Source: Candidatus Kapaibacterium sp. (GTDB lineage: Bacteria; Bacteroidota; Ignavibacteria; Kapaibacteriales; UBA2268). Taken from it: a stretch of DNA of 64,000 nucleotides. The stretch is taken from the NCBI GenBank assembly GCA_013414795.1, contig CP058732.1:186001-250000 (forward strand), written 5' to 3'. This document shows positions 1-64,000 of this stretch, one piece after another. The translations under genes and the position numbers were made by a program. The notes under the pieces were generated by a model. It did not search any database. It saw nothing but the letters and a program-made list of their open reading frames with translations, and was not told where the DNA came from. Every line of letters begins with the position of its first letter. Within the stretch, counting starts at the first letter, position 1.

Positions 1-591
1 TTGTTTCGCTTTTGTTGTATTGGATGGCACCAAAATATTCATTGGATAGTAAAACCAACGAATTGGGTATTGAGGTGCATCAACAATTCTACAAGGTTTA
101 ATTTGCGGAGATTTATTGTTGATTACGAGTTGCATTAAGGTGACGATTCCATAAATTAGCCCAGCACTATCGCATCCATTGATTACAATTTGCTGTGGTG
201 TTACATCTAAAATGTAACCTTCCTTCCCAGGATAGTACTTATTAACAGTTATATTCTTCTGTTCAATCCTTATCAATAAATTATTTAAATATGAATCCAA
301 AATTCCTAATGCTATACCATTAAGTAAAGTATCGTTCCCATTCCAAAATTCAATATCAAGGGTATCGATATTTCTTTTTCTCAGTTCAGAATTAAGGCGA
401 TATGCAGCAAAAAATTCTGGTTTTGCGGAGTTTAATAAAATTTTTGTATTTTTTTGAATTGCAAAGTTGGTTGAATACTCATTTCTTTCGTAACTACATC
501 TTGGTTGTGGAAGCAATGTTTCTACGCTTTGTCCAAACAAGCAGTAGAAACTAAAAATCAAAAATAAATAAACGATAATAACAATTTTCAT
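1..591 (-). CDS. Secreted GH20-like glycosidase, N-terminal part (cut by window edge)
   Basis: Reading leftward from the ATG at 591 gives 197 uninterrupted codons to the window edge, so only the N-terminus is present. Residues 1-20 form a Sec signal peptide (basic start, hydrophobic core, cleavage near FGQ). The rest resembles the GH20b domain that precedes the catalytic barrel of beta-N-acetylhexosaminidases: a 'GYILDVTP' strand, then 'DSAGLIYGIVTLMQLV', then 'IVDAPQYPIRW', which is where the barrel normally begins. Such enzymes remove terminal N-acetylhexosamine from glycans in the periplasm or outside the cell. The catalytic Asp-Glu pair would lie beyond the edge, so GH20 versus a neighbouring family sharing this domain (GH84, GH67, GH89) is not settled. 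Confidence 0.72.
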   Translation of the reverse strand, partial: MKIVIIVYLFLIFSFYCLFGQSVETLLPQPRCSYERNEYSTNFAIQKNTKILLNSAKPEFFAAYRLNSELRKRNIDTLDIEFWNGNDTLLNGIALGILDSYLNNLLIRIEQKNITVNKYYPGKEGYILDVTPQQIVINGCDSAGLIYGIVTLMQLVINNKSPQIKPCRIVDAPQYPIRWFYYPMNILVPSNTTKAKQ

Positions 592-885
592 AAACAAAAT
601 TTTTAAGAAACAAAATATTAATTTAGCAAGTGCAATTTAACGATAAACTCCTTTGAATTTTCAATAATTCCTTTTGAAAAATTCCTCCATCTATTGAAAT
701 CCATCATTATTACTTCTTATAACTTAATCGCCCTATATTTGCCAAGACCTGTCTGGTTCGGAAACAACAATCAGAATCCAATTGAGTTTGAATAACTTAA
801 CACAAATACCATCTTCTCTTTTTTTTTCATTCTTACCCCCTAACTCCCACAAATAAGTTATTTTTGTATTTTTTGTTAATGCGAA
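592..885. other. Divergent intergenic region
   Basis: AT-rich spacer of about 290 bases between the leftward glycosidase and rightward glgA. No coding sequence is supported on either strand. The only element I can support is the glgA promoter motif near its right end. Confidence 0.5.
859..866 (+). promoter_or_regulatory. TAnnTTTG -7 element upstream of glgA
   Basis: TATTTTTG matches the -7 consensus (TAnnTTTG) of the Bacteroidota primary sigma factor. It would start transcription near 873 and leave a leader of about a dozen bases before the glgA ATG at 886. Confidence 0.5.
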
Positions 886-2364
886 ATGAATATTTTAGTT
901 GCGTCGGCAGAACTTGCTCCTTTTGCCAAGGCTGGTGGTTTGGCTGACATTGTTCAATTTCTTGCTATCGAATGGGAAAAACTTGGTCATACAACAATTG
1001 TCGTTTTGCCAAAATACCAATTCATCGACACAGAACACTGGGGCTTCAATCCTACCGATTTGATACTTTATGTCCCAATTAGCCATTGGACTGAATTTGC
1101 TCGTCTCTGGGTTGGTTATATTCCAAACACGAACACAAAAGTCTATCTAATAGAAAACCAAGATTATTTCGGGCGTTCGGCAATTTATGGAGACCCAAAT
1201 GAATACCCCGACAACGACAGAAGATTTATCTTCTACTCCCGTGCTGTTTTCGAAACTGCTAAAGCCATTGATTTCTATCCAGATATTATCCACGCCCACG
1301 ACTACCACGCTGCCTTCACTATGGCTTTCTTAAAATCACAATATCGATTCGACCCCCGCTTTTCAAAAACTGCTGGTGTCTTCACAATTCACAATCTTGC
1401 ATATCAAGGTATTTTCGACCCAAAGCGTGCGATGGAATTCTCAACTTTTGGAATGAAAGAATTTTACCCAGGCTCCTGGTTCGAACACCACGGTGCTGTC
1501 AACTCTATGAAAGTCGGCATTATGTTCGCCGACAAAATAACCACTGTCAGCAGAAATTATGCAAACGAAATTCGCTTCCCCTACTTTGGCGAAGGGCTCC
1601 ACGATGTCCTTGCACATCGAGGTGCCGACTTAATTGGTATTCTCAACGGAGTGAACTACGCCGAATGGTCCCCAGAAAACGATAGCAACTTGTTCAAATC
1701 TTATGGAATTGAAACTCTTACCGAAGGTAAAAAAGTCAATAAATACGAATTATTAAAATCGTTTGGTGTACCCGAGGAGGATAATTACGAACTGCCTTTG
1801 ATTGGAACTGTCACACGCCTTGCTGAACAAAAGGGTATCGATTTGATTACCTATTGCCTCGAAACGCATTTGCAAAACAATTGGTTTCGGTTTGTTATTC
1901 TTGGCTCTGGCGAAAAAAGATACGAAGACTACTTTCGTTACCTACAATGGAAGTATCCAACAAAAGCGTTGGTTCATATCGGATATTCAAATACGCTTGC
2001 ACACAGAATCATCGGCGGTAGCGACTTTTTACTTTTGCCTTCAAGATACGAACCTTGCGGTTTGACACAAATGTACGCACTTCGCTACGGAACTGTTCCG
2101 ATTGTCCGCTTCATTGGTGGTTTTGTCGACACTGTGGAAGAGTATAACCCAGAGAAACTCACTGGAACTGGATTTACATTCTACCAATACAATGCCGACG
2201 ATATGAGTTTCGCTATTAGCCGAGCATTTAATTATTACCAAAAGGAACCACATTGGTCGCAAATCAGACGAAACGGAATGAAAATGGACTTTTCTGCCAA
2301 ACGCACTGCCGAAGATTACATTAAGGTGTTCAAATGGGCACTGGAAAAAATAGGCAGAATATAG
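886..2364 (+). CDS. glgA: Glycogen (starch) synthase
   Basis: 492 residues, the usual length for GlgA of family GT5. It transfers glucose from ADP-glucose to the non-reducing end of an alpha-1,4-glucan in the cytoplasm. The N-terminal KAGG loop (residues 15-18) followed by LAD binds the nucleotide sugar. The C-terminal Rossmann domain carries the retaining-glycosyltransferase motif with Glu389 in EPCGLTQ, then a GTVPIVR stretch and the GGFVDTV loop. The start codon follows a TAnnTTTG promoter with a short leader. The 3' end overlaps the next gene by 31 bases, suggesting coupled translation. No other glycogen genes are in the window, so the pathway must be completed elsewhere. Confidence 0.95.
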   Translation: MNILVASAELAPFAKAGGLADIVQFLAIEWEKLGHTTIVVLPKYQFIDTEHWGFNPTDLILYVPISHWTEFARLWVGYIPNTNTKVYLIENQDYFGRSAIYGDPNEYPDNDRRFIFYSRAVFETAKAIDFYPDIIHAHDYHAAFTMAFLKSQYRFDPRFSKTAGVFTIHNLAYQGIFDPKRAMEFSTFGMKEFYPGSWFEHHGAVNSMKVGIMFADKITTVSRNYANEIRFPYFGEGLHDVLAHRGADLIGILNGVNYAEWSPENDSNLFKSYGIETLTEGKKVNKYELLKSFGVPEEDNYELPLIGTVTRLAEQKGIDLITYCLETHLQNNWFRFVILGSGEKRYEDYFRYLQWKYPTKALVHIGYSNTLAHRIIGGSDFLLLPSRYEPCGLTQMYALRYGTVPIVRFIGGFVDTVEEYNPEKLTGTGFTFYQYNADDMSFAISRAFNYYQKEPHWSQIRRNGMKMDFSAKRTAEDYIKVFKWALEKIGRI

Positions 2365-4322
2365 CCCGTTTCATTAAGTCATTCGTAAATGAATTCATAA
2401 TACAGTACTTTCTTCTCTTTGTTTTCTTTCTACTTTTATTCACTTTATATCGTTTTGCCTTTTTAATTGTAAATCTTAATGACTTCCAGAACATTCCTTT
2501 CTTCGTTATCTTAAAAGCATTCATTGTTGGTTTAAGGTTCGACACATCTGTGTCATTGTATGCTTTGTTATTGTTCTACATTTTGAACTTCTTTTTTTAC
2601 TTCTTCAACAAAAGGCAACTTCTATTTCAGTTTAACATTATTTACTTAACTTTGGTTTCTTTCCTTTTTGCATTTTCAATGTTCATTGAAATTGAATTCT
2701 ATCGATATTTCCATTCCCGATTGAACATATATGCATTGAACATCGAGAAAAACCCAAAATTTATTACCAAGATGATTTGGGAATCCTACCCAGTAATTCC
2801 CTATCTTCTTTTAATATTTGCTATTACATTTATTTCCTTCTTTCTCATAAAGAAAATTCTCAAAAGTAAATTCGAAACCACTCCACCATCGTTTGCATTT
2901 AAACTAATTTCATTCATAATTTTCGGGATTTTTACATTCATTGGAATTCGGGGCACACTTTCCCAAAAAACTCCGCTTCGTTGGGGACACGCCTTCTTTT
3001 CAACATATAATCAATGCAATAAGTTAGCACTGAACGGCATTTTCACCTTCGTCGACGATATTTTGAAAAACCCTGGCGACAAAGAAGACGTCGACAAAAT
3101 CTTTGTCCACAGTAAAAACGTTCCCGCAACAGAAATCGCTCGATTTATTTTAGATTCAAATTCTTATTATATTAACTTCCCTTTAAGAAAATACATATTC
3201 GATGAACCACCGAGAAAATACAATGTTGTGATTTTTCTTCTCGAAAGTTTTTCGATGAAAAAAATCAAAGAATTCACATCGAAAGGCGTACCTTTATACA
3301 TTAACAAATTAAAAAACGAAGGCGTCTTTTTTGAAAATATCTACTCCAATGGCATCCACACCTATATGGGTTTGTTTTCATCATTGTTTGGTTTGCCAAA
3401 TTTGACTGGGAAATCGTTGCTTGCACGAAGCATCGGTCAGCAAGATTTCAATGGTTTACCAAATATTTTGAAAAAAAATGGCTATGTTGGCTACTTTGCT
3501 GTTTCCCACGACCCAAATTTCGATAATATGGCTGGTTTCTTGCATGGCAACGGCGTCGAACATACAATAGCACAATTCGACTTTCCGCAAAGTTATGTAT
3601 TGAGCAGTCTTGGAATTCCCGACCATATTCTTTTCGAGCGTATGAACCATGTGTTCGCTCGCTCGCCTCGACCCTTTTTCGCTGTTATTCTTTCAACAAA
3701 TAACCACGGTCCTTGGATTATTCCCAAAGTCGAAGGCAAGTCATTTCACTCAACTTTTGACTACACCGATTGGGCTTTGGAACATTTCTTTGAACTTGCT
3801 AAAAAAGAAAAGTACTTCGACAGTACAATCTTTGTCATAACCGCAGACCACGGCTTGGTCGAAAATCCAATTTATGATTTACCATTGGAAGGCGTCCACG
3901 TCCCTCTTCTCATCTACGCTCCTTCATTTCTTAAACCCAGTTTAAGCAAGACAATTGGCTCGCATATCGATATACAAAACACAATTCTCTCTTTGCTTCG
4001 CATTCCTTTTGAAACTACTAACATTGGACGAAATCTTTTGTCAAACAAGCCAGAAAACGAATCTGGTTTTGCAATTTTCCACGAAGGGCAATCATTGGGA
4101 ATTATTTACAACGATTGGTTTCTCATTGATAGATTAAAGTCAAAATGCTCTTTGTACAAATATAAATCCGACAATCCAACCTTTGATTATTCTACGACTT
4201 ATCCCGATACAGTGGAGTTCTTGCAAAATATTCTGGAGGCTTTATATTATCGTTGCAATAAAATGGTACTTGAACGAAAAGTTAGCCCCGAGAGTTATTC
4301 TTTTTCCAAAGGGTATAGATGA
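2334..4322 (+). CDS. LtaS-like membrane sulfatase / phosphoglycerol transferase family protein
   Basis: 662 residues with the lipoteichoic acid synthase-like layout: about five membrane segments in the first 215 residues, then an extracytoplasmic alkaline-phosphatase-fold domain. Visible marks are the metal-binding 'VVIFLLESFS' entry strand, the 'NGIHTYMGLFSSLFGLPN' segment that holds the Thr nucleophile position in this family, 'STNNHGPW', and 'TADHGL' with metal ligands. In Gram-negatives such enzymes usually move phosphoglycerol or phosphoethanolamine onto envelope glycans; the true substrate is unknown. The first in-frame ATG lies inside glgA (31-base overlap); no later ATG occurs before the first membrane helix. 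Its 3' end overlaps the convergent DedA gene by 41 bases. Confidence 0.82.
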   Translation: MGTGKNRQNIARFIKSFVNEFIIQYFLLFVFFLLLFTLYRFAFLIVNLNDFQNIPFFVILKAFIVGLRFDTSVSLYALLLFYILNFFFYFFNKRQLLFQFNIIYLTLVSFLFAFSMFIEIEFYRYFHSRLNIYALNIEKNPKFITKMIWESYPVIPYLLLIFAITFISFFLIKKILKSKFETTPPSFAFKLISFIIFGIFTFIGIRGTLSQKTPLRWGHAFFSTYNQCNKLALNGIFTFVDDILKNPGDKEDVDKIFVHSKNVPATEIARFILDSNSYYINFPLRKYIFDEPPRKYNVVIFLLESFSMKKIKEFTSKGVPLYINKLKNEGVFFENIYSNGIHTYMGLFSSLFGLPNLTGKSLLARSIGQQDFNGLPNILKKNGYVGYFAVSHDPNFDNMAGFLHGNGVEHTIAQFDFPQSYVLSSLGIPDHILFERMNHVFARSPRPFFAVILSTNNHGPWIIPKVEGKSFHSTFDYTDWALEHFFELAKKEKYFDSTIFVITADHGLVENPIYDLPLEGVHVPLLIYAPSFLKPSLSKTIGSHIDIQNTILSLLRIPFETTNIGRNLLSNKPENESGFAIFHEGQSLGIIYNDWFLIDRLKSKCSLYKYKSDNPTFDYSTTYPDTVEFLQNILEALYYRCNKMVLERKVSPESYSFSKGYR

Positions 4323-4899
4323 AATACCCAAGTGCAACAATTGAGATGAGTATTAAAACCACTTTCCAGTACAATTCAAGGAAACGAATAGCAGAACGCC
4401 AATTATTTCCCAAAGCCATTCCAGCGTAAAGGATTAAGAAATTCCAAACCAAAGCACTGACCGTTGCCAAAATTGTACTTTTCCAAGTTGATAATTTTGC
4501 TAATCCAGCGAAAAATGAAATAACAGCACGTGTACCCGAAAGAAACCTATTTGCTACAACAATGCCGTAACCCCATCGGTTGAACCAATTTCGAGTTTTT
4601 TCAAGGCTTTCGGGATTGATAAACTTAAATCGACCAGCGTCGAGAATTCTCTCGCCGAAAATTTTGCCTAATAGAAACATTGTAAGGAAACCAGCCGAGG
4701 AACCAATTGTTGCAACAATAAGTAAAGGCAGAAAATTAACTTTTTCGAATCCAACAAGACTCCCTAAAAATAGAAGCACAACATCGCTCGGCGAAGGCGG
4801 AAACAAGTTCTCGATGTACTGGAAAAAGAAGGCGACTGCAAGAATCCAACCAGAAGTGATATACGGCGAGGAAAGGAATTCAATGACCTTCTCTTCCAT
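4282..4899 (-). CDS. DedA family membrane protein
   Basis: 205 residues with the DedA/SNARE-associated Pfam pattern: 'ENLFPPSPSDVVL' near residues 30-42, a glycine-rich helix (ATIGSSAGF), and the 'RFLSGTRAVISFFAGLAKL' segment whose Arg residues are typical of the family. DedA proteins are inner-membrane transporters, some of which recycle undecaprenyl phosphate or flip phospholipids. The ATG abuts the stop of the upstream phosphatase gene without a gap, so it is the last gene of the nitroreductase-ftsH-gmhB-dedA operon. Its 3' end runs 41 bases into the convergent sulfatase gene. Confidence 0.88.
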   Translation of the reverse strand: MEEKVIEFLSSPYITSGWILAVAFFFQYIENLFPPSPSDVVLLFLGSLVGFEKVNFLPLLIVATIGSSAGFLTMFLLGKIFGERILDAGRFKFINPESLEKTRNWFNRWGYGIVVANRFLSGTRAVISFFAGLAKLSTWKSTILATVSALVWNFLILYAGMALGNNWRSAIRFLELYWKVVLILISIVALGYFIYTLWKKNNSRG

Positions 4900-5424
4900 C
4901 TATTTCAGAATTTTGTAAAATTCAAGCAAAGACGGGAAAGCAAAATCGGGTTGAACTTGGTTGGTTTCTGGAAGCCCAATCAAAACAGTTCGAACACCAG
5001 CATTTTTACCAGCAAGAATGTCCTTGTCCGAATCGCCAACAATCCAAGAATTCTCTTTGTCGATGTTCCACTTTTCAATCGCTTCGAGCAACATTCCAGG
5101 GTTCGGTTTCAATCGCCAACTGGTTTCCGGCGATACATCTGTGCAATAGAAAATATCGTCGAAACTTTCGCCAGTTAACTCCCGCAACTTCCTCACCATA
5201 AAATTATTTATTTCTTCCAACTCGGCTTCGCTCATCAAACCCTTTCCAACGCCTTTTTGGTTGGAAACCAAAATCACCAGATAACCAAGTTGTTTAATTT
5301 TAGGAAAAACTTCGAGAAAGTCCGGAATGAAGCGGAAGTTTTCTTCTAAATTGATATATTCGCCTACAATACGAAAATTGACTATTCCATCGCGGTCGAA
5401 AAAGACTGCTTTGGGCTTTTCCAT
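4900..5424 (-). CDS. gmhB: HAD-IIIA phosphatase, GmhB-like (D,D-heptose 1,7-bisphosphate phosphatase family)
   Basis: 174 residues, matching GmhB length. The four HAD motifs are visible: FFDRDGIVN (nucleophile and acid Asp residues 9 and 11), VSNQKGV, a Lys in LKPNPGM, and GDSDKDILAGKNAG. GmhB removes the C7 phosphate in ADP-heptose synthesis for lipopolysaccharide; histidinol-phosphate phosphatases share the fold, so the substrate is inferred. The gene starts directly after the ftsH stop codon (TAG then ATG) and ends directly before the dedA start, so translation is probably coupled through the three genes. Confidence 0.82.
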   Translation of the reverse strand: MEKPKAVFFDRDGIVNFRIVGEYINLEENFRFIPDFLEVFPKIKQLGYLVILVSNQKGVGKGLMSEAELEEINNFMVRKLRELTGESFDDIFYCTDVSPETSWRLKPNPGMLLEAIEKWNIDKENSWIVGDSDKDILAGKNAGVRTVLIGLPETNQVQPDFAFPSLLEFYKILK

Positions 5425-7473
5425 CTACTTCTCTTGAGTTTCTTCCAAAGGAACTTGGCTTCCGTCTTTTTCCGCCTCTTTTTCGAGGTTATTATTTTGC
5501 GACCCACCAAGTTTCATACTTTTTATCGCACGCAGTTTGCGAATATTTATTGGTGGAAGTTCTTCGCCCCGAATAAGCATATCGAGTTCCTCGCCTTCGA
5601 GCGTTTCTCTTTCAAGAAGAATTTTGGCTGTTTTGTGCAAAAGTTCCTCTTTCTCGCGAAGAAGATTTTCAGCCCGTTCGTAAGCATCGACCAGAATTTT
5701 TCTTACCTCGCTGTCAATAATTTGTGCAGTTGCTTCGCTATGGTCGCGTGGTTGGGCAATTTCACGACCAAGGAAAACTTCTTCGTGCTTGTTTGCAAAA
5801 GTAACCGGACCAAGAACTTCGCTCATACCCCAATCGCAAACCATTTTTCTGGCGATTTGGGTTGCGCGTTCGAGGTCGTTTGCAGCGCCAGTCGAAAGTG
5901 TGTTGAAAACAATCTTTTCGGCTGCTCGCCCAGCCATTAGGACAACAAGTTGAGCCGTTAGATATTCTTTGGAAAGTGTATGGAAATCTTCTTTGGGCAA
6001 TGTTGCAGTTACCCCAAGTGCACGGCCACGAGGTATGATTGTAACCTTGTGCACTGGGTCGGCGTTCGGAGTGAACTTGGCAGCAAGAGCGTGTCCCATT
6101 TCGTGGTATGCTGTAACTTCTTTCTCCTTCTCGGAAATAACCATACTTTTGCGTTCAATTCCCATAAGGACTTTGTCTTTTGCTGCTTCAAAGTCATACA
6201 TAGTTACGACATCACTATTTCGCCGAGCAGCAAGCAAAGCAGCCTCGTTGACAATATTTGCAATGTCGGCACCAGAAAGCCCGGGCGTCGAACGAGCAAG
6301 AAGTTCAAAATCGACATCCTCTGACAATGGCAAACGCCGAGCGTGGACTTTGAAAATTTGCTCTCGACCTTTTACGTCCGGTCGGTCGACAACAATTTGT
6401 CTGTCAAATCTTCCAGGTCGCAGTAGCGCCGGGTCGAGAACATCGGGTCGGTTCGTCGCAGCAATCACAATCACACTGCTATTTTGTTCAAAGCCGTCCA
6501 TTTCGACAAGCAACTGGTTCAAAGTTTGCTCTCGCTCATCGTGCCCACCGCCAAGCCCAGCACCTCGTTGGCGTCCAACAGCATCGATTTCATCGATAAA
6601 TACAATGCAAGGGGAATGTTTTTTTGCTTGTTCGAATAAATCGCGAACTCGGCTTGCTCCAACGCCAACAAACATTTCGACAAACTCTGCACCAGAGATT
6701 GAGAAGAAAGGCACATTTGCCTCGCCAGCAATTGCCCGAGCAAGCAAAGTTTTCCCAGTTCCCGGCGGTCCAATCAAAAGCACTCCGCGAGGAATTCTTC
6801 CACCAAGCCGTTGGAATTTTTGCGGTTCCTTCAAAAACTCTACGACTTCTTGAAGTTCTTCTTTGGCTTCGTCGCAACCAGCAACATCCTGGAATGTAAC
6901 TTTATTCTGGCTATCTGAAATCAATCGAGCACGCGATTTCCCAAAAGAAAAAATGTTTCTATTCGAACCGCCCCCGCTTCCAATTTGCATCCTTCGGAAA
7001 AAGTAAATGTAAATACCTATTAAAACAACCCAAGGAAGGATGGAAAGAAATGTATTCCACCAAGGATTGTCCGCAGTTTCATACTTGACCGCAATCCCTT
7101 TTGAAAGCCAGAGTTCTTCTGTCTTGGAATCGACAAAACCAAGTTTGGTAACAAAATTTCGCACATCACGCAATCGCCCGTCAATATTGATTTTAACTGG
7201 TTCTTTCAATTCTCCGTGAAATTCATAATCATTCAAATGTGATTTGACAATCACAGCAGATTTTATGTACCCTTCGTTCAAAAGTTCAAGATATTTATTA
7301 TATGGCAATGGCCATTCGGGTTTTTGAACGGAGTTCATCATCATATAAATCATTACGACCGTAGAAAAAATAATTAGCCAAAGGGCTATATTCCTACCAA
7401 TTTTTGGCTTCTGGTTTTCACCAAAAAATTGTGGCTTCTTGAAGGGATTCTTGTTATCTTGACCGTCAGACAT
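5425..7473 (-). CDS. ftsH: ATP-dependent zinc metalloprotease FtsH
   Basis: 682 residues. Two N-terminal membrane helices (about 27-46 and 140-160) flank a periplasmic domain. They are followed by an AAA module with Walker A GPPGTGKT near residue 237, Walker B '[12 protein letters not shown]', the second region of homology with '[18 protein letters not shown]', and the zinc protease motif HEMGH near 455. The C-terminal tail is acidic and low in complexity. FtsH degrades misfolded or unassembled membrane proteins and selected regulators as a hexamer at the inner membrane. Its start overlaps the nitroreductase end by 8 bases, and the phosphatase gene starts right after its stop. Confidence 0.97.
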
Positions 7474-8101
7474 TTGTAGTTTCCTTTATTAATTCACTTT
7501 GATTGATGGGGGTTCCCCATTGATTTACAAAAAAGTTTTCTCCAAGTGGTCTTCTTTTTCGTGGAGCAAATTCACGTTCGCGATACGGCGATTCCAAATC
7601 TTCGGGATTTCCAGGATAACCAACAGCAATCATTGCGTATGGTTCGTAATCGTCTGGGATTTGAAATTCTTTTCGCAATCGTTCAGTATCGAAACCAGCC
7701 ATTGGGTGGGCATAAAGTCCAAGGTCGAATGCTTGCAAATAGATAGACATAGCAGAGGCACCAGCATCAAATGGCGCCCATTTATTGTTTTGCTGTCTGT
7801 CGCCTCGCCATTTTGTATCAGCAACAACAGCAATCAACACCTGGGCTCGTTTCACCCACTTTTGGTTTCCAACATCAAGAGTTTCAAAAGCGCGCCAGAA
7901 GTCCTCCTCCGATTGATTTCGGTCGAAGATGATAAAACGCCAAGGTTCATCGCCACCGCAAGATGGAGCCCAGCGCGCCGCTTCGCAAAGCGAAAGAATT
8001 TTCCAGCCTTCAACTGGTCGGTTTTCATCGAACGAACGGGCGCTCCATCGCCGTGCTAATAAATCATTTATTTTAACACTTGTACTTGCTAATTTCTCCA
8101 T
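7466..8101 (-). CDS. Nitroreductase family FMN oxidoreductase
   Basis: 211 residues of the nitroreductase fold. The FMN-binding 'RWSARSFDENRPV' start (residues 18-30), 'CEAARWAPSCGGDEPWRFIIF', the 'DAGASAMSIYLQAFDLGLYAHPMAGFD' helix and 'MIAVGYPG' are all standard. Family members use NAD(P)H to reduce nitro compounds, quinones or flavins; the physiological substrate cannot be read from sequence. It is the first gene of the leftward operon with ftsH, whose start it overlaps. Confidence 0.88.
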   Translation of the reverse strand: MEKLASTSVKINDLLARRWSARSFDENRPVEGWKILSLCEAARWAPSCGGDEPWRFIIFDRNQSEEDFWRAFETLDVGNQKWVKRAQVLIAVVADTKWRGDRQQNNKWAPFDAGASAMSIYLQAFDLGLYAHPMAGFDTERLRKEFQIPDDYEPYAMIAVGYPGNPEDLESPYREREFAPRKRRPLGENFFVNQWGTPINQSELIKETTNV

Positions 8102-8197
8102 TTTAACAACTCAAAAAAAATAATTTCATCAACATAAAATACAATTTCAAAAACGATTTAAGAAAATCTATATTTTATATTGAATTACAACATTTAC

Positions 8198-9943
8198 CTA
8201 CTCTTGCTCTATTTCTTCTGTCAATTTTTGCAATTCAAAAATTCGCTGGTATCTTCCACCAAAGGAAACAAGTTCCTCGTGGCTTCCCTCTTCAACAATC
8301 TTCCCTTCGTCTATTAAAATAATTTTGTTGCAATGCATAACAGAACTAATTCTATTTGAAATAATTATGCGAGTGGTTTCGGGAAAGTTGTTCAATACAT
8401 TTTCTAAGATCAATTTTTCGGTTTCCGAGTCAACAGAAGAGAATGGGTCATCCATAATTAATATCTTTGGTCGCGAAATTAGTGCTCGGGCAATTGCAAC
8501 CCTTTGCTTTTGTCCGCCAGAAAGAGTAACACCGCGTTCGCCAACAAGCGTGTTGATACCTTCGGGAAAAGTTTGTAAATCCCTTTCCATTCCAGCAAGG
8601 ATAAGGAAATGCTCGACCTCTTCGTCGGTCGCATCTGGCTTGCCAATGCGTACATTCTCGGCAATCGTTGCTGAAAAAAGAAAAGGTTCTTGCGGCACTA
8701 CTGAAATCAACTTTCGAACAGTTGTCTCGTCCAGGTCGTCAATCGATATACCTCCAATAAAAACTTTACCAGAAGTAATTCCGTAAACCTTTGTCAAAAC
8801 TTTAACAATAGTACTTTTACCCGAACCCACGCTTCCGAGAATGCCAAAAGAACTGCTTGTCGGAACGAAAAAATTAATCCCTTGTAAGACCCAGGGCAAA
8901 TCTTTTGTATATCTAAACCAAACATTTTCAAATCGAATGGAGCCGTCAACTTTTCCAATCAATGTAGGCAGTCCCTTTCCACGGGGGGTATCAGTTTTTC
9001 TTTCGAACACTTCCCAAAGCCGCTCTATTGACGCATTTGCACGTTGGATTAAATTGGTCACCCAACCAATTGCAGCAACTGGCCAAATCAATAGATTTAT
9101 GTATACAAAGAATTGGGTAACATCGCCAAGCGTCAAAGTTTTATCGATTACGCGTAAGCCACCATAGCCAAGTACCACAAGTTGGGATAAACCAATTAGT
9201 ACAATCAAGAGCGGTATCATCAACGATTGGAAAAATTCCAATCGCATATTCTTTCGACGATACTCCTCGCTCAAAGCCATAAACCTTTCTGCTTCGTATG
9301 CTTCGCGAACAAAGGCGCGAACCAATCGAATTCCAGAAATCGTTTCTTGGGCTTGCGTGGTCAATCTGGAAAATTGCTCTTGTACATCTTTGAAATGGCG
9401 ATGTATTCTTTTCCCGATGGAATAGGTTGTGATTGTAATCAATGGTAGCGGTAAAATCGAAAGAAGTGTCAACTTCACATCCAATGAAAACATAAAGAAC
9501 AATGCCAAGACGAAAGTCGTAATTGTGTTTGCTGTATACATTATTGCTGGACCAAGAAATTCTCGCGCGGCGGAAATGTCATTTGTCGCAAGAGACATCA
9601 ACTTCCCGCTTGTATACTCTGTGAAAAAAGAGTATGGAAGTTTAGATAGTTTTTCGATAAAATCCTTCCGCAATTCGTACTCAATTTCGCGTGAGACAAC
9701 AATAATTTTTCGGCGTGTTAAATACATAAAAAACCCGCTGGCAATAGTTAAGGCAATCAACCAAAAAATTTGTTGAAGAACAAAGGAAATCTGGAAATTT
9801 CCGCTTGCAATAACATCGATTGCTTTACCAACAAAGCGAGGAATTGCAACCGCCAGCAGATTTGATATTGTAACAAAGAAGAAACCCCAAAGAACTTTCT
9901 TCTTGTGTTTTAAAATATATGGGTAAATTTTCCTAAGAGCCAT
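8198..9943 (-). CDS. ABC exporter half-transporter with degenerate ATP site (YheI/MdlA-like)
   Basis: 581 residues: six membrane helices (about 1-310) fused to one nucleotide-binding domain. Walker A is GSVGSGKST and the signature LSGGQKQR is canonical. However, the residue after Walker B is Asp (LIMDDP) instead of catalytic Glu, and the switch His is replaced by Asn (ISNRISS). This is the pattern of the degenerate partner in heterodimeric exporters such as TM287/288 or MdlAB, which move lipids or drugs outward. It should therefore pair with a competent half, yet none is adjacent: the next gene upstream is hppA on the opposite strand. Substrate unknown. Confidence 0.85.
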   Translation of the reverse strand: MALRKIYPYILKHKKKVLWGFFFVTISNLLAVAIPRFVGKAIDVIASGNFQISFVLQQIFWLIALTIASGFFMYLTRRKIIVVSREIEYELRKDFIEKLSKLPYSFFTEYTSGKLMSLATNDISAAREFLGPAIMYTANTITTFVLALFFMFSLDVKLTLLSILPLPLITITTYSIGKRIHRHFKDVQEQFSRLTTQAQETISGIRLVRAFVREAYEAERFMALSEEYRRKNMRLEFFQSLMIPLLIVLIGLSQLVVLGYGGLRVIDKTLTLGDVTQFFVYINLLIWPVAAIGWVTNLIQRANASIERLWEVFERKTDTPRGKGLPTLIGKVDGSIRFENVWFRYTKDLPWVLQGINFFVPTSSSFGILGSVGSGKSTIVKVLTKVYGITSGKVFIGGISIDDLDETTVRKLISVVPQEPFLFSATIAENVRIGKPDATDEEVEHFLILAGMERDLQTFPEGINTLVGERGVTLSGGQKQRVAIARALISRPKILIMDDPFSSVDSETEKLILENVLNNFPETTRIIISNRISSVMHCNKIILIDEGKIVEEGSHEELVSFGGRYQRIFELQKLTEEIEQE

Positions 9944-10058
9944 ATGAATAAACTAAAAAAAGATTAGTCGATGTTAAATTGAATTTATTACTAAAAAATT
10001 TTTGCAACATTTTTTATATACAATTAAGATTTTGAAAACAACCACTTTATACGATTGA

Positions 10059-10101
10059 TAATTTTGCCTTTTATTTAGATGAGATTGATTTTTTAATTTT
10101 G
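10059..10101 (+). promoter_or_regulatory. Two TAnnTTTG -7 elements upstream of hppA
   Basis: TAATTTTG occurs at 10059-10066 and again at 10094-10101 upstream of the hppA ATG at 10132. Either fits the -7 consensus; no clear -33 TTG at the preferred distance is seen for either, so which one is used is open. Confidence 0.4.
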
Positions 10102-10131
10102 TAATTTTTATAAAAAAATTAGGGAGTTTCT

Positions 10132-12330
10132 ATGGAACTTTCGCTTGTATATCTTATCCTTGCTTTTGGTCTGATTGGAATCATCTACACAATTTGGAAA
10201 ACTGCTTGGATAAACAAGCAGGACCCAGGCAATGAGCGGATGCAAAAAATTATGGGCTATATTTCCAGCGGCGCAATGGCATTTTTGAAAACCGAATACC
10301 AAGTTATAGCAATCTTTGTGGTTTTGATTGCCATTCTGCTTGCAATTCAAGGGGCTTCGCTCGAAGATTCTTCCCCATTGCTTGCTATTTCATACATCAT
10401 CGGTGCCTTTTGCTCTGGCCTCGCTGGTTGGGTCGGTATGCGAATTGCAACTAAATCTAACGCACGCACTACGAACGCTGCCCGCCGCAGTTTGAACGAT
10501 GCTTTGAAGGTTGCTTTTGCTGGCGGTTCCGTAATGGGTATGGCTGTCGTTGGAATTGGGGTTACGGGTTTAAGCATTCTATTTTTAATTTACATTAATT
10601 TATTTGGATATGAAGATCAAAACTCTTTAATTAAAGTCATAAATGTTATTACAGGATTCTCATTTGGTGCTTCGTCGATTGCATTATTCGCAAGAGTTGG
10701 TGGCGGAATTTATACAAAAAGTGCTGACGTCGGTGCCGATTTGGTTGGTAAAGTCGAGGCGGGAATCCCCGAAGACCACCCACTGAACCCAGCAACCATT
10801 GCAGATAACGTCGGCGACAATGTTGGTGACGTTGCTGGTATGGGTGCCGACTTATTTGAATCTTTCGTTGGGGCAATCGTCAGTACAATGGTTCTTGGAA
10901 CTGTGTTTTACAATGTACCAGAATTCCAGAACACATACTTCGGCGGTCTCTCCGCTGTCCTCTTGCCTGTTTTCCTTGCAGGCGCTGGAATTATCGTTTC
11001 TATTATTGGAACATTCTTCGTACGCGTGAAAGAAGGAGGCAATCCACAAGCAGCGCTTAATGTTGGAACCTTTGTTGCAAACGGATTAATGTTAATAGTT
11101 TCATATTTGATAATAAGTTGGCTTTTGCCAGAAACTTTTGTATACACCGACCCACTTTACGGTAAAGAATTTGTCATCCATTCTTGGGGCGTCTATCTTG
11201 CTACAATTTTCGGTCTTATCGCTGGCGTTGGTATTGGTCTTATTACTGAATTCTATACTGGGCTTGGCAAACCACCAGTGCGACGAATCGCCGAGAAATG
11301 TCTTACTGGCTCGGCAACCAATGTAATTGCTGGTATTTCAACTGGAATGCTTTCGACAGCAATTCCTATCTTGCTAATTGCTTTTGCGATTATTGGAGCA
11401 TTTGAACTTGCTGGCCTTTACGGAATAGCAATAGCCGCTGTCGGTATGCTTGCAACTACTGGTATCCAACTGTCAACAGATGCATACGGACCAGTAGCCG
11501 ACAACTCTGGCGGGATTGCTGAAATGGCTGAACTTCCACCAGAAGTCCGAGAACGAACCGATAAACTCGACGCGGTTGGGAACTCTACTGCTGCAATTGG
11601 AAAAGGCTTCGCCATAGGCTCTGCTGCATTGACAGCCCTTGCATTGTTTGGTGCATATATGACTGCAGCCCACGTACCATCAATTGACATTTCCAAGGCA
11701 AACGTTATTGCTGGACTATTTATCGGTGCTCTTTTGCCATTCGTATTCTCTGGATTTGCCCTCGGTGCAGTTGGTCGGGCAGCAATGTTTATGGTCAAAG
11801 AAGTTCGCCGCCAGTTTAACGAAATACCCGCTCTTAAAGCAGCACTCGAAGTAATGAAAAGAAACGGCGATAAACCAAAGTCCGAATGGCCAAAAGAAGA
11901 TATCGAAACATTCGAAGCGGCTGACGGAAAAGCAGAATACGAAAAGTGTGTCGCCATTGCAACCAAAGGTGCAATTCGCCAAATGATTATCCCAAGTTTG
12001 CTCGCAATAGTAACCCCAGTTTTGATTGGATTCCTCCCATTCTTCGGAAAGGAAGCCTTGGGTGGACTGCTTGCTGGGGCAACCGCAACTGGCGTGCTAT
12101 TGGCTATTTTCCAGGCTAACGCTGGCGGCGCCTGGGACAATGCGAAGAAAATGTTCGAAAGTGGCGTTGAAATCGACGGCGTCCGCTACTATAAGAAATC
12201 AGACCCACACAAAGCAGCGGTGGTTGGCGATACTGTTGGCGACCCATTCAAAGATACAGCTGGTCCATCCTTGAACATTTTGATCAAGTTGATGTCCATT
12301 GTGGCTCTTATTCTTGCACCACTATTATAA
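10132..12330 (+). CDS. hppA: Membrane-bound ion-translocating pyrophosphatase, K+-dependent type
   Basis: 732 residues with about 16 membrane helices. It hydrolyses cytoplasmic pyrophosphate and pumps H+ or Na+ outward. The substrate-binding signature [11 protein letters not shown] lies near residue 200, followed by the [20 protein letters not shown] acidic loop; the C-terminal acidic loop includes [13 protein letters not shown]. Near residue 483 the motif [10 protein letters not shown] has Ala where K+-independent pumps have Lys, so potassium dependence is expected. K+-dependent members include both Na+ and H+ pumps, and I cannot decide between them by eye. A perfect hairpin terminator follows. 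The gene appears monocistronic. Confidence 0.95.
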
Positions 12331-12351
12331 ATTCTGACTGCACAAAATTTG

Positions 12352-12379
12352 AAAAGGCTGTCTCTACGACAGCCTTTTT
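12352..12379 (+). terminator. Rho-independent terminator after hppA
   Basis: AAAAGGCTGTC and GACAGCCTTTT pair perfectly over 11 bases around a five-base loop, ending in a T run. The A run on the other side means it could also stop leftward transcription. Confidence 0.9.
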
Positions 12380-12430
12380 CATTTTTTTACAACTTTCGGT
12401 TCCTATAACCAATGGAGAATTGTTCTTGTG

Positions 12431-13354
12431 TTAAGGATTTGAACTTCGTACTTCTTCCACAAATTTTTTAATTGCTTCTATTAAAAACAATGGATTTGAG
12501 TAATGTATATTTTTATCCGAATTCTCTGCAATTAAAAATTTTCCAAATGGAGAAAGATGCGAGAGTTCTCTTTGATTTTCCAGCCAAAAATTTTCGATTT
12601 TTTGCGATTCCTCCAATGGAATTCCAATATTGACAGAAAGATTTTCCATAACTTTTGGCTCGTGCGAAATAACCAGAAGTGGAACTTCTGGAAAAGAATT
12701 GGCTTCACCCAATTCTTTAATACTTTCGGGCAATGCTTCCATTTCATTGACAGTTGTTTGGAAGAAACGCTGGTCTGTTTGATAGGTTACCAAAGGCACT
12801 CGGTATTCATCGGGAAAATTGGCATACAACTCCTCAATCATCGGGACAATAACCTTTTTGAATGTTTCTTTGTCCATTTGAGATAGTTTCGACAAATTTT
12901 CAATTCTTGTCCGATAGGAAGCAATTTCATAATATTGGGGGAAATCTTCGCTTTCAAGGGCAAAGTAGTTTGAAAAAAGAGAGTCGACAAGGACAACGCC
13001 AGCAACGTAGTGGTGGAACAACCGAGCAAAATGTTGTACAAAAAGCCCGCCTTCAAGATGTCCAACCAGGATGTATGGATGTTCAACATCTGAATTGAAA
13101 AGCATATTGAACAATTCGTTCGCAATATTGAAACTGGTTCTCGGTTGTTTGGAACTTGGGCTTTCACCATAACCAGCACGGTCGTAAGTTACAACTGTTG
13201 TGATTTTTGCAAGTTCCTTTTGAATGTAGTACCATTCAACAGATAGCCCACCTATTGCTGGTTCAATCACTATTGGTGGATTGCCTTCTCCTTGCACTTT
13301 TAGATACAGATTTACATCCCCAGCATTGAGAAAAACGCCATCAATCAAATCCAT
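12431..13354 (-). CDS. Alpha/beta-hydrolase fold protein lacking the nucleophile serine
   Basis: 307 residues. The alpha/beta-hydrolase core is clear: 'PPIVIEPAIGG' in the oxyanion-hole position, 'VTYDRAGYGES', the nucleophile-elbow strand, and a late His in 'NIHYSNP'. The elbow reads GHLEGG, so the expected Ser of GHSxGG is Leu (a CTT codon on the minus strand near 13054). The catalytic His context is kept. Either the protein is a non-hydrolytic binding protein or it uses another residue. It has no signal peptide and stands alone, facing the hppA terminator. Confidence 0.8.
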   Translation of the reverse strand: MDLIDGVFLNAGDVNLYLKVQGEGNPPIVIEPAIGGLSVEWYYIQKELAKITTVVTYDRAGYGESPSSKQPRTSFNIANELFNMLFNSDVEHPYILVGHLEGGLFVQHFARLFHHYVAGVVLVDSLFSNYFALESEDFPQYYEIASYRTRIENLSKLSQMDKETFKKVIVPMIEELYANFPDEYRVPLVTYQTDQRFFQTTVNEMEALPESIKELGEANSFPEVPLLVISHEPKVMENLSVNIGIPLEESQKIENFWLENQRELSHLSPFGKFLIAENSDKNIHYSNPLFLIEAIKKFVEEVRSSNP

Positions 13355-13482
13355 TTTTGCTCCAAAAAATTACAAAATAATCAAAATTTTCGAGCAAATA
13401 AGTAATTTATCTGGTTTTTGTATAATCTAAAGGAAAAAGTCAGTTTTTAGGATGAGCCCCGAGATACTAATATTAAATTTTG

Positions 13483-14268
13483 CTACTTGTTGGCAAGAAT
13501 TTCCAAGCCATCGTAAGCAAGGGAAATACTTTCGGGTAAAGTAGATTCACATTCAGAGTGGCGAATTTGGTGTGCAATGTGGGTGAAATAGGTTTGACGG
13601 GCTTTAACGACTTTGGCAACAGAAATTGCCTCCTCGAGATTAAAATGAGTGGAATGCTTATCATATCGAAGAGCATCCAGAATTAAAACATCGAGCCCAA
13701 CCAATTTTTGAAGAGTTTCCTCGGGAATAAAATTCGTATCGGTGCAATATGCCAAAGAACCAATGCGAAAACCAAGTACAAGCATCTTGCCGTGGAAAAG
13801 TTTCAATGGTTCGAAAACAATATCCCCAATCTGGAATGGTTCGTTATCAATCAAATTAATATCGAGTTGGGGAATTCCGCCCCCGATTTGCTCTGGTTCT
13901 TCGAAAATGTAAAAAAAAGTGCGTTTGATTCGCTCCAAAGTTGGAATGTTAGCATAAATCTTCACTGGCTGGTGTGTTCGATAGTTAAAAGCACGCAAAT
14001 CGTCAAGCCCACCAATGTGGTCGAAATGTCCATGAGTAAATACAACAGCATCGAGTTTTGTTATGTTGTGCGAAAGCATTTGCTGGCGAAAGTCTGGCGT
14101 TGTATCGATAACAACATTAGTCGTAGAAGATTGAACAAGCAACGAGGCTCTTAATCTTTTGTCCCGTGGGTCCGTTGAACGACAAGTTGGGCAATCACAA
14201 GAAATTGTTGGTACTCCAGACGAAGTCCCGCTCCCCAGAACTACGAACCGCAAAGTCTCATCCGACAT
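13483..14268 (-). CDS. PhnP-like metallo-beta-lactamase fold hydrolase
   Basis: 261 residues from the ATG at 14268, chosen because the family starts with a strand leading to GSGTSSGVP. An upstream ATG at 14340 exists, but it would lie deep in lipA. The Cys cluster '[15 protein letters not shown]' resembles the structural zinc site of PhnP. The metal site is [13 protein letters not shown], with a later Asp (YCTDTNF) and '[10 protein letters not shown]'. PhnP itself is a cyclic phosphodiesterase; relatives act on varied phosphodiesters, so the substrate is uncertain. The start overlaps the end of lipA by 11 bases, making it the last gene of the glyS-ctp-rpoD-lipA operon. Confidence 0.85.
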
Positions 14269-15142
14269 GACTTTCGGCGTGGTACGAACTTCGGACAAGT
14301 GGACCAGATTCAACGTGGCGGAATCCAAGTTGGATTCCAATCAATTTATATTGTTTAAATTCCTCTGGTGTAACAAATCTATCGACTGGGAGATGATTCG
14401 GCGTGGGTTGTAGATACTGGCCAACCGTGAAAATATCTACATCGATTTTCCGCAAATCCTTCATTACTTCGACGACTTCCTCGAAAGTTTCGCCAATTCC
14501 GACCATAATCCCAGTTTTGGTGATAAAGCCTTTTTCCTTGGCATATTGTAGGACTTTTAGCGAACGCTCGTATTTGGCTTGTGGGCGAACTATTCTATAC
14601 AAGCGTGGAACCGTCTCAACATTGTGATTTAAAATATTCGGTTTAGCATCGAGCACTCTTTGAACACATTCGAGGTCGCCCTTAAAATCGGGGATAAGCA
14701 CTTCAATAGAAACATTGGGGTTCAAACGACGAACTTCCTCAATCGTCTTTGCCCAAATGACTGAACCCTGGTCTGGTAATTCATCACGATTGACAGAAGT
14801 TATAACAACGTGGGAAATTCCCATCTGCTGGACAGCGATTGCCACTTTCAAAGGCTCCTCTGGGTCGACTGGATTGGGTCGCCCAGTTTTAATTGCACAA
14901 AAACCGCAAGAACGAGTACAAATATCGCCGAGAATCAAGAATGTTGCCGTTCCACGCCCCCAGCATTCTCCAATGTTTGGACAATGGGCTTCCTCGCAAA
15001 CTGTGTGGAGCGTTTTCGAACGCATCATTCTTTTCAGATTGGCATAAGTCTCCCCTCCTGGGGCTCGCACTTTCAACCATTCTGGACGACGAACTTGCGA
15101 TTGTTTTTTAAGTTCTTCAATCGGATAATCTATTTTATGCAT
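14258..15142 (-). CDS. lipA: Lipoyl synthase
   Basis: 294 residues. This radical-SAM enzyme inserts two sulfurs into protein-bound octanoyl groups. The auxiliary cluster motif [12 protein letters not shown] lies near residues 49-60, the radical-SAM motif CTRSCGFC just after it, and the conserved RSSYHAE serine motif near the C-terminus. It would act on octanoylated lipoyl domains made by LipB, encoded at 29442-30068. Only four bases separate it from rpoD upstream. Confidence 0.97.
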
Positions 15143-15146
15143 TTTT

Positions 15147-16007
15147 CTATCCTAAATAAGCCTTTAGATTCTGACACTTGCTCGAATGTCGTAACCTTCG
15201 TATTGCTTTTTCTTTAATCTGACGAACGCGTTCGCGAGTAAGATTGAATTTCTCGCCGATTTCTTCAAGTGTAAGTTGCGGACAACCAATTCCGTAAAAA
15301 TATCTAATAACGTCGGCTTCGCGCTCTGGCAAAGTCGAAAGAAGGGCTTCAATTTCAATGCGCAAGGATTCTTGCATAAGTTGGTAGTCTGGGGGTGGTT
15401 GCTGGTCGTTTGGAATTACATCAAGCAAGCGGTTGTCTTCGTTTTGAGGCAAAGGTTGGTCTACCGAAAGATGACGCCCAGCAATTTTTATTGTTTCCTG
15501 AATATCTTGAACAGTCATATCCAATTGTTCAGCCAGTTCGGAAGTGGTCGGTTCTCTTTCAAATTTTTGCTCGAGTTCGCTGAACTTTTTGCCGATTTTG
15601 TTTAACGCACCCACTCGATTCAAAGGCAAGCGAACGATTCTCGATTGTTCCGCCAATGCTTGCAAAATGGATTGTCGTATCCACCAAACAGCGTAGGAGA
15701 TGAACTTAAATCCTTTTGTTTCGTCGAATCGGGTTGCTGCTTTAATCAAACCCAGATTCCCTTCGTTAATCAAATCCCCAAGGGTTAACCCTTGATTTTG
15801 ATATTGCTTGGCAACAGATACCACAAATCGTAAATTTGCTTTCACAAGTCGTTCCAAAGCCTTTTGGCCTTCGGGACCACCTTTCTTTATCTTTTTCGCC
15901 AATTCGACTTCCTCTTCTGGCGAAAGAAGTTCATATTTCCCTATCTCTTGCAAATACTTATCAAGCGATTGACTCTCTCTATTTGTATATTGTTTAGTAA
16001 TCCTCAT
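15147..16007 (-). CDS. rpoD: Primary RNA polymerase sigma factor RpoD/SigA, short Bacteroidota type
   Basis: 286 residues from the ATG at 16007; an in-frame TTG two codons upstream is less likely because AAGG sits at ribosome-binding distance from the ATG. The order is region 1.2 ([20 protein letters not shown]), region 2 ([19 protein letters not shown], the core-binding and -10 helix ending in [10 protein letters not shown]), region 3, and region 4 with the helix-turn-helix [24 protein letters not shown]. Region 1.1 is absent, as in Bacteroidota and Chlorobiota primary sigma factors, which read TAnnTTTG promoters. Several such motifs occur in this window. The gene sits inside the glyS-ctp-rpoD-lipA operon. 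Confidence 0.95.
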
Positions 16008-16069
16008 ACACAAACCTTATTAATAGAGAAATCAGAGTTTTAAACGATTGAATTATTTCATTATTTTAA

Positions 16070-17893
16070 CTATTTTTTAACACCAAGTATCTCATAATAT
16101 CGCTTGGGGTTTTTCAACAACGTCACACTTTCCTTGAAATACTCATCTTGCTGTAAAACGTAGTATCTATATTCATAGAAACTGACGATTCTTCGTTCGA
16201 TTTCGTTTTCAATCTCTTCCAAAATTTCATTTGAATTCTCTTGAACAAGTTTATCGATTGGCTTGTGCATTTCCTTTTTCAAACCCTTGAATTTCTGGAG
16301 CAAACTTCCTTGGGTTTTGTCTCTTTCCAAATTAGCAATCACGGTGTCGAGCAGAGTTTCAGTATAAGGTTTGTAATCAATTCCCTTTTCTTTTAAATAG
16401 TTGATGAACTTTTCAAGAATTCGCTTTTTGTTCTGAAGAATATCCAAACTTAATGGTTCTTGGTTTTCAAGCCTGGTAATAAATTTTACAATAAGTGCTT
16501 TCGAACGAATATAGTCGACGAAAGAATTTCGGTCCTTTTCTTTGATTTCAATATCGGGTTGAATTCCATTTGACTCTCGAACGACTCTCCCATTTTTGGT
16601 ATAGAACAATGTATCCGTCGAGTACAACTTCCCAATTTGCTTGCTTGCAGATGAAAGATATCTATTTTTGTGTATGCTTCTTCCAGAAGGAGAAAAGTAT
16701 TTTGCTGTTGTAATTTTCAAATATGAATCGTAGGGCAAGACTGCAATGCTTTGAATTATACCTTTGCCAAATGTTTTTTCGCCAAGGATAACCCCGCGGT
16801 CGTTGTCTTGAATCGCAGCAGCAACAATTTCGCTGGCACTTGCAGAACCATTGTTGACAAGTACAATCAATGGAGTTGTCGTATCAATCGGAGCAATAGT
16901 TGCTTTGTAAGTTTTCTCCTCGTCCTCTGCCCTTCCACGAGTGGAAACTATAATCGTATTTGGGGGGAGAAACATTTCGCAAAGTTGAATTGCCGACTCC
17001 AATGTTCCTCCGGGGTTATCTCGCAAATCTATAATAATCCCCTTGCGTTCCTCGGGTTTGAACTTTACGAACGAACGAAGTGTTTCCCGAACAACATCGG
17101 GCATATTAGGTGTAAACTGCTTAATACTTATATAAATTGCTTTCCCATCGTCAACATCAAAAATTTTGCTAAAAGAAACTTCTGGAACTTCTATCTTCCT
17201 ACGAAATGTAACGATTGGGATAAGAGTGTCGACACCTTCCCGACGAACTCGCAATTCAATCCTCGAGTTTTCTTTACCGGAAGTGTAAGCCCGTAATGTG
17301 TCCAAATTTGGGACAAGTTTAACATTATCTATAAATACAACTTGGTCGCCAAACTTCAAGCCAGAAATGTCCTTTGCCAAAGAATCGATAAAATCGACAA
17401 CCACCAAAGAGGAGTCAATTTCGCTTACAACAATCCCAAGTCCAACATATTCGTAATTGCTTACAACATCGTTCAATTCTTTTTCGTTTAGGAAAAAGTC
17501 TGTATAGGGGTCAAGTTGCCGAGTAATGCCATCGAGAGCATATTCAATAAGTTCAAGTGGCGGTATTTCAATTACATAGTTTTTAAGTAGCTCCCGAAAT
17601 GCAGCAGCGAAAATATCAAAACTCTTTTGTATTTGAAAATAATATTCATCACGCAAAGAATCTTCCTTTTCACCTTTTAATTGCTTGTAAATTCGATAAA
17701 TTTCATCCCAATCCCAAACTTCATCTTGGGTTAGACTATCGCTTGCTTCTTCTTCAATTACAGTGGTGTCGTCGGAAGTGCCAAATGCCCAAAGATTGGG
17801 TTGAATTTTATCCAAATGTTCAGATTTGCTGTGATACAAAAAGAAACAAGCAAAGATGAAAAGTAGAGCAAAGAGTTTTACCTTGTCTTTCAT
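16070..17893 (-). CDS. S41 family C-terminal processing peptidase
   Basis: 607 residues. An N-terminal hydrophobic segment (about 5-22) anchors or exports the protein. It is followed by a PDZ domain (about 150-230) and the S41 catalytic domain, with 'GIIIDLRDNPGGTLESAIQL', the nucleophile Ser in 'NNGSASASEIVAAA', and the general base Lys in 'LGEKTFGKG'. A Glu-rich C-terminal extension of about 170 residues follows. CtpA/Prc proteases trim or degrade envelope proteins in the periplasm. It lies 11 bases after glyS and 56 before rpoD in the same direction. Confidence 0.93.
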   Translation of the reverse strand: MKDKVKLFALLFIFACFFLYHSKSEHLDKIQPNLWAFGTSDDTTVIEEEASDSLTQDEVWDWDEIYRIYKQLKGEKEDSLRDEYYFQIQKSFDIFAAAFRELLKNYVIEIPPLELIEYALDGITRQLDPYTDFFLNEKELNDVVSNYEYVGLGIVVSEIDSSLVVVDFIDSLAKDISGLKFGDQVVFIDNVKLVPNLDTLRAYTSGKENSRIELRVRREGVDTLIPIVTFRRKIEVPEVSFSKIFDVDDGKAIYISIKQFTPNMPDVVRETLRSFVKFKPEERKGIIIDLRDNPGGTLESAIQLCEMFLPPNTIIVSTRGRAEDEEKTYKATIAPIDTTTPLIVLVNNGSASASEIVAAAIQDNDRGVILGEKTFGKGIIQSIAVLPYDSYLKITTAKYFSPSGRSIHKNRYLSSASKQIGKLYSTDTLFYTKNGRVVRESNGIQPDIEIKEKDRNSFVDYIRSKALIVKFITRLENQEPLSLDILQNKKRILEKFINYLKEKGIDYKPYTETLLDTVIANLERDKTQGSLLQKFKGLKKEMHKPIDKLVQENSNEILEEIENEIERRIVSFYEYRYYVLQQDEYFKESVTLLKNPKRYYEILGVKK

Positions 17894-17904
17894 AAATAAT
17901 GTAT

Positions 17905-19326
17905 TTAAATGTTCAATTTGTCTTTCAAATACTCTACTATTTTTGGAATTTCAATTCTAATCTGCTGCATACTATCGCGGTCGCGAATTGTTACGGTATT
18001 ATCTTGAAGGCTTTGTCCATCGACGGTAATACAAAATGGCGTACCAATTTCATCTTGACGACGATATCTTCTACCAATCGCACCAGAGTCGTCATACATT
18101 GCTTTGAAATGCTTTTGGACATCGTAATGGATTTTTTTAGCAAGTTCTGGCATACCATCTTTGTTGACCAGCGGGAAAACGGCAACTTTGATTGGGGCAA
18201 GTTTATGATGGAAGCGCAAGACTGTTCGCTTTTCCATCGTTCCTTTTTCGGTTGGGGCTTCGTCCTCGTCGTAAGCATTGCAGAGAATTGCCATTGCAGT
18301 TCTTGTTACCCCACCGCTGGTTTCCACAACATAAGGAATATATCGTTCGTTGGTTACTGGGTCGAAGTATTCGAGTTTCTTTCCGCTGTATTCTTGATGA
18401 TTACGTAAATCGAAATCTGTGCGGGAATGAATACCTTCGATTTCGCCCCAGCCAAAGGGGAAAAGGAATTCTATATCGACTGCACGATTTGCATAGTGGG
18501 CTAATTTCTCGTGCACTTTGAAGCGCAATTGTTCTTTCTTGAAACCAATCGAATAATACCAATTAATTCGTTCGTTCATCCAATAGTCGAACCATTCGTT
18601 TTCGGTTCCGGGCTTGACAAAATATTGCATTTCCATCTGTTCGAATTCGCGAGTTCGAAAAAGGAAATTTTTGGTATTAATTTCATTGCGGAATGCTTTC
18701 CCAATTTGTGCTATCCCAAAAGGAATCTTTTGCCTTGCTGTATCCAAAACATTTTTGAAATTGACATAAATTCCTTGGGCAGTTTCGGGTCGAAGATAGA
18801 CAACGCTGGAAGCATCTTCGACAGCACCAATAAAAGTTTTGAACATTAGATTGAAATATCGAACTTCTGTCCATTCGGTGGTACCACTCACTGGGTCGGG
18901 AATTTTGTATTCAACAATGATATTATAATAATCCGAGGGCGAATTTGCTGAAATTAATTTCTTTTCAATTTCGTCGGCAAGGTCGTTTTTCTTTTTATTA
19001 CGCAACCGTTCAATATATTCTTCAATCAAATTGTCCGCACGGTAGCGAGCCTTGCTAACTTTGTTATCAATCATTGGGTCGGTGAATTGGGCGACGTGTC
19101 CGCTGGCTTCCCAAACGCGCGGATGCATAAGAATCGAAGCGTCGATTCCTTCGATATCCTCGCGGTAGGTCATTGCTTTCCACCATAGTTCTTTTAAATT
19201 GCGAAGCAGTTCTACTCCAAGCGGACCGAAATCCCAACATCCGTTCAATCCACCATAAATTTCAGACGATTGAAAAATAAAACCACGTCGCTTCGCAAGC
19301 GAAATTATCGTATCAAGTTTTACCAT
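17905..19326 (-). CDS. glyS: Glycine--tRNA ligase, dimeric (eukaryote/archaeal-like) type
   Basis: 473 residues from the ATG at 19326; an in-frame GTG at 19347 is rejected because the family starts with a KLD-ISLAKRRGF segment. Class II signatures are visible: motif 1 around 'CWDFGPLGVELLRNLKELWW', motif 2 'GKAFRNEINTKNFLFRTREFEQMEMQYF' and motif 3 'ETSGGVTRTAMAIL'. The C-terminal anticodon-binding domain contains 'APIKVAVFPLV'. It charges tRNA-Gly; a tRNA-Gly(GCC) gene lies at 30142-30214. It heads the leftward operon and has its own promoter motif. Confidence 0.96.
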   Translation of the reverse strand: MVKLDTIISLAKRRGFIFQSSEIYGGLNGCWDFGPLGVELLRNLKELWWKAMTYREDIEGIDASILMHPRVWEASGHVAQFTDPMIDNKVSKARYRADNLIEEYIERLRNKKKNDLADEIEKKLISANSPSDYYNIIVEYKIPDPVSGTTEWTEVRYFNLMFKTFIGAVEDASSVVYLRPETAQGIYVNFKNVLDTARQKIPFGIAQIGKAFRNEINTKNFLFRTREFEQMEMQYFVKPGTENEWFDYWMNERINWYYSIGFKKEQLRFKVHEKLAHYANRAVDIEFLFPFGWGEIEGIHSRTDFDLRNHQEYSGKKLEYFDPVTNERYIPYVVETSGGVTRTAMAILCNAYDEDEAPTEKGTMEKRTVLRFHHKLAPIKVAVFPLVNKDGMPELAKKIHYDVQKHFKAMYDDSGAIGRRYRRQDEIGTPFCITVDGQSLQDNTVTIRDRDSMQQIRIEIPKIVEYLKDKLNI

Positions 19327-19346
19327 ATTGCAGTTCGAAAAAAACA

Positions 19347-19354
19347 CAAAATTA
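19347..19354 (-). promoter_or_regulatory. TAnnTTTG -7 element upstream of glyS
   Basis: On the minus strand the bases read TAATTTTG, placing the start of transcription near 19340, some 14 bases before the glyS ATG. Confidence 0.5.
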
Positions 19355-19612
19355 CGAAAACGAGTAAATTAAATCGAAATTTTGATTTAAGTCCCGCAAT
19401 ATTCAAAATCAAGTTAAAATTAAGATAATCAAAATTTGCTAAAACAATATTTCAATGTTTACCAAATTATCGAAATATTTAAACGCTTAAATTCTAACGG
19501 AAAATTAATTTTAAAGAAAATTTCGAATTATCGAAATTAGTTTACAAAGTTGAAATATTTAGAAATGATTTATATAAACAACAAAATTCATACCAAATTA
19601 AATATGTTTTTT
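19355..19612. other. AT-rich divergent spacer
   Basis: Very AT-rich DNA between glyS and the DUF3109 gene, with several runs of the words AAATTTCGA/TCGAAATTT. No gene or stable hairpin that I can support. Confidence 0.4.
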
Positions 19613-19620
19613 TAAATTTG
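19613..19620 (+). promoter_or_regulatory. TAnnTTTG -7 element upstream of the DUF3109-rpoN operon
   Basis: TAAATTTG fits the -7 consensus and lies 26 bases before the ATG at 19646. Confidence 0.5.
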
Positions 19621-19645
19621 CATATGTATATCATTAGTTTTTATT

Positions 19646-20239
19646 ATGAACTTGTACGAAGGAATTTTGTTCAATAGGAAAGATATGCTATCCCCTTTCA
19701 AATGCGATGTAAGCCGATGTCGCGGGGCTTGTTGCTTCATCGAAGGAGAACTGGGTGCTCCCTTGAAAGCAAAAGAGCTTGAAATTATAGATAATGTTCT
19801 ACCAGAAGTTTGGGATTTGATACCAGATAAATCGAAAGAAATAGTTAAAACATCTGGTTGGTACATCAAAACCGATGGTAAATACTATACGAATGTAGTA
19901 AATCGAAAAGAATGCGTATTTGCATTTTTCGAAAATGGGATTGCGCGCTGTTCTTTTGAAAGGAGGTACTTCGAAGGAAAAATCAAATTCAGAAAGCCAA
20001 TTTCTTGCCATCTTTTCCCATTACGCGAATATTCGTTCTTTTTCACTGAACTTGTATATGTGAAAATTCCCGAATGCGAAACAGCAAGGGAAACTGGATT
20101 TGCCGAAGATATTCCTCTGGTTCTCTCTTTAAAAGAGGCTTTGATTAGAAGATTTGGGGAAAGATGGTTTAGCAATTTACTTGAAAAAGAATTGGGCATT
20201 ACAAATATTGGTGTGGATAAGACTGGGGGGGCAAAATGA
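19646..20239 (+). CDS. DUF3109 family cysteine-rich protein
   Basis: 197 residues with the cysteine pattern of DUF3109 (a YkgJ/UPF0153 relative): 'CDVSRCRGACC' (residues 20-30), 'ECVFAF', 'ARCSFE', 'KPISCHLFPLR' and 'PECETA'. The eight or so conserved Cys residues are thought to bind metal, possibly an iron-sulfur or zinc site, but no function is established. The stop overlaps the rpoN start by four bases (ATGA), so the pair is co-translated. The link with rpoN may be only positional. Confidence 0.85.
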   Translation: MNLYEGILFNRKDMLSPFKCDVSRCRGACCFIEGELGAPLKAKELEIIDNVLPEVWDLIPDKSKEIVKTSGWYIKTDGKYYTNVVNRKECVFAFFENGIARCSFERRYFEGKIKFRKPISCHLFPLREYSFFFTELVYVKIPECETARETGFAEDIPLVLSLKEALIRRFGERWFSNLLEKELGITNIGVDKTGGAK

Positions 20240-21885
20240 AACCGACATTAACAACAACATTGACAGTAACCCAAACTCTTACACCTCAGCAAATCCAATA
20301 TTTAAAACTGTTGCAAATGCCTTTACAACAATTGGAACAAAAAATAGAAGAAGAACTTCAAGAAAATCCGCTTCTCGAAGCAGTCGATGGGGAATCCACG
20401 GAATACGAAACCATAGACCTTGAAACCGAAATCGAACCAACCCCAGAAAGCGAAACTCAACAAGAACAAACTTTAATTGAGTACCAGCCAACGGAAAAAG
20501 TTATCGATGATGGAAGCGACCCATTCGAATTCTACCGAAAAGTATGGCAAGACGACGAAGTTCTAACTCGCAAAGCCTCTGCCGACGGTTATGAAGATGA
20601 AGATTATGAACCCTTCCCAATCAAACAGCAAGCCTCGTTTATCCAAGAGATGGTACAGCAATTTAGAATTATGCCGCTACGAGAAGAAGAATTGCTACTT
20701 GGGGAGCAAATCCTTTGGAATGTCGATTCAGATGGATATCTAAGAACCCCTCTGGAAGAAATTGTTGAAGATACAAACAATCTGATACTTGAAATCAACT
20801 TAGAACGCGAGCGTTTAAATTTTGAAAGTCTTAATTCGGAAAATCCCGCAACTCAATATGCAATTGACCCGATAGCTAAGGTTCGAGTGGAAAGCATATT
20901 GAACCAAAATGAAAACGAAAGCCAAAAGAAACACCTTGCACCAGTAACATTGGAAGACGCTGAACGTGTGTTGAAAATAATCCAAAACCTCGACCCTCCG
21001 GGCATTGCCTCGCGAAACCTCCAAGAGTGCTTGATAGCCCAAACGAAAGCCTATCCAGACGATACTCCCGGGAAACAACAAGCCCTACGAATCTTAACCG
21101 AAGCATATGAGGCTTTTACCAAAAAACATTTTCAACAAATTCAAAGGCAATTCGGTTGGACACCCGACGACATCAAAATAGCCTTCGAATTTATTAAAAA
21201 ACTAAATCCGAAACCGGGTTTGGACGACACTCAACCCGAACTTAACACTGTTATTCCAGATTTCATTATTGAAAAGGACCCCGACACCGGGGAACTACTT
21301 GTAATGCTAAACGAAAGCACAATCCCGGCTCTTCGCATCAACAAAGTTTATGAACAGATGCGAAAGGATGCTGCTTTGAACAAGCGGGACAAGGAAGCCC
21401 GAGAATGGTTGAAAGCAAAGTATGACGATGCCAAATTTCTTCTCCAAGCCCTTGCCCAACGAAGAACGACAATGCTCAAAGTTATGACTGCAATAGCGGG
21501 AAGGCAAAAAGATTTCTTTAAGTTTGGTCCCTCGGCTTTAAAACCATTAATTTACAAAGATATTGCAGAAGACACCGGGCTCGACGTTGCAACTGTTTGC
21601 AGAATTGTGAACAACAAGTTTGTCCAGACTGAATTTGGAACATTTGAATTGAAGTACTTTTTCAGCGAATCGCTTCCAACCGACAGCGGCGAAGAAGTTT
21701 CTACAAAAGTAATCAAGCAAGTAATAAAAGAAATTATTGATAGCGAACCCAAAGACAACCCATACAGCGACGAGCGAATAGTCGAGGAGTTGAAAAAGCG
21801 TGGCTACAACGTAGCGCGGCGAACAGTAGCCAAGTACCGCGAACAGATGAAAATCCCCATAGCCCGCCTTAGAAAAGAAATCTAA
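20236..21885 (+). CDS. rpoN: RNA polymerase sigma-54 factor RpoN
   Basis: 549 residues. The N-terminal activator-interacting region I is Gln/Leu-rich (QTLTPQQIQYLKLLQMP, then LEQKIEEELQENPLLE). An acidic region II, the core-binding domain and a helix-turn-helix 'YKDIAEDTGLDVATVCRIVNNKF' follow. The RpoN box reads ARRTVAKYREQ about 20 residues from the C-terminus and recognises the -24 element. Target genes need an AAA+ activator, none of which is seen in this window. It is co-translated with the DUF3109 gene. Confidence 0.96.
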   Translation: MKPTLTTTLTVTQTLTPQQIQYLKLLQMPLQQLEQKIEEELQENPLLEAVDGESTEYETIDLETEIEPTPESETQQEQTLIEYQPTEKVIDDGSDPFEFYRKVWQDDEVLTRKASADGYEDEDYEPFPIKQQASFIQEMVQQFRIMPLREEELLLGEQILWNVDSDGYLRTPLEEIVEDTNNLILEINLERERLNFESLNSENPATQYAIDPIAKVRVESILNQNENESQKKHLAPVTLEDAERVLKIIQNLDPPGIASRNLQECLIAQTKAYPDDTPGKQQALRILTEAYEAFTKKHFQQIQRQFGWTPDDIKIAFEFIKKLNPKPGLDDTQPELNTVIPDFIIEKDPDTGELLVMLNESTIPALRINKVYEQMRKDAALNKRDKEAREWLKAKYDDAKFLLQALAQRRTTMLKVMTAIAGRQKDFFKFGPSALKPLIYKDIAEDTGLDVATVCRIVNNKFVQTEFGTFELKYFFSESLPTDSGEEVSTKVIKQVIKEIIDSEPKDNPYSDERIVEELKKRGYNVARRTVAKYREQMKIPIARLRKEI

Positions 21886-21966
21886 ATATTAAACTTTTTG
21901 CTATTGACTAAATGCAACAACTATTATACAAAATTAAAATTTTTAAAAATTCAGATTAAAAAGTCT

Positions 21967-22004
21967 TATTTTTGTTTTTTTACAATTCTTTTTTTTTAAT
22001 TTTG
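21967..22004 (+). promoter_or_regulatory. Promoter region of the cytochrome c-nosZ transcript
   Basis: Two TAnnTTTG matches lie here: TATTTTTG at 21967-21974 and TAATTTTG at 21997-22004. The second has TTG about 22 bases upstream and gives a leader of about 18 bases. No obvious FNR/DNR dyad (TTGAT-N4-ATCAA) is visible nearby. Confidence 0.45.
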
Positions 22005-22028
22005 TTTTTTAAAAAATTACGGTATGTT

Positions 22029-22433
22029 ATGAAGAAAATATTCAGTTTGGTTTTGCTCGTTGCTCTTTTCGCTTCGTTATCTTGTGGGAAAAAAGAAGAC
22101 GGAGGCAATTTCACCGTAGTTAAGGATGTAAAAGTTGGACCTTTTGACCCACAGCTCGCAGCCAAAGGCGAACAAATTTTTAAAATCAAATGCACTTCTT
22201 GCCACCAATATGACAAAAGACTTGTTGGTCCCCCACTTCGAGATGTCGTAAAGCGAAGAAGTGCAGACTATATCATAAGTATGATACTTCATCCAGAGGA
22301 AATGCAAGAAAAGAACGATACTGTTAAGGCTTTGGTTCGCCAGTATTTAACCAAAATGACAAACCAAAATGTTTCCTACGAGGAAGCAAAAGCAATTTAT
22401 GAACATTTAAGAGAAATTGCCGGGGTCAAATAA
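22029..22433 (+). CDS. c-type cytochrome lipoprotein associated with NosZ
   Basis: 134 residues from the ATG at 22029; a longer frame from 21972 would add a non-family N-terminus that overlaps the promoter motifs. The signal peptide ends in a lipobox (LFASLSCG), so the mature protein is probably lipid-anchored at Cys20 on the periplasmic side. One heme c is attached by CTSCH near residue 54, and a Met in 'ISMILHPEEM' can be the distal ligand. Its place 31 bases before nosZ suggests that it delivers electrons to nitrous oxide reductase, like the NosC cytochromes of clade II operons. Confidence 0.88.
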   Translation: MKKIFSLVLLVALFASLSCGKKEDGGNFTVVKDVKVGPFDPQLAAKGEQIFKIKCTSCHQYDKRLVGPPLRDVVKRRSADYIISMILHPEEMQEKNDTVKALVRQYLTKMTNQNVSYEEAKAIYEHLREIAGVK

Positions 22434-22464
22434 CCCCTTTGATGTTCAACAATTTGGAGGTTAT

Positions 22465-24414
22465 ATGAAAAGCAAAGCATTACTGATTTTCTCAACTCTT
22501 GCGGTAGCAACAATTGTTCTACTTTTCTTCGGTTGTCCTTCCGGTAAGAAAAGTGTGGTCGAAGGCGACGCAGCCCAAAAAGTTTACGTCGCTCCCGGTC
22601 AATACGACGAGTTCTACGCATTTATGTCTGGTGGATTCAGCGGACAATTAAGTGTTTACGGAATTCCAAGTGGACGCTGCTTGCGAATTGTCCCAGTTTT
22701 CGCTCAATATCCAGAAAATGGATATGGATACTCCGAGGAAACCAAAGCAATGTTGAACACCTCGTATGGATTTATCCCCTGGGATGATTCCCACCATCCG
22801 GAACTTTCGCAAACCAATGGAGAAATCGATGGACGCTGGCTGTTTATCAATGCTAATAATGTTCCAAGAATTGCAAGAGTTGACCTTTCAACCTTTCGAA
22901 CAGTGGAAATTATCGAAATCCCAAATAGTGCGGGCAACCATCCATCTGCTTTCGTAACGGAAAACACTGAATACGTTGTCGCTGGTACAAGATTCAGTGT
23001 TCCAATTCCACAAGAAGATATTACACTCCAGGAATTTAAAAATAAGATGAAAGGCACTATTTCTTTCATCAAAGTCGACCCACAAACTGGAAGAATGAAT
23101 ATTGAATTTCAAATTCTAATGCCCGGTTTCAACTATGATTTAAGTCATCCTGGCCGGGGGAAATCCCACGGTTGGTATTTCTTCTCTTGCTACAATTCTG
23201 AACAGGCAACTTCAATGCTTGAAGTAAATGCAAGCCAAAACGACAAAGATTTTATTGCTGCTATAAACTGGAAGAAAGCAGAAGAATACTTAAAGCAAGG
23301 GAAATACAAAGAAATCCCCGGCGTCCACTACCACAATATATACGACGAGAAAAAGCATATGGCTTATTCAGAAATTAATGACAAAGTTAAGGTTCTCATT
23401 CCACAAGAATGCCCCGGCTTAGTATACTATATTCCAACACCGAAATCACCACACGGCTGCGATGTAGACCCAACTGGTGAATACATTGTTGGCGGCGGGA
23501 AACTTGCTACTGTTATCCCTGTTTATTCATTTACCAAAATGATAAAAGCAATCGAAGAGAAGAAATTCGATAAAGAAATCGATGGCATCCCAGTTCTAAA
23601 TTACGAAGCAGTTCTACACGGGGAAGTTCAAAATCCAGGCCTTGGTCCCTTGCACACTGAATTTGATGGCAAAGGCTATGCATACACTTCTTGCTTCGTC
23701 TCTTCGGAAGTAACGAAGTGGAGTTTACAAGACTGCAAAGTTGTCGACAGAATCCCGGTGTATTATTCCATTGGACATCTTTGCATCGCCGGCGGAGATT
23801 CTAAGAAGCCAATTGCAAAATATCTTCTTGCTCTTAACAAAATTACAAAAGATAGATACCTCCCCACTGGTCCGGAACTTGCCCAATCTTGTCAACTAAT
23901 CGATATCAGTGGCGAAAAAATGAAATTGCTTTACGATTTTCCAACCCTTGGCGAGCCACACTATGCACAGATGTTGCCAGCAAGTGTTATAAAAGACAAA
24001 CAAGCGAAAATCTTCAAACTCGAGGAGAATCAACACCAATATAGAACTATTAGCCCCGACCAAGCCAAGGTCGTTCGCGAAGGAAATAAAGTCCATATAT
24101 ATATGACAGCAATCCGCTCACACTTCACACCAGATAACATCGAGGGAATCAAAGTTGGTGATGAAGTTTATTTCCACGTTACAAATCTGGAACAGGATTG
24201 GGATATTCCACACGGCTTTGCTGTTTTGGGTAGCGATAATGCTGAAATCTTGGTAATGCCCGGAGAAACTTTGACACTTAAATGGAAACCGACGAAACCA
24301 GGTATTTATCCTTTCTATTGTACAGATTTCTGCTCCGCATTACATCAGGAAATGCAAGGATATGTACGAGTTTCCCCAGCAAATGCTAATGTGCAATTAT
24401 CTTGGAATAAGTAA
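22465..24414 (+). CDS. nosZ: Nitrous oxide reductase, clade II (Sec-exported)
   Basis: 649 residues from the ATG at 22465, which follows GGAGG. It reduces N2O to N2 in the periplasm. The seven-bladed propeller holds the CuZ ligands: His pairs in 'DDSHHPELSQTNG', 'GVHYHN', 'SPHGCDVDPTGEY' and 'HTEFDGKGYAYTS'. The C-terminal cupredoxin domain holds CuA with Cys618-x3-Cys622-x3-His626-x2-Met629 (CTDFCSALHQEM). The N-terminus has a plain hydrophobic leader without twin arginines and a lipoprotein-like FFGC, as in clade II enzymes. It is co-directional with the cytochrome gene and is followed by a terminator before the accessory genes. Confidence 0.96.
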   Translation: MKSKALLIFSTLAVATIVLLFFGCPSGKKSVVEGDAAQKVYVAPGQYDEFYAFMSGGFSGQLSVYGIPSGRCLRIVPVFAQYPENGYGYSEETKAMLNTSYGFIPWDDSHHPELSQTNGEIDGRWLFINANNVPRIARVDLSTFRTVEIIEIPNSAGNHPSAFVTENTEYVVAGTRFSVPIPQEDITLQEFKNKMKGTISFIKVDPQTGRMNIEFQILMPGFNYDLSHPGRGKSHGWYFFSCYNSEQATSMLEVNASQNDKDFIAAINWKKAEEYLKQGKYKEIPGVHYHNIYDEKKHMAYSEINDKVKVLIPQECPGLVYYIPTPKSPHGCDVDPTGEYIVGGGKLATVIPVYSFTKMIKAIEEKKFDKEIDGIPVLNYEAVLHGEVQNPGLGPLHTEFDGKGYAYTSCFVSSEVTKWSLQDCKVVDRIPVYYSIGHLCIAGGDSKKPIAKYLLALNKITKDRYLPTGPELAQSCQLIDISGEKMKLLYDFPTLGEPHYAQMLPASVIKDKQAKIFKLEENQHQYRTISPDQAKVVREGNKVHIYMTAIRSHFTPDNIEGIKVGDEVYFHVTNLEQDWDIPHGFAVLGSDNAEILVMPGETLTLKWKPTKPGIYPFYCTDFCSALHQEMQGYVRVSPANANVQLSWNK

Positions 24415-24440
24415 ATTGCTCTTGAGCTTGAAACTTTTCG

Positions 24441-24473
24441 CAAGGGAACGATTTCGTTCCCTTGCCTTTTTTT
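24441..24473 (+). terminator. Hairpin terminator after nosZ
   Basis: CAAGGGAACG pairs with CGTTCCCTTG around ATTT, followed by CC and seven T. It separates nosZ from the maturation genes and would lower their expression unless transcription reads through. Confidence 0.85.
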
Positions 24474-24514
24474 AATTTTATCTGTTTTAAAATTTTTTTT
24501 AAAGGAGATTGAAA

Positions 24515-25093
24515 ATGAAAACAAAAATTTTAATGGTCATAGCAAGTTTAATATTAATTATTGTTTACTTTGTTCCTATTTGGGTTATTTCAATCGACGC
24601 ACCACAATTTCCAGAGGGTTTGGGATTATGGATAAAAGTAAACACAATAGAAGGATTTACAGATACCGACTTAAAAAGCCTTAACACTTTAAATCATTAT
24701 ATTGGAATGAAGGAAATTAATCCCGAGTCGATACCAGAGTTTAAATATATTCCAATAATTCTTGGAATTTTCATTATTCTTGGACTAGTTGTTGTTTTTA
24801 ACGATAAACCTACTTATAAATACATATGGATTGTACTTTTATTAATAGCCATTGGAATTGGAATCTACGATTATTATCTTTGGGGGTACGATTACGGTCA
24901 TAATCTGAATCCCAATGCTATTATTAAAGTTGAAGGTATGACCTACCAACCACCTTTGATTGGCAAAAAACAACTTTTAAATATTACTGCATACTCTTTC
25001 CCATATATTGGAGCCGGTGTTGTTGCTATTTCAATTATTTTAGCATTTATCTCAGCAAGAACTAATAAAAAGGGAGAGAAGCAAAATGCTTAA
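24515..25093 (+). CDS. Four-helix membrane protein of the nos cluster, unknown function
   Basis: 192 residues from the ATG at 24515, seven bases after AAAGGAG; an in-frame TTG two codons earlier overlaps the ribosome site. About four membrane helices (near 5-25, 84-100, 108-126, 160-183) flank a periplasmic loop of about 55 residues and another with 'KVEGMTYQPPLIG'. I do not recognise a named family. Position between nosZ and nosL and an 8-base overlap with nosL suggest a role in NosZ maturation, copper handling or electron supply. No Cys is present and the few His and Met residues do not form a clear metal motif. Confidence 0.75.
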   Translation: MKTKILMVIASLILIIVYFVPIWVISIDAPQFPEGLGLWIKVNTIEGFTDTDLKSLNTLNHYIGMKEINPESIPEFKYIPIILGIFIILGLVVVFNDKPTYKYIWIVLLLIAIGIGIYDYYLWGYDYGHNLNPNAIIKVEGMTYQPPLIGKKQLLNITAYSFPYIGAGVVAISIILAFISARTNKKGEKQNA

Positions 25094-25541
25094 ATATCAA
25101 ATATTCGGTTTGATTTTTTTGTTGTTTTTGTTGGGATGTTCTAATTCGAACAAACCCGAGGAAATTAAATATGGGGTCGACGTTTGCTCATTTTGCAAAA
25201 TGACAATTGTCGACCCCAAATGGGGCGCTGAAATAATTACGAACAAAGGGAAAATTTATAAATTCGACGTCGTTGAATGTATGATTGCTTATGCAAATAG
25301 TATTTTGAAACCAGAAGAAATAAAAAGTTATTGGACTATAAATTTCGTAAAACCAAAGGAATGGGTTGACGCAACCAAAGCGATTTACATTCGGACATTG
25401 CAATTCCCATCGCCAATGGGATTGAACTCACTTGCAATCGAAAATTATGCGGATACTTCTAAATTAAATCTTAAACCTGGATATGAAATTCTTTCTTGGG
25501 AAGATGTTGTTAAAAAAGCCAAAGAAGAGTATTTGCATTAA
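25086..25541 (+). CDS. nosL: NosL copper-chaperone lipoprotein
   Basis: 151 residues. A signal peptide ends in the lipobox LFLLGC, so the protein is probably anchored to the periplasmic face. The NosL signature follows: 'DVCSFCKMTIVDPKWGAEI' with the Cu(I)-binding Cys and Met residues, 'YKFDVVECM', and 'SPMGLNSLAIENY' near the C-terminus. NosL hands copper to NosZ during CuZ assembly. The next gene, nosD, begins inside its 3' end. Confidence 0.93.
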   Translation: MLKYQIFGLIFLLFLLGCSNSNKPEEIKYGVDVCSFCKMTIVDPKWGAEIITNKGKIYKFDVVECMIAYANSILKPEEIKSYWTINFVKPKEWVDATKAIYIRTLQFPSPMGLNSLAIENYADTSKLNLKPGYEILSWEDVVKKAKEEYLH

Positions 25542-26772
25542 TATCATCCTTCTTTTGTTAACTTTTTCAATAAATCCTTTGATTTCAAGGATAATTGAAG
25601 TTGACAAAAGTGGGATTCTGAGAACTATCAAAAGTGCAGTGAATGTTGCCAGAGATTTCGATACAATCTATATTAAAAAAGGTATATATTACGAAAAAGA
25701 TATCTACATCAACAAACCGTTGACAATTATTGGTGAAAATGGTGCAATTGTTGATTGTCGTTCCGAAGAAGGTTTCGGCTTTTTGGTGAAAACCAAGAAC
25801 TTCATCATCAAAAATCTTACAATCAAAAATATTGGAATAAGCTACATACAAGACAATGCCGGCTTAAAATTTGACAGTTGCGAAAATGTTCTTATTGAAA
25901 ATATTACAATTGAAAATGGTTTCTTTTCAATTTATTTCTCCCGTTCAACAAACTTCACTATAAGAAATTGTAAACTTTCCGGTAATAAAAACCGAACAGA
26001 ATCGAACTCTGGCAATGGTATTCATCTTTGGTATTGTTCTAACGCCAAAATCGAAAACAATGAGATTCGTTTTCAAAGAGATGGAATTTATTTCGAGTTC
26101 GTCAAAAGTTCGCTAATCCAGAATAATTTTTGTGAAAACAATTTACGCTATGGCTTGCATTTTATGTTTTCCGACAGTTGTTCCTATCGAGGTAACACAT
26201 TTAAACACAATGGGGCTGGCGTTGCTGTAATGTATACCAACCGTGTCTATATGGTCGAAAATACCTTTGTCGACAATTGGGGTCCAAGTTCTTATGGGCT
26301 TTTGCTTAAGGATATCAAAAGAAGTTACGTCTCCAAGAATAATTTTTTGAACAACACTGTTGGAATTTATATGGAAGGAACAGACCAAACGCTTTTCGAA
26401 AAGAACAATTTTTTCAAAAATGGATGGGCGTTGAGGATAACTGCCAATTGCGAAGACAATACTTTTAGATACAACAACTTCCTTGCGAATACTTTTGAAG
26501 TTGCAACTAACAGTTCGCAAAGCCGTAACATCTTCGACAGAAACTATTGGAGCGGTTATTCAGGATATGACTTGAACAAAGATGGGATTGGCGACGTCCC
26601 ATACATTCCAGTCTCTTTATTCACAATTATCGTCCAATCGAATAACTATGCAGTGTTGCTTTTTAGAAGTTTTTTTGTTGATATCTTTGAAATTGCTGAA
26701 AAAATATTCCCGTCCATCGTTCCCAAATATCTTGTTGATAGAAAACCATCAATGAGGCAATTTAAATGGTAA
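25504..26772 (+). CDS. nosD: NosD periplasmic beta-helix protein
   Basis: 422 residues if started at the ATG at 25504; an ATG at 25483 in the same frame is an alternative and both overlap nosL. A Lys-rich start and a hydrophobic stretch (about 12-25) form a Sec signal. The body is a right-handed parallel beta-helix of the carbohydrate-binding/sugar-hydrolase (CASH) type, with many N-x-I/F repeats such as 'NNTVGIYMEG' and 'ENNLRYGLHF'. It ends with the NosD-typical 'DRNYWSGYSGYDLNKDGIGD'. NosD works with the NosFY ABC transporter in CuZ maturation. nosF begins seven bases before its stop codon ends. Confidence 0.92.
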   Translation: MLLKKPKKSICINIILLLLTFSINPLISRIIEVDKSGILRTIKSAVNVARDFDTIYIKKGIYYEKDIYINKPLTIIGENGAIVDCRSEEGFGFLVKTKNFIIKNLTIKNIGISYIQDNAGLKFDSCENVLIENITIENGFFSIYFSRSTNFTIRNCKLSGNKNRTESNSGNGIHLWYCSNAKIENNEIRFQRDGIYFEFVKSSLIQNNFCENNLRYGLHFMFSDSCSYRGNTFKHNGAGVAVMYTNRVYMVENTFVDNWGPSSYGLLLKDIKRSYVSKNNFLNNTVGIYMEGTDQTLFEKNNFFKNGWALRITANCEDNTFRYNNFLANTFEVATNSSQSRNIFDRNYWSGYSGYDLNKDGIGDVPYIPVSLFTIIVQSNNYAVLLFRSFFVDIFEIAEKIFPSIVPKYLVDRKPSMRQFKW

Positions 26773-27476
26773 CCATAAAAGATTTGTACAAAAGTTACGG
26801 TAAACTTGAAGTTCTAAAAGGTATTAATCTATCTTTTGAAAGGGGAAAAATTACTGCAATTGTAGGACCAAATGGCTCGGGGAAAACCACATTGATGAAA
26901 TGTATTCTTGGTTTAGTCCATTTCAACAAAGGTAAAATTTTAATCGATTCAAATGATGTTTCCTCAAACTTTAATTACCGAGAACTTATTGGATATATGC
27001 CACAAATTGGTAGATATCCCGAAAATCTGAAAGCAATCGAAATCATTAAATTAATTATTGAATTATCAAATAACAGGAAACCAGTAAATCTTGATTATTT
27101 AATCGACCTTTTCAACTTTCAACCCCATTTAAACAAATTTGTAAAAAACCTCTCCGGTGGTACAATACAAAAATTGAGTGCAATCCTTGCGTTTCTTTTC
27201 GACTCGAAATTGTACATACTCGACGAACCAACCGCTGGTTTGGACCCAATTGCAACCGTCGACATTAAGAACTTGATTACAAAGAAAAGAGAAGAGGGAG
27301 CAACTTTTGCCGTTGTTTCCCATCAACTTACCGAAGTTGAAAGTTTTGCCGACAACCTTGTTTTCATTCTCGAAGGGAAAATTGTCATCGATAGTCCAAT
27401 CAAAGATTTCATAACAACGACTGGCAAACAAAATCTGGAAGAGGCTGTGATTGATTTTTTAAAGGTGCAAAATTAA
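26766..27476 (+). CDS. nosF: NosF ABC transporter ATPase
   Basis: 236 residues. Walker A GPNGSGKTT (near 36), Q-loop 'MPQIG', signature LSGGTIQK, Walker B 'LYILDEPTAGLDP' and switch His in 'VVSHQLTEVE' are all intact, so an active ATPase is expected. It pairs with NosY (next gene, one base apart) and NosD to move a sulfur species or another factor needed for CuZ assembly. Confidence 0.94.
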   Translation: MVTIKDLYKSYGKLEVLKGINLSFERGKITAIVGPNGSGKTTLMKCILGLVHFNKGKILIDSNDVSSNFNYRELIGYMPQIGRYPENLKAIEIIKLIIELSNNRKPVNLDYLIDLFNFQPHLNKFVKNLSGGTIQKLSAILAFLFDSKLYILDEPTAGLDPIATVDIKNLITKKREEGATFAVVSHQLTEVESFADNLVFILEGKIVIDSPIKDFITTTGKQNLEEAVIDFLKVQN

Positions 27477-27477
27477 T

Positions 27478-28260
27478 ATGGAAACATTATATAAGATAAC
27501 TAAATTCCAAATTCAAAATATAATCCGTTCAAATTGGATTATTATTTATACTTTTGGTTTGATACTAACAACAAGTTTAATCATCTACTTCACAAACGAT
27601 AGTTCAAAAGTGATTGTCAGTTTGATGACAATAATGTTTATATTAAATCCTTTAATCGGTATACTTTTTGGAAGTATTTATCTTTACAACTCCCGAGAGT
27701 TCATTGAATTGGTACTCACACAGCCTATCAAACGCAGTACGCTATATTCTGGCTTGTTTTTGGGGCTTGTCATTCCGTTTATTCTTGTTACAATCGTTGG
27801 CGTTGGTTTACCTTTGGCAGCAAGCAACCTCATCGAACCAGATTTAATTGGCAATTTGCTATCGACTTCAATCCTTCTTGTTTGTATTTTTGTGTCTATT
27901 GCTTTTTTAATTACAACTTTTATTGTCGAGCGTTCTGCTGGCTTGGGTATTGCTTTTATTATCTGGTTATTTCTTTGCTGGATTTACGACGGATTTTTAC
28001 TTTTTTTCTCTTATGCATTCCAGGACTATCCAATCGAAAGAATTATCCTTGCCTTGACGATTATTAACCCAATCGACCTTGCACGAATTAACATACTTCT
28101 TCGGTTTGAAGCAGCAGCAATGCTTGGAATTACGGGGGCTGTCTTCCAGGATTTTATTTCCGCCTCGTTAGGTAAGGTTATAACTTTTGCTGTGCATCTT
28201 ATTTGGATTTTTATACCATTTTCGATTGGATACTTCCGATTTAAAAAGAAAGATTTTTAA
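27478..28260 (+). CDS. nosY: NosY ABC transporter permease
   Basis: 260 residues with six membrane helices, the standard NosY size and layout. 'YNSREFIELVLTQPIKRSTLYSGLFLGL' near residues 68-95 is the ABC-2 type coupling region. It is the last gene of the nos cluster and runs to within one base of the convergent NnrS-like gene, with no terminator between them. Confidence 0.92.
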   Translation: METLYKITKFQIQNIIRSNWIIIYTFGLILTTSLIIYFTNDSSKVIVSLMTIMFILNPLIGILFGSIYLYNSREFIELVLTQPIKRSTLYSGLFLGLVIPFILVTIVGVGLPLAASNLIEPDLIGNLLSTSILLVCIFVSIAFLITTFIVERSAGLGIAFIIWLFLCWIYDGFLLFFSYAFQDYPIERIILALTIINPIDLARINILLRFEAAAMLGITGAVFQDFISASLGKVITFAVHLIWIFIPFSIGYFRFKKKDF

Positions 28261-28261
28261 G

Positions 28262-29311
28262 TTATGCAATCGATTTGGCACTTTTGGCTTTGCTTCGAAC
28301 AACAAGGATGAAAAACGTTACAAAGAAAAGAATTATAGAGGAATAATTAAGATGCAATGAAATTGTTTTTATTGTTGGAAGAAGATAGGATAGAACACGG
28401 AGCATAATCGAAATGTGTAGAAGCAAAAACGGTATGTATAAGATTTTTGAAAAAATGAATTTGAATTTTCCTACATTTGGGAAAATTATCGGTGCGTGGG
28501 CAAACACCATTGAAAACACGAATCCAAGAGTTATAGAATGAATTCCTTCTCCCCAAAATGTGGAGGGGGAAATCAAGAAAAGCAGATTGCCAAAGGCTAA
28601 CCAGAAGTATCCAGAAAGCATAGCAACAGCAGAATATTTCGCTGGTTCCCGTGTTTTAATTGTCTTGCGAGCAAGGTCGTTGGAAATGAACCAGAAGGTC
28701 AAAAGAAAAACGACCGCACCAAGAATCCTCAATGCTATGAATGCATCATAAATCGAAAAGAAAACCAAGCCGACAACAATAATTTCGTTCGAAAGAAAAT
28801 GACGAAAGGAACGTTTGTCTGCTCCAACAATTTTCGCAAGTTCTAATCTTTCGGCAAGAATGTAGAAAGTTAAAAAATAAATATATGCAATTGCAGAGGG
28901 ATAGTAAAAATCGAAGACATAAAGTATTGTGCCCAGTGCAAAAAGAAAGCATGCAAGAAGGAAAGTTATGTATTCACGCCTTGTCTTAAAAACAATTATC
29001 GATGGAATTGAAAAAGCAAGGCTTCCAGCAACCAGAAGGAGCCAAAAACCAGTTGCGATGTACAAAATCAAACCCACTATAATGGTTGCGGGGATTAAAA
29101 ACAAAATCTTTTTGCCTTGGCCAACAGCACTTTCGACAGAGAGTAATGTTCCAAAAAACCCAGCAAAAAATATCAGAAAATGAAGATTGCCCAGCGGATG
29201 AACTAATTTCAAGTTAGTAGAATGCAAACCACCGCGTTCCAAACCAGCAGTTATTGCCAAAAGCATTAAAATAATTGCTATTGGCAAGAAAATTCGTCCG
29301 AATTTATGCAT
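28262..29311 (-). CDS. Multi-helix membrane protein, NnrS-like
   Basis: 349 residues with about ten hydrophobic helices. Conserved-looking His residues lie in 'LVHPLGNLHFLIFFAGF' and in 'GIHSITLGFVFSMVFAHAPIIFP', which recalls the His-containing helices of NnrS, a heme- and copper-containing protein found with denitrification genes. The match is by pattern only. Its position tail-to-tail with nosY fits a role in nitrogen-oxide metabolism, but orientation shows that it is not in the same transcript. Confidence 0.6.
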   Translation of the reverse strand: MHKFGRIFLPIAIILMLLAITAGLERGGLHSTNLKLVHPLGNLHFLIFFAGFFGTLLSVESAVGQGKKILFLIPATIIVGLILYIATGFWLLLVAGSLAFSIPSIIVFKTRREYITFLLACFLFALGTILYVFDFYYPSAIAYIYFLTFYILAERLELAKIVGADKRSFRHFLSNEIIVVGLVFFSIYDAFIALRILGAVVFLLTFWFISNDLARKTIKTREPAKYSAVAMLSGYFWLAFGNLLFLISPSTFWGEGIHSITLGFVFSMVFAHAPIIFPNVGKFKFIFSKILYIPFLLLHISIMLRVLSYLLPTIKTISLHLNYSSIILFFVTFFILVVRSKAKSAKSIA

Positions 29312-29441
29312 ACAAAATTTGTGTTAGTTAACAAATAATTTAGAAGTATCTAACTCTTTTTTATTTTTCATTGCTAAAACTTAAAACTTGTCTTAAAAAT
29401 TGAAAATTGAACAAAACGTCTTACCTTTTTTTGAACGTCCT

Positions 29442-30068
29442 ATGATTGAAGTACAAGACTGGGGATTGATAGATTACAACGAGGCTTGGGAGCGACAAAA
29501 GCAAATTGCCTCAGAAATTGCAGAAAAAAGGAACCGAAATGTGTTTGTCGTTTGCCAGCATCCATCGGTTATAACAGTTGGCCGCGCTGGTAAAGATAGC
29601 AATATACTGCTTCCTACGAAACTTCTTGAATCGAAAGGAATTAAAGTTATTTACAACGACCGGGGCGGTGACGTAACCTTGCACAATCCAGGACAATTGG
29701 TGGGATACCCAATTTTCAATTTATATGATTATAAAACAGACCTACACTGGTTTCTACGAGAAATCGAAGAAACAATTATCGAATTGCTTTCAACATTCAA
29801 TATCAAAGGGGAACGGGTCGAAGGATTGACGGGAGTTTGGATTGAGCGAAGCCGAAAGATTTGTGCAATTGGCTTGCATTGCTCTCGCTGGGTTACCTCG
29901 CACGGGTTTGCCTTGAATGTTTGCAACGACTTGCGAGAATTCGACTACATTGTTCCTTGCGGAATAAAAGGCAAAGAGGTAACTTCAATTTCTAAAGAAC
30001 TTGGCACGGAAATTGATTTCAATTTAGTGAAGACTCGTTGTATTGAGTTCTTTGAAAAAAGATTTTGA
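29442..30068 (+). CDS. lipB: Octanoyltransferase LipB
   Basis: 208 residues from the ATG at 29442, the point where the family consensus begins (IEVQDWGLIDYNEAW); a TTG 42 bases upstream is not needed. LipB moves octanoate from acyl carrier protein to lipoyl domains, after which LipA adds sulfur. Visible motifs are 'QHPSVITVGRAG', 'DRGGDVTLHNPGQLVGYP', 'IGLHCSRWVTSHGFALNV', and the catalytic Cys in 'VPCGIKGKEVTSISKELG'. lipA lies about 14 kb away, so the pathway is split. Confidence 0.94.
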   Translation: MIEVQDWGLIDYNEAWERQKQIASEIAEKRNRNVFVVCQHPSVITVGRAGKDSNILLPTKLLESKGIKVIYNDRGGDVTLHNPGQLVGYPIFNLYDYKTDLHWFLREIEETIIELLSTFNIKGERVEGLTGVWIERSRKICAIGLHCSRWVTSHGFALNVCNDLREFDYIVPCGIKGKEVTSISKELGTEIDFNLVKTRCIEFFEKRF

Positions 30069-30106
30069 AGTGTTAAAAAAAATTTGGAATTTTGAAAAAA
30101 AGTTAT

Positions 30107-30114
30107 TAATTTTG
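30107..30114 (+). promoter_or_regulatory. TAnnTTTG -7 element upstream of tRNA-Gly
   Basis: TAATTTTG with a TTTG ending at 30086, about 20 bases upstream: the spacing expected for a Bacteroidota-type -33/-7 promoter. The predicted start is near 30121, about 20 bases before the mature tRNA. Confidence 0.6.
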
Positions 30115-30141
30115 TAACCCCAAGAAAAAGTTTTTTGACAA

Positions 30142-30214
30142 GCGGGAATAGCTCAGTTGGTAGAGCACAACCTTGCCAAGGTTGGGGTCGCGGGTTCGAG
30201 TCCCGTTTCCCGCT
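30142..30214 (+). tRNA. tRNA-Gly (GCC anticodon)
   Basis: Complete cloverleaf of 73 bases without encoded CCA. Acceptor arms GCGGGAA and TTCCCGC pair fully, the D arm is GCTCAGTTGGTAGAGC, the anticodon stem CAACC/GGTTG encloses TTGCCAA with anticodon GCC, and the T arm is GCGGG-TTCGAGT-CCCGT. Discriminator base T. Confidence 0.97.
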
Positions 30215-30254
30215 CAGCGGTATCCCCAACCGCTACTTCCTCGTTATGCTGCAT

Positions 30255-30290
30255 GCCTTGCTATCACCCCCCCGATGGCAAGGCTTTTTT
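30255..30290 (+). terminator. Terminator after tRNA-Gly
   Basis: GCCTTGCTATC pairs with GATGGCAAGGC (one G-T pair) around a C-rich loop, then six T. Confidence 0.85.
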
Positions 30291-30306
30291 ATTTATTTAC
30301 TTTTCT

Positions 30307-30314
30307 TATTTTTG
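30307..30314 (+). promoter_or_regulatory. TAnnTTTG -7 element upstream of nadK
   Basis: TATTTTTG, 22 bases before the nadK ATG and just after the tRNA terminator. Confidence 0.5.
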
Positions 30315-30336
30315 AGTTGTTTTATTTGTTTTGTCT

Positions 30337-31227
30337 ATGAAAAGAATTGGTATTTACGAAAATGCTTCCAAGCCCGAGGCAATTCATTGTGCTGAATATG
30401 CTGCAAAGAAACTTATTAAAATGGACGCCCAATGCTTCGCTAAGCGCGAATTCCTTGAAAAAATCGACCCCCAAATCGCTAAAAATTTCACAGAAATAGA
30501 AGAATCGGACTTCGAACGCTTCATCGATATTCTAATTTCCTTCGGTGGCGACGGTACTATGCTCTCAGCTGCAAATCTCTTGCTAAAATCGAATATTCCT
30601 ATTATGGGCGTCAATGTTGGCAAACTTGGTTTCCTTGCTGAATATTCAATTCACGACCTCGACAAGGCTTTGATTGACTTAATCGAAGGGAATTTTCGCG
30701 TTGTCGACCGAAGCGTGCTCGAATCAGTTGTCCGCAACGAAACTTACTATGCTTTGAATGACTTCGTGGTTGAAAAGCGTGGTTCTTCTCGGATGATTAC
30801 TGTTTCTGCTTATACGAACGACCATTACATTGGCGATTACCGAGGCGATGGATTAATTATTACTACGCCAACCGGCTCGACTGCATACTCCTTGTCCTGC
30901 GGTGGGCCTATCCTTTCGCCATCGACAAAAGTCATTTGTCTGACCCCGATTGCACCCCATTCTTTAACTTATCGCCCCCTGGTACTTCCAGACACAAACG
31001 AAATCGAATTAAAAGTGTATTCACCAACTGGGGAAGCAAATTTCGTCGCCGACGGAAGAACAACTGTTAGAATTCAAAACGAGGAAACAATTAAGATAAA
31101 TAAATCTAATTATGTGGTAAAATTGGTTAAGCCCAACAACAGCACATACTACGACCTTTTGCGAAAGAAACTACTTTGGGCTGCCAATGTTATCGACGAA
31201 CCACCTAAATGTGATAAAAGTGAGTAA
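30337..31227 (+). CDS. nadK: NAD kinase
   Basis: 296 residues from the ATG at 30337 (a TTG two codons upstream is ignored). It phosphorylates NAD to NADP. Motifs: 'ISFGGDGTMLSAANLL' (GGDG catalytic loop near residue 70), 'GVNVGKLGFLAEY', 'EKRGSSRMITVSAY' with the substrate-binding region, and 'GDGLIITTPTGSTAYSLSCGGPI'. lgt follows five bases after its stop, so both are probably one transcript. Confidence 0.96.
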   Translation: MKRIGIYENASKPEAIHCAEYAAKKLIKMDAQCFAKREFLEKIDPQIAKNFTEIEESDFERFIDILISFGGDGTMLSAANLLLKSNIPIMGVNVGKLGFLAEYSIHDLDKALIDLIEGNFRVVDRSVLESVVRNETYYALNDFVVEKRGSSRMITVSAYTNDHYIGDYRGDGLIITTPTGSTAYSLSCGGPILSPSTKVICLTPIAPHSLTYRPLVLPDTNEIELKVYSPTGEANFVADGRTTVRIQNEETIKINKSNYVVKLVKPNNSTYYDLLRKKLLWAANVIDEPPKCDKSE

Positions 31228-31232
31228 CGTAG

Positions 31233-32042
31233 ATGGAACCAACATCGTATTTTCATTGGACTGGTAGCCCGGAAATTTTTCGAATAGGTGCTTTTGCAAT
31301 TCGCTGGTACGGGGTGCTTTTTGCCCTTGGGTTTATAATTGGCTACCAGATAATGACCTACATCTTCAAGAAAGAAAACAAACCAATCAAGGAACTTGAA
31401 AGCCTTGTCTTTTATGTTATTCTTGGCACAGTTATCGGAGCGCGTCTTGGCCATTGCCTTTTTTACGAGCCTGAATACTATTTAAGTAACCCACTGGAAA
31501 TTATAAAAGTTTGGCACGGCGGGCTTGCAAGCCACGGCGGGGCGATTGGCGTTCTCTTTGCTCTTTGGCTATTTTCGCGCAAGCACAAGAAAATTAATTT
31601 GCTCTGGCTACTCGACAGAATCGTAATTCCAACTGCACTTGTTGCCTCTTTAATTCGAATCGGTAACTTCTTCAACCATGAAATTATCGGCAAACCAACC
31701 GATGTCCCCTGGGCAATCATTTTCAATGTTTACCAAGGGAACCAGGTCATCGGAACAACTCCCCCAGTTCACCCATCGCAACTTTACGAGTCAGTTTCTT
31801 ACCTCATTATTTTCGTTCTCCTCTTTTTGTTTTACAAGAAAAAAATCTTGCAAAGCCCAGGCGTCCCGTTTGGTCTGTTCTTTTTTCTTGTTTTTACTGC
31901 ACGCTTTTTAATTGAATTTACAAAAGCACCACAAGCCGACTTTGAACAGTATCTCCCTCTAAGTATGGGACAAATTCTTAGCATACCTTTCGTCCTGGTT
32001 GGGCTTTACTTCTTGCTACGAAAGCAAAGAAATGGGACTTAA
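31233..32042 (+). CDS. lgt: Prolipoprotein diacylglyceryl transferase
   Basis: 269 residues with seven membrane helices. Lgt attaches diacylglycerol from phosphatidylglycerol to the lipobox Cys of prolipoproteins. The Lgt signature is split over 'GARLGHCLFYEPEYY', 'WHGGLASHGGAIGVL' and 'LIRIGNFFNHEIIGKPT', with the essential Arg and His residues. Likely clients in this window are the cytochrome at 22029, NosL and the PstS-like protein at 49102. Confidence 0.95.
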   Translation: MEPTSYFHWTGSPEIFRIGAFAIRWYGVLFALGFIIGYQIMTYIFKKENKPIKELESLVFYVILGTVIGARLGHCLFYEPEYYLSNPLEIIKVWHGGLASHGGAIGVLFALWLFSRKHKKINLLWLLDRIVIPTALVASLIRIGNFFNHEIIGKPTDVPWAIIFNVYQGNQVIGTTPPVHPSQLYESVSYLIIFVLLFLFYKKKILQSPGVPFGLFFFLVFTARFLIEFTKAPQADFEQYLPLSMGQILSIPFVLVGLYFLLRKQRNGT

Positions 32043-32071
32043 GTCCCAATAATAAATAAAATGGAGGATTT

Positions 32072-32785
32072 ATGAAACTGTTTCGTTTTTGGTTTGCTTT
32101 GATTCTGCTAACCAGCGTCTCTTTTGCACAGGAAGAAGACAAGAGAACTACTATTCACGGCGGGGCTGGCTACTTTATGCCAGGAATTCAAATTCTTTCT
32201 ATTGGCGACCTCAACTCCAAACTCGAAAGCAAGCAATACCCCAAACTGTCCTCCAGTTTCACATCTTTTGGTGGCGGTGGACACGCAATTATCTATAATT
32301 TCGTTGTGGGGGGCGAAGGGCACGGACTCGTTGGCAAGGATGTTTCAAACAATAATTACACAATCAACCTTAGTTCTGGTTATGGCATTTTTGACCTTGG
32401 CTATGTGATTTTTTCGAAATACGGAGTGCTTATCTACCCAATGATTGGCATTGGCGGATACGGCAATACTTTTCAAATCACGGAAAGAACAATACCAACA
32501 TTCGACGAAATTCTCGACAATCCCAAAGGACATTTGGAAGTTTCCACTGGTGGTCTTCTTTTGCATTTTGCCTTGGGGCTCGATTATATGATTTCCTTCA
32601 ATACAAGTGGAAATTCTCGCGGTGGCATTCTTCTTGGACTGCGTGCCGGATTGACATTTACCCCGGTTGCTGGGGATTGGAAGATTGCAGAAACCAAGGT
32701 TGCCGGGGGACCAGAAACTGGAGCAACCGGAGCATACATCCGCTTGCTAATCGGCGGTGGTGGCTACACTGTAAAGGAAAAGTAA
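32072..32785 (+). CDS. Exported Gly-rich protein of unknown function
   Basis: 237 residues, starting six bases after GGAGG. A clear Sec signal peptide ends at SFAQ (residue 20). The mature part is rich in Gly and aromatic residues with alternating hydrophobic stretches (for example 'SGYGIFDLGYVIFSKYGVLIYPMIGIGGYG'), which suggests beta strands and possibly a small outer-membrane barrel. No Cys in the mature part and no motif that I recognise. It is the last core-like gene before the defence island. Confidence 0.7.
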   Translation: MKLFRFWFALILLTSVSFAQEEDKRTTIHGGAGYFMPGIQILSIGDLNSKLESKQYPKLSSSFTSFGGGGHAIIYNFVVGGEGHGLVGKDVSNNNYTINLSSGYGIFDLGYVIFSKYGVLIYPMIGIGGYGNTFQITERTIPTFDEILDNPKGHLEVSTGGLLLHFALGLDYMISFNTSGNSRGGILLGLRAGLTFTPVAGDWKIAETKVAGGPETGATGAYIRLLIGGGGYTVKEK

Positions 32786-32995
32786 GAAAATATTAATTAA
32801 ATTTTTTGTAATATCAATATCCTATGTTAAAGAATTGTTATATTATAGAAATCATGAATGAAATTCATTTCAGTACAAACAATAAGAATGTTTTATAAAA
32901 AAGCTATTTGATACGCTTACCAAATTTGATGGAAAGTTCGAGCTATTCAAAACTTAAGAATTGTTTGGTTAAATAAATCAAAGGAGTTGATAAAA
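32786..32995. other. Left junction of the defence island
   Basis: AT-rich spacer without a gene. It holds an imperfect dyad around ATGAATGAAATTCATTT near 32851-32867 and ends with a good ribosome-binding site (AAGGAG at 32981-32986) for the pseudogene that follows. No recombinase, tRNA fragment or long repeat is visible. Confidence 0.4.
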
Positions 32996-33431
32996 ATGAA
33001 TGACGAATTACTTGGGTTTATTAGGGAGCTAAATAAAGAAAAACGTCTTCATACACTAGACGAAGCAGCTACAAAACAAGCTGTTATTTTAAGGATTTTA
33101 AAAGCTTCAATTTAGTTACCATTTAATATTGATCAAATTTATACAGAATTTTCAGTTGGCAATAAAAAGAAACAGCTTCCTAATTTCCAGTAAAAAAGCA
33201 AAACGTTTATACACATTACAAGTAAAATTACTATGCAAGAGCGCCTTAACCTCTCGGGAACAATTTAGAACATCTTAAAGAGATTTTTGATAATCTTCCG
33301 AAAAGTCGTTGACGAAAAAACCTGAAATTTACATTAAAAATAGCGAATTAAGCGAATTAAAAAAGACTAATCCTATCTACAAAGGGGAAAATTTATTGGT
33401 TAAATTCAAGAAAATATTAATAATTTTATAA
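32996..33431 (+). pseudogene. Decayed HsdR_N-type restriction nuclease gene
   Basis: After AAGGAG, the frame from 32996 encodes 39 residues, including 'LDEAATKQAVILRILKA'. This is the conserved start of stand-alone HsdR_N/PD-(D/E)xK restriction-type proteins. It stops at TAG (33113-33115). The same frame resumes with 'PFNIDQIYTEFSVGNKK', which in intact relatives directly precedes the catalytic V-D-Y strand, and then breaks again. Further pieces appear in other frames ('LISSKKAKR', 'NLEHLKEIFDNLPKS', 'KKPEIYIKNSELSEL') up to a stop at 33431. At least one stop codon and several frameshifts therefore inactivate the gene. It heads the island and was probably its first nuclease. Confidence 0.7.
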
Positions 33432-33457
33432 CAATGTATAATTAATAAGGTTAGGAA

Positions 33458-33634
33458 ATGATCAAAACTTTTTGCGGCGAGCATATCGATTCGCAAGTTT
33501 CTTGCCGGCTCCTCCAATTTTTTACCAAGATGTTACCTGGTTTATTTATTAAATTACACTCAAATTCGATTTTCCAACACCCCACAGACTTCAAATATCC
33601 ACAGTCTTTTATTTTCAATAGTCCGAGGAGGTGA
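33458..33634 (+). CDS. Small open frame of 58 codons ahead of the McrB-like gene
   Basis: Begins with ATG after a weak AGGA and ends in TGA that overlaps the strong GGAGGTG ribosome site of the next gene. The predicted peptide (58 residues, two Cys, no membrane helix) matches nothing that I know. It could be a leader peptide coupled to the McrB-like gene, a remnant of decay, or chance. Confidence 0.22.
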   Translation: MIKTFCGEHIDSQVSCRLLQFFTKMLPGLFIKLHSNSIFQHPTDFKYPQSFIFNSPRR

Positions 33635-33640
33635 AAAACA

Positions 33641-35179
33641 ATGGGTGAAATATGTGATAGCAAAATTTCAGATATAACAAAAGAGGTTTTAGTTGAAATT
33701 CTGAGTAAAAATCCAAGCCAGAGTTTAGATAAAGCTAAGTTACTTTTTAACTGTATATTCGGTAAACGTTTCGCCGATGAAATTGATAAAAATGGAATTC
33801 TTAGATATAATTCGTTAAGTGGCCCCGAGGTAAACATAAAATATTTTGGAGTGTTATATGAAAATGCACCACAAAGTGGGATTTACGAGAATTTTTCCCT
33901 GGTATTATTTCCGGATAATAAAGAAACTCCCGAAGAATTACTCTTATGTTATGGAATAGGTACAGGTGGAATTACAGACGATGCCGAATGGTTAGGCACT
34001 CCTTGGATTAAAAGAAGTATTGAGCTTCTTTTAAAACTTGTTAAAAGAGAGAATTTAAACGTTGAAAAAACCGAAATCTTCGTTAAAGATGATATAACTG
34101 ATGAATATACAGAAATTCCAGACAGCATTAAGATAAAACTTGGTAATTTTTCAAGCTACCCAAATTTGTGGAATAAATATGGCAAATATTTGCCCTCTGT
34201 TTGCGTAATAAAACCAGATGATAATGGTGTGAAAGCCTTCTTAAATCACCTACTCCTATATGCTAAGTTTAGAAATTGGCCTTTAAAAAAACAGTTTCAG
34301 GAAATTTTAGACTCCCAACTTTTCCCAAGCATAATAAGATTATGGAGATCATATCCATCCATTGACGAACTATCAACATATTTGCTGCATAGGAATTATA
34401 TAATACTACAAGGACCGCCAGGAACCGGTAAAACCTATTCAGCCAAAAGAATAGCAGAAAACCTTAAAAATAGCAGTAAAATTACCGGTTACGAAATTAT
34501 ACAGTTTCACGCATCGGTATCATATGAAGATTTTGTAGAGGGAATAAAACCCGACACAAATTCCAACCAATTGATTTTCAAAGAACACAAAGGTCCTTTA
34601 TTGGAGTGCATTAATAAAGCACAAGTTGCACAGAATGAGGGGAAAGGATATTTGCTTATAATTGATGAAATAAATAGAGGAGATTTAGCAAAAATCTTGG
34701 GAGAAGCCATATTCCTATTTGAACCAAAAGAAGAAAGATACATTAAACTAAAATCAGGAATTGAAATAAAAATGCCTCGGAATTTCTATGTAATTGGGAC
34801 AATGAATACTGCTGATCGAACAATAGCTATTTTGGATTTTGCTATTCGTAGAAGGTTTGCCTTTATTGATGTTTGGCCATCCAGAGAAGAGCTAGAGAAA
34901 ATTTTGGATGAGAAAAAAGTGGATGAAGAAACAAAGAAGTTTGCATTAAAACTTTACAATGAAATTGAAAATATATTTTACAAATACGCAACTGACGACG
35001 AATTGCATTTGCAGCCAGGGCACACTTATTTTATCGCAAATTCCAAAGATGAGCTAAAAAATAAATTAAAATATGAAATTGCTCCTCTTCTAAGAGAATA
35101 TTTAGCAGAAGGTAGACTAGCTCTCGCAAAAAATGAAATATTGGCTTTCATAAAGGAAGCTCTTGAGGAAGAAGTATGA
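33641..35179 (+). CDS. mcrB: McrB-like AAA+ motor subunit of a type IV restriction system
   Basis: 512 residues after a strong ribosome site (GGAGGTG). The C-terminal half is a McrB-type AAA+ domain: Walker A GPPGTGKT near 257-264, 'LLIIDEINRGDLAKILGE' (Walker B near 337), the McrB hallmark 'GTMNTADRTIAILDFAIRRRF', and 'GHTYFIA'. The N-terminal 230 residues are not the E. coli McrB DNA-binding domain; they include 'LLCYGIGTGGITDDAEWLG', which I cannot assign. Such motors hydrolyse nucleotide (GTP in classical McrB) and translocate DNA to activate the McrC nuclease. The stop overlaps the McrC start (ATGA). Codons are AT-rich (AGA, ATA) unlike the core genes. Confidence 0.85.
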   Translation: MGEICDSKISDITKEVLVEILSKNPSQSLDKAKLLFNCIFGKRFADEIDKNGILRYNSLSGPEVNIKYFGVLYENAPQSGIYENFSLVLFPDNKETPEELLLCYGIGTGGITDDAEWLGTPWIKRSIELLLKLVKRENLNVEKTEIFVKDDITDEYTEIPDSIKIKLGNFSSYPNLWNKYGKYLPSVCVIKPDDNGVKAFLNHLLLYAKFRNWPLKKQFQEILDSQLFPSIIRLWRSYPSIDELSTYLLHRNYIILQGPPGTGKTYSAKRIAENLKNSSKITGYEIIQFHASVSYEDFVEGIKPDTNSNQLIFKEHKGPLLECINKAQVAQNEGKGYLLIIDEINRGDLAKILGEAIFLFEPKEERYIKLKSGIEIKMPRNFYVIGTMNTADRTIAILDFAIRRRFAFIDVWPSREELEKILDEKKVDEETKKFALKLYNEIENIFYKYATDDELHLQPGHTYFIANSKDELKNKLKYEIAPLLREYLAEGRLALAKNEILAFIKEALEEEV

Positions 35180-36561
35180 ATGTAAAAATTTCACTTGTTG
35201 AATTTGATGAAGGAACTGCCTTTTCAGTAGAAAAGTTAAAAGACTGGTTCCCAAAAGGAAAATTTGATAAAAAATTTCCACAGGAATATATATTTAAATG
35301 GTTGCGTGTAAATAGTAGATACTTGGAATTTCTAGGTGTATCTTGTAAGTGGGATGAAAACAACAAAAAATTGATACTTACACCAAGTAATAAGATAGGG
35401 GTAGTTCCTCTAAAAAATCCTTATGGTGGTCAAGTATATGGAAGTATAACTGTAAAACCTAAATTAGGTTGGGTAGATATTTACGAAATATTGGATCTTA
35501 TTGATTGGAAGTATCAGCCGTTTTTTTTAAAAAACGAAGAGCCTATCTTCGCTAACGGTGTTCTGCCTAGATGGTTTAAAGCAGTTGAAACTTTAGAGGC
35601 AATTTATCAAGCTCTAAGCTTACTTATGAAAAGGATATGTAGTAAGCATATATTTTCCAAAGTCCCCATTGGCAACGTAAACTGGAACGATTATGGAACA
35701 AAGAGCGTTCCTTATGGTAAATATAACTATTTTTCCACTACTGTAATTGATTATTCTTTCGATTTGGAAGTTCACCACCAATTTAAAGGTGTTGTAAAAA
35801 TTGTAGAGAAAGATATTTCAAATCCTGAAGTTCCTATTAAAATAAGAAGTAAATCAAGAGTACTTATGTCAAAAATAGAAAGATGGCTTGTCACTTTGAA
35901 TTGCGACGAACCGAGCGTTGAAAAGCTCAAGAAAATAAGCGTGCCTAGTTTTTACAAGTTGTATTATGATAGAGCCATACAAAAATGCATAGAATATATC
36001 GGTGAAAGCAAATTTTCAAATGAAGCTGGTAAATTTTATGGATTGCCTTGGGCAATTGAAATGGACAAATTATTTGAACACTGGGTAGAATTTTGGGCCT
36101 CTAAATTTGCCCTTAGGATAGGAGCAAGATTTTTCTCGGATATTAAAAATAACTCTAGAATTAGATTTTATAATTTGGGAAATTGGAAGAGTATGAATAA
36201 ATTGAAACCAGACATAATTATTGAAAAAGAAGATAAAACATTAATAATAGATGTTAAATACAAAAAGCATTTAGAATATATTCAATATGGTATGGCAACG
36301 TCTGAAATTCTTGAAGAACACCGACATGACATCCATCAAATTTTATCCTATATGAGTAGTTCGGTTAAAAGGAAAAGGCTAGGATGTTTGATTTATCCAA
36401 AAATTAATGATACAATAGTAAACCAATATTCTACTTTGATCAATTATACAAACGTTAGAGCATATGTGGATATAGCATTATGTGGTATAAATTTTGACTA
36501 TAAAACTGTGTTAAGCTTACTGGATTATTTATGGTGTGAAAAATATGCTTCTTTCCAATAA
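35176..36561 (+). CDS. mcrC: McrC-like nuclease subunit
   Basis: 461 residues. The N-terminal part resembles the McrC domain that contacts the McrB hexamer. The C-terminal part has the PD-(D/E)xK site: Asp near 345 in 'LKPDIIIEKEDKTLIIDVKYK', with the D-x-K pair near 358-360. 'HRHDIHQILSYM' follows, as in McrC and related nucleases. It would cut DNA when recruited by the McrB-like motor. A four-base overlap with the upstream gene shows co-translation. 91 bases separate it from the next gene, including a 12-base palindrome CCTCTGCAGAGG at 36599-36610. Confidence 0.85.
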   Translation: MNVKISLVEFDEGTAFSVEKLKDWFPKGKFDKKFPQEYIFKWLRVNSRYLEFLGVSCKWDENNKKLILTPSNKIGVVPLKNPYGGQVYGSITVKPKLGWVDIYEILDLIDWKYQPFFLKNEEPIFANGVLPRWFKAVETLEAIYQALSLLMKRICSKHIFSKVPIGNVNWNDYGTKSVPYGKYNYFSTTVIDYSFDLEVHHQFKGVVKIVEKDISNPEVPIKIRSKSRVLMSKIERWLVTLNCDEPSVEKLKKISVPSFYKLYYDRAIQKCIEYIGESKFSNEAGKFYGLPWAIEMDKLFEHWVEFWASKFALRIGARFFSDIKNNSRIRFYNLGNWKSMNKLKPDIIIEKEDKTLIIDVKYKKHLEYIQYGMATSEILEEHRHDIHQILSYMSSSVKRKRLGCLIYPKINDTIVNQYSTLINYTNVRAYVDIALCGINFDYKTVLSLLDYLWCEKYASFQ

Positions 36562-36652
36562 CATAAAAGCAAATTTCTTCGCTTCGTTTTGGCTACTTCC
36601 TCTGCAGAGGGTATCGAAAATACTAAGTATTCGTTCAAAATGAAGTGTCAAA

Positions 36653-37780
36653 ATGAATGAAGAGATTTTAAAACAACGAATAATTGAATCATTAGAACTA
36701 CAAGGCTTTAAAATAAACCCGCATATAAGACCCTCCGATTTCACCAAAGAGACATTTCGCCATATTCAAAGTATAGCGAAGCTGGAACAGCTTGCACTTC
36801 GTAAAAGATTCCTCCAAGATTATTTAAACGTTGTAAAAGAATATTACAAAGACGGTAAAGATATTGACCCAGCTAATATCTCTTTAGAATTAAAAGAAAT
36901 AGAAACAGGGACTTTCGAAGAAATACTATTTAGATGGTGGAATCTAATTTGGTGGAGTATTCCATATCAACGTTCTTATGGAAGACAAATGAGATTTCTA
37001 TTATGGGATACAACTCATAATTTACCTTTTGGACTATTGTTACTTCAAAGTCCGGTGCTTAAAATAAGCGTAAGAGATAAATTTCTGGAGATTCCAAAAG
37101 AAGAACTGGATTTTTGGATAAATAAATCAATGAATGCTCAAAGGGTTGGAGCCTTACCACCATATAATGAAATTTTAGGTGGTAAAATGGTTGCTCTTGC
37201 TTTAACTTCAAATGAGATTAGAGAAAATTATAGAAAAAAATACAATTCTTCCAGGACCCTCATTAAAGGAAGAACCATTAAACCTGACTTATTATTTATT
37301 ACTACCACAAGTGCTTTCGGGAAAAGTAGTTTATATAATCGTCTAAAATATAATGGAGAAATCGTAGCATTAAGTTTGGGATATACTAAAGGAACTGGAA
37401 CTTTTCATATCCCAGAAAAACTTTATATTGAAATACTCAGTTTCCTCTCTGCAAAAGGGATTGATACCTCCCGAGGGTATGGTCACGGACCTTCCCGAAA
37501 GCTTAAACTCATTAGTCTTGCTTTCAAACTTCTTGGGTTGCCTAGATTTGAATATCACGGTATACAAAGAGAATTCTATCTATTTCCGCTTGTCAAAAAT
37601 TTGAAAGATGTGATTAAAAGAAAAGAAAACCCGATTTATATTGATCGCCCGTTTAACAATCTTGTCGATTATTGGAAAGAACGTTGGGCAATTCCACGTG
37701 CGGAGCGTAAGCCTGAGTGGAAAAAATTTCAGGCAAAAAAGTTTTTTGAAAAGGTTGAAAAAATCATAAAGGAGTTATAA
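36653..37780 (+). CDS. DruA-like protein (DUF4338)
   Basis: 375 residues. The central and C-terminal parts carry the DUF4338 pattern of DruA from type I Druantia: 'FLLWDTTHNLPFGLLLLQSP', 'MNAQRVGALPPYNEILGGKMVALAL', 'TTTSAFGKSSLYNRLKY', 'LSLGYTKGTGTFH', 'SRGYGHGPSRKLKLI' and 'HGIQREFYLFPLVKN'. Function at the molecular level is not established. No DruB, DruC, DruD or the large helicase DruE is nearby; instead the gene is followed three bases later by a NurA-like gene. Start taken at 36653, where a weak GAAG precedes; no alternative ATG is close. Confidence 0.85.
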   Translation: MNEEILKQRIIESLELQGFKINPHIRPSDFTKETFRHIQSIAKLEQLALRKRFLQDYLNVVKEYYKDGKDIDPANISLELKEIETGTFEEILFRWWNLIWWSIPYQRSYGRQMRFLLWDTTHNLPFGLLLLQSPVLKISVRDKFLEIPKEELDFWINKSMNAQRVGALPPYNEILGGKMVALALTSNEIRENYRKKYNSSRTLIKGRTIKPDLLFITTTSAFGKSSLYNRLKYNGEIVALSLGYTKGTGTFHIPEKLYIEILSFLSAKGIDTSRGYGHGPSRKLKLISLAFKLLGLPRFEYHGIQREFYLFPLVKNLKDVIKRKENPIYIDRPFNNLVDYWKERWAIPRAERKPEWKKFQAKKFFEKVEKIIKEL

Positions 37781-37783
37781 AAC

Positions 37784-38932
37784 TTGGAAAAAGTTGAACA
37801 AACTTTTGTAGAACTACCGGAAGCTTTAGTAGAGGAAATGCTTTCTAAAAGTGAAGAGATAGGAAACTCCCTTTATGAATCTTTTAAAGAAATAGAAAAA
37901 AGAAAAGAGGATTTGAGAAAACAATTAGTAAACAAGGGAATTTTAAAAAGAGATGCTGATTTAGGTTATCCGCCCATGCCAACTACCTGCGGAGTGGATG
38001 GCTCCTATGTGGTGGAAAAGCTTTTAGCTATTGATTTTGTTACTTGTGCTGCAGTAGCAATAGAAGGATTAACTCCCCCCTCTGAAAAAAGATACTGGGA
38101 GAAACCTCATCATAGAGTACTCATACATCCGGAGAAACATGATCCGGATACAGGCACGATTATTAGAGGTGTGATGATGGAGATGGAATTTGAACTTGCA
38201 GCAAGAGCCCCTCACGATATAGTCTTTTTAGACGGCTCTCTTACAACGCCATTGATATACTTGAACCAAGCAATAAACAAAATATTGGAGTGGGAAAATG
38301 ACAACATCCAAACCGAGTTTGGTAAAAAACTAAAAGAGAGGTTTAGACAATTCCTTGAGGACTATAAAACTATTTTAGAATCTTCAAGAACAGACAAATT
38401 ATGGGTGAGTTTGCCAAAATATACTACAAGGAGAGAATTGGGCAAAATGTTTAGCTGGTCCTCCAATTATGATGACCGTGCAGTTTTAACTGCTATTTTA
38501 TCCCCAGGTGAATATACTATACCAATTCCATTAGAAAAACCTCAACAACCCTGGCACTTAAAACTTCCCTTTGAAGGCAAGGAACTTGAAAGATTAAAAG
38601 ATGAAGTTATTTCTGGCATAAATAATCTTTTTGTTATGTATTATAAACCATATAATTGGACGCCAGTTTTTAGAATTGAGATGTCCTCTTCTATTGCCAA
38701 TAATAATTCTCGCATAGCAATACTACTTCAAGGTCTTAAATATCAATCTGGAACACCAGGGATTATGGAACCATATCCTCTTTACATAGCAGACCGAATG
38801 GTAAAGCATCTTGGGAGCGCTGTTCCTGCCTTGCGACAAACAGCTACCAGGAAAATGGCCGAATTACATCAAGGTGACATAGGAGAGATATTTTTTAGTA
38901 TGCATAGTTATAGAACTGAAAGCGGGAGGTGA
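37784..38932 (+). CDS. NurA-like nuclease
   Basis: 382 residues. The TTG start at 37784 is chosen because AAAGGAG sits ten bases upstream at the end of the DruA-like gene; the first ATG is 17 codons later. NurA-fold acidic residues are visible: Asp72 in 'TCGVDGSYVVEK', Asp150 in 'IVFLDGSLTTP', and a late Asp in 'YPLYIADRMVKHLG' near 335. NurA is a 5'-3' exonuclease and endonuclease that works inside a HerA hexamer to resect DNA ends in archaea. A HerA-like gene is the fourth member of this operon, so a HerA-NurA machine is likely here too. Three bases separate it from the next gene. Confidence 0.8.
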   Translation: MEKVEQTFVELPEALVEEMLSKSEEIGNSLYESFKEIEKRKEDLRKQLVNKGILKRDADLGYPPMPTTCGVDGSYVVEKLLAIDFVTCAAVAIEGLTPPSEKRYWEKPHHRVLIHPEKHDPDTGTIIRGVMMEMEFELAARAPHDIVFLDGSLTTPLIYLNQAINKILEWENDNIQTEFGKKLKERFRQFLEDYKTILESSRTDKLWVSLPKYTTRRELGKMFSWSSNYDDRAVLTAILSPGEYTIPIPLEKPQQPWHLKLPFEGKELERLKDEVISGINNLFVMYYKPYNWTPVFRIEMSSSIANNNSRIAILLQGLKYQSGTPGIMEPYPLYIADRMVKHLGSAVPALRQTATRKMAELHQGDIGEIFFSMHSYRTESGR

Positions 38933-38935
38933 GTT

Positions 38936-40708
38936 ATGAAAGCAGATGCAAAAGGTTTGAAATTTTTAAGCATGGAAGGTAAGGTGAAAATACCTTTCTT
39001 CCAGAGAACTTATGTATGGAATGAGGAGAATTGGGAGGATCTTTTGAATGAACTTCTTAGAGAAGACAAAAAAAATAATTTCCTGGGAGCAATTATCTTA
39101 AAACAGCTTCCCAAAATCTCTGGCGAGCCATCTCAGCTTGAGGTCATTGACGGTCAACAACGATTGACTACATTAAGTATTTTATTAAAAGCTTTATATG
39201 ACACTTTTTCTGACGAAGAAACTAAGAGAAATTGTGAGAGTGATATTAAGAGTATTTTGCGATATAGAAAGGATTATACTTCTTCTAATTATGAGGTTAG
39301 AATAGAACATTCTCGTGCAGATTCTGAAGCCTATGGAAAAGTTATTGAGGATACTTTAAATATAGACCAAATCAATGAAGATAGTCATTTGATCTTACGA
39401 TGTTATAAGTATTTCTTTCAGAAATTAGAAAACATGGGTGAAAGCAAAAGAAAAGAACTCTTAAATAGAATTCTAAATCCAGAAAACAAGATGCTGGTAG
39501 TAATTGATCTGGATGAAAAAGATGACGAACAGGAAATTTTTGATACCCTTAACACAGCTGGAGTAAGGTTAACTATTGCTGAAATAGTAAAAAACGCTAT
39601 TTTCAAAAGAGCTATTGAATTAAGTAATAAAGATGAAACTATAAGACTTTATCACGATACTTGGCAAAAAACTTTTTTAAATGATGAGGAAACAATAAAA
39701 TACTGGGAAACTGAAATGGCAACAGGTAGATTAAAGCGAGACAACATTGAGATTTTACTTCATTGTATAGGGGTGATAAAAGGATTTTATGATCCTGATA
39801 AACACACTTTGTCTGAACTTTCAAAATTATATAAGGAGCAACTTAGAACCATTGATTCAATGGATAAGTTAAAATGGTTTATTAATGAAATAATTGAATA
39901 TGCTAAAATCTACAGAGAAAAAATTGTCTCTTTTGATAAAAGTGATTCGTTATCTTTTGGTGATTCTATTGATAGATTGTTACATATTCTTCAAGAATTA
40001 GAGATTTCTACATTTCATCCATTTCTTCTTTTCGTGCTTAAAAATTATCAAAATGAAAATGATAAAATTACGGAAATTTTAAACAAATTAGAAAAGTTTA
40101 TCATAAGAAATATGCTGGCGAAAATTGAAAATGTTAAAAACTATAACAAAATTTGTAAACAATTTATTGCAGACATATTTCATCTGGATAATAAGTTAAG
40201 AGAAATCTCGTGGGATAGGAGCAAAAGTGGTTTGCAAAATATTTCTAATAGAGACGCTGCATTGATATTATTCTGGATAGAACTATCCCGTAGAGATAAA
40301 GATAATAGATACGATGAAAAAGAATTGAAATATGACTACACACTTGAACATATAATGCCTATAAAGTGGGAAGAATACTGGAATTTTGACCATGTTCCAC
40401 ATCCTAATAGTACTCTATCACCTGAGGAACAAAGAGAAGATAGGAATAAGAAGATCTTCTGGTTAGGTAATATGACGCTCCTCAAATCAAAACTAAATAC
40501 AGCATTAAGGAACCAAAGTTTTGGAAAGAAAATAAATGGGGAAGGGAAGAAAAAGGGAATTAGACATTATGCTACACTTTCTATTACTAAAGAGGATATA
40601 GTTGCACTATACGATAAAGGCGACACAATTTGGAATGAAGAAAAAATAGAAAATAGAACAAAAAGACTTGAGGAAGAAATAAAAAAGATATGGGGAGATG
40701 AGTTATGA
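38936..40708 (+). CDS. GmrSD-like type IV restriction protein (DUF262 + DUF1524)
   Basis: 590 residues in a single chain. The DUF262 part has 'IPFFQRTYVW', 'EVIDGQQRLTTLSILLKAL' (Asp72, the ParB-like nucleotide-hydrolysis motif) and 'FDTLNTAGVRLTIAEIVKNAIF'. The DUF1524 part is an HNH nuclease: 'YTLEHIMPIKW' near 470 and 'FWLGNMTLLKSKLN'. All key residues are present, so it should be active. GmrSD cuts DNA with glucosylated hydroxymethylcytosine, and relatives (SspE, BrxU) act with other modification signals. It overlaps the HerA-like gene by four bases. Confidence 0.88.
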   Translation: MKADAKGLKFLSMEGKVKIPFFQRTYVWNEENWEDLLNELLREDKKNNFLGAIILKQLPKISGEPSQLEVIDGQQRLTTLSILLKALYDTFSDEETKRNCESDIKSILRYRKDYTSSNYEVRIEHSRADSEAYGKVIEDTLNIDQINEDSHLILRCYKYFFQKLENMGESKRKELLNRILNPENKMLVVIDLDEKDDEQEIFDTLNTAGVRLTIAEIVKNAIFKRAIELSNKDETIRLYHDTWQKTFLNDEETIKYWETEMATGRLKRDNIEILLHCIGVIKGFYDPDKHTLSELSKLYKEQLRTIDSMDKLKWFINEIIEYAKIYREKIVSFDKSDSLSFGDSIDRLLHILQELEISTFHPFLLFVLKNYQNENDKITEILNKLEKFIIRNMLAKIENVKNYNKICKQFIADIFHLDNKLREISWDRSKSGLQNISNRDAALILFWIELSRRDKDNRYDEKELKYDYTLEHIMPIKWEEYWNFDHVPHPNSTLSPEEQREDRNKKIFWLGNMTLLKSKLNTALRNQSFGKKINGEGKKKGIRHYATLSITKEDIVALYDKGDTIWNEEKIENRTKRLEEEIKKIWGDEL

Positions 40709-42462
40709 GCGATGAAAGAACAAATAGAACAAATATTGAGCAACTAATCAGCACCTCTGAGCGAATCGGGGCAATAGGTTCTCCTTCTTCTACCAGTGAA
40801 CTTTCATTAGATATTCTTGAAACTGCTGTTAAGAAAAAATTAGTAGGTGAACTTGCTCTTTTTAAATTCATTCAGGATGACAAACCTCATTATGCATTAG
40901 GACAAATAACAGAGGTTCAACTAAGAAATATTTGGCTTGAAGACCCAACAATGAGGTCTCTTGCAAGGCAAAGAGGTCAAGTAAATCCTGTAAGTGGACA
41001 GCAAGACACTCACCTTGGAGTTATGACAGTAAGTGCAGTATTTAGTGACGACGGTCATAGATTTGAACCAAGTATTTTAGGAACTGTTCCAGCAACAGGC
41101 ACTTTTATTCATTTAGCAAATGACTTAATATTAGATAGGCTATTGGAAAGGTATAGGGATGAAATATTTTATCTGGGACATGTCTATGGATCTACTCCAA
41201 GATTGCCAATGTGGTTTAAACATTTCGGAACTGGACCACATGGAGCTGGTGAAGCCTATCATATTGGGATCTTTGGTAAAACAGGTTCTGGAAAATCAGT
41301 GTTGGCGAAAATGATTCTTCTTGCCTATGCAAGATATATAAATATGGCAATATTTGTGATAGATCCTCAAGGTGAATTCAGTAAGGATGCAAGAGGGGTC
41401 TTAGGAACTGAAGGTTTTCCTTTGAATTTAAAAGAATTACTCTCTTCCTTAGGTAAAAAAGTATTAATCAAAGGTGTGAGAGAATTGATATTAGATAGAT
41501 GGAGTTTATTTAGTGAAATACTATATGAATCACTTTTTTTTGAGAGATTAACGATTCCTAAAGGAGAAAATAGAAGAATTGCTTCCGAAGTTTTAGCAGA
41601 AAGGCTACAAAAGGCGGGAATTAAATTAGAAAACTTACATAGCCGAGATTCATTCAATCGAGCCTGGTATTTACTTGGTGATGAGAACGTTCAAAAACAA
41701 TTTTATAGAAGCGAACAATCACGGGAAAGATTTAAAACAGTTTACAAGGAAGCAGACCAAAATGAATTTTTTTATAAATATTGGAACCCAGTTACTCAAT
41801 TATTTAGAAGAGACCGCCAACATGCAATAATTATTGATGAATTAATTAAACAAACTTTGGATATTTCTTCCACTGAGAGACCCGTTGTAATCATTGATTT
41901 GTCAAGGGAAATGGCATCAGACTTATTCTGGAACGACACAATTCAAGCATTAGTTATAAAAAGATTATTAGATGGATTAACATATTCCGCTGAAAAAGCC
42001 TACAGAGAGAATAGATCCTTAAACACACTTGTTATTTTAGATGAAGCACACAGATTAGCTCCCCGTGAAAAAATGGAAAATGATAACCAGGAAAGTGTAA
42101 AAGCCTCTTTACTCGATGCTGTTCGAACTACAAGAAAATACGGTCTTGGTTGGATGTTCATAAGTCAAACTTTATCAAGTTTACACAAAGAGATTATTGG
42201 TCAATTGAGAATTTTCTTCTTTGGTTTTGGTCTGGCTTTGGGAACAGAATTACAGGCACTAAAAGAAATTGTTGGTGGAGACCTTAATTCACTAAAATTG
42301 TATCAATCTTTCCGTGATCCTCATAGTTCTTTCGATGCCTCATCTCGTCAATACTCTTTTATGACAATAGGACCAATTTCCCCTCTCTCTTTCGCTGGTA
42401 CCCCGCTCTTTTTAACTGCATTCAATACACCTGATGATTTTTTAAAGGCGAATAATACTTAA
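40705..42462 (+). CDS. HerA-like DNA-translocating ATPase
   Basis: 585 residues. The N-terminus looks like a HAS-barrel (about 20-110), followed by a HerA/FtsK-type RecA core: Walker A GKTGSGKS near 190-197, 'IFVIDPQGEFSKD', a helical insertion, Walker B 'LVILDEAHRLAP' near 441-452, and the sensor 'GWMFISQTLSSL'. HerA forms a hexameric ring that translocates on duplex DNA and docks NurA. Start overlaps the GmrSD-like stop by four bases. This is the last gene of the operon; no terminator hairpin is seen. Confidence 0.87.
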   Translation: MSDERTNRTNIEQLISTSERIGAIGSPSSTSELSLDILETAVKKKLVGELALFKFIQDDKPHYALGQITEVQLRNIWLEDPTMRSLARQRGQVNPVSGQQDTHLGVMTVSAVFSDDGHRFEPSILGTVPATGTFIHLANDLILDRLLERYRDEIFYLGHVYGSTPRLPMWFKHFGTGPHGAGEAYHIGIFGKTGSGKSVLAKMILLAYARYINMAIFVIDPQGEFSKDARGVLGTEGFPLNLKELLSSLGKKVLIKGVRELILDRWSLFSEILYESLFFERLTIPKGENRRIASEVLAERLQKAGIKLENLHSRDSFNRAWYLLGDENVQKQFYRSEQSRERFKTVYKEADQNEFFYKYWNPVTQLFRRDRQHAIIIDELIKQTLDISSTERPVVIIDLSREMASDLFWNDTIQALVIKRLLDGLTYSAEKAYRENRSLNTLVILDEAHRLAPREKMENDNQESVKASLLDAVRTTRKYGLGWMFISQTLSSLHKEIIGQLRIFFFGFGLALGTELQALKEIVGGDLNSLKLYQSFRDPHSSFDASSRQYSFMTIGPISPLSFAGTPLFLTAFNTPDDFLKANNT

Positions 42463-42772
42463 AAATGCATAAAAAGATAATTAATTAACCTTCTTTCTTT
42501 AAATAGCGGGTTTCTGGTTTGCTTCAAAGTCTTTCATCTCAAATTTGCACCGGTTCGCTCTAAATACTATAAAAAACCTTAAACGATTATATACATACCT
42601 TTTTGTAAATATTATTAAGAAAAACTTTGCATTGGTCAAATAGTTATGCTCCTTCGGGCAAAAAATAAAATCATTACAAGCCCCTATCTTAAATGTGAGA
42701 AACAATCTTTAAAAAACAAATGATTGTTTCCTATTATACGTAATTATTAAATTATAAAAACAAAAATGAAAA
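42463..42772. other. Right junction of the defence island
   Basis: 310 bases without a supported gene, AT-rich. It contains an inverted repeat GAAACAATC (42699-42707) and GATTGTTTC (42722-42730) with a 14-base loop just before the thioredoxin-like gene; this could be an operator. No transposase remnant or tRNA is visible. Confidence 0.4.
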
Positions 42773-43141
42773 ATGAACTGGTTAAAAAATCTTGATGAAG
42801 CAAAAGAAGAATCATTAAAAACTCGCAAACCTATTCTTCTTCAATTTGAAATGGAGGGTTGCGGTGGATGCAAAAAACTTGAAGCAACAACTAATAAAGA
42901 TCAAAAAGTAATCGACGAAATGAATGAGTGGTTTGTTTTGCTTAAACTTGATTTGATTAAAGATAGAGAAGTTAGAAAAATGTTTGGGGCTTACTGGACT
43001 CCAGCTTTTTATTTCCTCGATCAAAATGGAAATTCTTACTATCACTTTAATGGTTATTTGCCAGCCGACGAGTTCAGAGCAATGATGAGATTATTTATTG
43101 CGGAAATTATTACGCCTCGTTGTAGTAAAAGCTTATATTAA
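42773..43141 (+). CDS. Thioredoxin-like protein
   Basis: 122 residues, a single thioredoxin fold without signal peptide. The redox pair is Cys30-x2-Cys33 (CGGCKK) after 'PILLQFEMEG', and the cis-Pro is in 'WTPAFYFLD'. It resembles small thioredoxin-fold proteins related to DUF255 that act in the cytoplasm. A further Cys lies near the C-terminus (PRCSKSLY). It starts a co-directional group with the NifX-like, FmdE-like and TSUP genes, which suggests handling of sulfur or metal. Confidence 0.75.
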   Translation: MNWLKNLDEAKEESLKTRKPILLQFEMEGCGGCKKLEATTNKDQKVIDEMNEWFVLLKLDLIKDREVRKMFGAYWTPAFYFLDQNGNSYYHFNGYLPADEFRAMMRLFIAEIITPRCSKSLY

Positions 43142-43243
43142 GTTCTTAAAATCTTAAATACTATCAAATTTTTTAATAATTTGGAAAAAACAATTTTTTT
43201 TATTTTGATAGACAATAATTTTTTAATAGGATACAAAATAGAT

Positions 43244-43660
43244 ATGAATAATATCACAATTGCAGTTGCAACTGATAATGGAATAACGATCAGTAAACAC
43301 TTTGGCAGAGCCAAATTCTACGAAGTGCTCTATGTTGAAAATGGTGAAGTTGTTAAAAGAGAGCGTCGCGAAAAACCTAATCATCATAATTTTTCACACC
43401 ACGAGCAACATCATCATTCGCATCATCAGTCCAATCAACAACATGGATTTGATGAACATTCTCGTTCAAAACATTTTCAAATGGCTGAAACCATTAAAGA
43501 TTGTCAAATTTTACTTGCTGGCGGGATGGGAACCGGAGCATATCAAAATATGCTGCAATTAAATATTAAACCTATTGTTACTGATATTAAAAATATTGAT
43601 GATGCTGTTCAGGCAGTCATCAATGGTTCAATAAAAAATCACATAGAAAAATTACATTAA
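43244..43660 (+). CDS. NifX/NifB-C-like iron-molybdenum cofactor binding family protein with His-rich insert
   Basis: 138 residues from the ATG at 43244; an in-frame TTG at 43181 is rejected because the family begins at 'TIAVATDNG'. The dinitrogenase FeMo-cofactor family (NifX, NafY, NifB C-terminus) pattern is clear: 'ISKHFGRAKFYEVLYVENGEVV', then 'ILLAGGMGTGAYQNMLQLNIKPI'. Between them lies an insert of about 30 residues, including HHNFSHHEQHHHSHH, rich in His and likely to bind metal. No nif gene is near, so a role in nitrogen fixation is not implied; such proteins also occur in metal-cluster trafficking. Confidence 0.8.
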   Translation: MNNITIAVATDNGITISKHFGRAKFYEVLYVENGEVVKRERREKPNHHNFSHHEQHHHSHHQSNQQHGFDEHSRSKHFQMAETIKDCQILLAGGMGTGAYQNMLQLNIKPIVTDIKNIDDAVQAVINGSIKNHIEKLH

Positions 43661-43678
43661 TAAAAAGGAGGCAAAACA

Positions 43679-44308
43679 ATGTTTACAGTACCAGACTGGG
43701 CATTTGAATTTCACGGGCATCGTTGCCCTTTTATGCCAATTGGTTTTAGAATGGGAACCTTGGCAATGGAAATATTAGGTGTGGGAAAATCTCTCAACCA
43801 CGAAATGCACGTTTTTTCAGAAATGGGAGTTGGTCACCCTCAAGGTTGTATGCAGGATGGAATAATGTCTGCTACCGGGGCTACATTTGGAAAAGGAATG
43901 ATAGAAAAATTAAACTATGGAAAAGTTGCTGCAATCTTTTGGTATCCAGGGAAAAAAGACGCTGTAAGAATTGTTCTTAAAAATGAATTTCAGGACAAGC
44001 TTGCACCACACGAATTCTTTAAATATCGCAAGCAGGGAATTGAACCAACAGAAATTCCAGAAGATATTAGAAATGATATTATCAATATTGTTCTCAATGC
44101 TACAAACGAAGAACTTTTCACAGTAACAATTTTGAAAGATTTTAAATACACACCTGTTAAAGGTTCATTCAACAAAGCTAAATGCGAGGAATGCGGTGAG
44201 TATGTTTTTGAAAGATACTTGCGTCTAAAAGACGGGAAGAAAGTTTGTATTCCGTGTTCAGAAAGGAAAGAAGAAGAAACAATTATTCACTTACCGATTT
44301 TTAAATAA
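43679..44308 (+). CDS. FmdE-like protein with C-terminal zinc ribbon
   Basis: 209 residues, six bases after a strong AAAGGAGG site. The FmdE domain shows 'FHGHRCPFMPIGFRMGTLAME', 'GHPQGCMQDGIMSATGATFGKG' and 'AAIFWYPGKKDAVRI'. A Cys4 zinc ribbon follows near residues 163-195 (CEECGEYVFERY then CIPCSER). FmdE was first seen as the E subunit of formylmethanofuran dehydrogenase preparations; in other organisms it often accompanies molybdenum or tungsten enzymes, but its role is unclear. No such enzyme is encoded nearby. Confidence 0.85.
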   Translation: MFTVPDWAFEFHGHRCPFMPIGFRMGTLAMEILGVGKSLNHEMHVFSEMGVGHPQGCMQDGIMSATGATFGKGMIEKLNYGKVAAIFWYPGKKDAVRIVLKNEFQDKLAPHEFFKYRKQGIEPTEIPEDIRNDIINIVLNATNEELFTVTILKDFKYTPVKGSFNKAKCEECGEYVFERYLRLKDGKKVCIPCSERKEEETIIHLPIFK

Positions 44309-44321
44309 TGTAACTATACAA

Positions 44322-44339
44322 TCCCCGCGAAAGCGGGGA
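44322..44339. repeat. Perfect GC-rich hairpin
   Basis: TCCCCGC-GAAA-GCGGGGA, a seven-base stem with a GNRA tetraloop, directly after the FmdE-like gene. It lacks a T run, so it may be an mRNA stabiliser, a REP-like dispersed element, or a weak terminator. Confidence 0.55.
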
Positions 44340-44381
44340 ACAATTTTATAGAATATGTACGAAAATGCTAAAAAATAAATT

Positions 44382-45137
44382 ATGTTATATGCAATTGTAG
44401 CAATAATAATATTTGCAGCTTCTTTCCTATTTGCAATGTTGGGACTGGGTGGTGGAATGATTTATGTCCCAGTCCTCAAATGGGCTGGCTTTTCGGTTAA
44501 AGAAGTTGCGATACCATTAGGACTTTTATTAAACGGATTGAATACATTACTGGCTTTAATACCGTACGCACGTAAAAAATTAGTCGATTGGAAGGGCGGA
44601 TTGGCAATGGCTCTGGCAGCCCTTATTTTTGCACCAACTGGAGCTTATACCGCAAAGTATGTTCCAGTAAATACATTATTAATACTTTTTGCAATTGCAG
44701 TTTTAGGCGCTGCAGTTAGAATGGTGTTTTTCGCAAAGAATCCCGAACCGGAAGAAATGATGGATATAAAGAAACGTTCGATTATTGGTGCTGGAGTTGG
44801 TGCTTTTGCGGGATTTATCGGTGGACTGCTTGGCATTGGCGGCGGGTTTATCATTGCTCCAATTTTAATGTGGATGGGTTATAAAACAAAAGAAGCCGCA
44901 GCAACTACAGCATTTGTCGTTACTTTCTCTTCTTTCTCTGGCTATCTCGGACATATGGCTGAAGGTCATTTCAATTGGACTTTAACTATTGTAGTGGTGA
45001 TTGCAGTTATAATTGGTTCTCAGCTCGGCGGTGGTTTTATGAGCGGAAAAGCAAAACCTAAATGGGTTAAAAGTTTGTATGCCGCAGTACTTTTTGCTAT
45101 TGCAATTAAACTCTTTTTAGAAGCGTTACAAAAATGA
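44382..45137 (+). CDS. TauE/SafE (TSUP) family membrane permease
   Basis: 251 residues with about eight helices in two repeats, each holding the TSUP glycine motif: 'MLGLGGGMIYVPVLKWAGF' near residues 19-37 and 'GLLGIGGGFIIAPILMWMGY' near 148-167. Family members export sulfite, sulfoacetate or thiosulfate, or import sulfur compounds. As the last gene of the thioredoxin/NifX/FmdE group it suggests that the group deals with a sulfur anion. Confidence 0.88.
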   Translation: MLYAIVAIIIFAASFLFAMLGLGGGMIYVPVLKWAGFSVKEVAIPLGLLLNGLNTLLALIPYARKKLVDWKGGLAMALAALIFAPTGAYTAKYVPVNTLLILFAIAVLGAAVRMVFFAKNPEPEEMMDIKKRSIIGAGVGAFAGFIGGLLGIGGGFIIAPILMWMGYKTKEAAATTAFVVTFSSFSGYLGHMAEGHFNWTLTIVVVIAVIIGSQLGGGFMSGKAKPKWVKSLYAAVLFAIAIKLFLEALQK

Positions 45138-45328
45138 AAATCACATTACATTATAACCCGCGGTTGCTTTTTGATGTAAATATTTGAATCTGCCATTTCC
45201 ACTTAAAATTTGTTTCGAACTGTGGTCTGCAATTTCTTTTTTCAGAAGACAACTTGAATCAATCTAAATTCACATTAAGATGAGGAAATTTTTGGATTAA
45301 GGGATCATTGCCTTCCAATGAAGGAAAC

Positions 45329-45352
45329 TGGAATTATATATTCCATTTTTTT
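45329..45352 (+). terminator. Possible terminator downstream of the TSUP gene
   Basis: Six-base AT-rich stem followed by a T run. It lies about 190 bases after the TSUP stop codon, so the link is uncertain. Confidence 0.35.
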
Positions 45353-45627
45353 ATCAATAGGATAAATTTTATTTCCTTTTCTAATTATACTCGTTGACAA
45401 TAAACCAACAATTTTCAACTATTGACAATCAAATTGCCTCGACGTTGAATTTGAAAAACCAAAAACCTGATTTTCTATGTTTACAAGATAAAAACCTTTA
45501 ATTAGTGTTTTTGTCAACTCTATCGAAACAATGTTACGAAATATTTGCCTATTTCTAAAATTTACAGTTGATTAATTTCAATAAAAATTAACACTTATAT
45601 GAAATTTTTTCATTAGTTTTGAATTTT

Positions 45628-45635
45628 TAAATTTG
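45628..45635 (+). promoter_or_regulatory. TAnnTTTG -7 element upstream of the STAS gene
   Basis: TAAATTTG, eight bases before the ATG at 45643, so the transcript would be nearly leaderless. Confidence 0.4.
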
Positions 45636-45642
45636 ATGTTTT

Positions 45643-45981
45643 ATGTCGAAGATTAAAGTCGAAGAACAAATAGGTGGCGTTGTTGTCTATTTGAAAGGGG
45701 AATTCATCGGTGGCGAGGAAACCGATGAACTTCGCGACACTTTGAAGAAGTTGGCGGAAAGCCCGAAGAACAAAATCGTAATCGATATGGGCAAAGTTAC
45801 CTATCTTAACTCCACGGCTCTTGGCGTTTTAATTTCTGCCCACGCAAGTGTAACCAAAAAGGGTGGTTTGATTGTCTTATGCAATTTGGATAAGTCAATT
45901 GAAAATTTGTTCGTTATTACAAAACTTAGCACTGTTTTTCCTATTTATGCAACATTGGAAGATGCAATTAAAAACTTATAA
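45643..45981 (+). CDS. STAS-domain anti-sigma factor antagonist (SpoIIAA/RsbV-like)
   Basis: 112 residues, a single STAS domain. 'KNKIVIDMGKVTYLNSTALGVLISAHASV' is the conserved strand-loop-helix whose Ser (in LNST) is phosphorylated by an anti-sigma kinase in relatives. Unphosphorylated antagonists bind the kinase and release a sigma factor or another partner. No RsbW-type kinase is adjacent, so the partner is unknown. It lies 42 bases upstream of the ExbB-like gene in the same direction. Confidence 0.88.
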   Translation: MSKIKVEEQIGGVVVYLKGEFIGGEETDELRDTLKKLAESPKNKIVIDMGKVTYLNSTALGVLISAHASVTKKGGLIVLCNLDKSIENLFVITKLSTVFPIYATLEDAIKNL

Positions 45982-46023
45982 AGTATGTTCAACTAATATT
46001 AATAACAAAAAGAGGTGTATTTT

Positions 46024-46806
46024 ATGAACAGAATGTTTAATGTCATCGTAATAACATTAGCGTTAATCATCGCCTATTCGGTGTACTTCTTCTATTTTGG
46101 TAATCCCAACAATTTTGAAGATCCAGCGACAAAGAAAAAGCCAAAGAAAGGAAGCGTAGTCGGAGCAATCTATACTGGCGGTCCAATTGTAGGAATTTTG
46201 ATGTCTTTAATTATAATTTCAATTACTTTCGTTTTTGAACGAACCTTCTCAATCAACAAAGCCAAAGGACGCGGCGACATTTCTGTCTTTGTTAAAAATG
46301 TTTTAGATAAACTTGCAAAAGGAGATTTCGACGACGCATTGAAGGAATGCGATAAACAGCGGGGCAGCCTCGCAAACATCTTGCGGGCGGGGATAGAACG
46401 GTTCGTTCAAGTGGAGAACGACCCGAACTTCCCCGTCGAAAAGAAACTGACCGAAGTCCAAAGAGCAATCGACGAGGCAACAAATCTCGAAACCCCGCTT
46501 TTGGAAAAGAACCTGGTCATTTTGTCCACAATCGCCTCCGTTTCGGTGTTGTTTGGATTGTTGGGAACAACAATTGGTATGATTCGTGCATTCGCAGCAT
46601 TCGGCGAAACTGGAACTGTCGACGCTACCCAATTGGCTATCGGTATTTCCGAAGCATTGTACAACACCGCTGGTGGTCTTGCCGCCGCCATTATCTCAAT
46701 TATCTTCTTCAACTACTTCACAACGAAAGTAGACAACTATTTATATATGATTGACGAAGCAATTCTTAATGTTACCCAAATATTTACATTAAGATTGAAA
46801 CAATAA
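46024..46806 (+). CDS. exbB: ExbB/TolQ/MotA family proton channel protein
   Basis: 260 residues from the ATG at 46024, eight bases after AGAGGTG. Helices near 5-25, 45-68, 152-175 and 195-225 match ExbB; 'VSVLFGLLGTTIGMIRAFAAFG' and 'LYNTAGGLAAAIISIIFFNYF' are the channel-lining motifs. The long first segment with a KKKPKKG stretch is typical of Bacteroidota forms. It forms a pentamer around ExbD and feeds proton motive force to TonB. The two ExbD genes and tonB follow. Confidence 0.93.
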   Translation: MNRMFNVIVITLALIIAYSVYFFYFGNPNNFEDPATKKKPKKGSVVGAIYTGGPIVGILMSLIIISITFVFERTFSINKAKGRGDISVFVKNVLDKLAKGDFDDALKECDKQRGSLANILRAGIERFVQVENDPNFPVEKKLTEVQRAIDEATNLETPLLEKNLVILSTIASVSVLFGLLGTTIGMIRAFAAFGETGTVDATQLAIGISEALYNTAGGLAAAIISIIFFNYFTTKVDNYLYMIDEAILNVTQIFTLRLKQ

Positions 46807-46826
46807 GTTAATTAGGGAGGCAAACC

Positions 46827-47369
46827 GTGCCAAAGATAAAAAAGAAAAGAATGGGATTTGTTATCGACCTAACTCCTTTGGTCGATATCACATTCCTATT
46901 GCTAACTTTCTTAATGTTCACTGCAAAATTCAAATCGGAAGCCGAGGCTGAAAAGCAATTCACAATCCGAAGGCCCACTGTTTCCCCCGACACTACCAAA
47001 CTTCCCGAACGAGACCTGGCAATAATCAATATTGCAATCGACGACAAAAATCCCAACGATACATCTTATTACTATGGCTTAACAAATATGAAAGATGTTC
47101 CTTTGGTCTATCAACTTGTGCCCGAAATTCCACCAGAACTCCAAAGCAAAGCCTTAGTAAAAGTTGATACAACAGTTTTGGGAAAATTAATTCGAGCAAC
47201 TCTTTCTGTTCGAAGTTCGACTCGGTTTGCAATTGATGCGGACCGACGGATTCGTTTCAAATGGGTCGAAGATGCAATGAACATTTTGCGAAGGAATCGT
47301 GCTTTCGTATTTAATTTTGTAACAGATAAACGCACTCAAGAAGAAGAACAGAAAACCCAAAAGAAATAA
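46827..47369 (+). CDS. exbD: ExbD/TolR family protein (first copy)
   Basis: 180 residues, starting with GTG at 46827, seven bases after AGGGAGG. One N-terminal helix with the proton-carrying Asp in 'DLTPLVDITFLLLTFLMF' and a periplasmic domain. Divergent from the second ExbD that follows. Bacteroidota often keep two ExbD genes in the locus; both may be in one complex. Confidence 0.92.
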   Translation: MPKIKKKRMGFVIDLTPLVDITFLLLTFLMFTAKFKSEAEAEKQFTIRRPTVSPDTTKLPERDLAIINIAIDDKNPNDTSYYYGLTNMKDVPLVYQLVPEIPPELQSKALVKVDTTVLGKLIRATLSVRSSTRFAIDADRRIRFKWVEDAMNILRRNRAFVFNFVTDKRTQEEEQKTQKK

Positions 47370-47451
47370 GAATAATTTATTTGTTTCATCGTGTAACTTT
47401 TATATAATTAATTGTGTCTAAATATTGTAGAAAAATAGTAAGGAGTAGAAA

Positions 47452-48042
47452 ATGGCTGGCGGTGGTGGCGCCCTAGAAATACCAGAAAGGCAAAAGCGAG
47501 GGAAAATCGTCCGTCGTAAGAAAAAGAAGAGAATCGGTTTTAGGATAGACCTTACACCTTTGGTTGATATTACATTCTTGCTTTTGACTTTCTTTATGTT
47601 TACAACAACAATGCTTAAACCACAAATAATGGAGATGAGAATTCCACCAGAGATGTATGCAAAGGTGGAAGTTCGAGCCTCTGAACTTTTGACTTTAATG
47701 CTGACCGCAGACAATAAATTATACTGGTATAAAGGTATAGCAGACCAGAACAACCCACCGCAAGAAATACCTATTTCCAAATTGCGTGCTCTTGCGGTTG
47801 AAAAGAACTTGGAACCAACTGTTAAAAATCGTTTGATTACTGTTTTGAAAATTTCACCTGATGCAAATTATGCACGTGTCGTTGAAATTTTGGACGAATT
47901 GAACCAAGCCGAAATACCAATTACCGAGGCAATTTCCAAAGAAGTCGATGAAAAAGGCGAGCCAATGAAGCGACAAAGAAAATTCACAATTGCTCCTTTA
48001 ACAGAAGAAGATTTGAAATTATTACAAGGGGAGGGAAAATGA
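47452..48042 (+). CDS. exbD: ExbD/TolR family protein (second copy)
   Basis: 196 residues; AAGGAG lies seven bases upstream. A basic cytoplasmic N-terminus (KRGKIVRRKKKKR) leads to the same channel motif 'DLTPLVDITFLLLTFFMF', then a periplasmic domain. The start has a Gly run (MAGGGGA). The stop overlaps the tonB start by four bases (ATGA). Confidence 0.92.
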   Translation: MAGGGGALEIPERQKRGKIVRRKKKKRIGFRIDLTPLVDITFLLLTFFMFTTTMLKPQIMEMRIPPEMYAKVEVRASELLTLMLTADNKLYWYKGIADQNNPPQEIPISKLRALAVEKNLEPTVKNRLITVLKISPDANYARVVEILDELNQAEIPITEAISKEVDEKGEPMKRQRKFTIAPLTEEDLKLLQGEGK

Positions 48043-48821
48043 GCAACAAAGTAATTGAACTTCCGCCCCAACCCACTTATGGGTTTGCAGAGTTAAAAAT
48101 CATTATACCCCGAAATACAATTCGTGGGTTTATCATCACGGTGTCTATCTTTTTGCTATTGCTTTTAGCATACTTCATATATGCCAAAGCCTCGGAGCGT
48201 AGCAATGTGGCTCTTCCCCGTGCTCCAATCAGCAAGATAACGCTCGGCGGTCCGATACAACAACTCGAGGAGCAAAAAGAAGATGCTCCGCCTCCACCGC
48301 CTTCGCAGCAAGTGATGGAAATCGCTACTGCTGCAAAGGCTGGAACCCCAGTGCCAATACCCGATGCAGAAATCAAAGAGGATTTGAAGGAATTTGCTAC
48401 ATTCGAAAAACTTAGCGAATCGCTCGCCCGCGAAAAAGGACAAGAAATCGATATCAATCAACTTCCGCAAGATTTCAACCTCGATACGAAAGTTGAAATT
48501 CAACAAAAAGAAGAAGAACCCGCTATCGACGAATTTATCCCCGTCGAAAAGGAACCATACATCGATTTAGCCGACTTGCAACGCAAAGTCGTCTACCCCG
48601 AAATGGCACGCAAGGCTGGAATCGAAGGCGTTGTTGTGGTGCGTGTCCTTGTCGACAAAAATGGTAAACCAAAGAAAGTGGTTGTCCAACAATCTGATTC
48701 TCAAATGTTGAATCAAGCCGCTGTCGATGCTGTTATGAAATCAACATTTACCCCAGCAATTCAAAACGGACAACCGGTAACTTGTTGGGTAAGCATTCCG
48801 ATTCGCTTCAAATTGCGATGA
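48039..48821 (+). CDS. tonB: TonB energy transducer
   Basis: 260 residues. A single helix (about 30-50) follows a short cytoplasmic segment, then a Pro/Glu-rich spacer (PPPPP near residue 83), and a TonB C-terminal domain: 'VVYPEMARKAGIEGVVVVRVLVDKNGK', 'VDAVMKSTFTPAIQNGQPV' and 'IPIRFKLR'. It spans the periplasm and opens TonB-dependent outer-membrane receptors using ExbBD energy. Confidence 0.94.
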   Translation: MSNKVIELPPQPTYGFAELKIIIPRNTIRGFIITVSIFLLLLLAYFIYAKASERSNVALPRAPISKITLGGPIQQLEEQKEDAPPPPPSQQVMEIATAAKAGTPVPIPDAEIKEDLKEFATFEKLSESLAREKGQEIDINQLPQDFNLDTKVEIQQKEEEPAIDEFIPVEKEPYIDLADLQRKVVYPEMARKAGIEGVVVVRVLVDKNGKPKKVVVQQSDSQMLNQAAVDAVMKSTFTPAIQNGQPVTCWVSIPIRFKLR

Positions 48822-48841
48822 AAAACTTTCTTCTCTTTTTT

Positions 48842-48891
48842 GAAAGCGAAGAATCATTAATTAAAATTTTGGTTCTTCGCTTTCGTTTTTT
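48842..48891 (+). terminator. Terminator after tonB
   Basis: GAAAGCGAAGAA pairs with TTCTTCGCTTTC (12 bases, 19-base loop), followed by G and six T. Confidence 0.85.
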
Positions 48892-48898
48892 ATCTTTG
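48891..48898 (+). promoter_or_regulatory. TAnnTTTG -7 element of the next transcript
   Basis: TATCTTTG begins at the last base of the tonB terminator and precedes the small membrane-protein gene. Confidence 0.5.
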
Positions 48899-48920
48899 TT
48901 ATTTTGGAATTTGAAAAATC

Positions 48921-49124
48921 TTGGTAGTTTTTAATTATGCAGTAAGGATTTTAACGATTTTGGTTGGAATTTTTTTCCTAACCGGGAAGTTATTCTATGA
49001 CCATCCTTACAAAACTGAACTTCAAGTAATTGGTGGCTTGCTGGTGATTTGGGGCATTTACCGAATTTTCTCATATAGAAAAGCCTTGAAGGAATTGAAA
49101 GATGAAGAAGATTCCAATAATTAG
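48921..49124 (+). CDS. Small membrane protein, unknown function
   Basis: 67 residues if started at TTG 48921; no ATG is available in this frame, so the exact start is uncertain. Two hydrophobic helices (about 8-24 and 33-50) are separated by a short loop with 'FYDHPYK', and the tail is highly charged (KALKELKDEEDS). Similar two-helix proteins sit in this place in other Bacteroidota TonB loci, to my recollection. Its 3' end overlaps the PstS-like gene by 23 bases, which supports real translation. Confidence 0.6.
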   Translation: MVVFNYAVRILTILVGIFFLTGKLFYDHPYKTELQVIGGLLVIWGIYRIFSYRKALKELKDEEDSNN

Positions 49125-50007
49125 TTTCCTTTCTTTGCTTCTGTGCTTTGGTTTGTTCTCTTGCAAAACCGAAGAGAAACCAGTCGAGCAACGGAGAATA
49201 CTTGTCTATTGCGACGAAGCCATCTACAATCTTATGAAACCTTGCGTCGACCATTACGATTCGACTGGTACCCTTGTTAAAGTTACTTTCCGAAAGACTA
49301 CTGCCTGGGACGCAATGGCTAAACTCCTTGCTCGCGAAACGGATGCAATCATAATTGCCCGCGACTACACTCGCTACGAAGATTCTCTTATGAAGGCTTT
49401 CGGTGTTTTCCCCCACACTCGTCTTGTTCTTGCATACGACGCTCTTGTTTTTTACGTAAGCAAAGATTCCCCGCTTGATACTCTTACCGATGAACAAATT
49501 CGTAATTATTTAACCAACAAGAATTTCTCCTTGAAAAAATTCTATAAACAATTGGAAACCGAGCCAACAATTGTTGTCAACAGTGCCTTGTCTTCTGAAC
49601 TGGTGAACTTAAACCAACTTGTTCTAAAAGGGAAAAACATTGCCCGACCGTTAAAAATTTTCCAATCTCACGACAGCGTCAAAGCCTATGTCAAATCCAA
49701 TCCGAATACTATCGGCGTTGGCTATCTTTCACATCTCTTCCGTGAACCCGACTTGCGTGCATTGCCAATTAGTTTCATAGATTCTACTGGAAAATATATT
49801 TTCCCACACAATGTTAACCAGCCAAACATTTTGCGGGAATTGTATCCTTACATTGTTAAGCATTACATCTATGTTTTGGACAAACTAAATGACAATTCAA
49901 TGACTTTCGCAAGATACCTATACAACCCTGGCTATGCACAAAAATTCTTTTTCGAAAATGGAATTATTCCAGCGAATGCAGAATTTCGGTTAATTGAGGA
50001 TGAATGA
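49102..50007 (+). CDS. PstS-like substrate-binding lipoprotein
   Basis: 301 residues. The signal peptide ends in a lipobox (LFSC, Cys21). The body is a type II periplasmic-binding fold similar to phosphate-binding PstS: 'VTFRKTTAWDAMAKLLARETDAII' and 'NTIGVGYLSHLF', with 'NQPNILRELYPYIV' near the end. No Pst permease genes follow, so it may be a sensor or a ligand carrier for the TonB route. It lies between tonB and a TPR gene, an order that I know from other Bacteroidota. Confidence 0.82.
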   Translation: MKKIPIISFLSLLLCFGLFSCKTEEKPVEQRRILVYCDEAIYNLMKPCVDHYDSTGTLVKVTFRKTTAWDAMAKLLARETDAIIIARDYTRYEDSLMKAFGVFPHTRLVLAYDALVFYVSKDSPLDTLTDEQIRNYLTNKNFSLKKFYKQLETEPTIVVNSALSSELVNLNQLVLKGKNIARPLKIFQSHDSVKAYVKSNPNTIGVGYLSHLFREPDLRALPISFIDSTGKYIFPHNVNQPNILRELYPYIVKHYIYVLDKLNDNSMTFARYLYNPGYAQKFFFENGIIPANAEFRLIEDE

Positions 50008-50008
50008 T

Positions 50009-51712
50009 ATGAAAAAATTAATCTTTGCTTTTGTGGCTTTCTTCTTCGCGGTTTCTATATCTGCCCAAGACAACCTTGGTTCTTTTCTTCAGTACTATCG
50101 AAACAAAGCATTTCAAGAAGCGTATGAACTTCTGCCCTTTCTTGTAAACCAAAAGTACAAGGACGAAAACATATACGTGGCTTTTGGCGATGTTTATTTC
50201 GAATTCGAAAAATATGATTCTGCAAAAATTATGTACGAAAAGGCTTACGACATCCGAAACGACCGCGAAGAAATTTTGGTTAAACTTGCGAAATCCTATT
50301 CCTATCTTAACCAGGCAGACAAAGCAATAAAACTTTTAAAAGACTATTTAAAGAAAAATAACGACTCCTGGCAAGCCAGCCTTGAACTTGGTTATGTTTA
50401 CCTCCGTGCCGATTCAATCCGCCAGGCAGAATATTACATTTCGAAAGCAAGGGATTTAAACAAAAAAAGTCCCGAGCCGTTGGTCGCCTTGGGCGATTTG
50501 TATTTTGCTCAAAAAGTCTATGAACTTGCCCGAATGAACTACGAAGAAGCATTGGCTATCAACCCCGACCTTACCGACGCCCGCATCAAACTTGCCACTG
50601 CCTACTATTGGCTTGCAAATCGTGAACCCGACGCAAATCTTTCGAACGAACTCTTCACTCGCTCGCTCAAAGAATGGCAAATCGTTTCGCAAAAGGACCC
50701 CAAAAACGCACGCGCCTGGTACGAGCAAGGTAAAATTCTGTTCCTCGCTCGCCGTTTCGACGACGCAGCACGCGCTTTCTACCAATATGTGCTTCTTCGT
50801 CCCTCGGGCTCTTTGGGGCGTTGGTATTTGGCTCAATCCCTTGTTGAAATTGGCAAGTGCGACTCCGCAGTCCAACATCTTGAAATTGTTGCCAAAGAAA
50901 TCGACTCTGTACGTAACAAAGCAGAACTAAAACTCGCCCGCTGTTTCTACGATAACAAGGAATTTGCCAAATCAATCGAAGTTTATAATAAGATTAAAAA
51001 CGAGGTCAAAAATCTTGAACAAAAGGATTTCGAACGGCTGGCAAGCGCCTATTTAAATACTGGCGATACTGTATCCGCTATGAATGTCTACGAAGAGTTG
51101 CTGAACAAATTCCCCAATAACTGCTTGCTTTCGTTTCAAGTTGGTATGCTTGCTTATTCTGCTAAAAAATATGATTACAGTATCAAATTCTACAATCTTT
51201 ACCTTGCTAAATGCAATGATGAGAACAAAAAAAGAGTGCTCTACTTTCTTGGTATTACCTTCTTGAACAACAATCAACCAGATTCCGCTGTTGAAACTTT
51301 AACAAAAGCAATCCAGTTGGATTCCACAAACCCATTGTCCTACATCTACCGTGGGGATGGTTATGCCAACTTGAAAAAGACGGACCTTGCCAAAGCCGAC
51401 TACCAGCAATCGATAAATCTCATCACCGCAAGCAACAACGAGGCGGACAAAAAATATCTCTCTTTCGCTTTTGCAAAACTCTGTAGTTTGATATTCGAAC
51501 AACGGGACGGAAAAGAATTGCAAAAAGTTGCTAAAAAATGGACCGATAGCGAACCAAATTCGGAAAACGCTTGGCTTTACCTTGCTATTTCATACCAATT
51601 ACAGAAAGATGTCCCAAATGCTTGCAAAGCCTGGAAAAAAGTTCTGCAAATCAATCCCAAAAACAAAATTGCTAACGACTACTATAACCAATTGAAATGT
51701 TCGCAAGAATAG
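50009..51712 (+). CDS. Exported tetratricopeptide-repeat protein
   Basis: 567 residues from the ATG at 50009; the in-frame ATGs at 49994 and 50000 lie within the end of the PstS-like gene. A signal peptide ends at SISAQ. The mature part is about 14 TPR units, for example 'PEPLVALGDLYFAQKVYELARMNYEEALAINPD' and 'PLSYIYRGDGYANLKKTDLAKADYQQSI'. It probably acts as a periplasmic scaffold with the TonB or PstS-like proteins. A strong terminator follows. Confidence 0.88.
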   Translation: MKKLIFAFVAFFFAVSISAQDNLGSFLQYYRNKAFQEAYELLPFLVNQKYKDENIYVAFGDVYFEFEKYDSAKIMYEKAYDIRNDREEILVKLAKSYSYLNQADKAIKLLKDYLKKNNDSWQASLELGYVYLRADSIRQAEYYISKARDLNKKSPEPLVALGDLYFAQKVYELARMNYEEALAINPDLTDARIKLATAYYWLANREPDANLSNELFTRSLKEWQIVSQKDPKNARAWYEQGKILFLARRFDDAARAFYQYVLLRPSGSLGRWYLAQSLVEIGKCDSAVQHLEIVAKEIDSVRNKAELKLARCFYDNKEFAKSIEVYNKIKNEVKNLEQKDFERLASAYLNTGDTVSAMNVYEELLNKFPNNCLLSFQVGMLAYSAKKYDYSIKFYNLYLAKCNDENKKRVLYFLGITFLNNNQPDSAVETLTKAIQLDSTNPLSYIYRGDGYANLKKTDLAKADYQQSINLITASNNEADKKYLSFAFAKLCSLIFEQRDGKELQKVAKKWTDSEPNSENAWLYLAISYQLQKDVPNACKAWKKVLQINPKNKIANDYYNQLKCSQE

Positions 51713-51737
51713 TTTAATCTAAATCAATTTCAGATAA

Positions 51738-51765
51738 AAAAATCCCCTCGCAAGAGGGGATTTTT
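51738..51765 (+). terminator. Terminator after the TPR gene
   Basis: AAAAATCCCCTC and GAGGGGATTTTT pair perfectly around GCAA. Confidence 0.92.
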
Positions 51766-51784
51766 GTCTTTTTACTTTGTTTCT

Positions 51785-51841
51785 TATTTTTGTATTGCTT
51801 TTAGTGTGTCAACTACTTTGGATTAACTAATACTATTTTTG
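51785..51841 (+). promoter_or_regulatory. Candidate promoters of the type IIG restriction gene
   Basis: TATTTTTG occurs at 51785-51792 and at 51834-51841. The first has a TTG ending at 51766, 18 bases upstream, close to the normal spacing. The second would start transcription almost at the ATG (51852). Confidence 0.45.
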
Positions 51842-51851
51842 AAACAATTTT

Positions 51852-54722
51852 ATGGATAAAGAGTTAGCCAGAGAACAAATCTTAAAACTTGTCGAAAAAC
51901 TCAATTCTGTTTTCTCGCAAAAAAAATTTAACCGTTACAACGAGGAGATGACCAAGAAGGACTTCATCCTTCCGCTGTTTCGTGCCTTGGGCTGGGATGT
52001 CGAAAACTCCTCGGAAGTTTCCGCCGAAGAAAAAATTTCCAAAGGGCGAGTCGACTATTCTTTCAGCATTAATGGCATTCCCAAATTCTTCCTCGAAGCA
52101 AAGCCACTTACCGAACTTCTCGACAAAGAAAAATACGCCGAGCAGGCTATTAACTACTCCTATCTGAAAGGATGTACCTGGGCTGTGCTTACCAATTTCC
52201 GAGAAGTTAGAATTTACAACGCTGATTGGAAAACCAGTTCGACTTCGCTTTCACTTTTTAAATCGCTCCACTATAAGGAATTCCAATATCGTTTCGACGA
52301 TTTGTGGCTCCTTTCCAGGGAAAGTTTCCAAAACGGCACTATCGACAAAATTGCAGAAGATTGGGGAAAAAAAGCCAAAAAAGTCCCAATCGACAAACAA
52401 TTGCTCGAAGATTTCACCCGTTTCCGTGAACTCCTTTCGAAGAACATCACTAGGTTGAACCAGAATCTTAACGAAGACGAACTCGACGAGTCCGTACAAA
52501 GAATTCTCGACCGACTGATTTTCATCAGAAATTGCGAGGATAGGGAATTAGAAGAAAAAAAGTTGCTTCCTATTGTTAGGCAAACCGACCTTAAAAAACC
52601 TGGTCAACTAATTAAAAACTTGCGTAATGTTTTCTCTTTCTACGACCAACAGTACAACAGCAAGATTTTCGCCAAACACCTTTGCGATAGTTTGAATATC
52701 GACAACGAGGTTCTTGCAGAAATAATCGAAGGACTCCACACCACTGCCGATAAGTCCATCTCCTATGATTTCTCTGTTATCGAATCCGATGTTCTTGGCA
52801 ACATCTACGAACAGTACCTTGGGCATATCTTGAAGAAAACCGCAAAAAGGGCAAAACTTTCCAAAAGCCACGCACACAGAAAGGAACAAGGAATTTACTA
52901 CACTCCAACTTACATCGTCGACTACATCGTTCGAAACACTTTGGGCGAACTGCTTAAGGGCAAGAAGCCCGAGGAGGTGGACAGAATTCGGGTCCTTGAC
53001 CCAGCCTGTGGTTCGGGTTCTTTCCTTACAAAGGCTTTCGATTATTTCAATGAATACTATTTGAAACACGACCGAGGCTATGCCCAATCGGAATTGGATT
53101 TCGCTTCGGGCTTGCCTTTTTCCAGAAAAGTGAAGATATTGACCAACAACATTTTTGGCGTGGATTTGGACAAGCAGGCAGTCGAAATTGCACAACTGAA
53201 CTTGCTTTTGAAGGTTGCCGAGCGTGGTCATCATTTGCCATTGTTGCAGAACAACATAAAGTGTGGGAATTCGTTGGTAGACGACCCAGCAGTTGCAGGA
53301 GACAAAGCCTTCAAATGGGAAGAAGAATTCAAAGAAATTATGGAAGAAGGCGGATTTGACATTGTCATCGGCAACCCGCCGTATGTTAGGCAAGAAAGAC
53401 TGAAGGAAATCAAGCCAGCACTCCAAAAAACTTTCGAAGTATTTAATTCTACATCAGATATCTACACTTATTTTTATGAACTTTCCTGGAAAGTTCTGCG
53501 ACCCAATGGCGTTTGTGGGTTTATTACAAGCAACAAATTTTTGCGTGCAAAATATGGCGAAAAATTAAGGGAATTTTTAAAAGAAAAGACTACTATTTTG
53601 CAAATTATCGACCTTGGCGGGGCAAGAGTCTTTGAAGATGCTACTGTTGACACTTGCATTGTAATCTTTAAGAAAAAGAAGCCCGAACAAAATCATAAAG
53701 TCAAATTTTTAGTTGCAAAGGATTTCACCCCGCCTTTCGACACTTTCGTTTCTGAACACCTAAATGAAATTGAACAAAGGAAATTAGGTGTTAACGCCTG
53801 GACGCTGGCAGATAACAACATTTTAAATCTGAAAGAAAAGATAGAAAAAGTGGGAACACCATTGAAAGATTGGGATGTGAAAATTTATTATGGAATTAAA
53901 ACAGGTTATAACGAAGCATTTATAATTGATACAGAAACAAGGAACAGAATTCTTGACAATTGCAAAACAGAAGAAGAGCGGAAAAGAACGGAGGAAATCA
54001 TAAAGCCAATTTTAAGGGGAAGGGACATCAAAAGGTATTACTACAAGTGGGCTGGGCTGTGGTTAATTAAAATTGAATCAGGCTGGACGAACGAAAAGCG
54101 TGGAAAAGAAAAGCCAGAAGAATTTTTTAAAAAGATGTTTCCAAGTGTTTACCAACACTTGATATCATATGCAAATAAAACGAATGAAGGCAGAAGAAAA
54201 GGGCTTTTAAATCGAGATGACCAAGGGGATTACTGGTGGGAATTGAGAGATTGCGACTACTATCCCGAATTTGAAAAGGAAAAAATTGTGTGGCAAGAAA
54301 TGACTAATGAGGGTTCTTTTGCTTGGGATACAAATAAAATATACGTTAATCAAACTTGTTATATAATGACCAATGCAAATAAATATATTCTTGCTTTATT
54401 AAATTCCAAAATAGTGCATTTTTATTTTAGCCAAATTTCATATGCATTAGGGATAGGTGCTTTTAGATGGATTAAACAGTTCGTTGAACGCCTTCCCATT
54501 CCCAAAATTCCCGAATCCGAACAACAGCCGTTCATCTCCCTCGTCGACAAGATGCTTGAGTTGAACCAGAGGCTGAACCAACTTGGCGACAAGATAACAG
54601 ACGAAAGAGGTAGAATCGAGGAGGAAATCCGAAAGACGGACGCAAGGATTGACGAACTCGTCTACCAAATCTACAACATCACCCCCGAGGAACGAAAAAT
54701 CATCGAGGAAAGTCTGGAATAG
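51852..54722 (+). CDS. Type IIG restriction-modification enzyme (fused nuclease, methyltransferase, specificity)
   Basis: 956 residues. The N-terminal PD-(D/E)xK nuclease has Asp near 68 in 'RVDYSF' and 'FLEAKPL' near 81-85. The N6-adenine methyltransferase carries motif I 'LDPACGSGSFLTKAF' near 383 and the catalytic 'IGNPPYV' near 508. The C-terminal part is a TaqI-like specificity region ('GIKTGYNEAFIID', 'ILRGRDIKRY', 'YFSQISYALGIGAFRWIKQFVERLPIP') followed by a coiled tail. One chain would both cut and methylate. Bases about 53820-54470 are clearly more AT-rich than the flanks, suggesting that the recognition segment was exchanged. The last 27 coding bases recur at 56553-56579. Confidence 0.92.
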   Translation: MDKELAREQILKLVEKLNSVFSQKKFNRYNEEMTKKDFILPLFRALGWDVENSSEVSAEEKISKGRVDYSFSINGIPKFFLEAKPLTELLDKEKYAEQAINYSYLKGCTWAVLTNFREVRIYNADWKTSSTSLSLFKSLHYKEFQYRFDDLWLLSRESFQNGTIDKIAEDWGKKAKKVPIDKQLLEDFTRFRELLSKNITRLNQNLNEDELDESVQRILDRLIFIRNCEDRELEEKKLLPIVRQTDLKKPGQLIKNLRNVFSFYDQQYNSKIFAKHLCDSLNIDNEVLAEIIEGLHTTADKSISYDFSVIESDVLGNIYEQYLGHILKKTAKRAKLSKSHAHRKEQGIYYTPTYIVDYIVRNTLGELLKGKKPEEVDRIRVLDPACGSGSFLTKAFDYFNEYYLKHDRGYAQSELDFASGLPFSRKVKILTNNIFGVDLDKQAVEIAQLNLLLKVAERGHHLPLLQNNIKCGNSLVDDPAVAGDKAFKWEEEFKEIMEEGGFDIVIGNPPYVRQERLKEIKPALQKTFEVFNSTSDIYTYFYELSWKVLRPNGVCGFITSNKFLRAKYGEKLREFLKEKTTILQIIDLGGARVFEDATVDTCIVIFKKKKPEQNHKVKFLVAKDFTPPFDTFVSEHLNEIEQRKLGVNAWTLADNNILNLKEKIEKVGTPLKDWDVKIYYGIKTGYNEAFIIDTETRNRILDNCKTEEERKRTEEIIKPILRGRDIKRYYYKWAGLWLIKIESGWTNEKRGKEKPEEFFKKMFPSVYQHLISYANKTNEGRRKGLLNRDDQGDYWWELRDCDYYPEFEKEKIVWQEMTNEGSFAWDTNKIYVNQTCYIMTNANKYILALLNSKIVHFYFSQISYALGIGAFRWIKQFVERLPIPKIPESEQQPFISLVDKMLELNQRLNQLGDKITDERGRIEEEIRKTDARIDELVYQIYNITPEERKIIEESLE
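54687..54713 (+). repeat. 27-base direct repeat, copy 1 (end of the type IIG gene)
   Basis: Starts GAGGAACG and ends GAGGAAAGT; encodes EERKIIEES just before the stop codon. Identical to 56553-56579. Confidence 0.9.
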
Positions 54723-54802
54723 CCTTATGAAGGGAAAACTGACAATTTTTTGTAAAATTTGTAATTTAAGAGATAAAGAGAAAATTGTAGAAGGAGAAAG
54801 TA

Positions 54803-55939
54803 ATGGCAAAAAACACACTTAAAGTTGATGTAAACCCAGAAATAATAAAATGGGCAAGGGAAACCGCTGGATGGACTATTGAAGAATGTTCAAAAAAACT
54901 TAAAACATCACAAGAAGTTTATAAAGAAATTGAATCTGGCAAAAAATCGCCTTCTTTGAGGCAACTTAAAATTCTTGCCCAATCTTTTAAACGACCATTG
55001 TCTGTCTTTTTCCTTCCAAAACCACCAGTGGAGCCATCGATTGCTTCCCAATTTAGAATTTTACCAAAAAGCGAAAAGGAAATCTCAAAAGAGTTGCGTC
55101 TTGCAATAAGAAAAGCACGCTATTATCAGTCCATTGCAAACGAATTAATGCTTGATTTAAATATTGACCAAACACCCAAGATTGTAAAAGTTACGCCTTA
55201 TGATAGCCCACAGGAAGTTGCTTTAAAAGAGCGTAAGGAATCGGGCATATCTATCCAGGACCAAATTAGATTCAAAAATGCATACGAGGCATTTGATAAA
55301 TGGAGAAACTTCGTTGAATCGAAAAATATTCTTGTGTTTCAATTCAAATTTTCTTTGAAAGACGCAAGAGGCTTTTGTTTGGTAGATAAATTACCCTATG
55401 TGATAGTCGTAAACTCGGAGGATAACATTCTTGCCAGAATATTTACATTATTTCACGAATACGCCCATTTGCTTTTGGGAATTTCTGAAATCTACATTGA
55501 AGAACTTGTTCCCGACACAGAAATTGAAAGATGGTGCAATAGTTTTGCTTCCGAATTTTTAGTTCCCGAAGAGGAAATAAAAAAAATTCCCGAATTTCAA
55601 CTTTTTCTTCAAACAAAAGAACTTACCCAGGAGAGAATGGAAATTCTTTCTGGAAAATTAAAAATAAGCAAAAAGGCATTAATTACTAAACTAAAAACTT
55701 TAAATTTAATAAGCCCAGAAGAATACAAGGAAAAAGAGAAACAATTAGAACAAATAAAACATTTTAGGACTGGAATGATTATTACAACGCCAGAGAGAAG
55801 ATGCATTCAAGAGAAGGGCAGGAAGTTCATTTCTACCGTTTTAGAAGGTAAAGAGAAAGGACTTATAACAACGAAAGAATTGCTCGAAACCCTATCTATA
55901 CAATTGGGAAGATTAGAAAAATTAGAAAAATTGTTGTGA
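54803..55939 (+). CDS. XRE-family regulator fused to ImmA/IrrE metallopeptidase
   Basis: 378 residues. An XRE helix-turn-helix (about 15-70: 'WARETAGWTIEECSKKLKTS', 'PSLRQLKILAQSF') is fused to an ImmA/IrrE (COG2856) peptidase domain with HEYAH near 218-222 and a downstream 'WCNSFASEFLVPEEEI'. Such proteins bind DNA and cleave a partner regulator; when paired with a PIN-like toxin they act as antitoxin. The DUF4411 gene follows 11 bases later. AAGGAG precedes the ATG. Confidence 0.9.
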   Translation: MAKNTLKVDVNPEIIKWARETAGWTIEECSKKLKTSQEVYKEIESGKKSPSLRQLKILAQSFKRPLSVFFLPKPPVEPSIASQFRILPKSEKEISKELRLAIRKARYYQSIANELMLDLNIDQTPKIVKVTPYDSPQEVALKERKESGISIQDQIRFKNAYEAFDKWRNFVESKNILVFQFKFSLKDARGFCLVDKLPYVIVVNSEDNILARIFTLFHEYAHLLLGISEIYIEELVPDTEIERWCNSFASEFLVPEEEIKKIPEFQLFLQTKELTQERMEILSGKLKISKKALITKLKTLNLISPEEYKEKEKQLEQIKHFRTGMIITTPERRCIQEKGRKFISTVLEGKEKGLITTKELLETLSIQLGRLEKLEKLL

Positions 55940-55950
55940 TAAAGTTTTGA

Positions 55951-56442
55951 ATGAAAAACAGCACATACATCATCGACGCCAGTTCTCTGATAGAAATGAA
56001 AGATAAATATCCAGAAGAAACATTTCCAGGTGTCTGGAAAAAAATGGAAGAACTCTATAAGCAAGGAAGATTGCTTGCTCCGTTTGAAGTCAGAGAAGAA
56101 CTACTGGACGATGAATTAAAAATATGGGTCAAAAATAAAAAGAAAATGTTTATAAGTCCCGATGATAAACAAATCAAGTTAGTCAAAGAAATCTTACTAA
56201 ATTATCCCTTTTTAGCAAAATCAGAAAAACTTGGTGGTCCAAATGCCGACCCCTGGTTAATAGCGTTAGCAGTAAAGTTGAAAGATGAAAATCAAGATGA
56301 TTTATTTTGCCGAAATAAGTACATCATTGTAACAGAAGAATCCAAAGCCAAAAAAACAAGAATACCAGCAGTTGCTAAAAACTATGGAATTGACTCTATA
56401 AGTTTGAAAGAACTGTTTAAAAACGAAGGTTGGAAATTTTAG
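55951..56442 (+). CDS. DUF4411 PIN-like protein (probable toxin)
   Basis: 163 residues. The PIN-like acidic residues are seen in 'YIIDASSLIEMKDKYP' (Asp9), 'FEVREELLDDELKIWV', 'GGPNADPWLIALA' (Asp91) and the late 'IIVTEESKAKKTRIP'. DUF4411 proteins are predicted ribonuclease toxins commonly encoded next to XRE-ImmA/IrrE proteins, as here. The start at 55951 lies 11 bases after the upstream stop, consistent with one transcript. Confidence 0.87.
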   Translation: MKNSTYIIDASSLIEMKDKYPEETFPGVWKKMEELYKQGRLLAPFEVREELLDDELKIWVKNKKKMFISPDDKQIKLVKEILLNYPFLAKSEKLGGPNADPWLIALAVKLKDENQDDLFCRNKYIIVTEESKAKKTRIPAVAKNYGIDSISLKELFKNEGWKF

Positions 56443-56470
56443 ATTTTACGAAACTGTGGAGGATACAAAT

Positions 56471-56588
56471 TTTTGAAGCAACAATTTTAAATTACTGGCA
56501 TAAATTAAAAATCTACCACAGGGCTTCCACGCAACGAACCTGGCAAGAAGATGAGGAACGAAAAATCATCGAGGAAAGTTTGGATTAA
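56471..56588 (+). pseudogene. Remnant of a restriction-gene 3' end
   Basis: A short piece with no start of its own ends in the frame TWQEDEERKIIEESLD then TAA (56586-56588). The final nine-residue block EERKIIEES equals the C-terminus of the type IIG enzyme, and 27 bases are identical. The left limit is approximate. This is either a second, deleted restriction gene or a duplicated end made when the XRE-DUF4411 module entered. Confidence 0.6.
56553..56579 (+). repeat. 27-base direct repeat, copy 2
   Basis: Identical to 54687-54713. Bases after it diverge slightly (TTGGATTAA here, CTGGAATAG in copy 1), so the resemblance extends to both stop codons. Confidence 0.9.
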
Positions 56589-56666
56589 TGATACTTGCCT
56601 TCACAATAAAAATCAGGGCTTTTTGTCTATTTTTTTACTTAAATTTTTCAATATCGGGAGTAAATT

Positions 56667-56906
56667 ATGGATGAACCATTAATTTCTCAAAAAACACCAT
56701 ATCAACTTCATCTTGCACCTGGGAAGTACTATTGGTGTGCTTGCGGGGAATCGAAATCCCAACCATTTTGCGACGGCTCGCACAAAGCCAAAAGATTGTT
56801 CACTCCGATTGCTTTCGAAATAACCGAATCCAAAACTGTTTGGCTTTGTGGTTGCAAACACACTTCGAACAAACCATTCTGCGACGGCACTCATAAGAAA
56901 ATCTAA
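56667..56906 (+). CDS. Tandem CDGSH iron-sulfur protein
   Basis: 79 residues with two CDGSH zinc-finger-like motifs: CACGESKSQPFCDGSH (residues 24-39) and CGCKHTSNKPFCDGTH (residues 61-76). Each has the Cys3-His1 ligands of a [2Fe-2S] cluster, as in mitoNEET-type proteins of the two-motif class. Cytoplasmic, probably redox or cluster transfer. It precedes mnmE by two bases, so they are likely one transcript. Confidence 0.93.
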   Translation: MDEPLISQKTPYQLHLAPGKYYWCACGESKSQPFCDGSHKAKRLFTPIAFEITESKTVWLCGCKHTSNKPFCDGTHKKI

Positions 56907-56908
56907 AA

Positions 56909-58258
56909 ATGGCAGAGGCAATTGTTGCTCTTTCAACACCGCCGGGTATCGCCGGGTTGTCAGTCATCAGAGCATCCGGCGATGGCGTCTTCGACATCGT
57001 CGACCAATGCTTCAAAGGAAAAGTACGAATTTCCGAGGCAAAGACGCATACAATCCACTATGGCGAATTCCATAACAAAGGCAAACTTGTCGATTTCGTA
57101 ACAGTCGCTGTTTTTCGTAAACCAAATTCCTACACTGGGGAAGACGTTGCCGAAATCTCTTGCCACGGCGGTTATTTCGTTGCCGACGCAATTATCGAAA
57201 CACTGATTGAACACGGTTGTCGGCTTGCCGAACCAGGCGAGTTCACCAAGCGTGCATTTTTGAACGGGCGAATGGATTTGACACAGGTCGAGGCGGTTGC
57301 CGACATCATACATTCATCGTCGGAGCAAGCATACCAGACCGCTGTCCGCCAACTTGCTGGCGAGTTCAGCAAGCGTATCGCTGAATTCAAGAAGAAACTA
57401 CTCGATTCGGCTGGGTTGTTGGAATTGGAACTCGATTTTGCCGACGAAGGCTTTGAATTCATCGACCGAAATATCATATTGAAATCGATTGACGAGACGA
57501 TAGCATTTTGCCAGGAATTGGCAAATTCATACCATTCCTCGGAAATTCTTCGCTCGGGCTACTTTGTCGGAATCGCTGGTTTCCCAAATTCTGGGAAATC
57601 CACTCTCTTCAATGCCTTGCTTAAACGGAAGCGAGCAATTGTTAGCGAAATACCAGGGACGACCCGAGACTATCTTGAAGAGACGATATACATCGATGGT
57701 TTCTCCGTTCGATTGATTGATACTGCGGGCTTGCGAGCCACAGAAGACATAATCGAAATCGAAGGAATAAGAATGGTCGAATCGCTTTTAGCCCAATCCA
57801 ATTTGATTTTAGTAATTAATGATTTAACCCAAGGGCAAACCCATTCCGACGCACTGTTCTTTGAATTAAGAGAAAGATATAAAGCCTCCCGTTCGATACT
57901 AATTCAAAACAAAATCGACCTTGTCGAGTCGCAACCGCAACAAAGAGATTTCGAAATATTCATTTCGGCGAAGAACAACCAAGGATTGGACAAAATACAG
58001 GAACTAATCCGAGAGGAACTTCGCAAAGAGACCCAACACATCAAAGACGTATTGATTAACCAAAGGCATCATTTGTTGTTGAAGCGGGCTGGGGAGGAAC
58101 TGCGAAAGGCAAGGGAATCGCTTTTAGAAGGACTTGGCAACGAACTCGTTGCCGACGATTTGAGGAAGGCAGTGAAAACCCTTGGGGAAATAGTCGGCGA
58201 TACATTCAGCCAGGATGTACTAAATAATATCTTTTCTAAATTCTGTATTGGCAAATAA
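56909..58258 (+). CDS. mnmE: tRNA modification GTPase MnmE
   Basis: 449 residues. The N-terminal folate-binding domain ('AIVALSTPPGIAGLSVIRASG') leads to a helical domain holding the G domain: G1 GFPNSGKS near 222-229, G2 with 'EIPGTTRDYLEE', G3 'DTAG', G4 'QNKID'. It ends in the diagnostic 'FCIGK' with the essential Cys. With MnmG it modifies U34 of several tRNAs (cmnm5). A parS-like palindrome lies four bases after its stop. Confidence 0.97.
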   Translation: MAEAIVALSTPPGIAGLSVIRASGDGVFDIVDQCFKGKVRISEAKTHTIHYGEFHNKGKLVDFVTVAVFRKPNSYTGEDVAEISCHGGYFVADAIIETLIEHGCRLAEPGEFTKRAFLNGRMDLTQVEAVADIIHSSSEQAYQTAVRQLAGEFSKRIAEFKKKLLDSAGLLELELDFADEGFEFIDRNIILKSIDETIAFCQELANSYHSSEILRSGYFVGIAGFPNSGKSTLFNALLKRKRAIVSEIPGTTRDYLEETIYIDGFSVRLIDTAGLRATEDIIEIEGIRMVESLLAQSNLILVINDLTQGQTHSDALFFELRERYKASRSILIQNKIDLVESQPQQRDFEIFISAKNNQGLDKIQELIREELRKETQHIKDVLINQRHHLLLKRAGEELRKARESLLEGLGNELVADDLRKAVKTLGEIVGDTFSQDVLNNIFSKFCIGK

Positions 58259-58261
58259 TAT

Positions 58262-58277
58262 TGTTCCACGTGGAACA
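58262..58277. promoter_or_regulatory. parS: parS-like ParB-binding site
   Basis: TGTTCCACGTGGAACA is a perfect 16-base palindrome. It matches the general parS consensus TGTTNCACGTGAAACA at 15 of 16 positions (N counted as a match), and to my recollection the parS form of Pseudomonas. It lies between mnmE and the next gene, in a region that often surrounds mnmE-mnmG-parA-parB and the replication origin. Confidence 0.8.
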
Positions 58278-58297
58278 TTCTGTTAAGTTATTTATCT

Positions 58298-59146
58298 ATG
58301 AGCAAATTCGATTTAACAGTTGCTTATAGAATCTATCCAGGAATTCCCGAATATGTCCCCGTTTTTCAAACGGACAAATTGAAACTAACAGAATTCGGGC
58401 TAAAATCTTTTTTGAACGCAATCGGTGGTCTTAAAGTAAAATTCTACGCCATTTTGGACACTTGCCCAGTTGAGTACAAAGAAACAGTTTTAAGAAATTT
58501 CCCAGATGCAGTTATTATCGAAGGAACGAAATTGGGAAATTTTGGTTCTTTCGAAAAGCAAATCGAAATACTTTTGAACCAAACCGAAAGCCAGGCGATA
58601 TATTTCGCCGAAGACGACTATTTCTATTTGCCAGATTCGCTGGAAATGGCTATGAATTTCTTCGAAAAACATAATCCCGATTTCCTCACCCTCTACTACA
58701 CCCCAGAATATATGAGTTTTGAAATCCACAACATATTCAAACCAGAGGGAATAAATTTCGAGAACCGTTTTTGGCAAAGGGTTGGCTCGACAACTCTTAC
58801 ATTTTTGACCACAAAACAAACTTTGCAAGCAACGAAAAATGTTTTTATGTCATTCACCAAGCGAAACTACGATGCCTCGCTGTGGTTTTCCTTGACCAAA
58901 CGAGGAATTTTCCATCCAAAGTTTTATAAACCACTATTCGACTCGAGTTTGAATTACCTCTTCCCAAAATTAATCGCAAAAATCTGGCTTTACAATGGTT
59001 TACAAGCAGTCTTTGGGCGAAAATACTCCCTCTACGCTCCCTTCCCTTCGCTTGCAACCCACCTAAACAAAAACTACCTCCCTCCAAATGTAAGATGGTA
59101 CGAATTGTTCGATTATTTCATTGATTTTTGGAATATCTCTCGATAG
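58298..59146 (+). CDS. Glycosyltransferase-like protein, GT-A pattern
   Basis: 282 residues, no signal peptide. A possible metal-binding acidic motif lies in 'IYFAEDDYFYLPDSLEMAM' near residues 106-124. Before it, 'GGLKVKFYAILDTCPVEY' and 'GTKLGNFGSFEKQI' look like the nucleotide-sugar half of a GT-A fold. The pattern is similar to small polysaccharide or LPS glycosyltransferases, but I cannot name the family. No sugar gene cluster surrounds it. Confidence 0.55.
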   Translation: MSKFDLTVAYRIYPGIPEYVPVFQTDKLKLTEFGLKSFLNAIGGLKVKFYAILDTCPVEYKETVLRNFPDAVIIEGTKLGNFGSFEKQIEILLNQTESQAIYFAEDDYFYLPDSLEMAMNFFEKHNPDFLTLYYTPEYMSFEIHNIFKPEGINFENRFWQRVGSTTLTFLTTKQTLQATKNVFMSFTKRNYDASLWFSLTKRGIFHPKFYKPLFDSSLNYLFPKLIAKIWLYNGLQAVFGRKYSLYAPFPSLATHLNKNYLPPNVRWYELFDYFIDFWNISR

Positions 59147-59232
59147 ATAGTTCATTTAAAAGAGTTCCAATCTTTTCTAAAATTACTAATCCTTGCAAGA
59201 ATTGAAGCAAATGTTCAACAATAATTTATTTG

Positions 59233-59240
59233 TAATTTTG
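59233..59240 (+). promoter_or_regulatory. TAnnTTTG -7 element upstream of the large TPR gene
   Basis: TAATTTTG, about 30 bases before the GTG start at 59272. No convincing -33 TTG. Confidence 0.45.
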
Positions 59241-59271
59241 CATTTATGATGAACATACAAAGTGTAGGGGC

Positions 59272-62200
59272 GTGAAAAAAATTATTTTTTTTGTAGGTTT
59301 ACTTGGGCTTTTCCTTATTCAAACAGCATTTGGACAACTGAACGAAAATCCAGTGAATTATCCAACCAATCGATATTTCGAAAGCAAGCAACTTTACGAT
59401 TTGGAACTTCTTAAACTATCGGAACAAAGACTGTCATCGATTTCTTTTGTCGACTTTTTACCAACAGAAGAAAGGAACTTGCTTCTTTCGTCCGAAATAG
59501 AATTTTACCAAAAAAGAGAATCCTTTGCGTTTAAAATTTTAAATGATTACATCGCAGAACATCCGAAATCGCTCTATTTGCCGTTCTTTTACGAGAAAAT
59601 GGCTCAATACTACTTCGAATTGAAAAAGTACGACGAAGCAAGCAAAAATTTTGAAAAAGCCACAGAAATCGCTCAAGTTGAATATCTTGCACGCAACGAC
59701 AAAGACTATCAGGAACTTTCTTCACGTTCTCTTTTCTGGAACGGAATAGCAAAACTGCTTGCGGGAAAAATCGATTTAGCACGGGAACCGCTTGAAAAAT
59801 GCTTCCGAAATTATCCCAATACATCAACAGCAGACGACGCTCTTTATTATCTTGGATTAATAGCCGAAATGAAAGGCGAAGAGGAGTCGGCGATTACATA
59901 TTTCAAGACATTGCAAAGAACTTTCCCACGTTCAAATTACATTGTCGCCTCGAAAGTGCACGAAGCAAACAATTATATCATACTAAAGCAAGATGCCCAA
60001 GCACTTACTGCATTGGATTTCGCCGAAAATGTGTTGGTAAGAATTAAAATGCGAGACTCGCTTGGCTTGCTCTACGAACCACAAACAAGCATTGAAGATG
60101 TCGAGGAACGAATTTATTTTTTGCGAGCAGAAGCACTCAAAATTTCAAATCGTTATGAAGATGCAATCGCAACATATTCCAAATTCCTCGAACTCTATCC
60201 CAACTCGGTCTATCGTTATGATGCAAGGCTTGGGATTGGTGTCTCTCTGTTGGAAAAAGGAGATATACTCAAAAGCATAGAAATTTTTGAATCGCTCATT
60301 AAAGACATACAAGACGAAAACCAAACACAACGACAACTTGCCGAACTTTACCGAGCAGTTGGAAATCGGATGCTTGGAAGATTGACCGAAGCCCAAACAC
60401 AATTGTCCGAACTCGTCACAAAGAGCAACTATCCCTATCAATCCATCGTATTGCTTGAACTGGGTTTGATTTACTATGAAAAGAAAGAGTTCGACAAGGC
60501 TGTTAAAACATTAGAACGAGGCTTGCGAGAGTCGACAGACAATCTAATTTCTGCAAAAATATATTTGATGCTCGGTGCCTCATACCTTGAACTTAAACAA
60601 TGGGGAAACGCAATAAAAGCATATAAAAATTCAGAGGAACTGGTCAAAAGGGCAACACTTGTCCAGTTGCCCAACAAGGATTTGATGATAATCGAGGCTC
60701 GTTTGAAACAATCAATTGCCCAGATACAAGAGCATAAAATTGGCGAGGCAATTCAAAATCTCCTTTACATCGTTGGAAATTATCCCAAAGACCCAAGAAG
60801 CGAAGAGGCATTATTCTGGCTTGCAGAGGCTTACTATCGAGCCGATATGTTGAGAAACGCTATCGATAAGTACGAGGGTTTGCTGTCCAAGTATCCAGTG
60901 AGCAAATTCAGAGAGGATGCACTTTATGGTCTGGGTTGGTCTTACTTCCGTTTGAAAAACTTCAAGAAGTCGAGCGAAGTATTTGCCCAACTAACGAGAG
61001 AATTTCCAAACACAAAGTATGGGGCGGAAGTTTGGTTGCGTCAAGGCGACGGCTATTTTGTGCTTAAAGATTTCCAAAAGGCATTAACAAGTTATCGGAA
61101 AGTAATTGAAATATCACCCAAGAGCGAAGAGGCTCAATACGCAAACTATCAAATTTGCCACTCACTTTACAAACTGGGAAATTTGAACGAGGCGTACAAC
61201 GAAGTGCTGGAATTCATCAAACGATATCCAAATTCCCAGTATGCCCCTAACGCACTATATTTGAACGGCTGGATTCGTTTCCAACAAAAGAATTACCCAG
61301 AAGCAATAAACAGTTTCAACTTCTTAATAGATGCCTATCCCAACAGCCTACTTATCCCACGTGCAAAATACGCAATTGCGGACGCTCTCTACAATATGAA
61401 CAAATTTGAAGAAGCGGCTCAAAAATACAAAGAAATAATCGACAACTATCCTTCGAGTCCGCTCGTTTCCGATGCACTACGTAGCCTTCAATATTGCTAC
61501 ATAGCATTGGGCAAAGAGCAAGAGGCAATGCAAATCGCAGAGGAATATATAAGCCAAAACCCCGAGTCGCCTTTCGCAGCAGATTTTACTTTGAAAAAGG
61601 GGGAAATGTTCTACACTGGTAAGAATTTTAAAAATGCAATAGCCGAATACCAGAACTTTATTCAAAAGTTCCCCGAAAGCGAGCGAAAGCCCGAAGCATT
61701 GTTTTGGATGGCAAAGAGTTACGAAAATCTTGGAGAAAACGAAAACGCAATCGCAATTTTCAAAGAGATTGAACAGAAGTATCCAGAAAGCGAGTTTGCC
61801 CCGCAATCTTTGCTTGAACTTGGTTTGATTTACAAATCGCTGGCTAATATTCAAACTGCGGATTCAATCTTCACAAAATTGCAAGAGAAGTATCCCGACA
61901 ATCCAGAGTCTGCACAAGCGGGCTTCGAGCAAGCCAGCATTAAATTCACACTTGGGGACACAACCACCGCAATTAGCATTTGGAAAAAAATTGCCGAGAA
62001 GTTCGAAGGCAACGAATTCGGCGACCAAAGCCTTTACAAAATCGCAATGTATTATCGCCTCTCGAGTAGATTTGACGAAGCAATACAGAATTTCAGCCGT
62101 ATTGTAAATTCATCCTCCGACCCAAATCTTTCGGCAGAGGCACAATATCGAATTGGCGAAATCTATTATAGACGTGGAGAATTACAAAAGGCTATCGAAG

Positions 62201-62409
62201 AGTTCAACAAACTTCGGGATAAATTTCCTAACATAGAAGATTGGTACACACTTGCCCTTCTCAATCTTGGCGACTGTTACGAGCAGACTGGTAACTACGA
62301 AGAAGCGATAAATTGCTATCGGGCAATTATCGCTTCCCGTGAAGTTGATGATTATTCCAAAACTGCAAAGCGTCGTCTTCAACTTTTAGAACAAAAATTG
62401 AACAAATAA
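59272..62409 (+). CDS. Large exported tetratricopeptide-repeat protein
   Basis: 1045 residues starting with GTG at 59272 after an AGGGG site. A Sec signal peptide ends near TAFGQ (residue 22). The mature chain is nearly all TPR units of the outer-membrane assembly/YbgF kind, with repeated 'YPNS', 'A.Y..G' and 'EEA...Y' signatures, for example 'SKYPVSKFREDALYGLGWSYFRLKNF'. About 25 repeats are visible. It is followed nine bases later by the outer-membrane barrel gene, so both probably act together in the envelope, perhaps in gliding, secretion or barrel assembly; this is inference. Confidence 0.88.
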   Translation: MKKIIFFVGLLGLFLIQTAFGQLNENPVNYPTNRYFESKQLYDLELLKLSEQRLSSISFVDFLPTEERNLLLSSEIEFYQKRESFAFKILNDYIAEHPKSLYLPFFYEKMAQYYFELKKYDEASKNFEKATEIAQVEYLARNDKDYQELSSRSLFWNGIAKLLAGKIDLAREPLEKCFRNYPNTSTADDALYYLGLIAEMKGEEESAITYFKTLQRTFPRSNYIVASKVHEANNYIILKQDAQALTALDFAENVLVRIKMRDSLGLLYEPQTSIEDVEERIYFLRAEALKISNRYEDAIATYSKFLELYPNSVYRYDARLGIGVSLLEKGDILKSIEIFESLIKDIQDENQTQRQLAELYRAVGNRMLGRLTEAQTQLSELVTKSNYPYQSIVLLELGLIYYEKKEFDKAVKTLERGLRESTDNLISAKIYLMLGASYLELKQWGNAIKAYKNSEELVKRATLVQLPNKDLMIIEARLKQSIAQIQEHKIGEAIQNLLYIVGNYPKDPRSEEALFWLAEAYYRADMLRNAIDKYEGLLSKYPVSKFREDALYGLGWSYFRLKNFKKSSEVFAQLTREFPNTKYGAEVWLRQGDGYFVLKDFQKALTSYRKVIEISPKSEEAQYANYQICHSLYKLGNLNEAYNEVLEFIKRYPNSQYAPNALYLNGWIRFQQKNYPEAINSFNFLIDAYPNSLLIPRAKYAIADALYNMNKFEEAAQKYKEIIDNYPSSPLVSDALRSLQYCYIALGKEQEAMQIAEEYISQNPESPFAADFTLKKGEMFYTGKNFKNAIAEYQNFIQKFPESERKPEALFWMAKSYENLGENENAIAIFKEIEQKYPESEFAPQSLLELGLIYKSLANIQTADSIFTKLQEKYPDNPESAQAGFEQASIKFTLGDTTTAISIWKKIAEKFEGNEFGDQSLYKIAMYYRLSSRFDEAIQNFSRIVNSSSDPNLSAEAQYRIGEIYYRRGELQKAIEEFNKLRDKFPNIEDWYTLALLNLGDCYEQTGNYEEAINCYRAIIASREVDDYSKTAKRRLQLLEQKLNK

Positions 62410-62418
62410 CGAGGAACT

Positions 62419-63993
62419 ATGTATCGATACATTGGTTTTATAGTTGCTTTTATGCTTGGTTTGAGACTATTTGCTCAAACTCCATCACAACCATTGGAAT
62501 TACCAAACTTTATCATTGAAGGAAAAGAGCAAATCGATGTTCAAGTTGGCACCAAACAAATCCCGTCCTATTCTACACTACTCGAACGAAATGCTATCGA
62601 TTCGCTCATAATTGTTGGCAAGCCACGAAATTATATTGTGTTTCCCACTAAATTCCCGAATACAATAATTTCCAAGTCGTTTCCAGATGGTTATTTAATT
62701 GGTAATGTTGGTAGTTTTTTAACCTTAAACGCAAACGCTGGCTATAGAACCAACATAAAAGGATACGACGTTTTCTCCTTTGGTGCAATCAATGCCAGCA
62801 AGGGGCACGTCGAAAACGCAGATTATTTGAAACTGCAACTTGGCTTGCAAACCGATTACATTGCACCAGAAAAATTTTACATTTTCGGTGGAAGCAAAAC
62901 CACTACAAATGTCGACTTCGATTTCAAATCGTACAAACTGTATGCATTAACCGACCCACCTTCGAGAAATCTACTTTCCTTCAACGCAAAAATTGTCTCA
63001 ATTGGGGATTTCGAGGGCTACGCTTTCGAAACTGGAGCCAAACTTGGAACTGCAAACCAATCTGGTGCTGGAAACGGTATTGGGGAAAACTGTCTCGGTG
63101 GATTCCTCAAAGTTGTAAATAAATCCTATTCAAATAATATCGGGGGGAAAATTTCGCTCGACTTCCGTTCCTTCGAAAACAATTCCACAAACTTCTTCGA
63201 ATTCGTTGGCTTTGCAAAATTTGATTTAAACGATACCAAAATCGAACCCAGTCTTGGATTTCAATTAGCACGCTCGAGCACTGGCGAAACAAGACCAATG
63301 ATTCTGGTTTCTGCCACTGCTACAAAACAAATCCACCAGAACATTTCTCTTTGGGCAAGTATTTCGAATAAATTGAATAATATTGGTTTCATAGACTTTA
63401 TCAAACAAAATCCTTACCTTTCCGATTCGCTTATTATTGATTTCGCCAACGAAATTAGTTTTCAAGGTAAGGCAAAATACCAACCAAACAAAGATTTGGC
63501 ATTCACTTTTAACGCCCAATACTCGATTTTCAAACGACGTCCTACGTTCAGCGTAATTAAATACGGGTATTTCAACATCCAGTATCCAGATGCAAACATA
63601 TTCACAGCATCAATCGAGGGATACTTTACAAATCCAATTATCGGTACTATTTCTGGCTTGTTTGCTATAAACTCCACCTCTATTTTAAGCAACAAAGGGG
63701 AAGTTCCCAATATTCCATCTTTCAAACTGCGTGCGGATTATTCAAAAAAATTGTTTAAAAATATTCTCTTCGGAGCATTTTTCGAGTTTGTTGGTCGTAG
63801 ATATGCAGACATCGAAAATCGGTTTTCATTAGATTCATTTAACAATCTTGGGTTCAAGGCAGACTATATTTTCAATTCCTCAATGATTTTTACAATTAAT
63901 GTCGAAAATTTATTAAATTCGAATATTGTTAATTGGTATGGTTATAAAGAGTGGGGTTTTAACTTTAAAGTTGGCTTAACATATAAATTTTAA
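62419..63993 (+). CDS. Outer-membrane beta-barrel protein, unknown function
   Basis: 524 residues. A signal peptide ends at LFAQT (residue 20). An N-terminal segment 'PLELPNFIIEGKEQIDVQVG' precedes many amphipathic strands rich in Tyr, Phe and Asn, and the chain ends in '...VGLTYKF', an aromatic C-terminus as in outer-membrane barrels. It resembles the barrel part of TonB-dependent receptors without a visible plug. It is paired with the upstream TPR gene (nine-base gap). The end lies seven bases from the window edge. Confidence 0.8.
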   Translation: MYRYIGFIVAFMLGLRLFAQTPSQPLELPNFIIEGKEQIDVQVGTKQIPSYSTLLERNAIDSLIIVGKPRNYIVFPTKFPNTIISKSFPDGYLIGNVGSFLTLNANAGYRTNIKGYDVFSFGAINASKGHVENADYLKLQLGLQTDYIAPEKFYIFGGSKTTTNVDFDFKSYKLYALTDPPSRNLLSFNAKIVSIGDFEGYAFETGAKLGTANQSGAGNGIGENCLGGFLKVVNKSYSNNIGGKISLDFRSFENNSTNFFEFVGFAKFDLNDTKIEPSLGFQLARSSTGETRPMILVSATATKQIHQNISLWASISNKLNNIGFIDFIKQNPYLSDSLIIDFANEISFQGKAKYQPNKDLAFTFNAQYSIFKRRPTFSVIKYGYFNIQYPDANIFTASIEGYFTNPIIGTISGLFAINSTSILSNKGEVPNIPSFKLRADYSKKLFKNILFGAFFEFVGRRYADIENRFSLDSFNNLGFKADYIFNSSMIFTINVENLLNSNIVNWYGYKEWGFNFKVGLTYKF

Positions 63994-64000
63994 TATGGCT

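Follow-up and report, generated by a model that had tools for sequence, protein, structure and literature searches.

A three-gene DruA-NurA-HerA operon as a candidate DNA-restriction module, with a GmrSD-like gene carried in its midst

Genes packed end to end on one strand are readily taken for parts of a single machine, and the operon considered here, in a genome of Candidatus Kapaibacterium sp., raises the question of how far that reasoning can be trusted. Its four genes are predicted to encode a DruA-like protein, a NurA-like nuclease, a GmrSD-like protein and a HerA-like translocase homologue, a combination that the original prediction took to be one defence system whose tight spacing suggested obligate stoichiometry. 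Which of these genes form a unit, what that unit might do, and what DruA, shared with a known antiphage system, contributes to it are the questions taken up below, with the window (the whole stretch of 64,000 nucleotides analysed) as the starting point and homologous loci from cellular genomes and viral contigs as the material for comparison.

Layout of the operon and its neighbourhood

The four open reading frames are indeed co-directional, and their coordinates bear out gaps of 3, 3 and -4 bases (Table 1). What the original prediction overlooked is a pair of McrB-like and McrC-like genes that ends 91 bases 5′ of DruA on the same strand, and the low GC content around these genes: between 34 and 44 kb it is 33-34%, whereas most of the remaining window has 37-42%. 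A tRNA-Gly gene lies at 30142-30215, 5′ of the McrB-like/McrC-like pair, and the genes 3′ of HerA encode thioredoxin, NifX-like and FmdE proteins. The window's HerA was found in 1 of 395 genomes of its phylum, namely the window's own, which has one NurA, and this patchy occurrence, together with the low GC, fits a recent horizontal arrival of the locus. McrBC was considered as a further part of the system and rejected, homologues of McrB and McrC being absent from the triad loci of other genomes.

Table 1. Genes of the operon and of the adjoining upstream pair, with positions in the window.
Feature	Position	Strand	Remarks
DruA-like protein (PF14236)	36653..37780	+	375 aa; core gene of triad
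NurA-like nuclease	37784..38932	+	382 aa, TTG start; core gene of triad
GmrSD-like DUF262/DUF1524 protein	38936..40708	+	590 aa; cargo between NurA and HerA, outside conserved core
HerA-like hexameric-translocase homologue	40705..42462	+	585 aa; core gene of triad
McrB-like AAA protein	33641..35179	+	neighbour in low-GC stretch; outside triad
McrC-like protein	35176..36561	+	neighbour in low-GC stretch; outside triad

Profile searches agree with these names: DruA matches its Pfam family at 4.4e-68, NurA matches its own over the full domain length (1.7e-11), the GmrSD-like protein carries GmrSD_N (5.5e-34) and GmrSD_C (3.7e-13) on a single polypeptide, and the central domain of HerA matches DUF87 (4.5e-15). 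The expectation that all four proteins have intact catalytic motifs held for three of them. In NurA the acidic residues D72, E135, D150 and D337 are invariant among 32 homologues; HerA has a Walker A motif, GKTGSGKS, at 191-198 and a Walker B motif, ILDEAHR (D446/E447), both mostly invariant; and direct reading of the GmrSD-like sequence reveals DGQQRLTT and LEHIMP / WLGNMTLL. For DruA no catalytic motif is established, its invariant residues including R36, R111, R114, R141, R230, R306, W101 and W345.

A three-gene core with changing inserts

A search of 84,980 species' genomes with HerA as bait yielded 37 loci, at best-segment identities of 33-62%, and in 25 of them DruA adjoins NurA and HerA, in line with the original view that these three belong together. 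Thirty DruA-bearing loci could be read when the HerA-baited set was joined by three viral contigs and two further relatives; the order is DruA-NurA-HerA in 26, NurA-HerA-DruA in three, and in the last DruA is convergent. These triads are spread over Deinococcota, Chloroflexota, Spirochaetota, Nitrospirota, Planctomycetota, Armatimonadota, Verrucomicrobiota, Pseudomonadota, Thermodesulfobacteriota and Bacillota, as well as two archaeal lineages. The conserved unit is three genes, DruA, NurA and HerA, and not four.

That the GmrSD-like gene completes an obligate four-gene defence system has in its favour the tight spacing and the 4-base overlap of GmrSD with HerA, and is nevertheless a reading to which we give almost no credence and which we reject, since none of the 37 HerA-baited loci has GmrSD, nor do the three loci most closely related to the window's module, an outcome of the kind that the original prediction had named as refuting it. 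These relatives, which lie in another phylum and are 64-82% identical to the window's proteins in each core member, show instead that the four-gene order is not conserved and that the slots between the core genes are either empty or hold other defence-type genes. One locus (L132; DruA 64%, NurA 77%, HerA 79% identical) has the three core genes without any insert. A second (L130; 72%, 81% and 78%, respectively) leaves the NurA-HerA slot empty and has a 765-aa pentapeptide-repeat protein between DruA and NurA. In the third (L131/L139; 73%, 79% and 82%) DruA and NurA are separated by a 1054-aa Sacsin/NOV_C protein, and the NurA-HerA slot holds a ThaI restriction endonuclease and, after it, a protein with the methylase motifs TSPPY and DPFMGSG. 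It is this same slot that GmrSD occupies in the window, and that a 361-aa gene with no significant Pfam match occupies in a more distant relative (L011). GmrSD homologues were found in three other genomes among 149 relatives of the host; the ~1.5 kb read to either side of them contains no DruA, NurA or HerA. Elsewhere in the genome from which the window comes (G000:C1:314140-314376), outside the window itself, a long open frame also gave a NOV_C match.

Relatives that lack GmrSD and have other genes in the slots imply that GmrSD is cargo, and the best explanation is that GmrSD, ThaI, and the Sacsin/NOV_C and pentapeptide proteins are independent defence-type genes that landed inside the operon and were carried along. 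Where an operon can accommodate other restriction systems among its genes, close packing should not by itself be taken as the mark of one complex.

With DruA as bait, homologues appeared in 13 of 346 genomes of the phylum to which these closest relatives belong, one of them at a contig end; the 12 readable loci comprise eight triads, three loci with divergent HerA lineages and one degenerate copy. Among the divergent ones, L133 (L133:5489-9885) and L134 represent a second operon type, composed of DruA, a 387-aa protein with no significant Pfam match, and a divergent HerA-family ATPase, whereas L135 has NurA, a divergent HerA and DruA; the degenerate copy (L136) is of the L133 type. All 12 readable loci are thus DruA operons with a HerA-family ATPase or, in one case, the remnant of one, and the link to DruA exists for more than one HerA lineage. 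Distance matrices correlate at r=0.96 for NurA and HerA, and at 0.80 and 0.75 for DruA against NurA and HerA, respectively, all above 2000 permutations. On the HerA tree, linkage to DruA must have changed at least five times, from which it follows that DruA was gained or lost repeatedly, and a machine of the repair type, HerA-NurA, has repeatedly come to be linked with it.

Among the HerA loci without DruA, the four from Nitrososphaeria whose downstream side could be read have there genes for a calcineurin-like phosphoesterase and a protein of SMC/Rad50 type (the Pfam run was made on the L005 pair, of which the other three are sequence relatives); such genes usually go by the names Mre11 and Rad50, and the arrangement matches the established repair operon of archaea. 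Archaeal NurA-HerA pairs that lack DruA indicate that the nuclease itself can do without DruA. The triad could then be a DNA-end processing or recombination module serving repair or replication in hosts and phages rather than defence, in keeping with the 50-58% identity between HerA and its relatives in these Nitrososphaeria operons, which are among the closest, with the several triads that adjoin housekeeping genes (among them gyrA, PEP carboxylase and a uracil phosphoribosyltransferase), and with a viral contig (L048:2358-8944) in which DruA-NurA-HerA stands directly before a DUF669 single-stranded DNA-binding protein, a RusA resolvase and a phage helicase, that is, in a phage replication cassette. 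We nonetheless regard a repair role as improbable, for the triad is patchy both in the window's phylum and in that searched with DruA, defence-type genes lie between its core genes, and its neighbourhoods are rich in defence genes. Triad neighbours match models of type II, IIG and III restriction-modification, Old, AriA, HmaC, TmtA and PDC; enrichment of defence genes near triads is suggestive only, as the small set of comparison loci without DruA also shows BrxL/PglZ and methylase matches. The patchy distribution, the inserts and the neighbourhoods, all atypical of repair genes, favour a role of the triad in defence, which we consider probable and which the original prediction had likewise proposed.

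DruA apart from its partners

Across phyla DruA is tied to a DNA motor and a nuclease, yet on phages it is also found alone. Three filamentous-phage contigs of IMG/VR (L043, L044, L045) have DruA and a Zot-family assembly gene without NurA-HerA, and two contigs of tailed-phage type (L046, L050) likewise have DruA without NurA-HerA; the solo state is less certain for L043 and L053, whose contigs are cut at one end. Counted on starred branches, solo phage DruA entails at least four changes on the DruA tree. With starred support, the solo DruA of L046 stands beside that of triad L021 (88% identity), that of L050 beside triad L037 (71%), and that of L043 inside the window's own group, at 76% identity to triad L131; the DruA proteins of L044 and L045 group, with weak support, with the triad DruA of L008. 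DruA proteins of Druantia type I form one separate clade (95/89 support), and the window's DruA falls among those of triads. HerA had no match at 1e-10 in 50,697 phage records, so the evidence from phages is that of the IMG/VR contigs.

Several further features of phage loci were noted. A distant NurA-HerA pair occurs on a phage contig (L057:5818-12309; also L058), and after it come a methyltransferase-like gene and one for a major head protein. In L044:8028-12994 and L045:8025-12981 the solo DruA converges on a three-gene cassette (391, 378 and ~884 aa). PAPS-reductase/DUF3440 genes lie near solo DruA in L046:9959-11176 and L050:3480-5221, the latter contig also having ParB-like genes. A solo DUF4338 gene is present in Pelagibacter phage Mosig (L107:2051-3349).

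Phages that keep one component of a module, acquired from several lineages, present a pattern known for orphan methyltransferases. The resemblance suggests that DruA is protective, while an alternative from the same solo copies is that DruA alone could poison the complex.

The predicted structure of DruA bears on the same point. An AlphaFold2 model built with homologues as input (pLDDT 91) has a putative GNAT-fold core at about residues 71-333 and an N-terminal helical part, and DUF4338 has been named a GNAT-like domain in a published analysis (PMC10853773). In the VIA list the model matches GNAT proteins at Z 8-10, with Mom of phage Mu at the top (Z 9.7 over 183 residues), although rows within one Z unit count as tied and Mom is thus tied with ordinary GNATs; Foldseek alone returned no match at E<=0.001, and the DruA profile matched no relevant chain among solved structures. 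Mom is a DNA adenine modifier according to its database record. Sequence kinship between the two was rejected, as profile comparison of DruA with 12 Mom-like proteins (hhalign) gave a probability of 0.1%, so that a Mom-like chemistry for DruA is no more than a lead. The ordinary acetyltransferase family PF00583 (Acetyltransf_1) has no match at 0.001 in the whole of the window's genome and is present in 14 of 14 control genomes.

The original prediction had DruA recognise or license the target. This is possible, and the modelled GNAT fold and the solo phage copies would also fit self-protection. In its fuller form, this reading would make the triad a defence module and DruA its adaptor, a DNA-binding or licensing protein responsible for loading HerA-NurA onto the DNA of invaders or for triggering it there, the solo copies on phages being decoys or chance pick-ups. 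The many invariant arginines and aromatic residues of DruA could contact nucleic acid, and DruA also figures in Druantia type I, where HerA-NurA is lacking, and so may be a general recognition part; the repeated retention of DruA by phages without its partners, however, is not something that an adaptor role itself predicts, and we hold this version to be rather unlikely.

A proposed mechanism and its likeness to known systems

The explanation we favour, at a probability of roughly 45%, is that the triad is a restriction module in which HerA and NurA degrade DNA and DruA spares that of the cell, with GmrSD as cargo. The functional unit would be DruA-NurA-HerA, a mobile module for DNA restriction: the HerA ring would pump double-stranded DNA to NurA, NurA would degrade what is delivered, and DruA, a protein of predicted GNAT fold, would determine what escapes, most probably in that it marks self DNA or shields it in some other way, so that motor or nuclease would not act on it. 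The parts of this proposal differ in strength. Degradation of DNA by HerA-NurA is very likely, given the established biochemistry of HerA-NurA and of HerA with other effectors and the conserved motifs. Self-protection by DruA, perhaps through DNA modification, is a tentative proposal that we hold to be somewhat less likely than not. More doubtful still is the specific version in which DruA is a DNA-modifying enzyme of GNAT fold and the triad a form of restriction-modification, whose ring translocase and resection nuclease would destroy unmarked DNA, with inoviruses and tailed phages carrying orphan DruA as their antidote and with further defence systems nested in the operon. The triads beside housekeeping genes, the one in a phage replication cassette, the tied Mom score together with the lack of profile kinship to Mom, the archaeal NurA-HerA pairs without DruA and the cut ends of L043 and L053 count against the favoured explanation. 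The contrast between DruA with its partners and DruA alone on phages opens the way to a direct experiment on its role, whose answer would have consequences for Druantia type I too.

The literature within the scope searched, which took in no bioRxiv preprints and only a minority of subscription papers, names no set of DruA/DUF4338 with HerA and NurA, in agreement with the original prediction; a published name for the triad may still exist. For this set PADLOC has a model of DruA alone, and the NurA gene matches none of its models. Comparison with named systems is nonetheless instructive. With the HerA-NurA end-resection machine of archaea and Deinococcus the triad shares adjacent NurA and HerA with nuclease and Walker motifs; it differs in adding DruA, in being patchy and mobile, and in lacking Mre11-Rad50, which occur in the archaeal relatives without DruA. 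The AlphaFold2 model of HerA (pLDDT 87, homologues as input) has a predicted N-terminal barrel and ring ATPase core, for which structural matches span residues 16-585 at Z 22-26. Its best match is the ring ATPase TdpA of the TdpAB(C) systems of thermophiles (PDB 8wet, 8wfd), at Z 26.0 over 465 residues (8wet_A), which is not specific for Tdp, as other HerAs score close behind: DUF4297-HerA, SIR2-HerA, SsoHerA (Z 24.3) and TkHerA-NurA (23.7) come next, and DrHerA scores 22.4. The HerA profile also matched TdpA among solved chains (4.6e-12), whereas that of NurA matched Pyrococcus NurA as its sole hit and not TdpB, and the third protein here is one of putative GNAT fold. With regard to TdpC, the phosphorothioation enzyme, the genes scanned at 33.6-44.3 kb of the window included none recognised as being of PAPS-reductase type. 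TdpAB reportedly degrades DNA without the phosphorothioate mark made by TdpC, a logic of modifier plus motor-nuclease that is like our reading of the triad.

The antiphage systems DUF4297-HerA, an ATPase-nuclease complex with established antiphage action (PMC11291478), and SIR2-HerA likewise combine a HerA ring with a nuclease or effector; the triad has NurA in the effector's place, and DruA as an additional, third part. GmrSD type IV restriction is matched by the window's protein, with both domains on one polypeptide, which here is cargo inside a triad. Mom would share with DruA the GNAT fold and not a sequence profile. Druantia type I, finally, shares a DruA homologue with the window (PADLOC DruA model, 1e-86), but DruB-DruE, including the large DruE helicase, are absent beside DruA, whose neighbours are instead McrBC, NurA, GmrSD and HerA.
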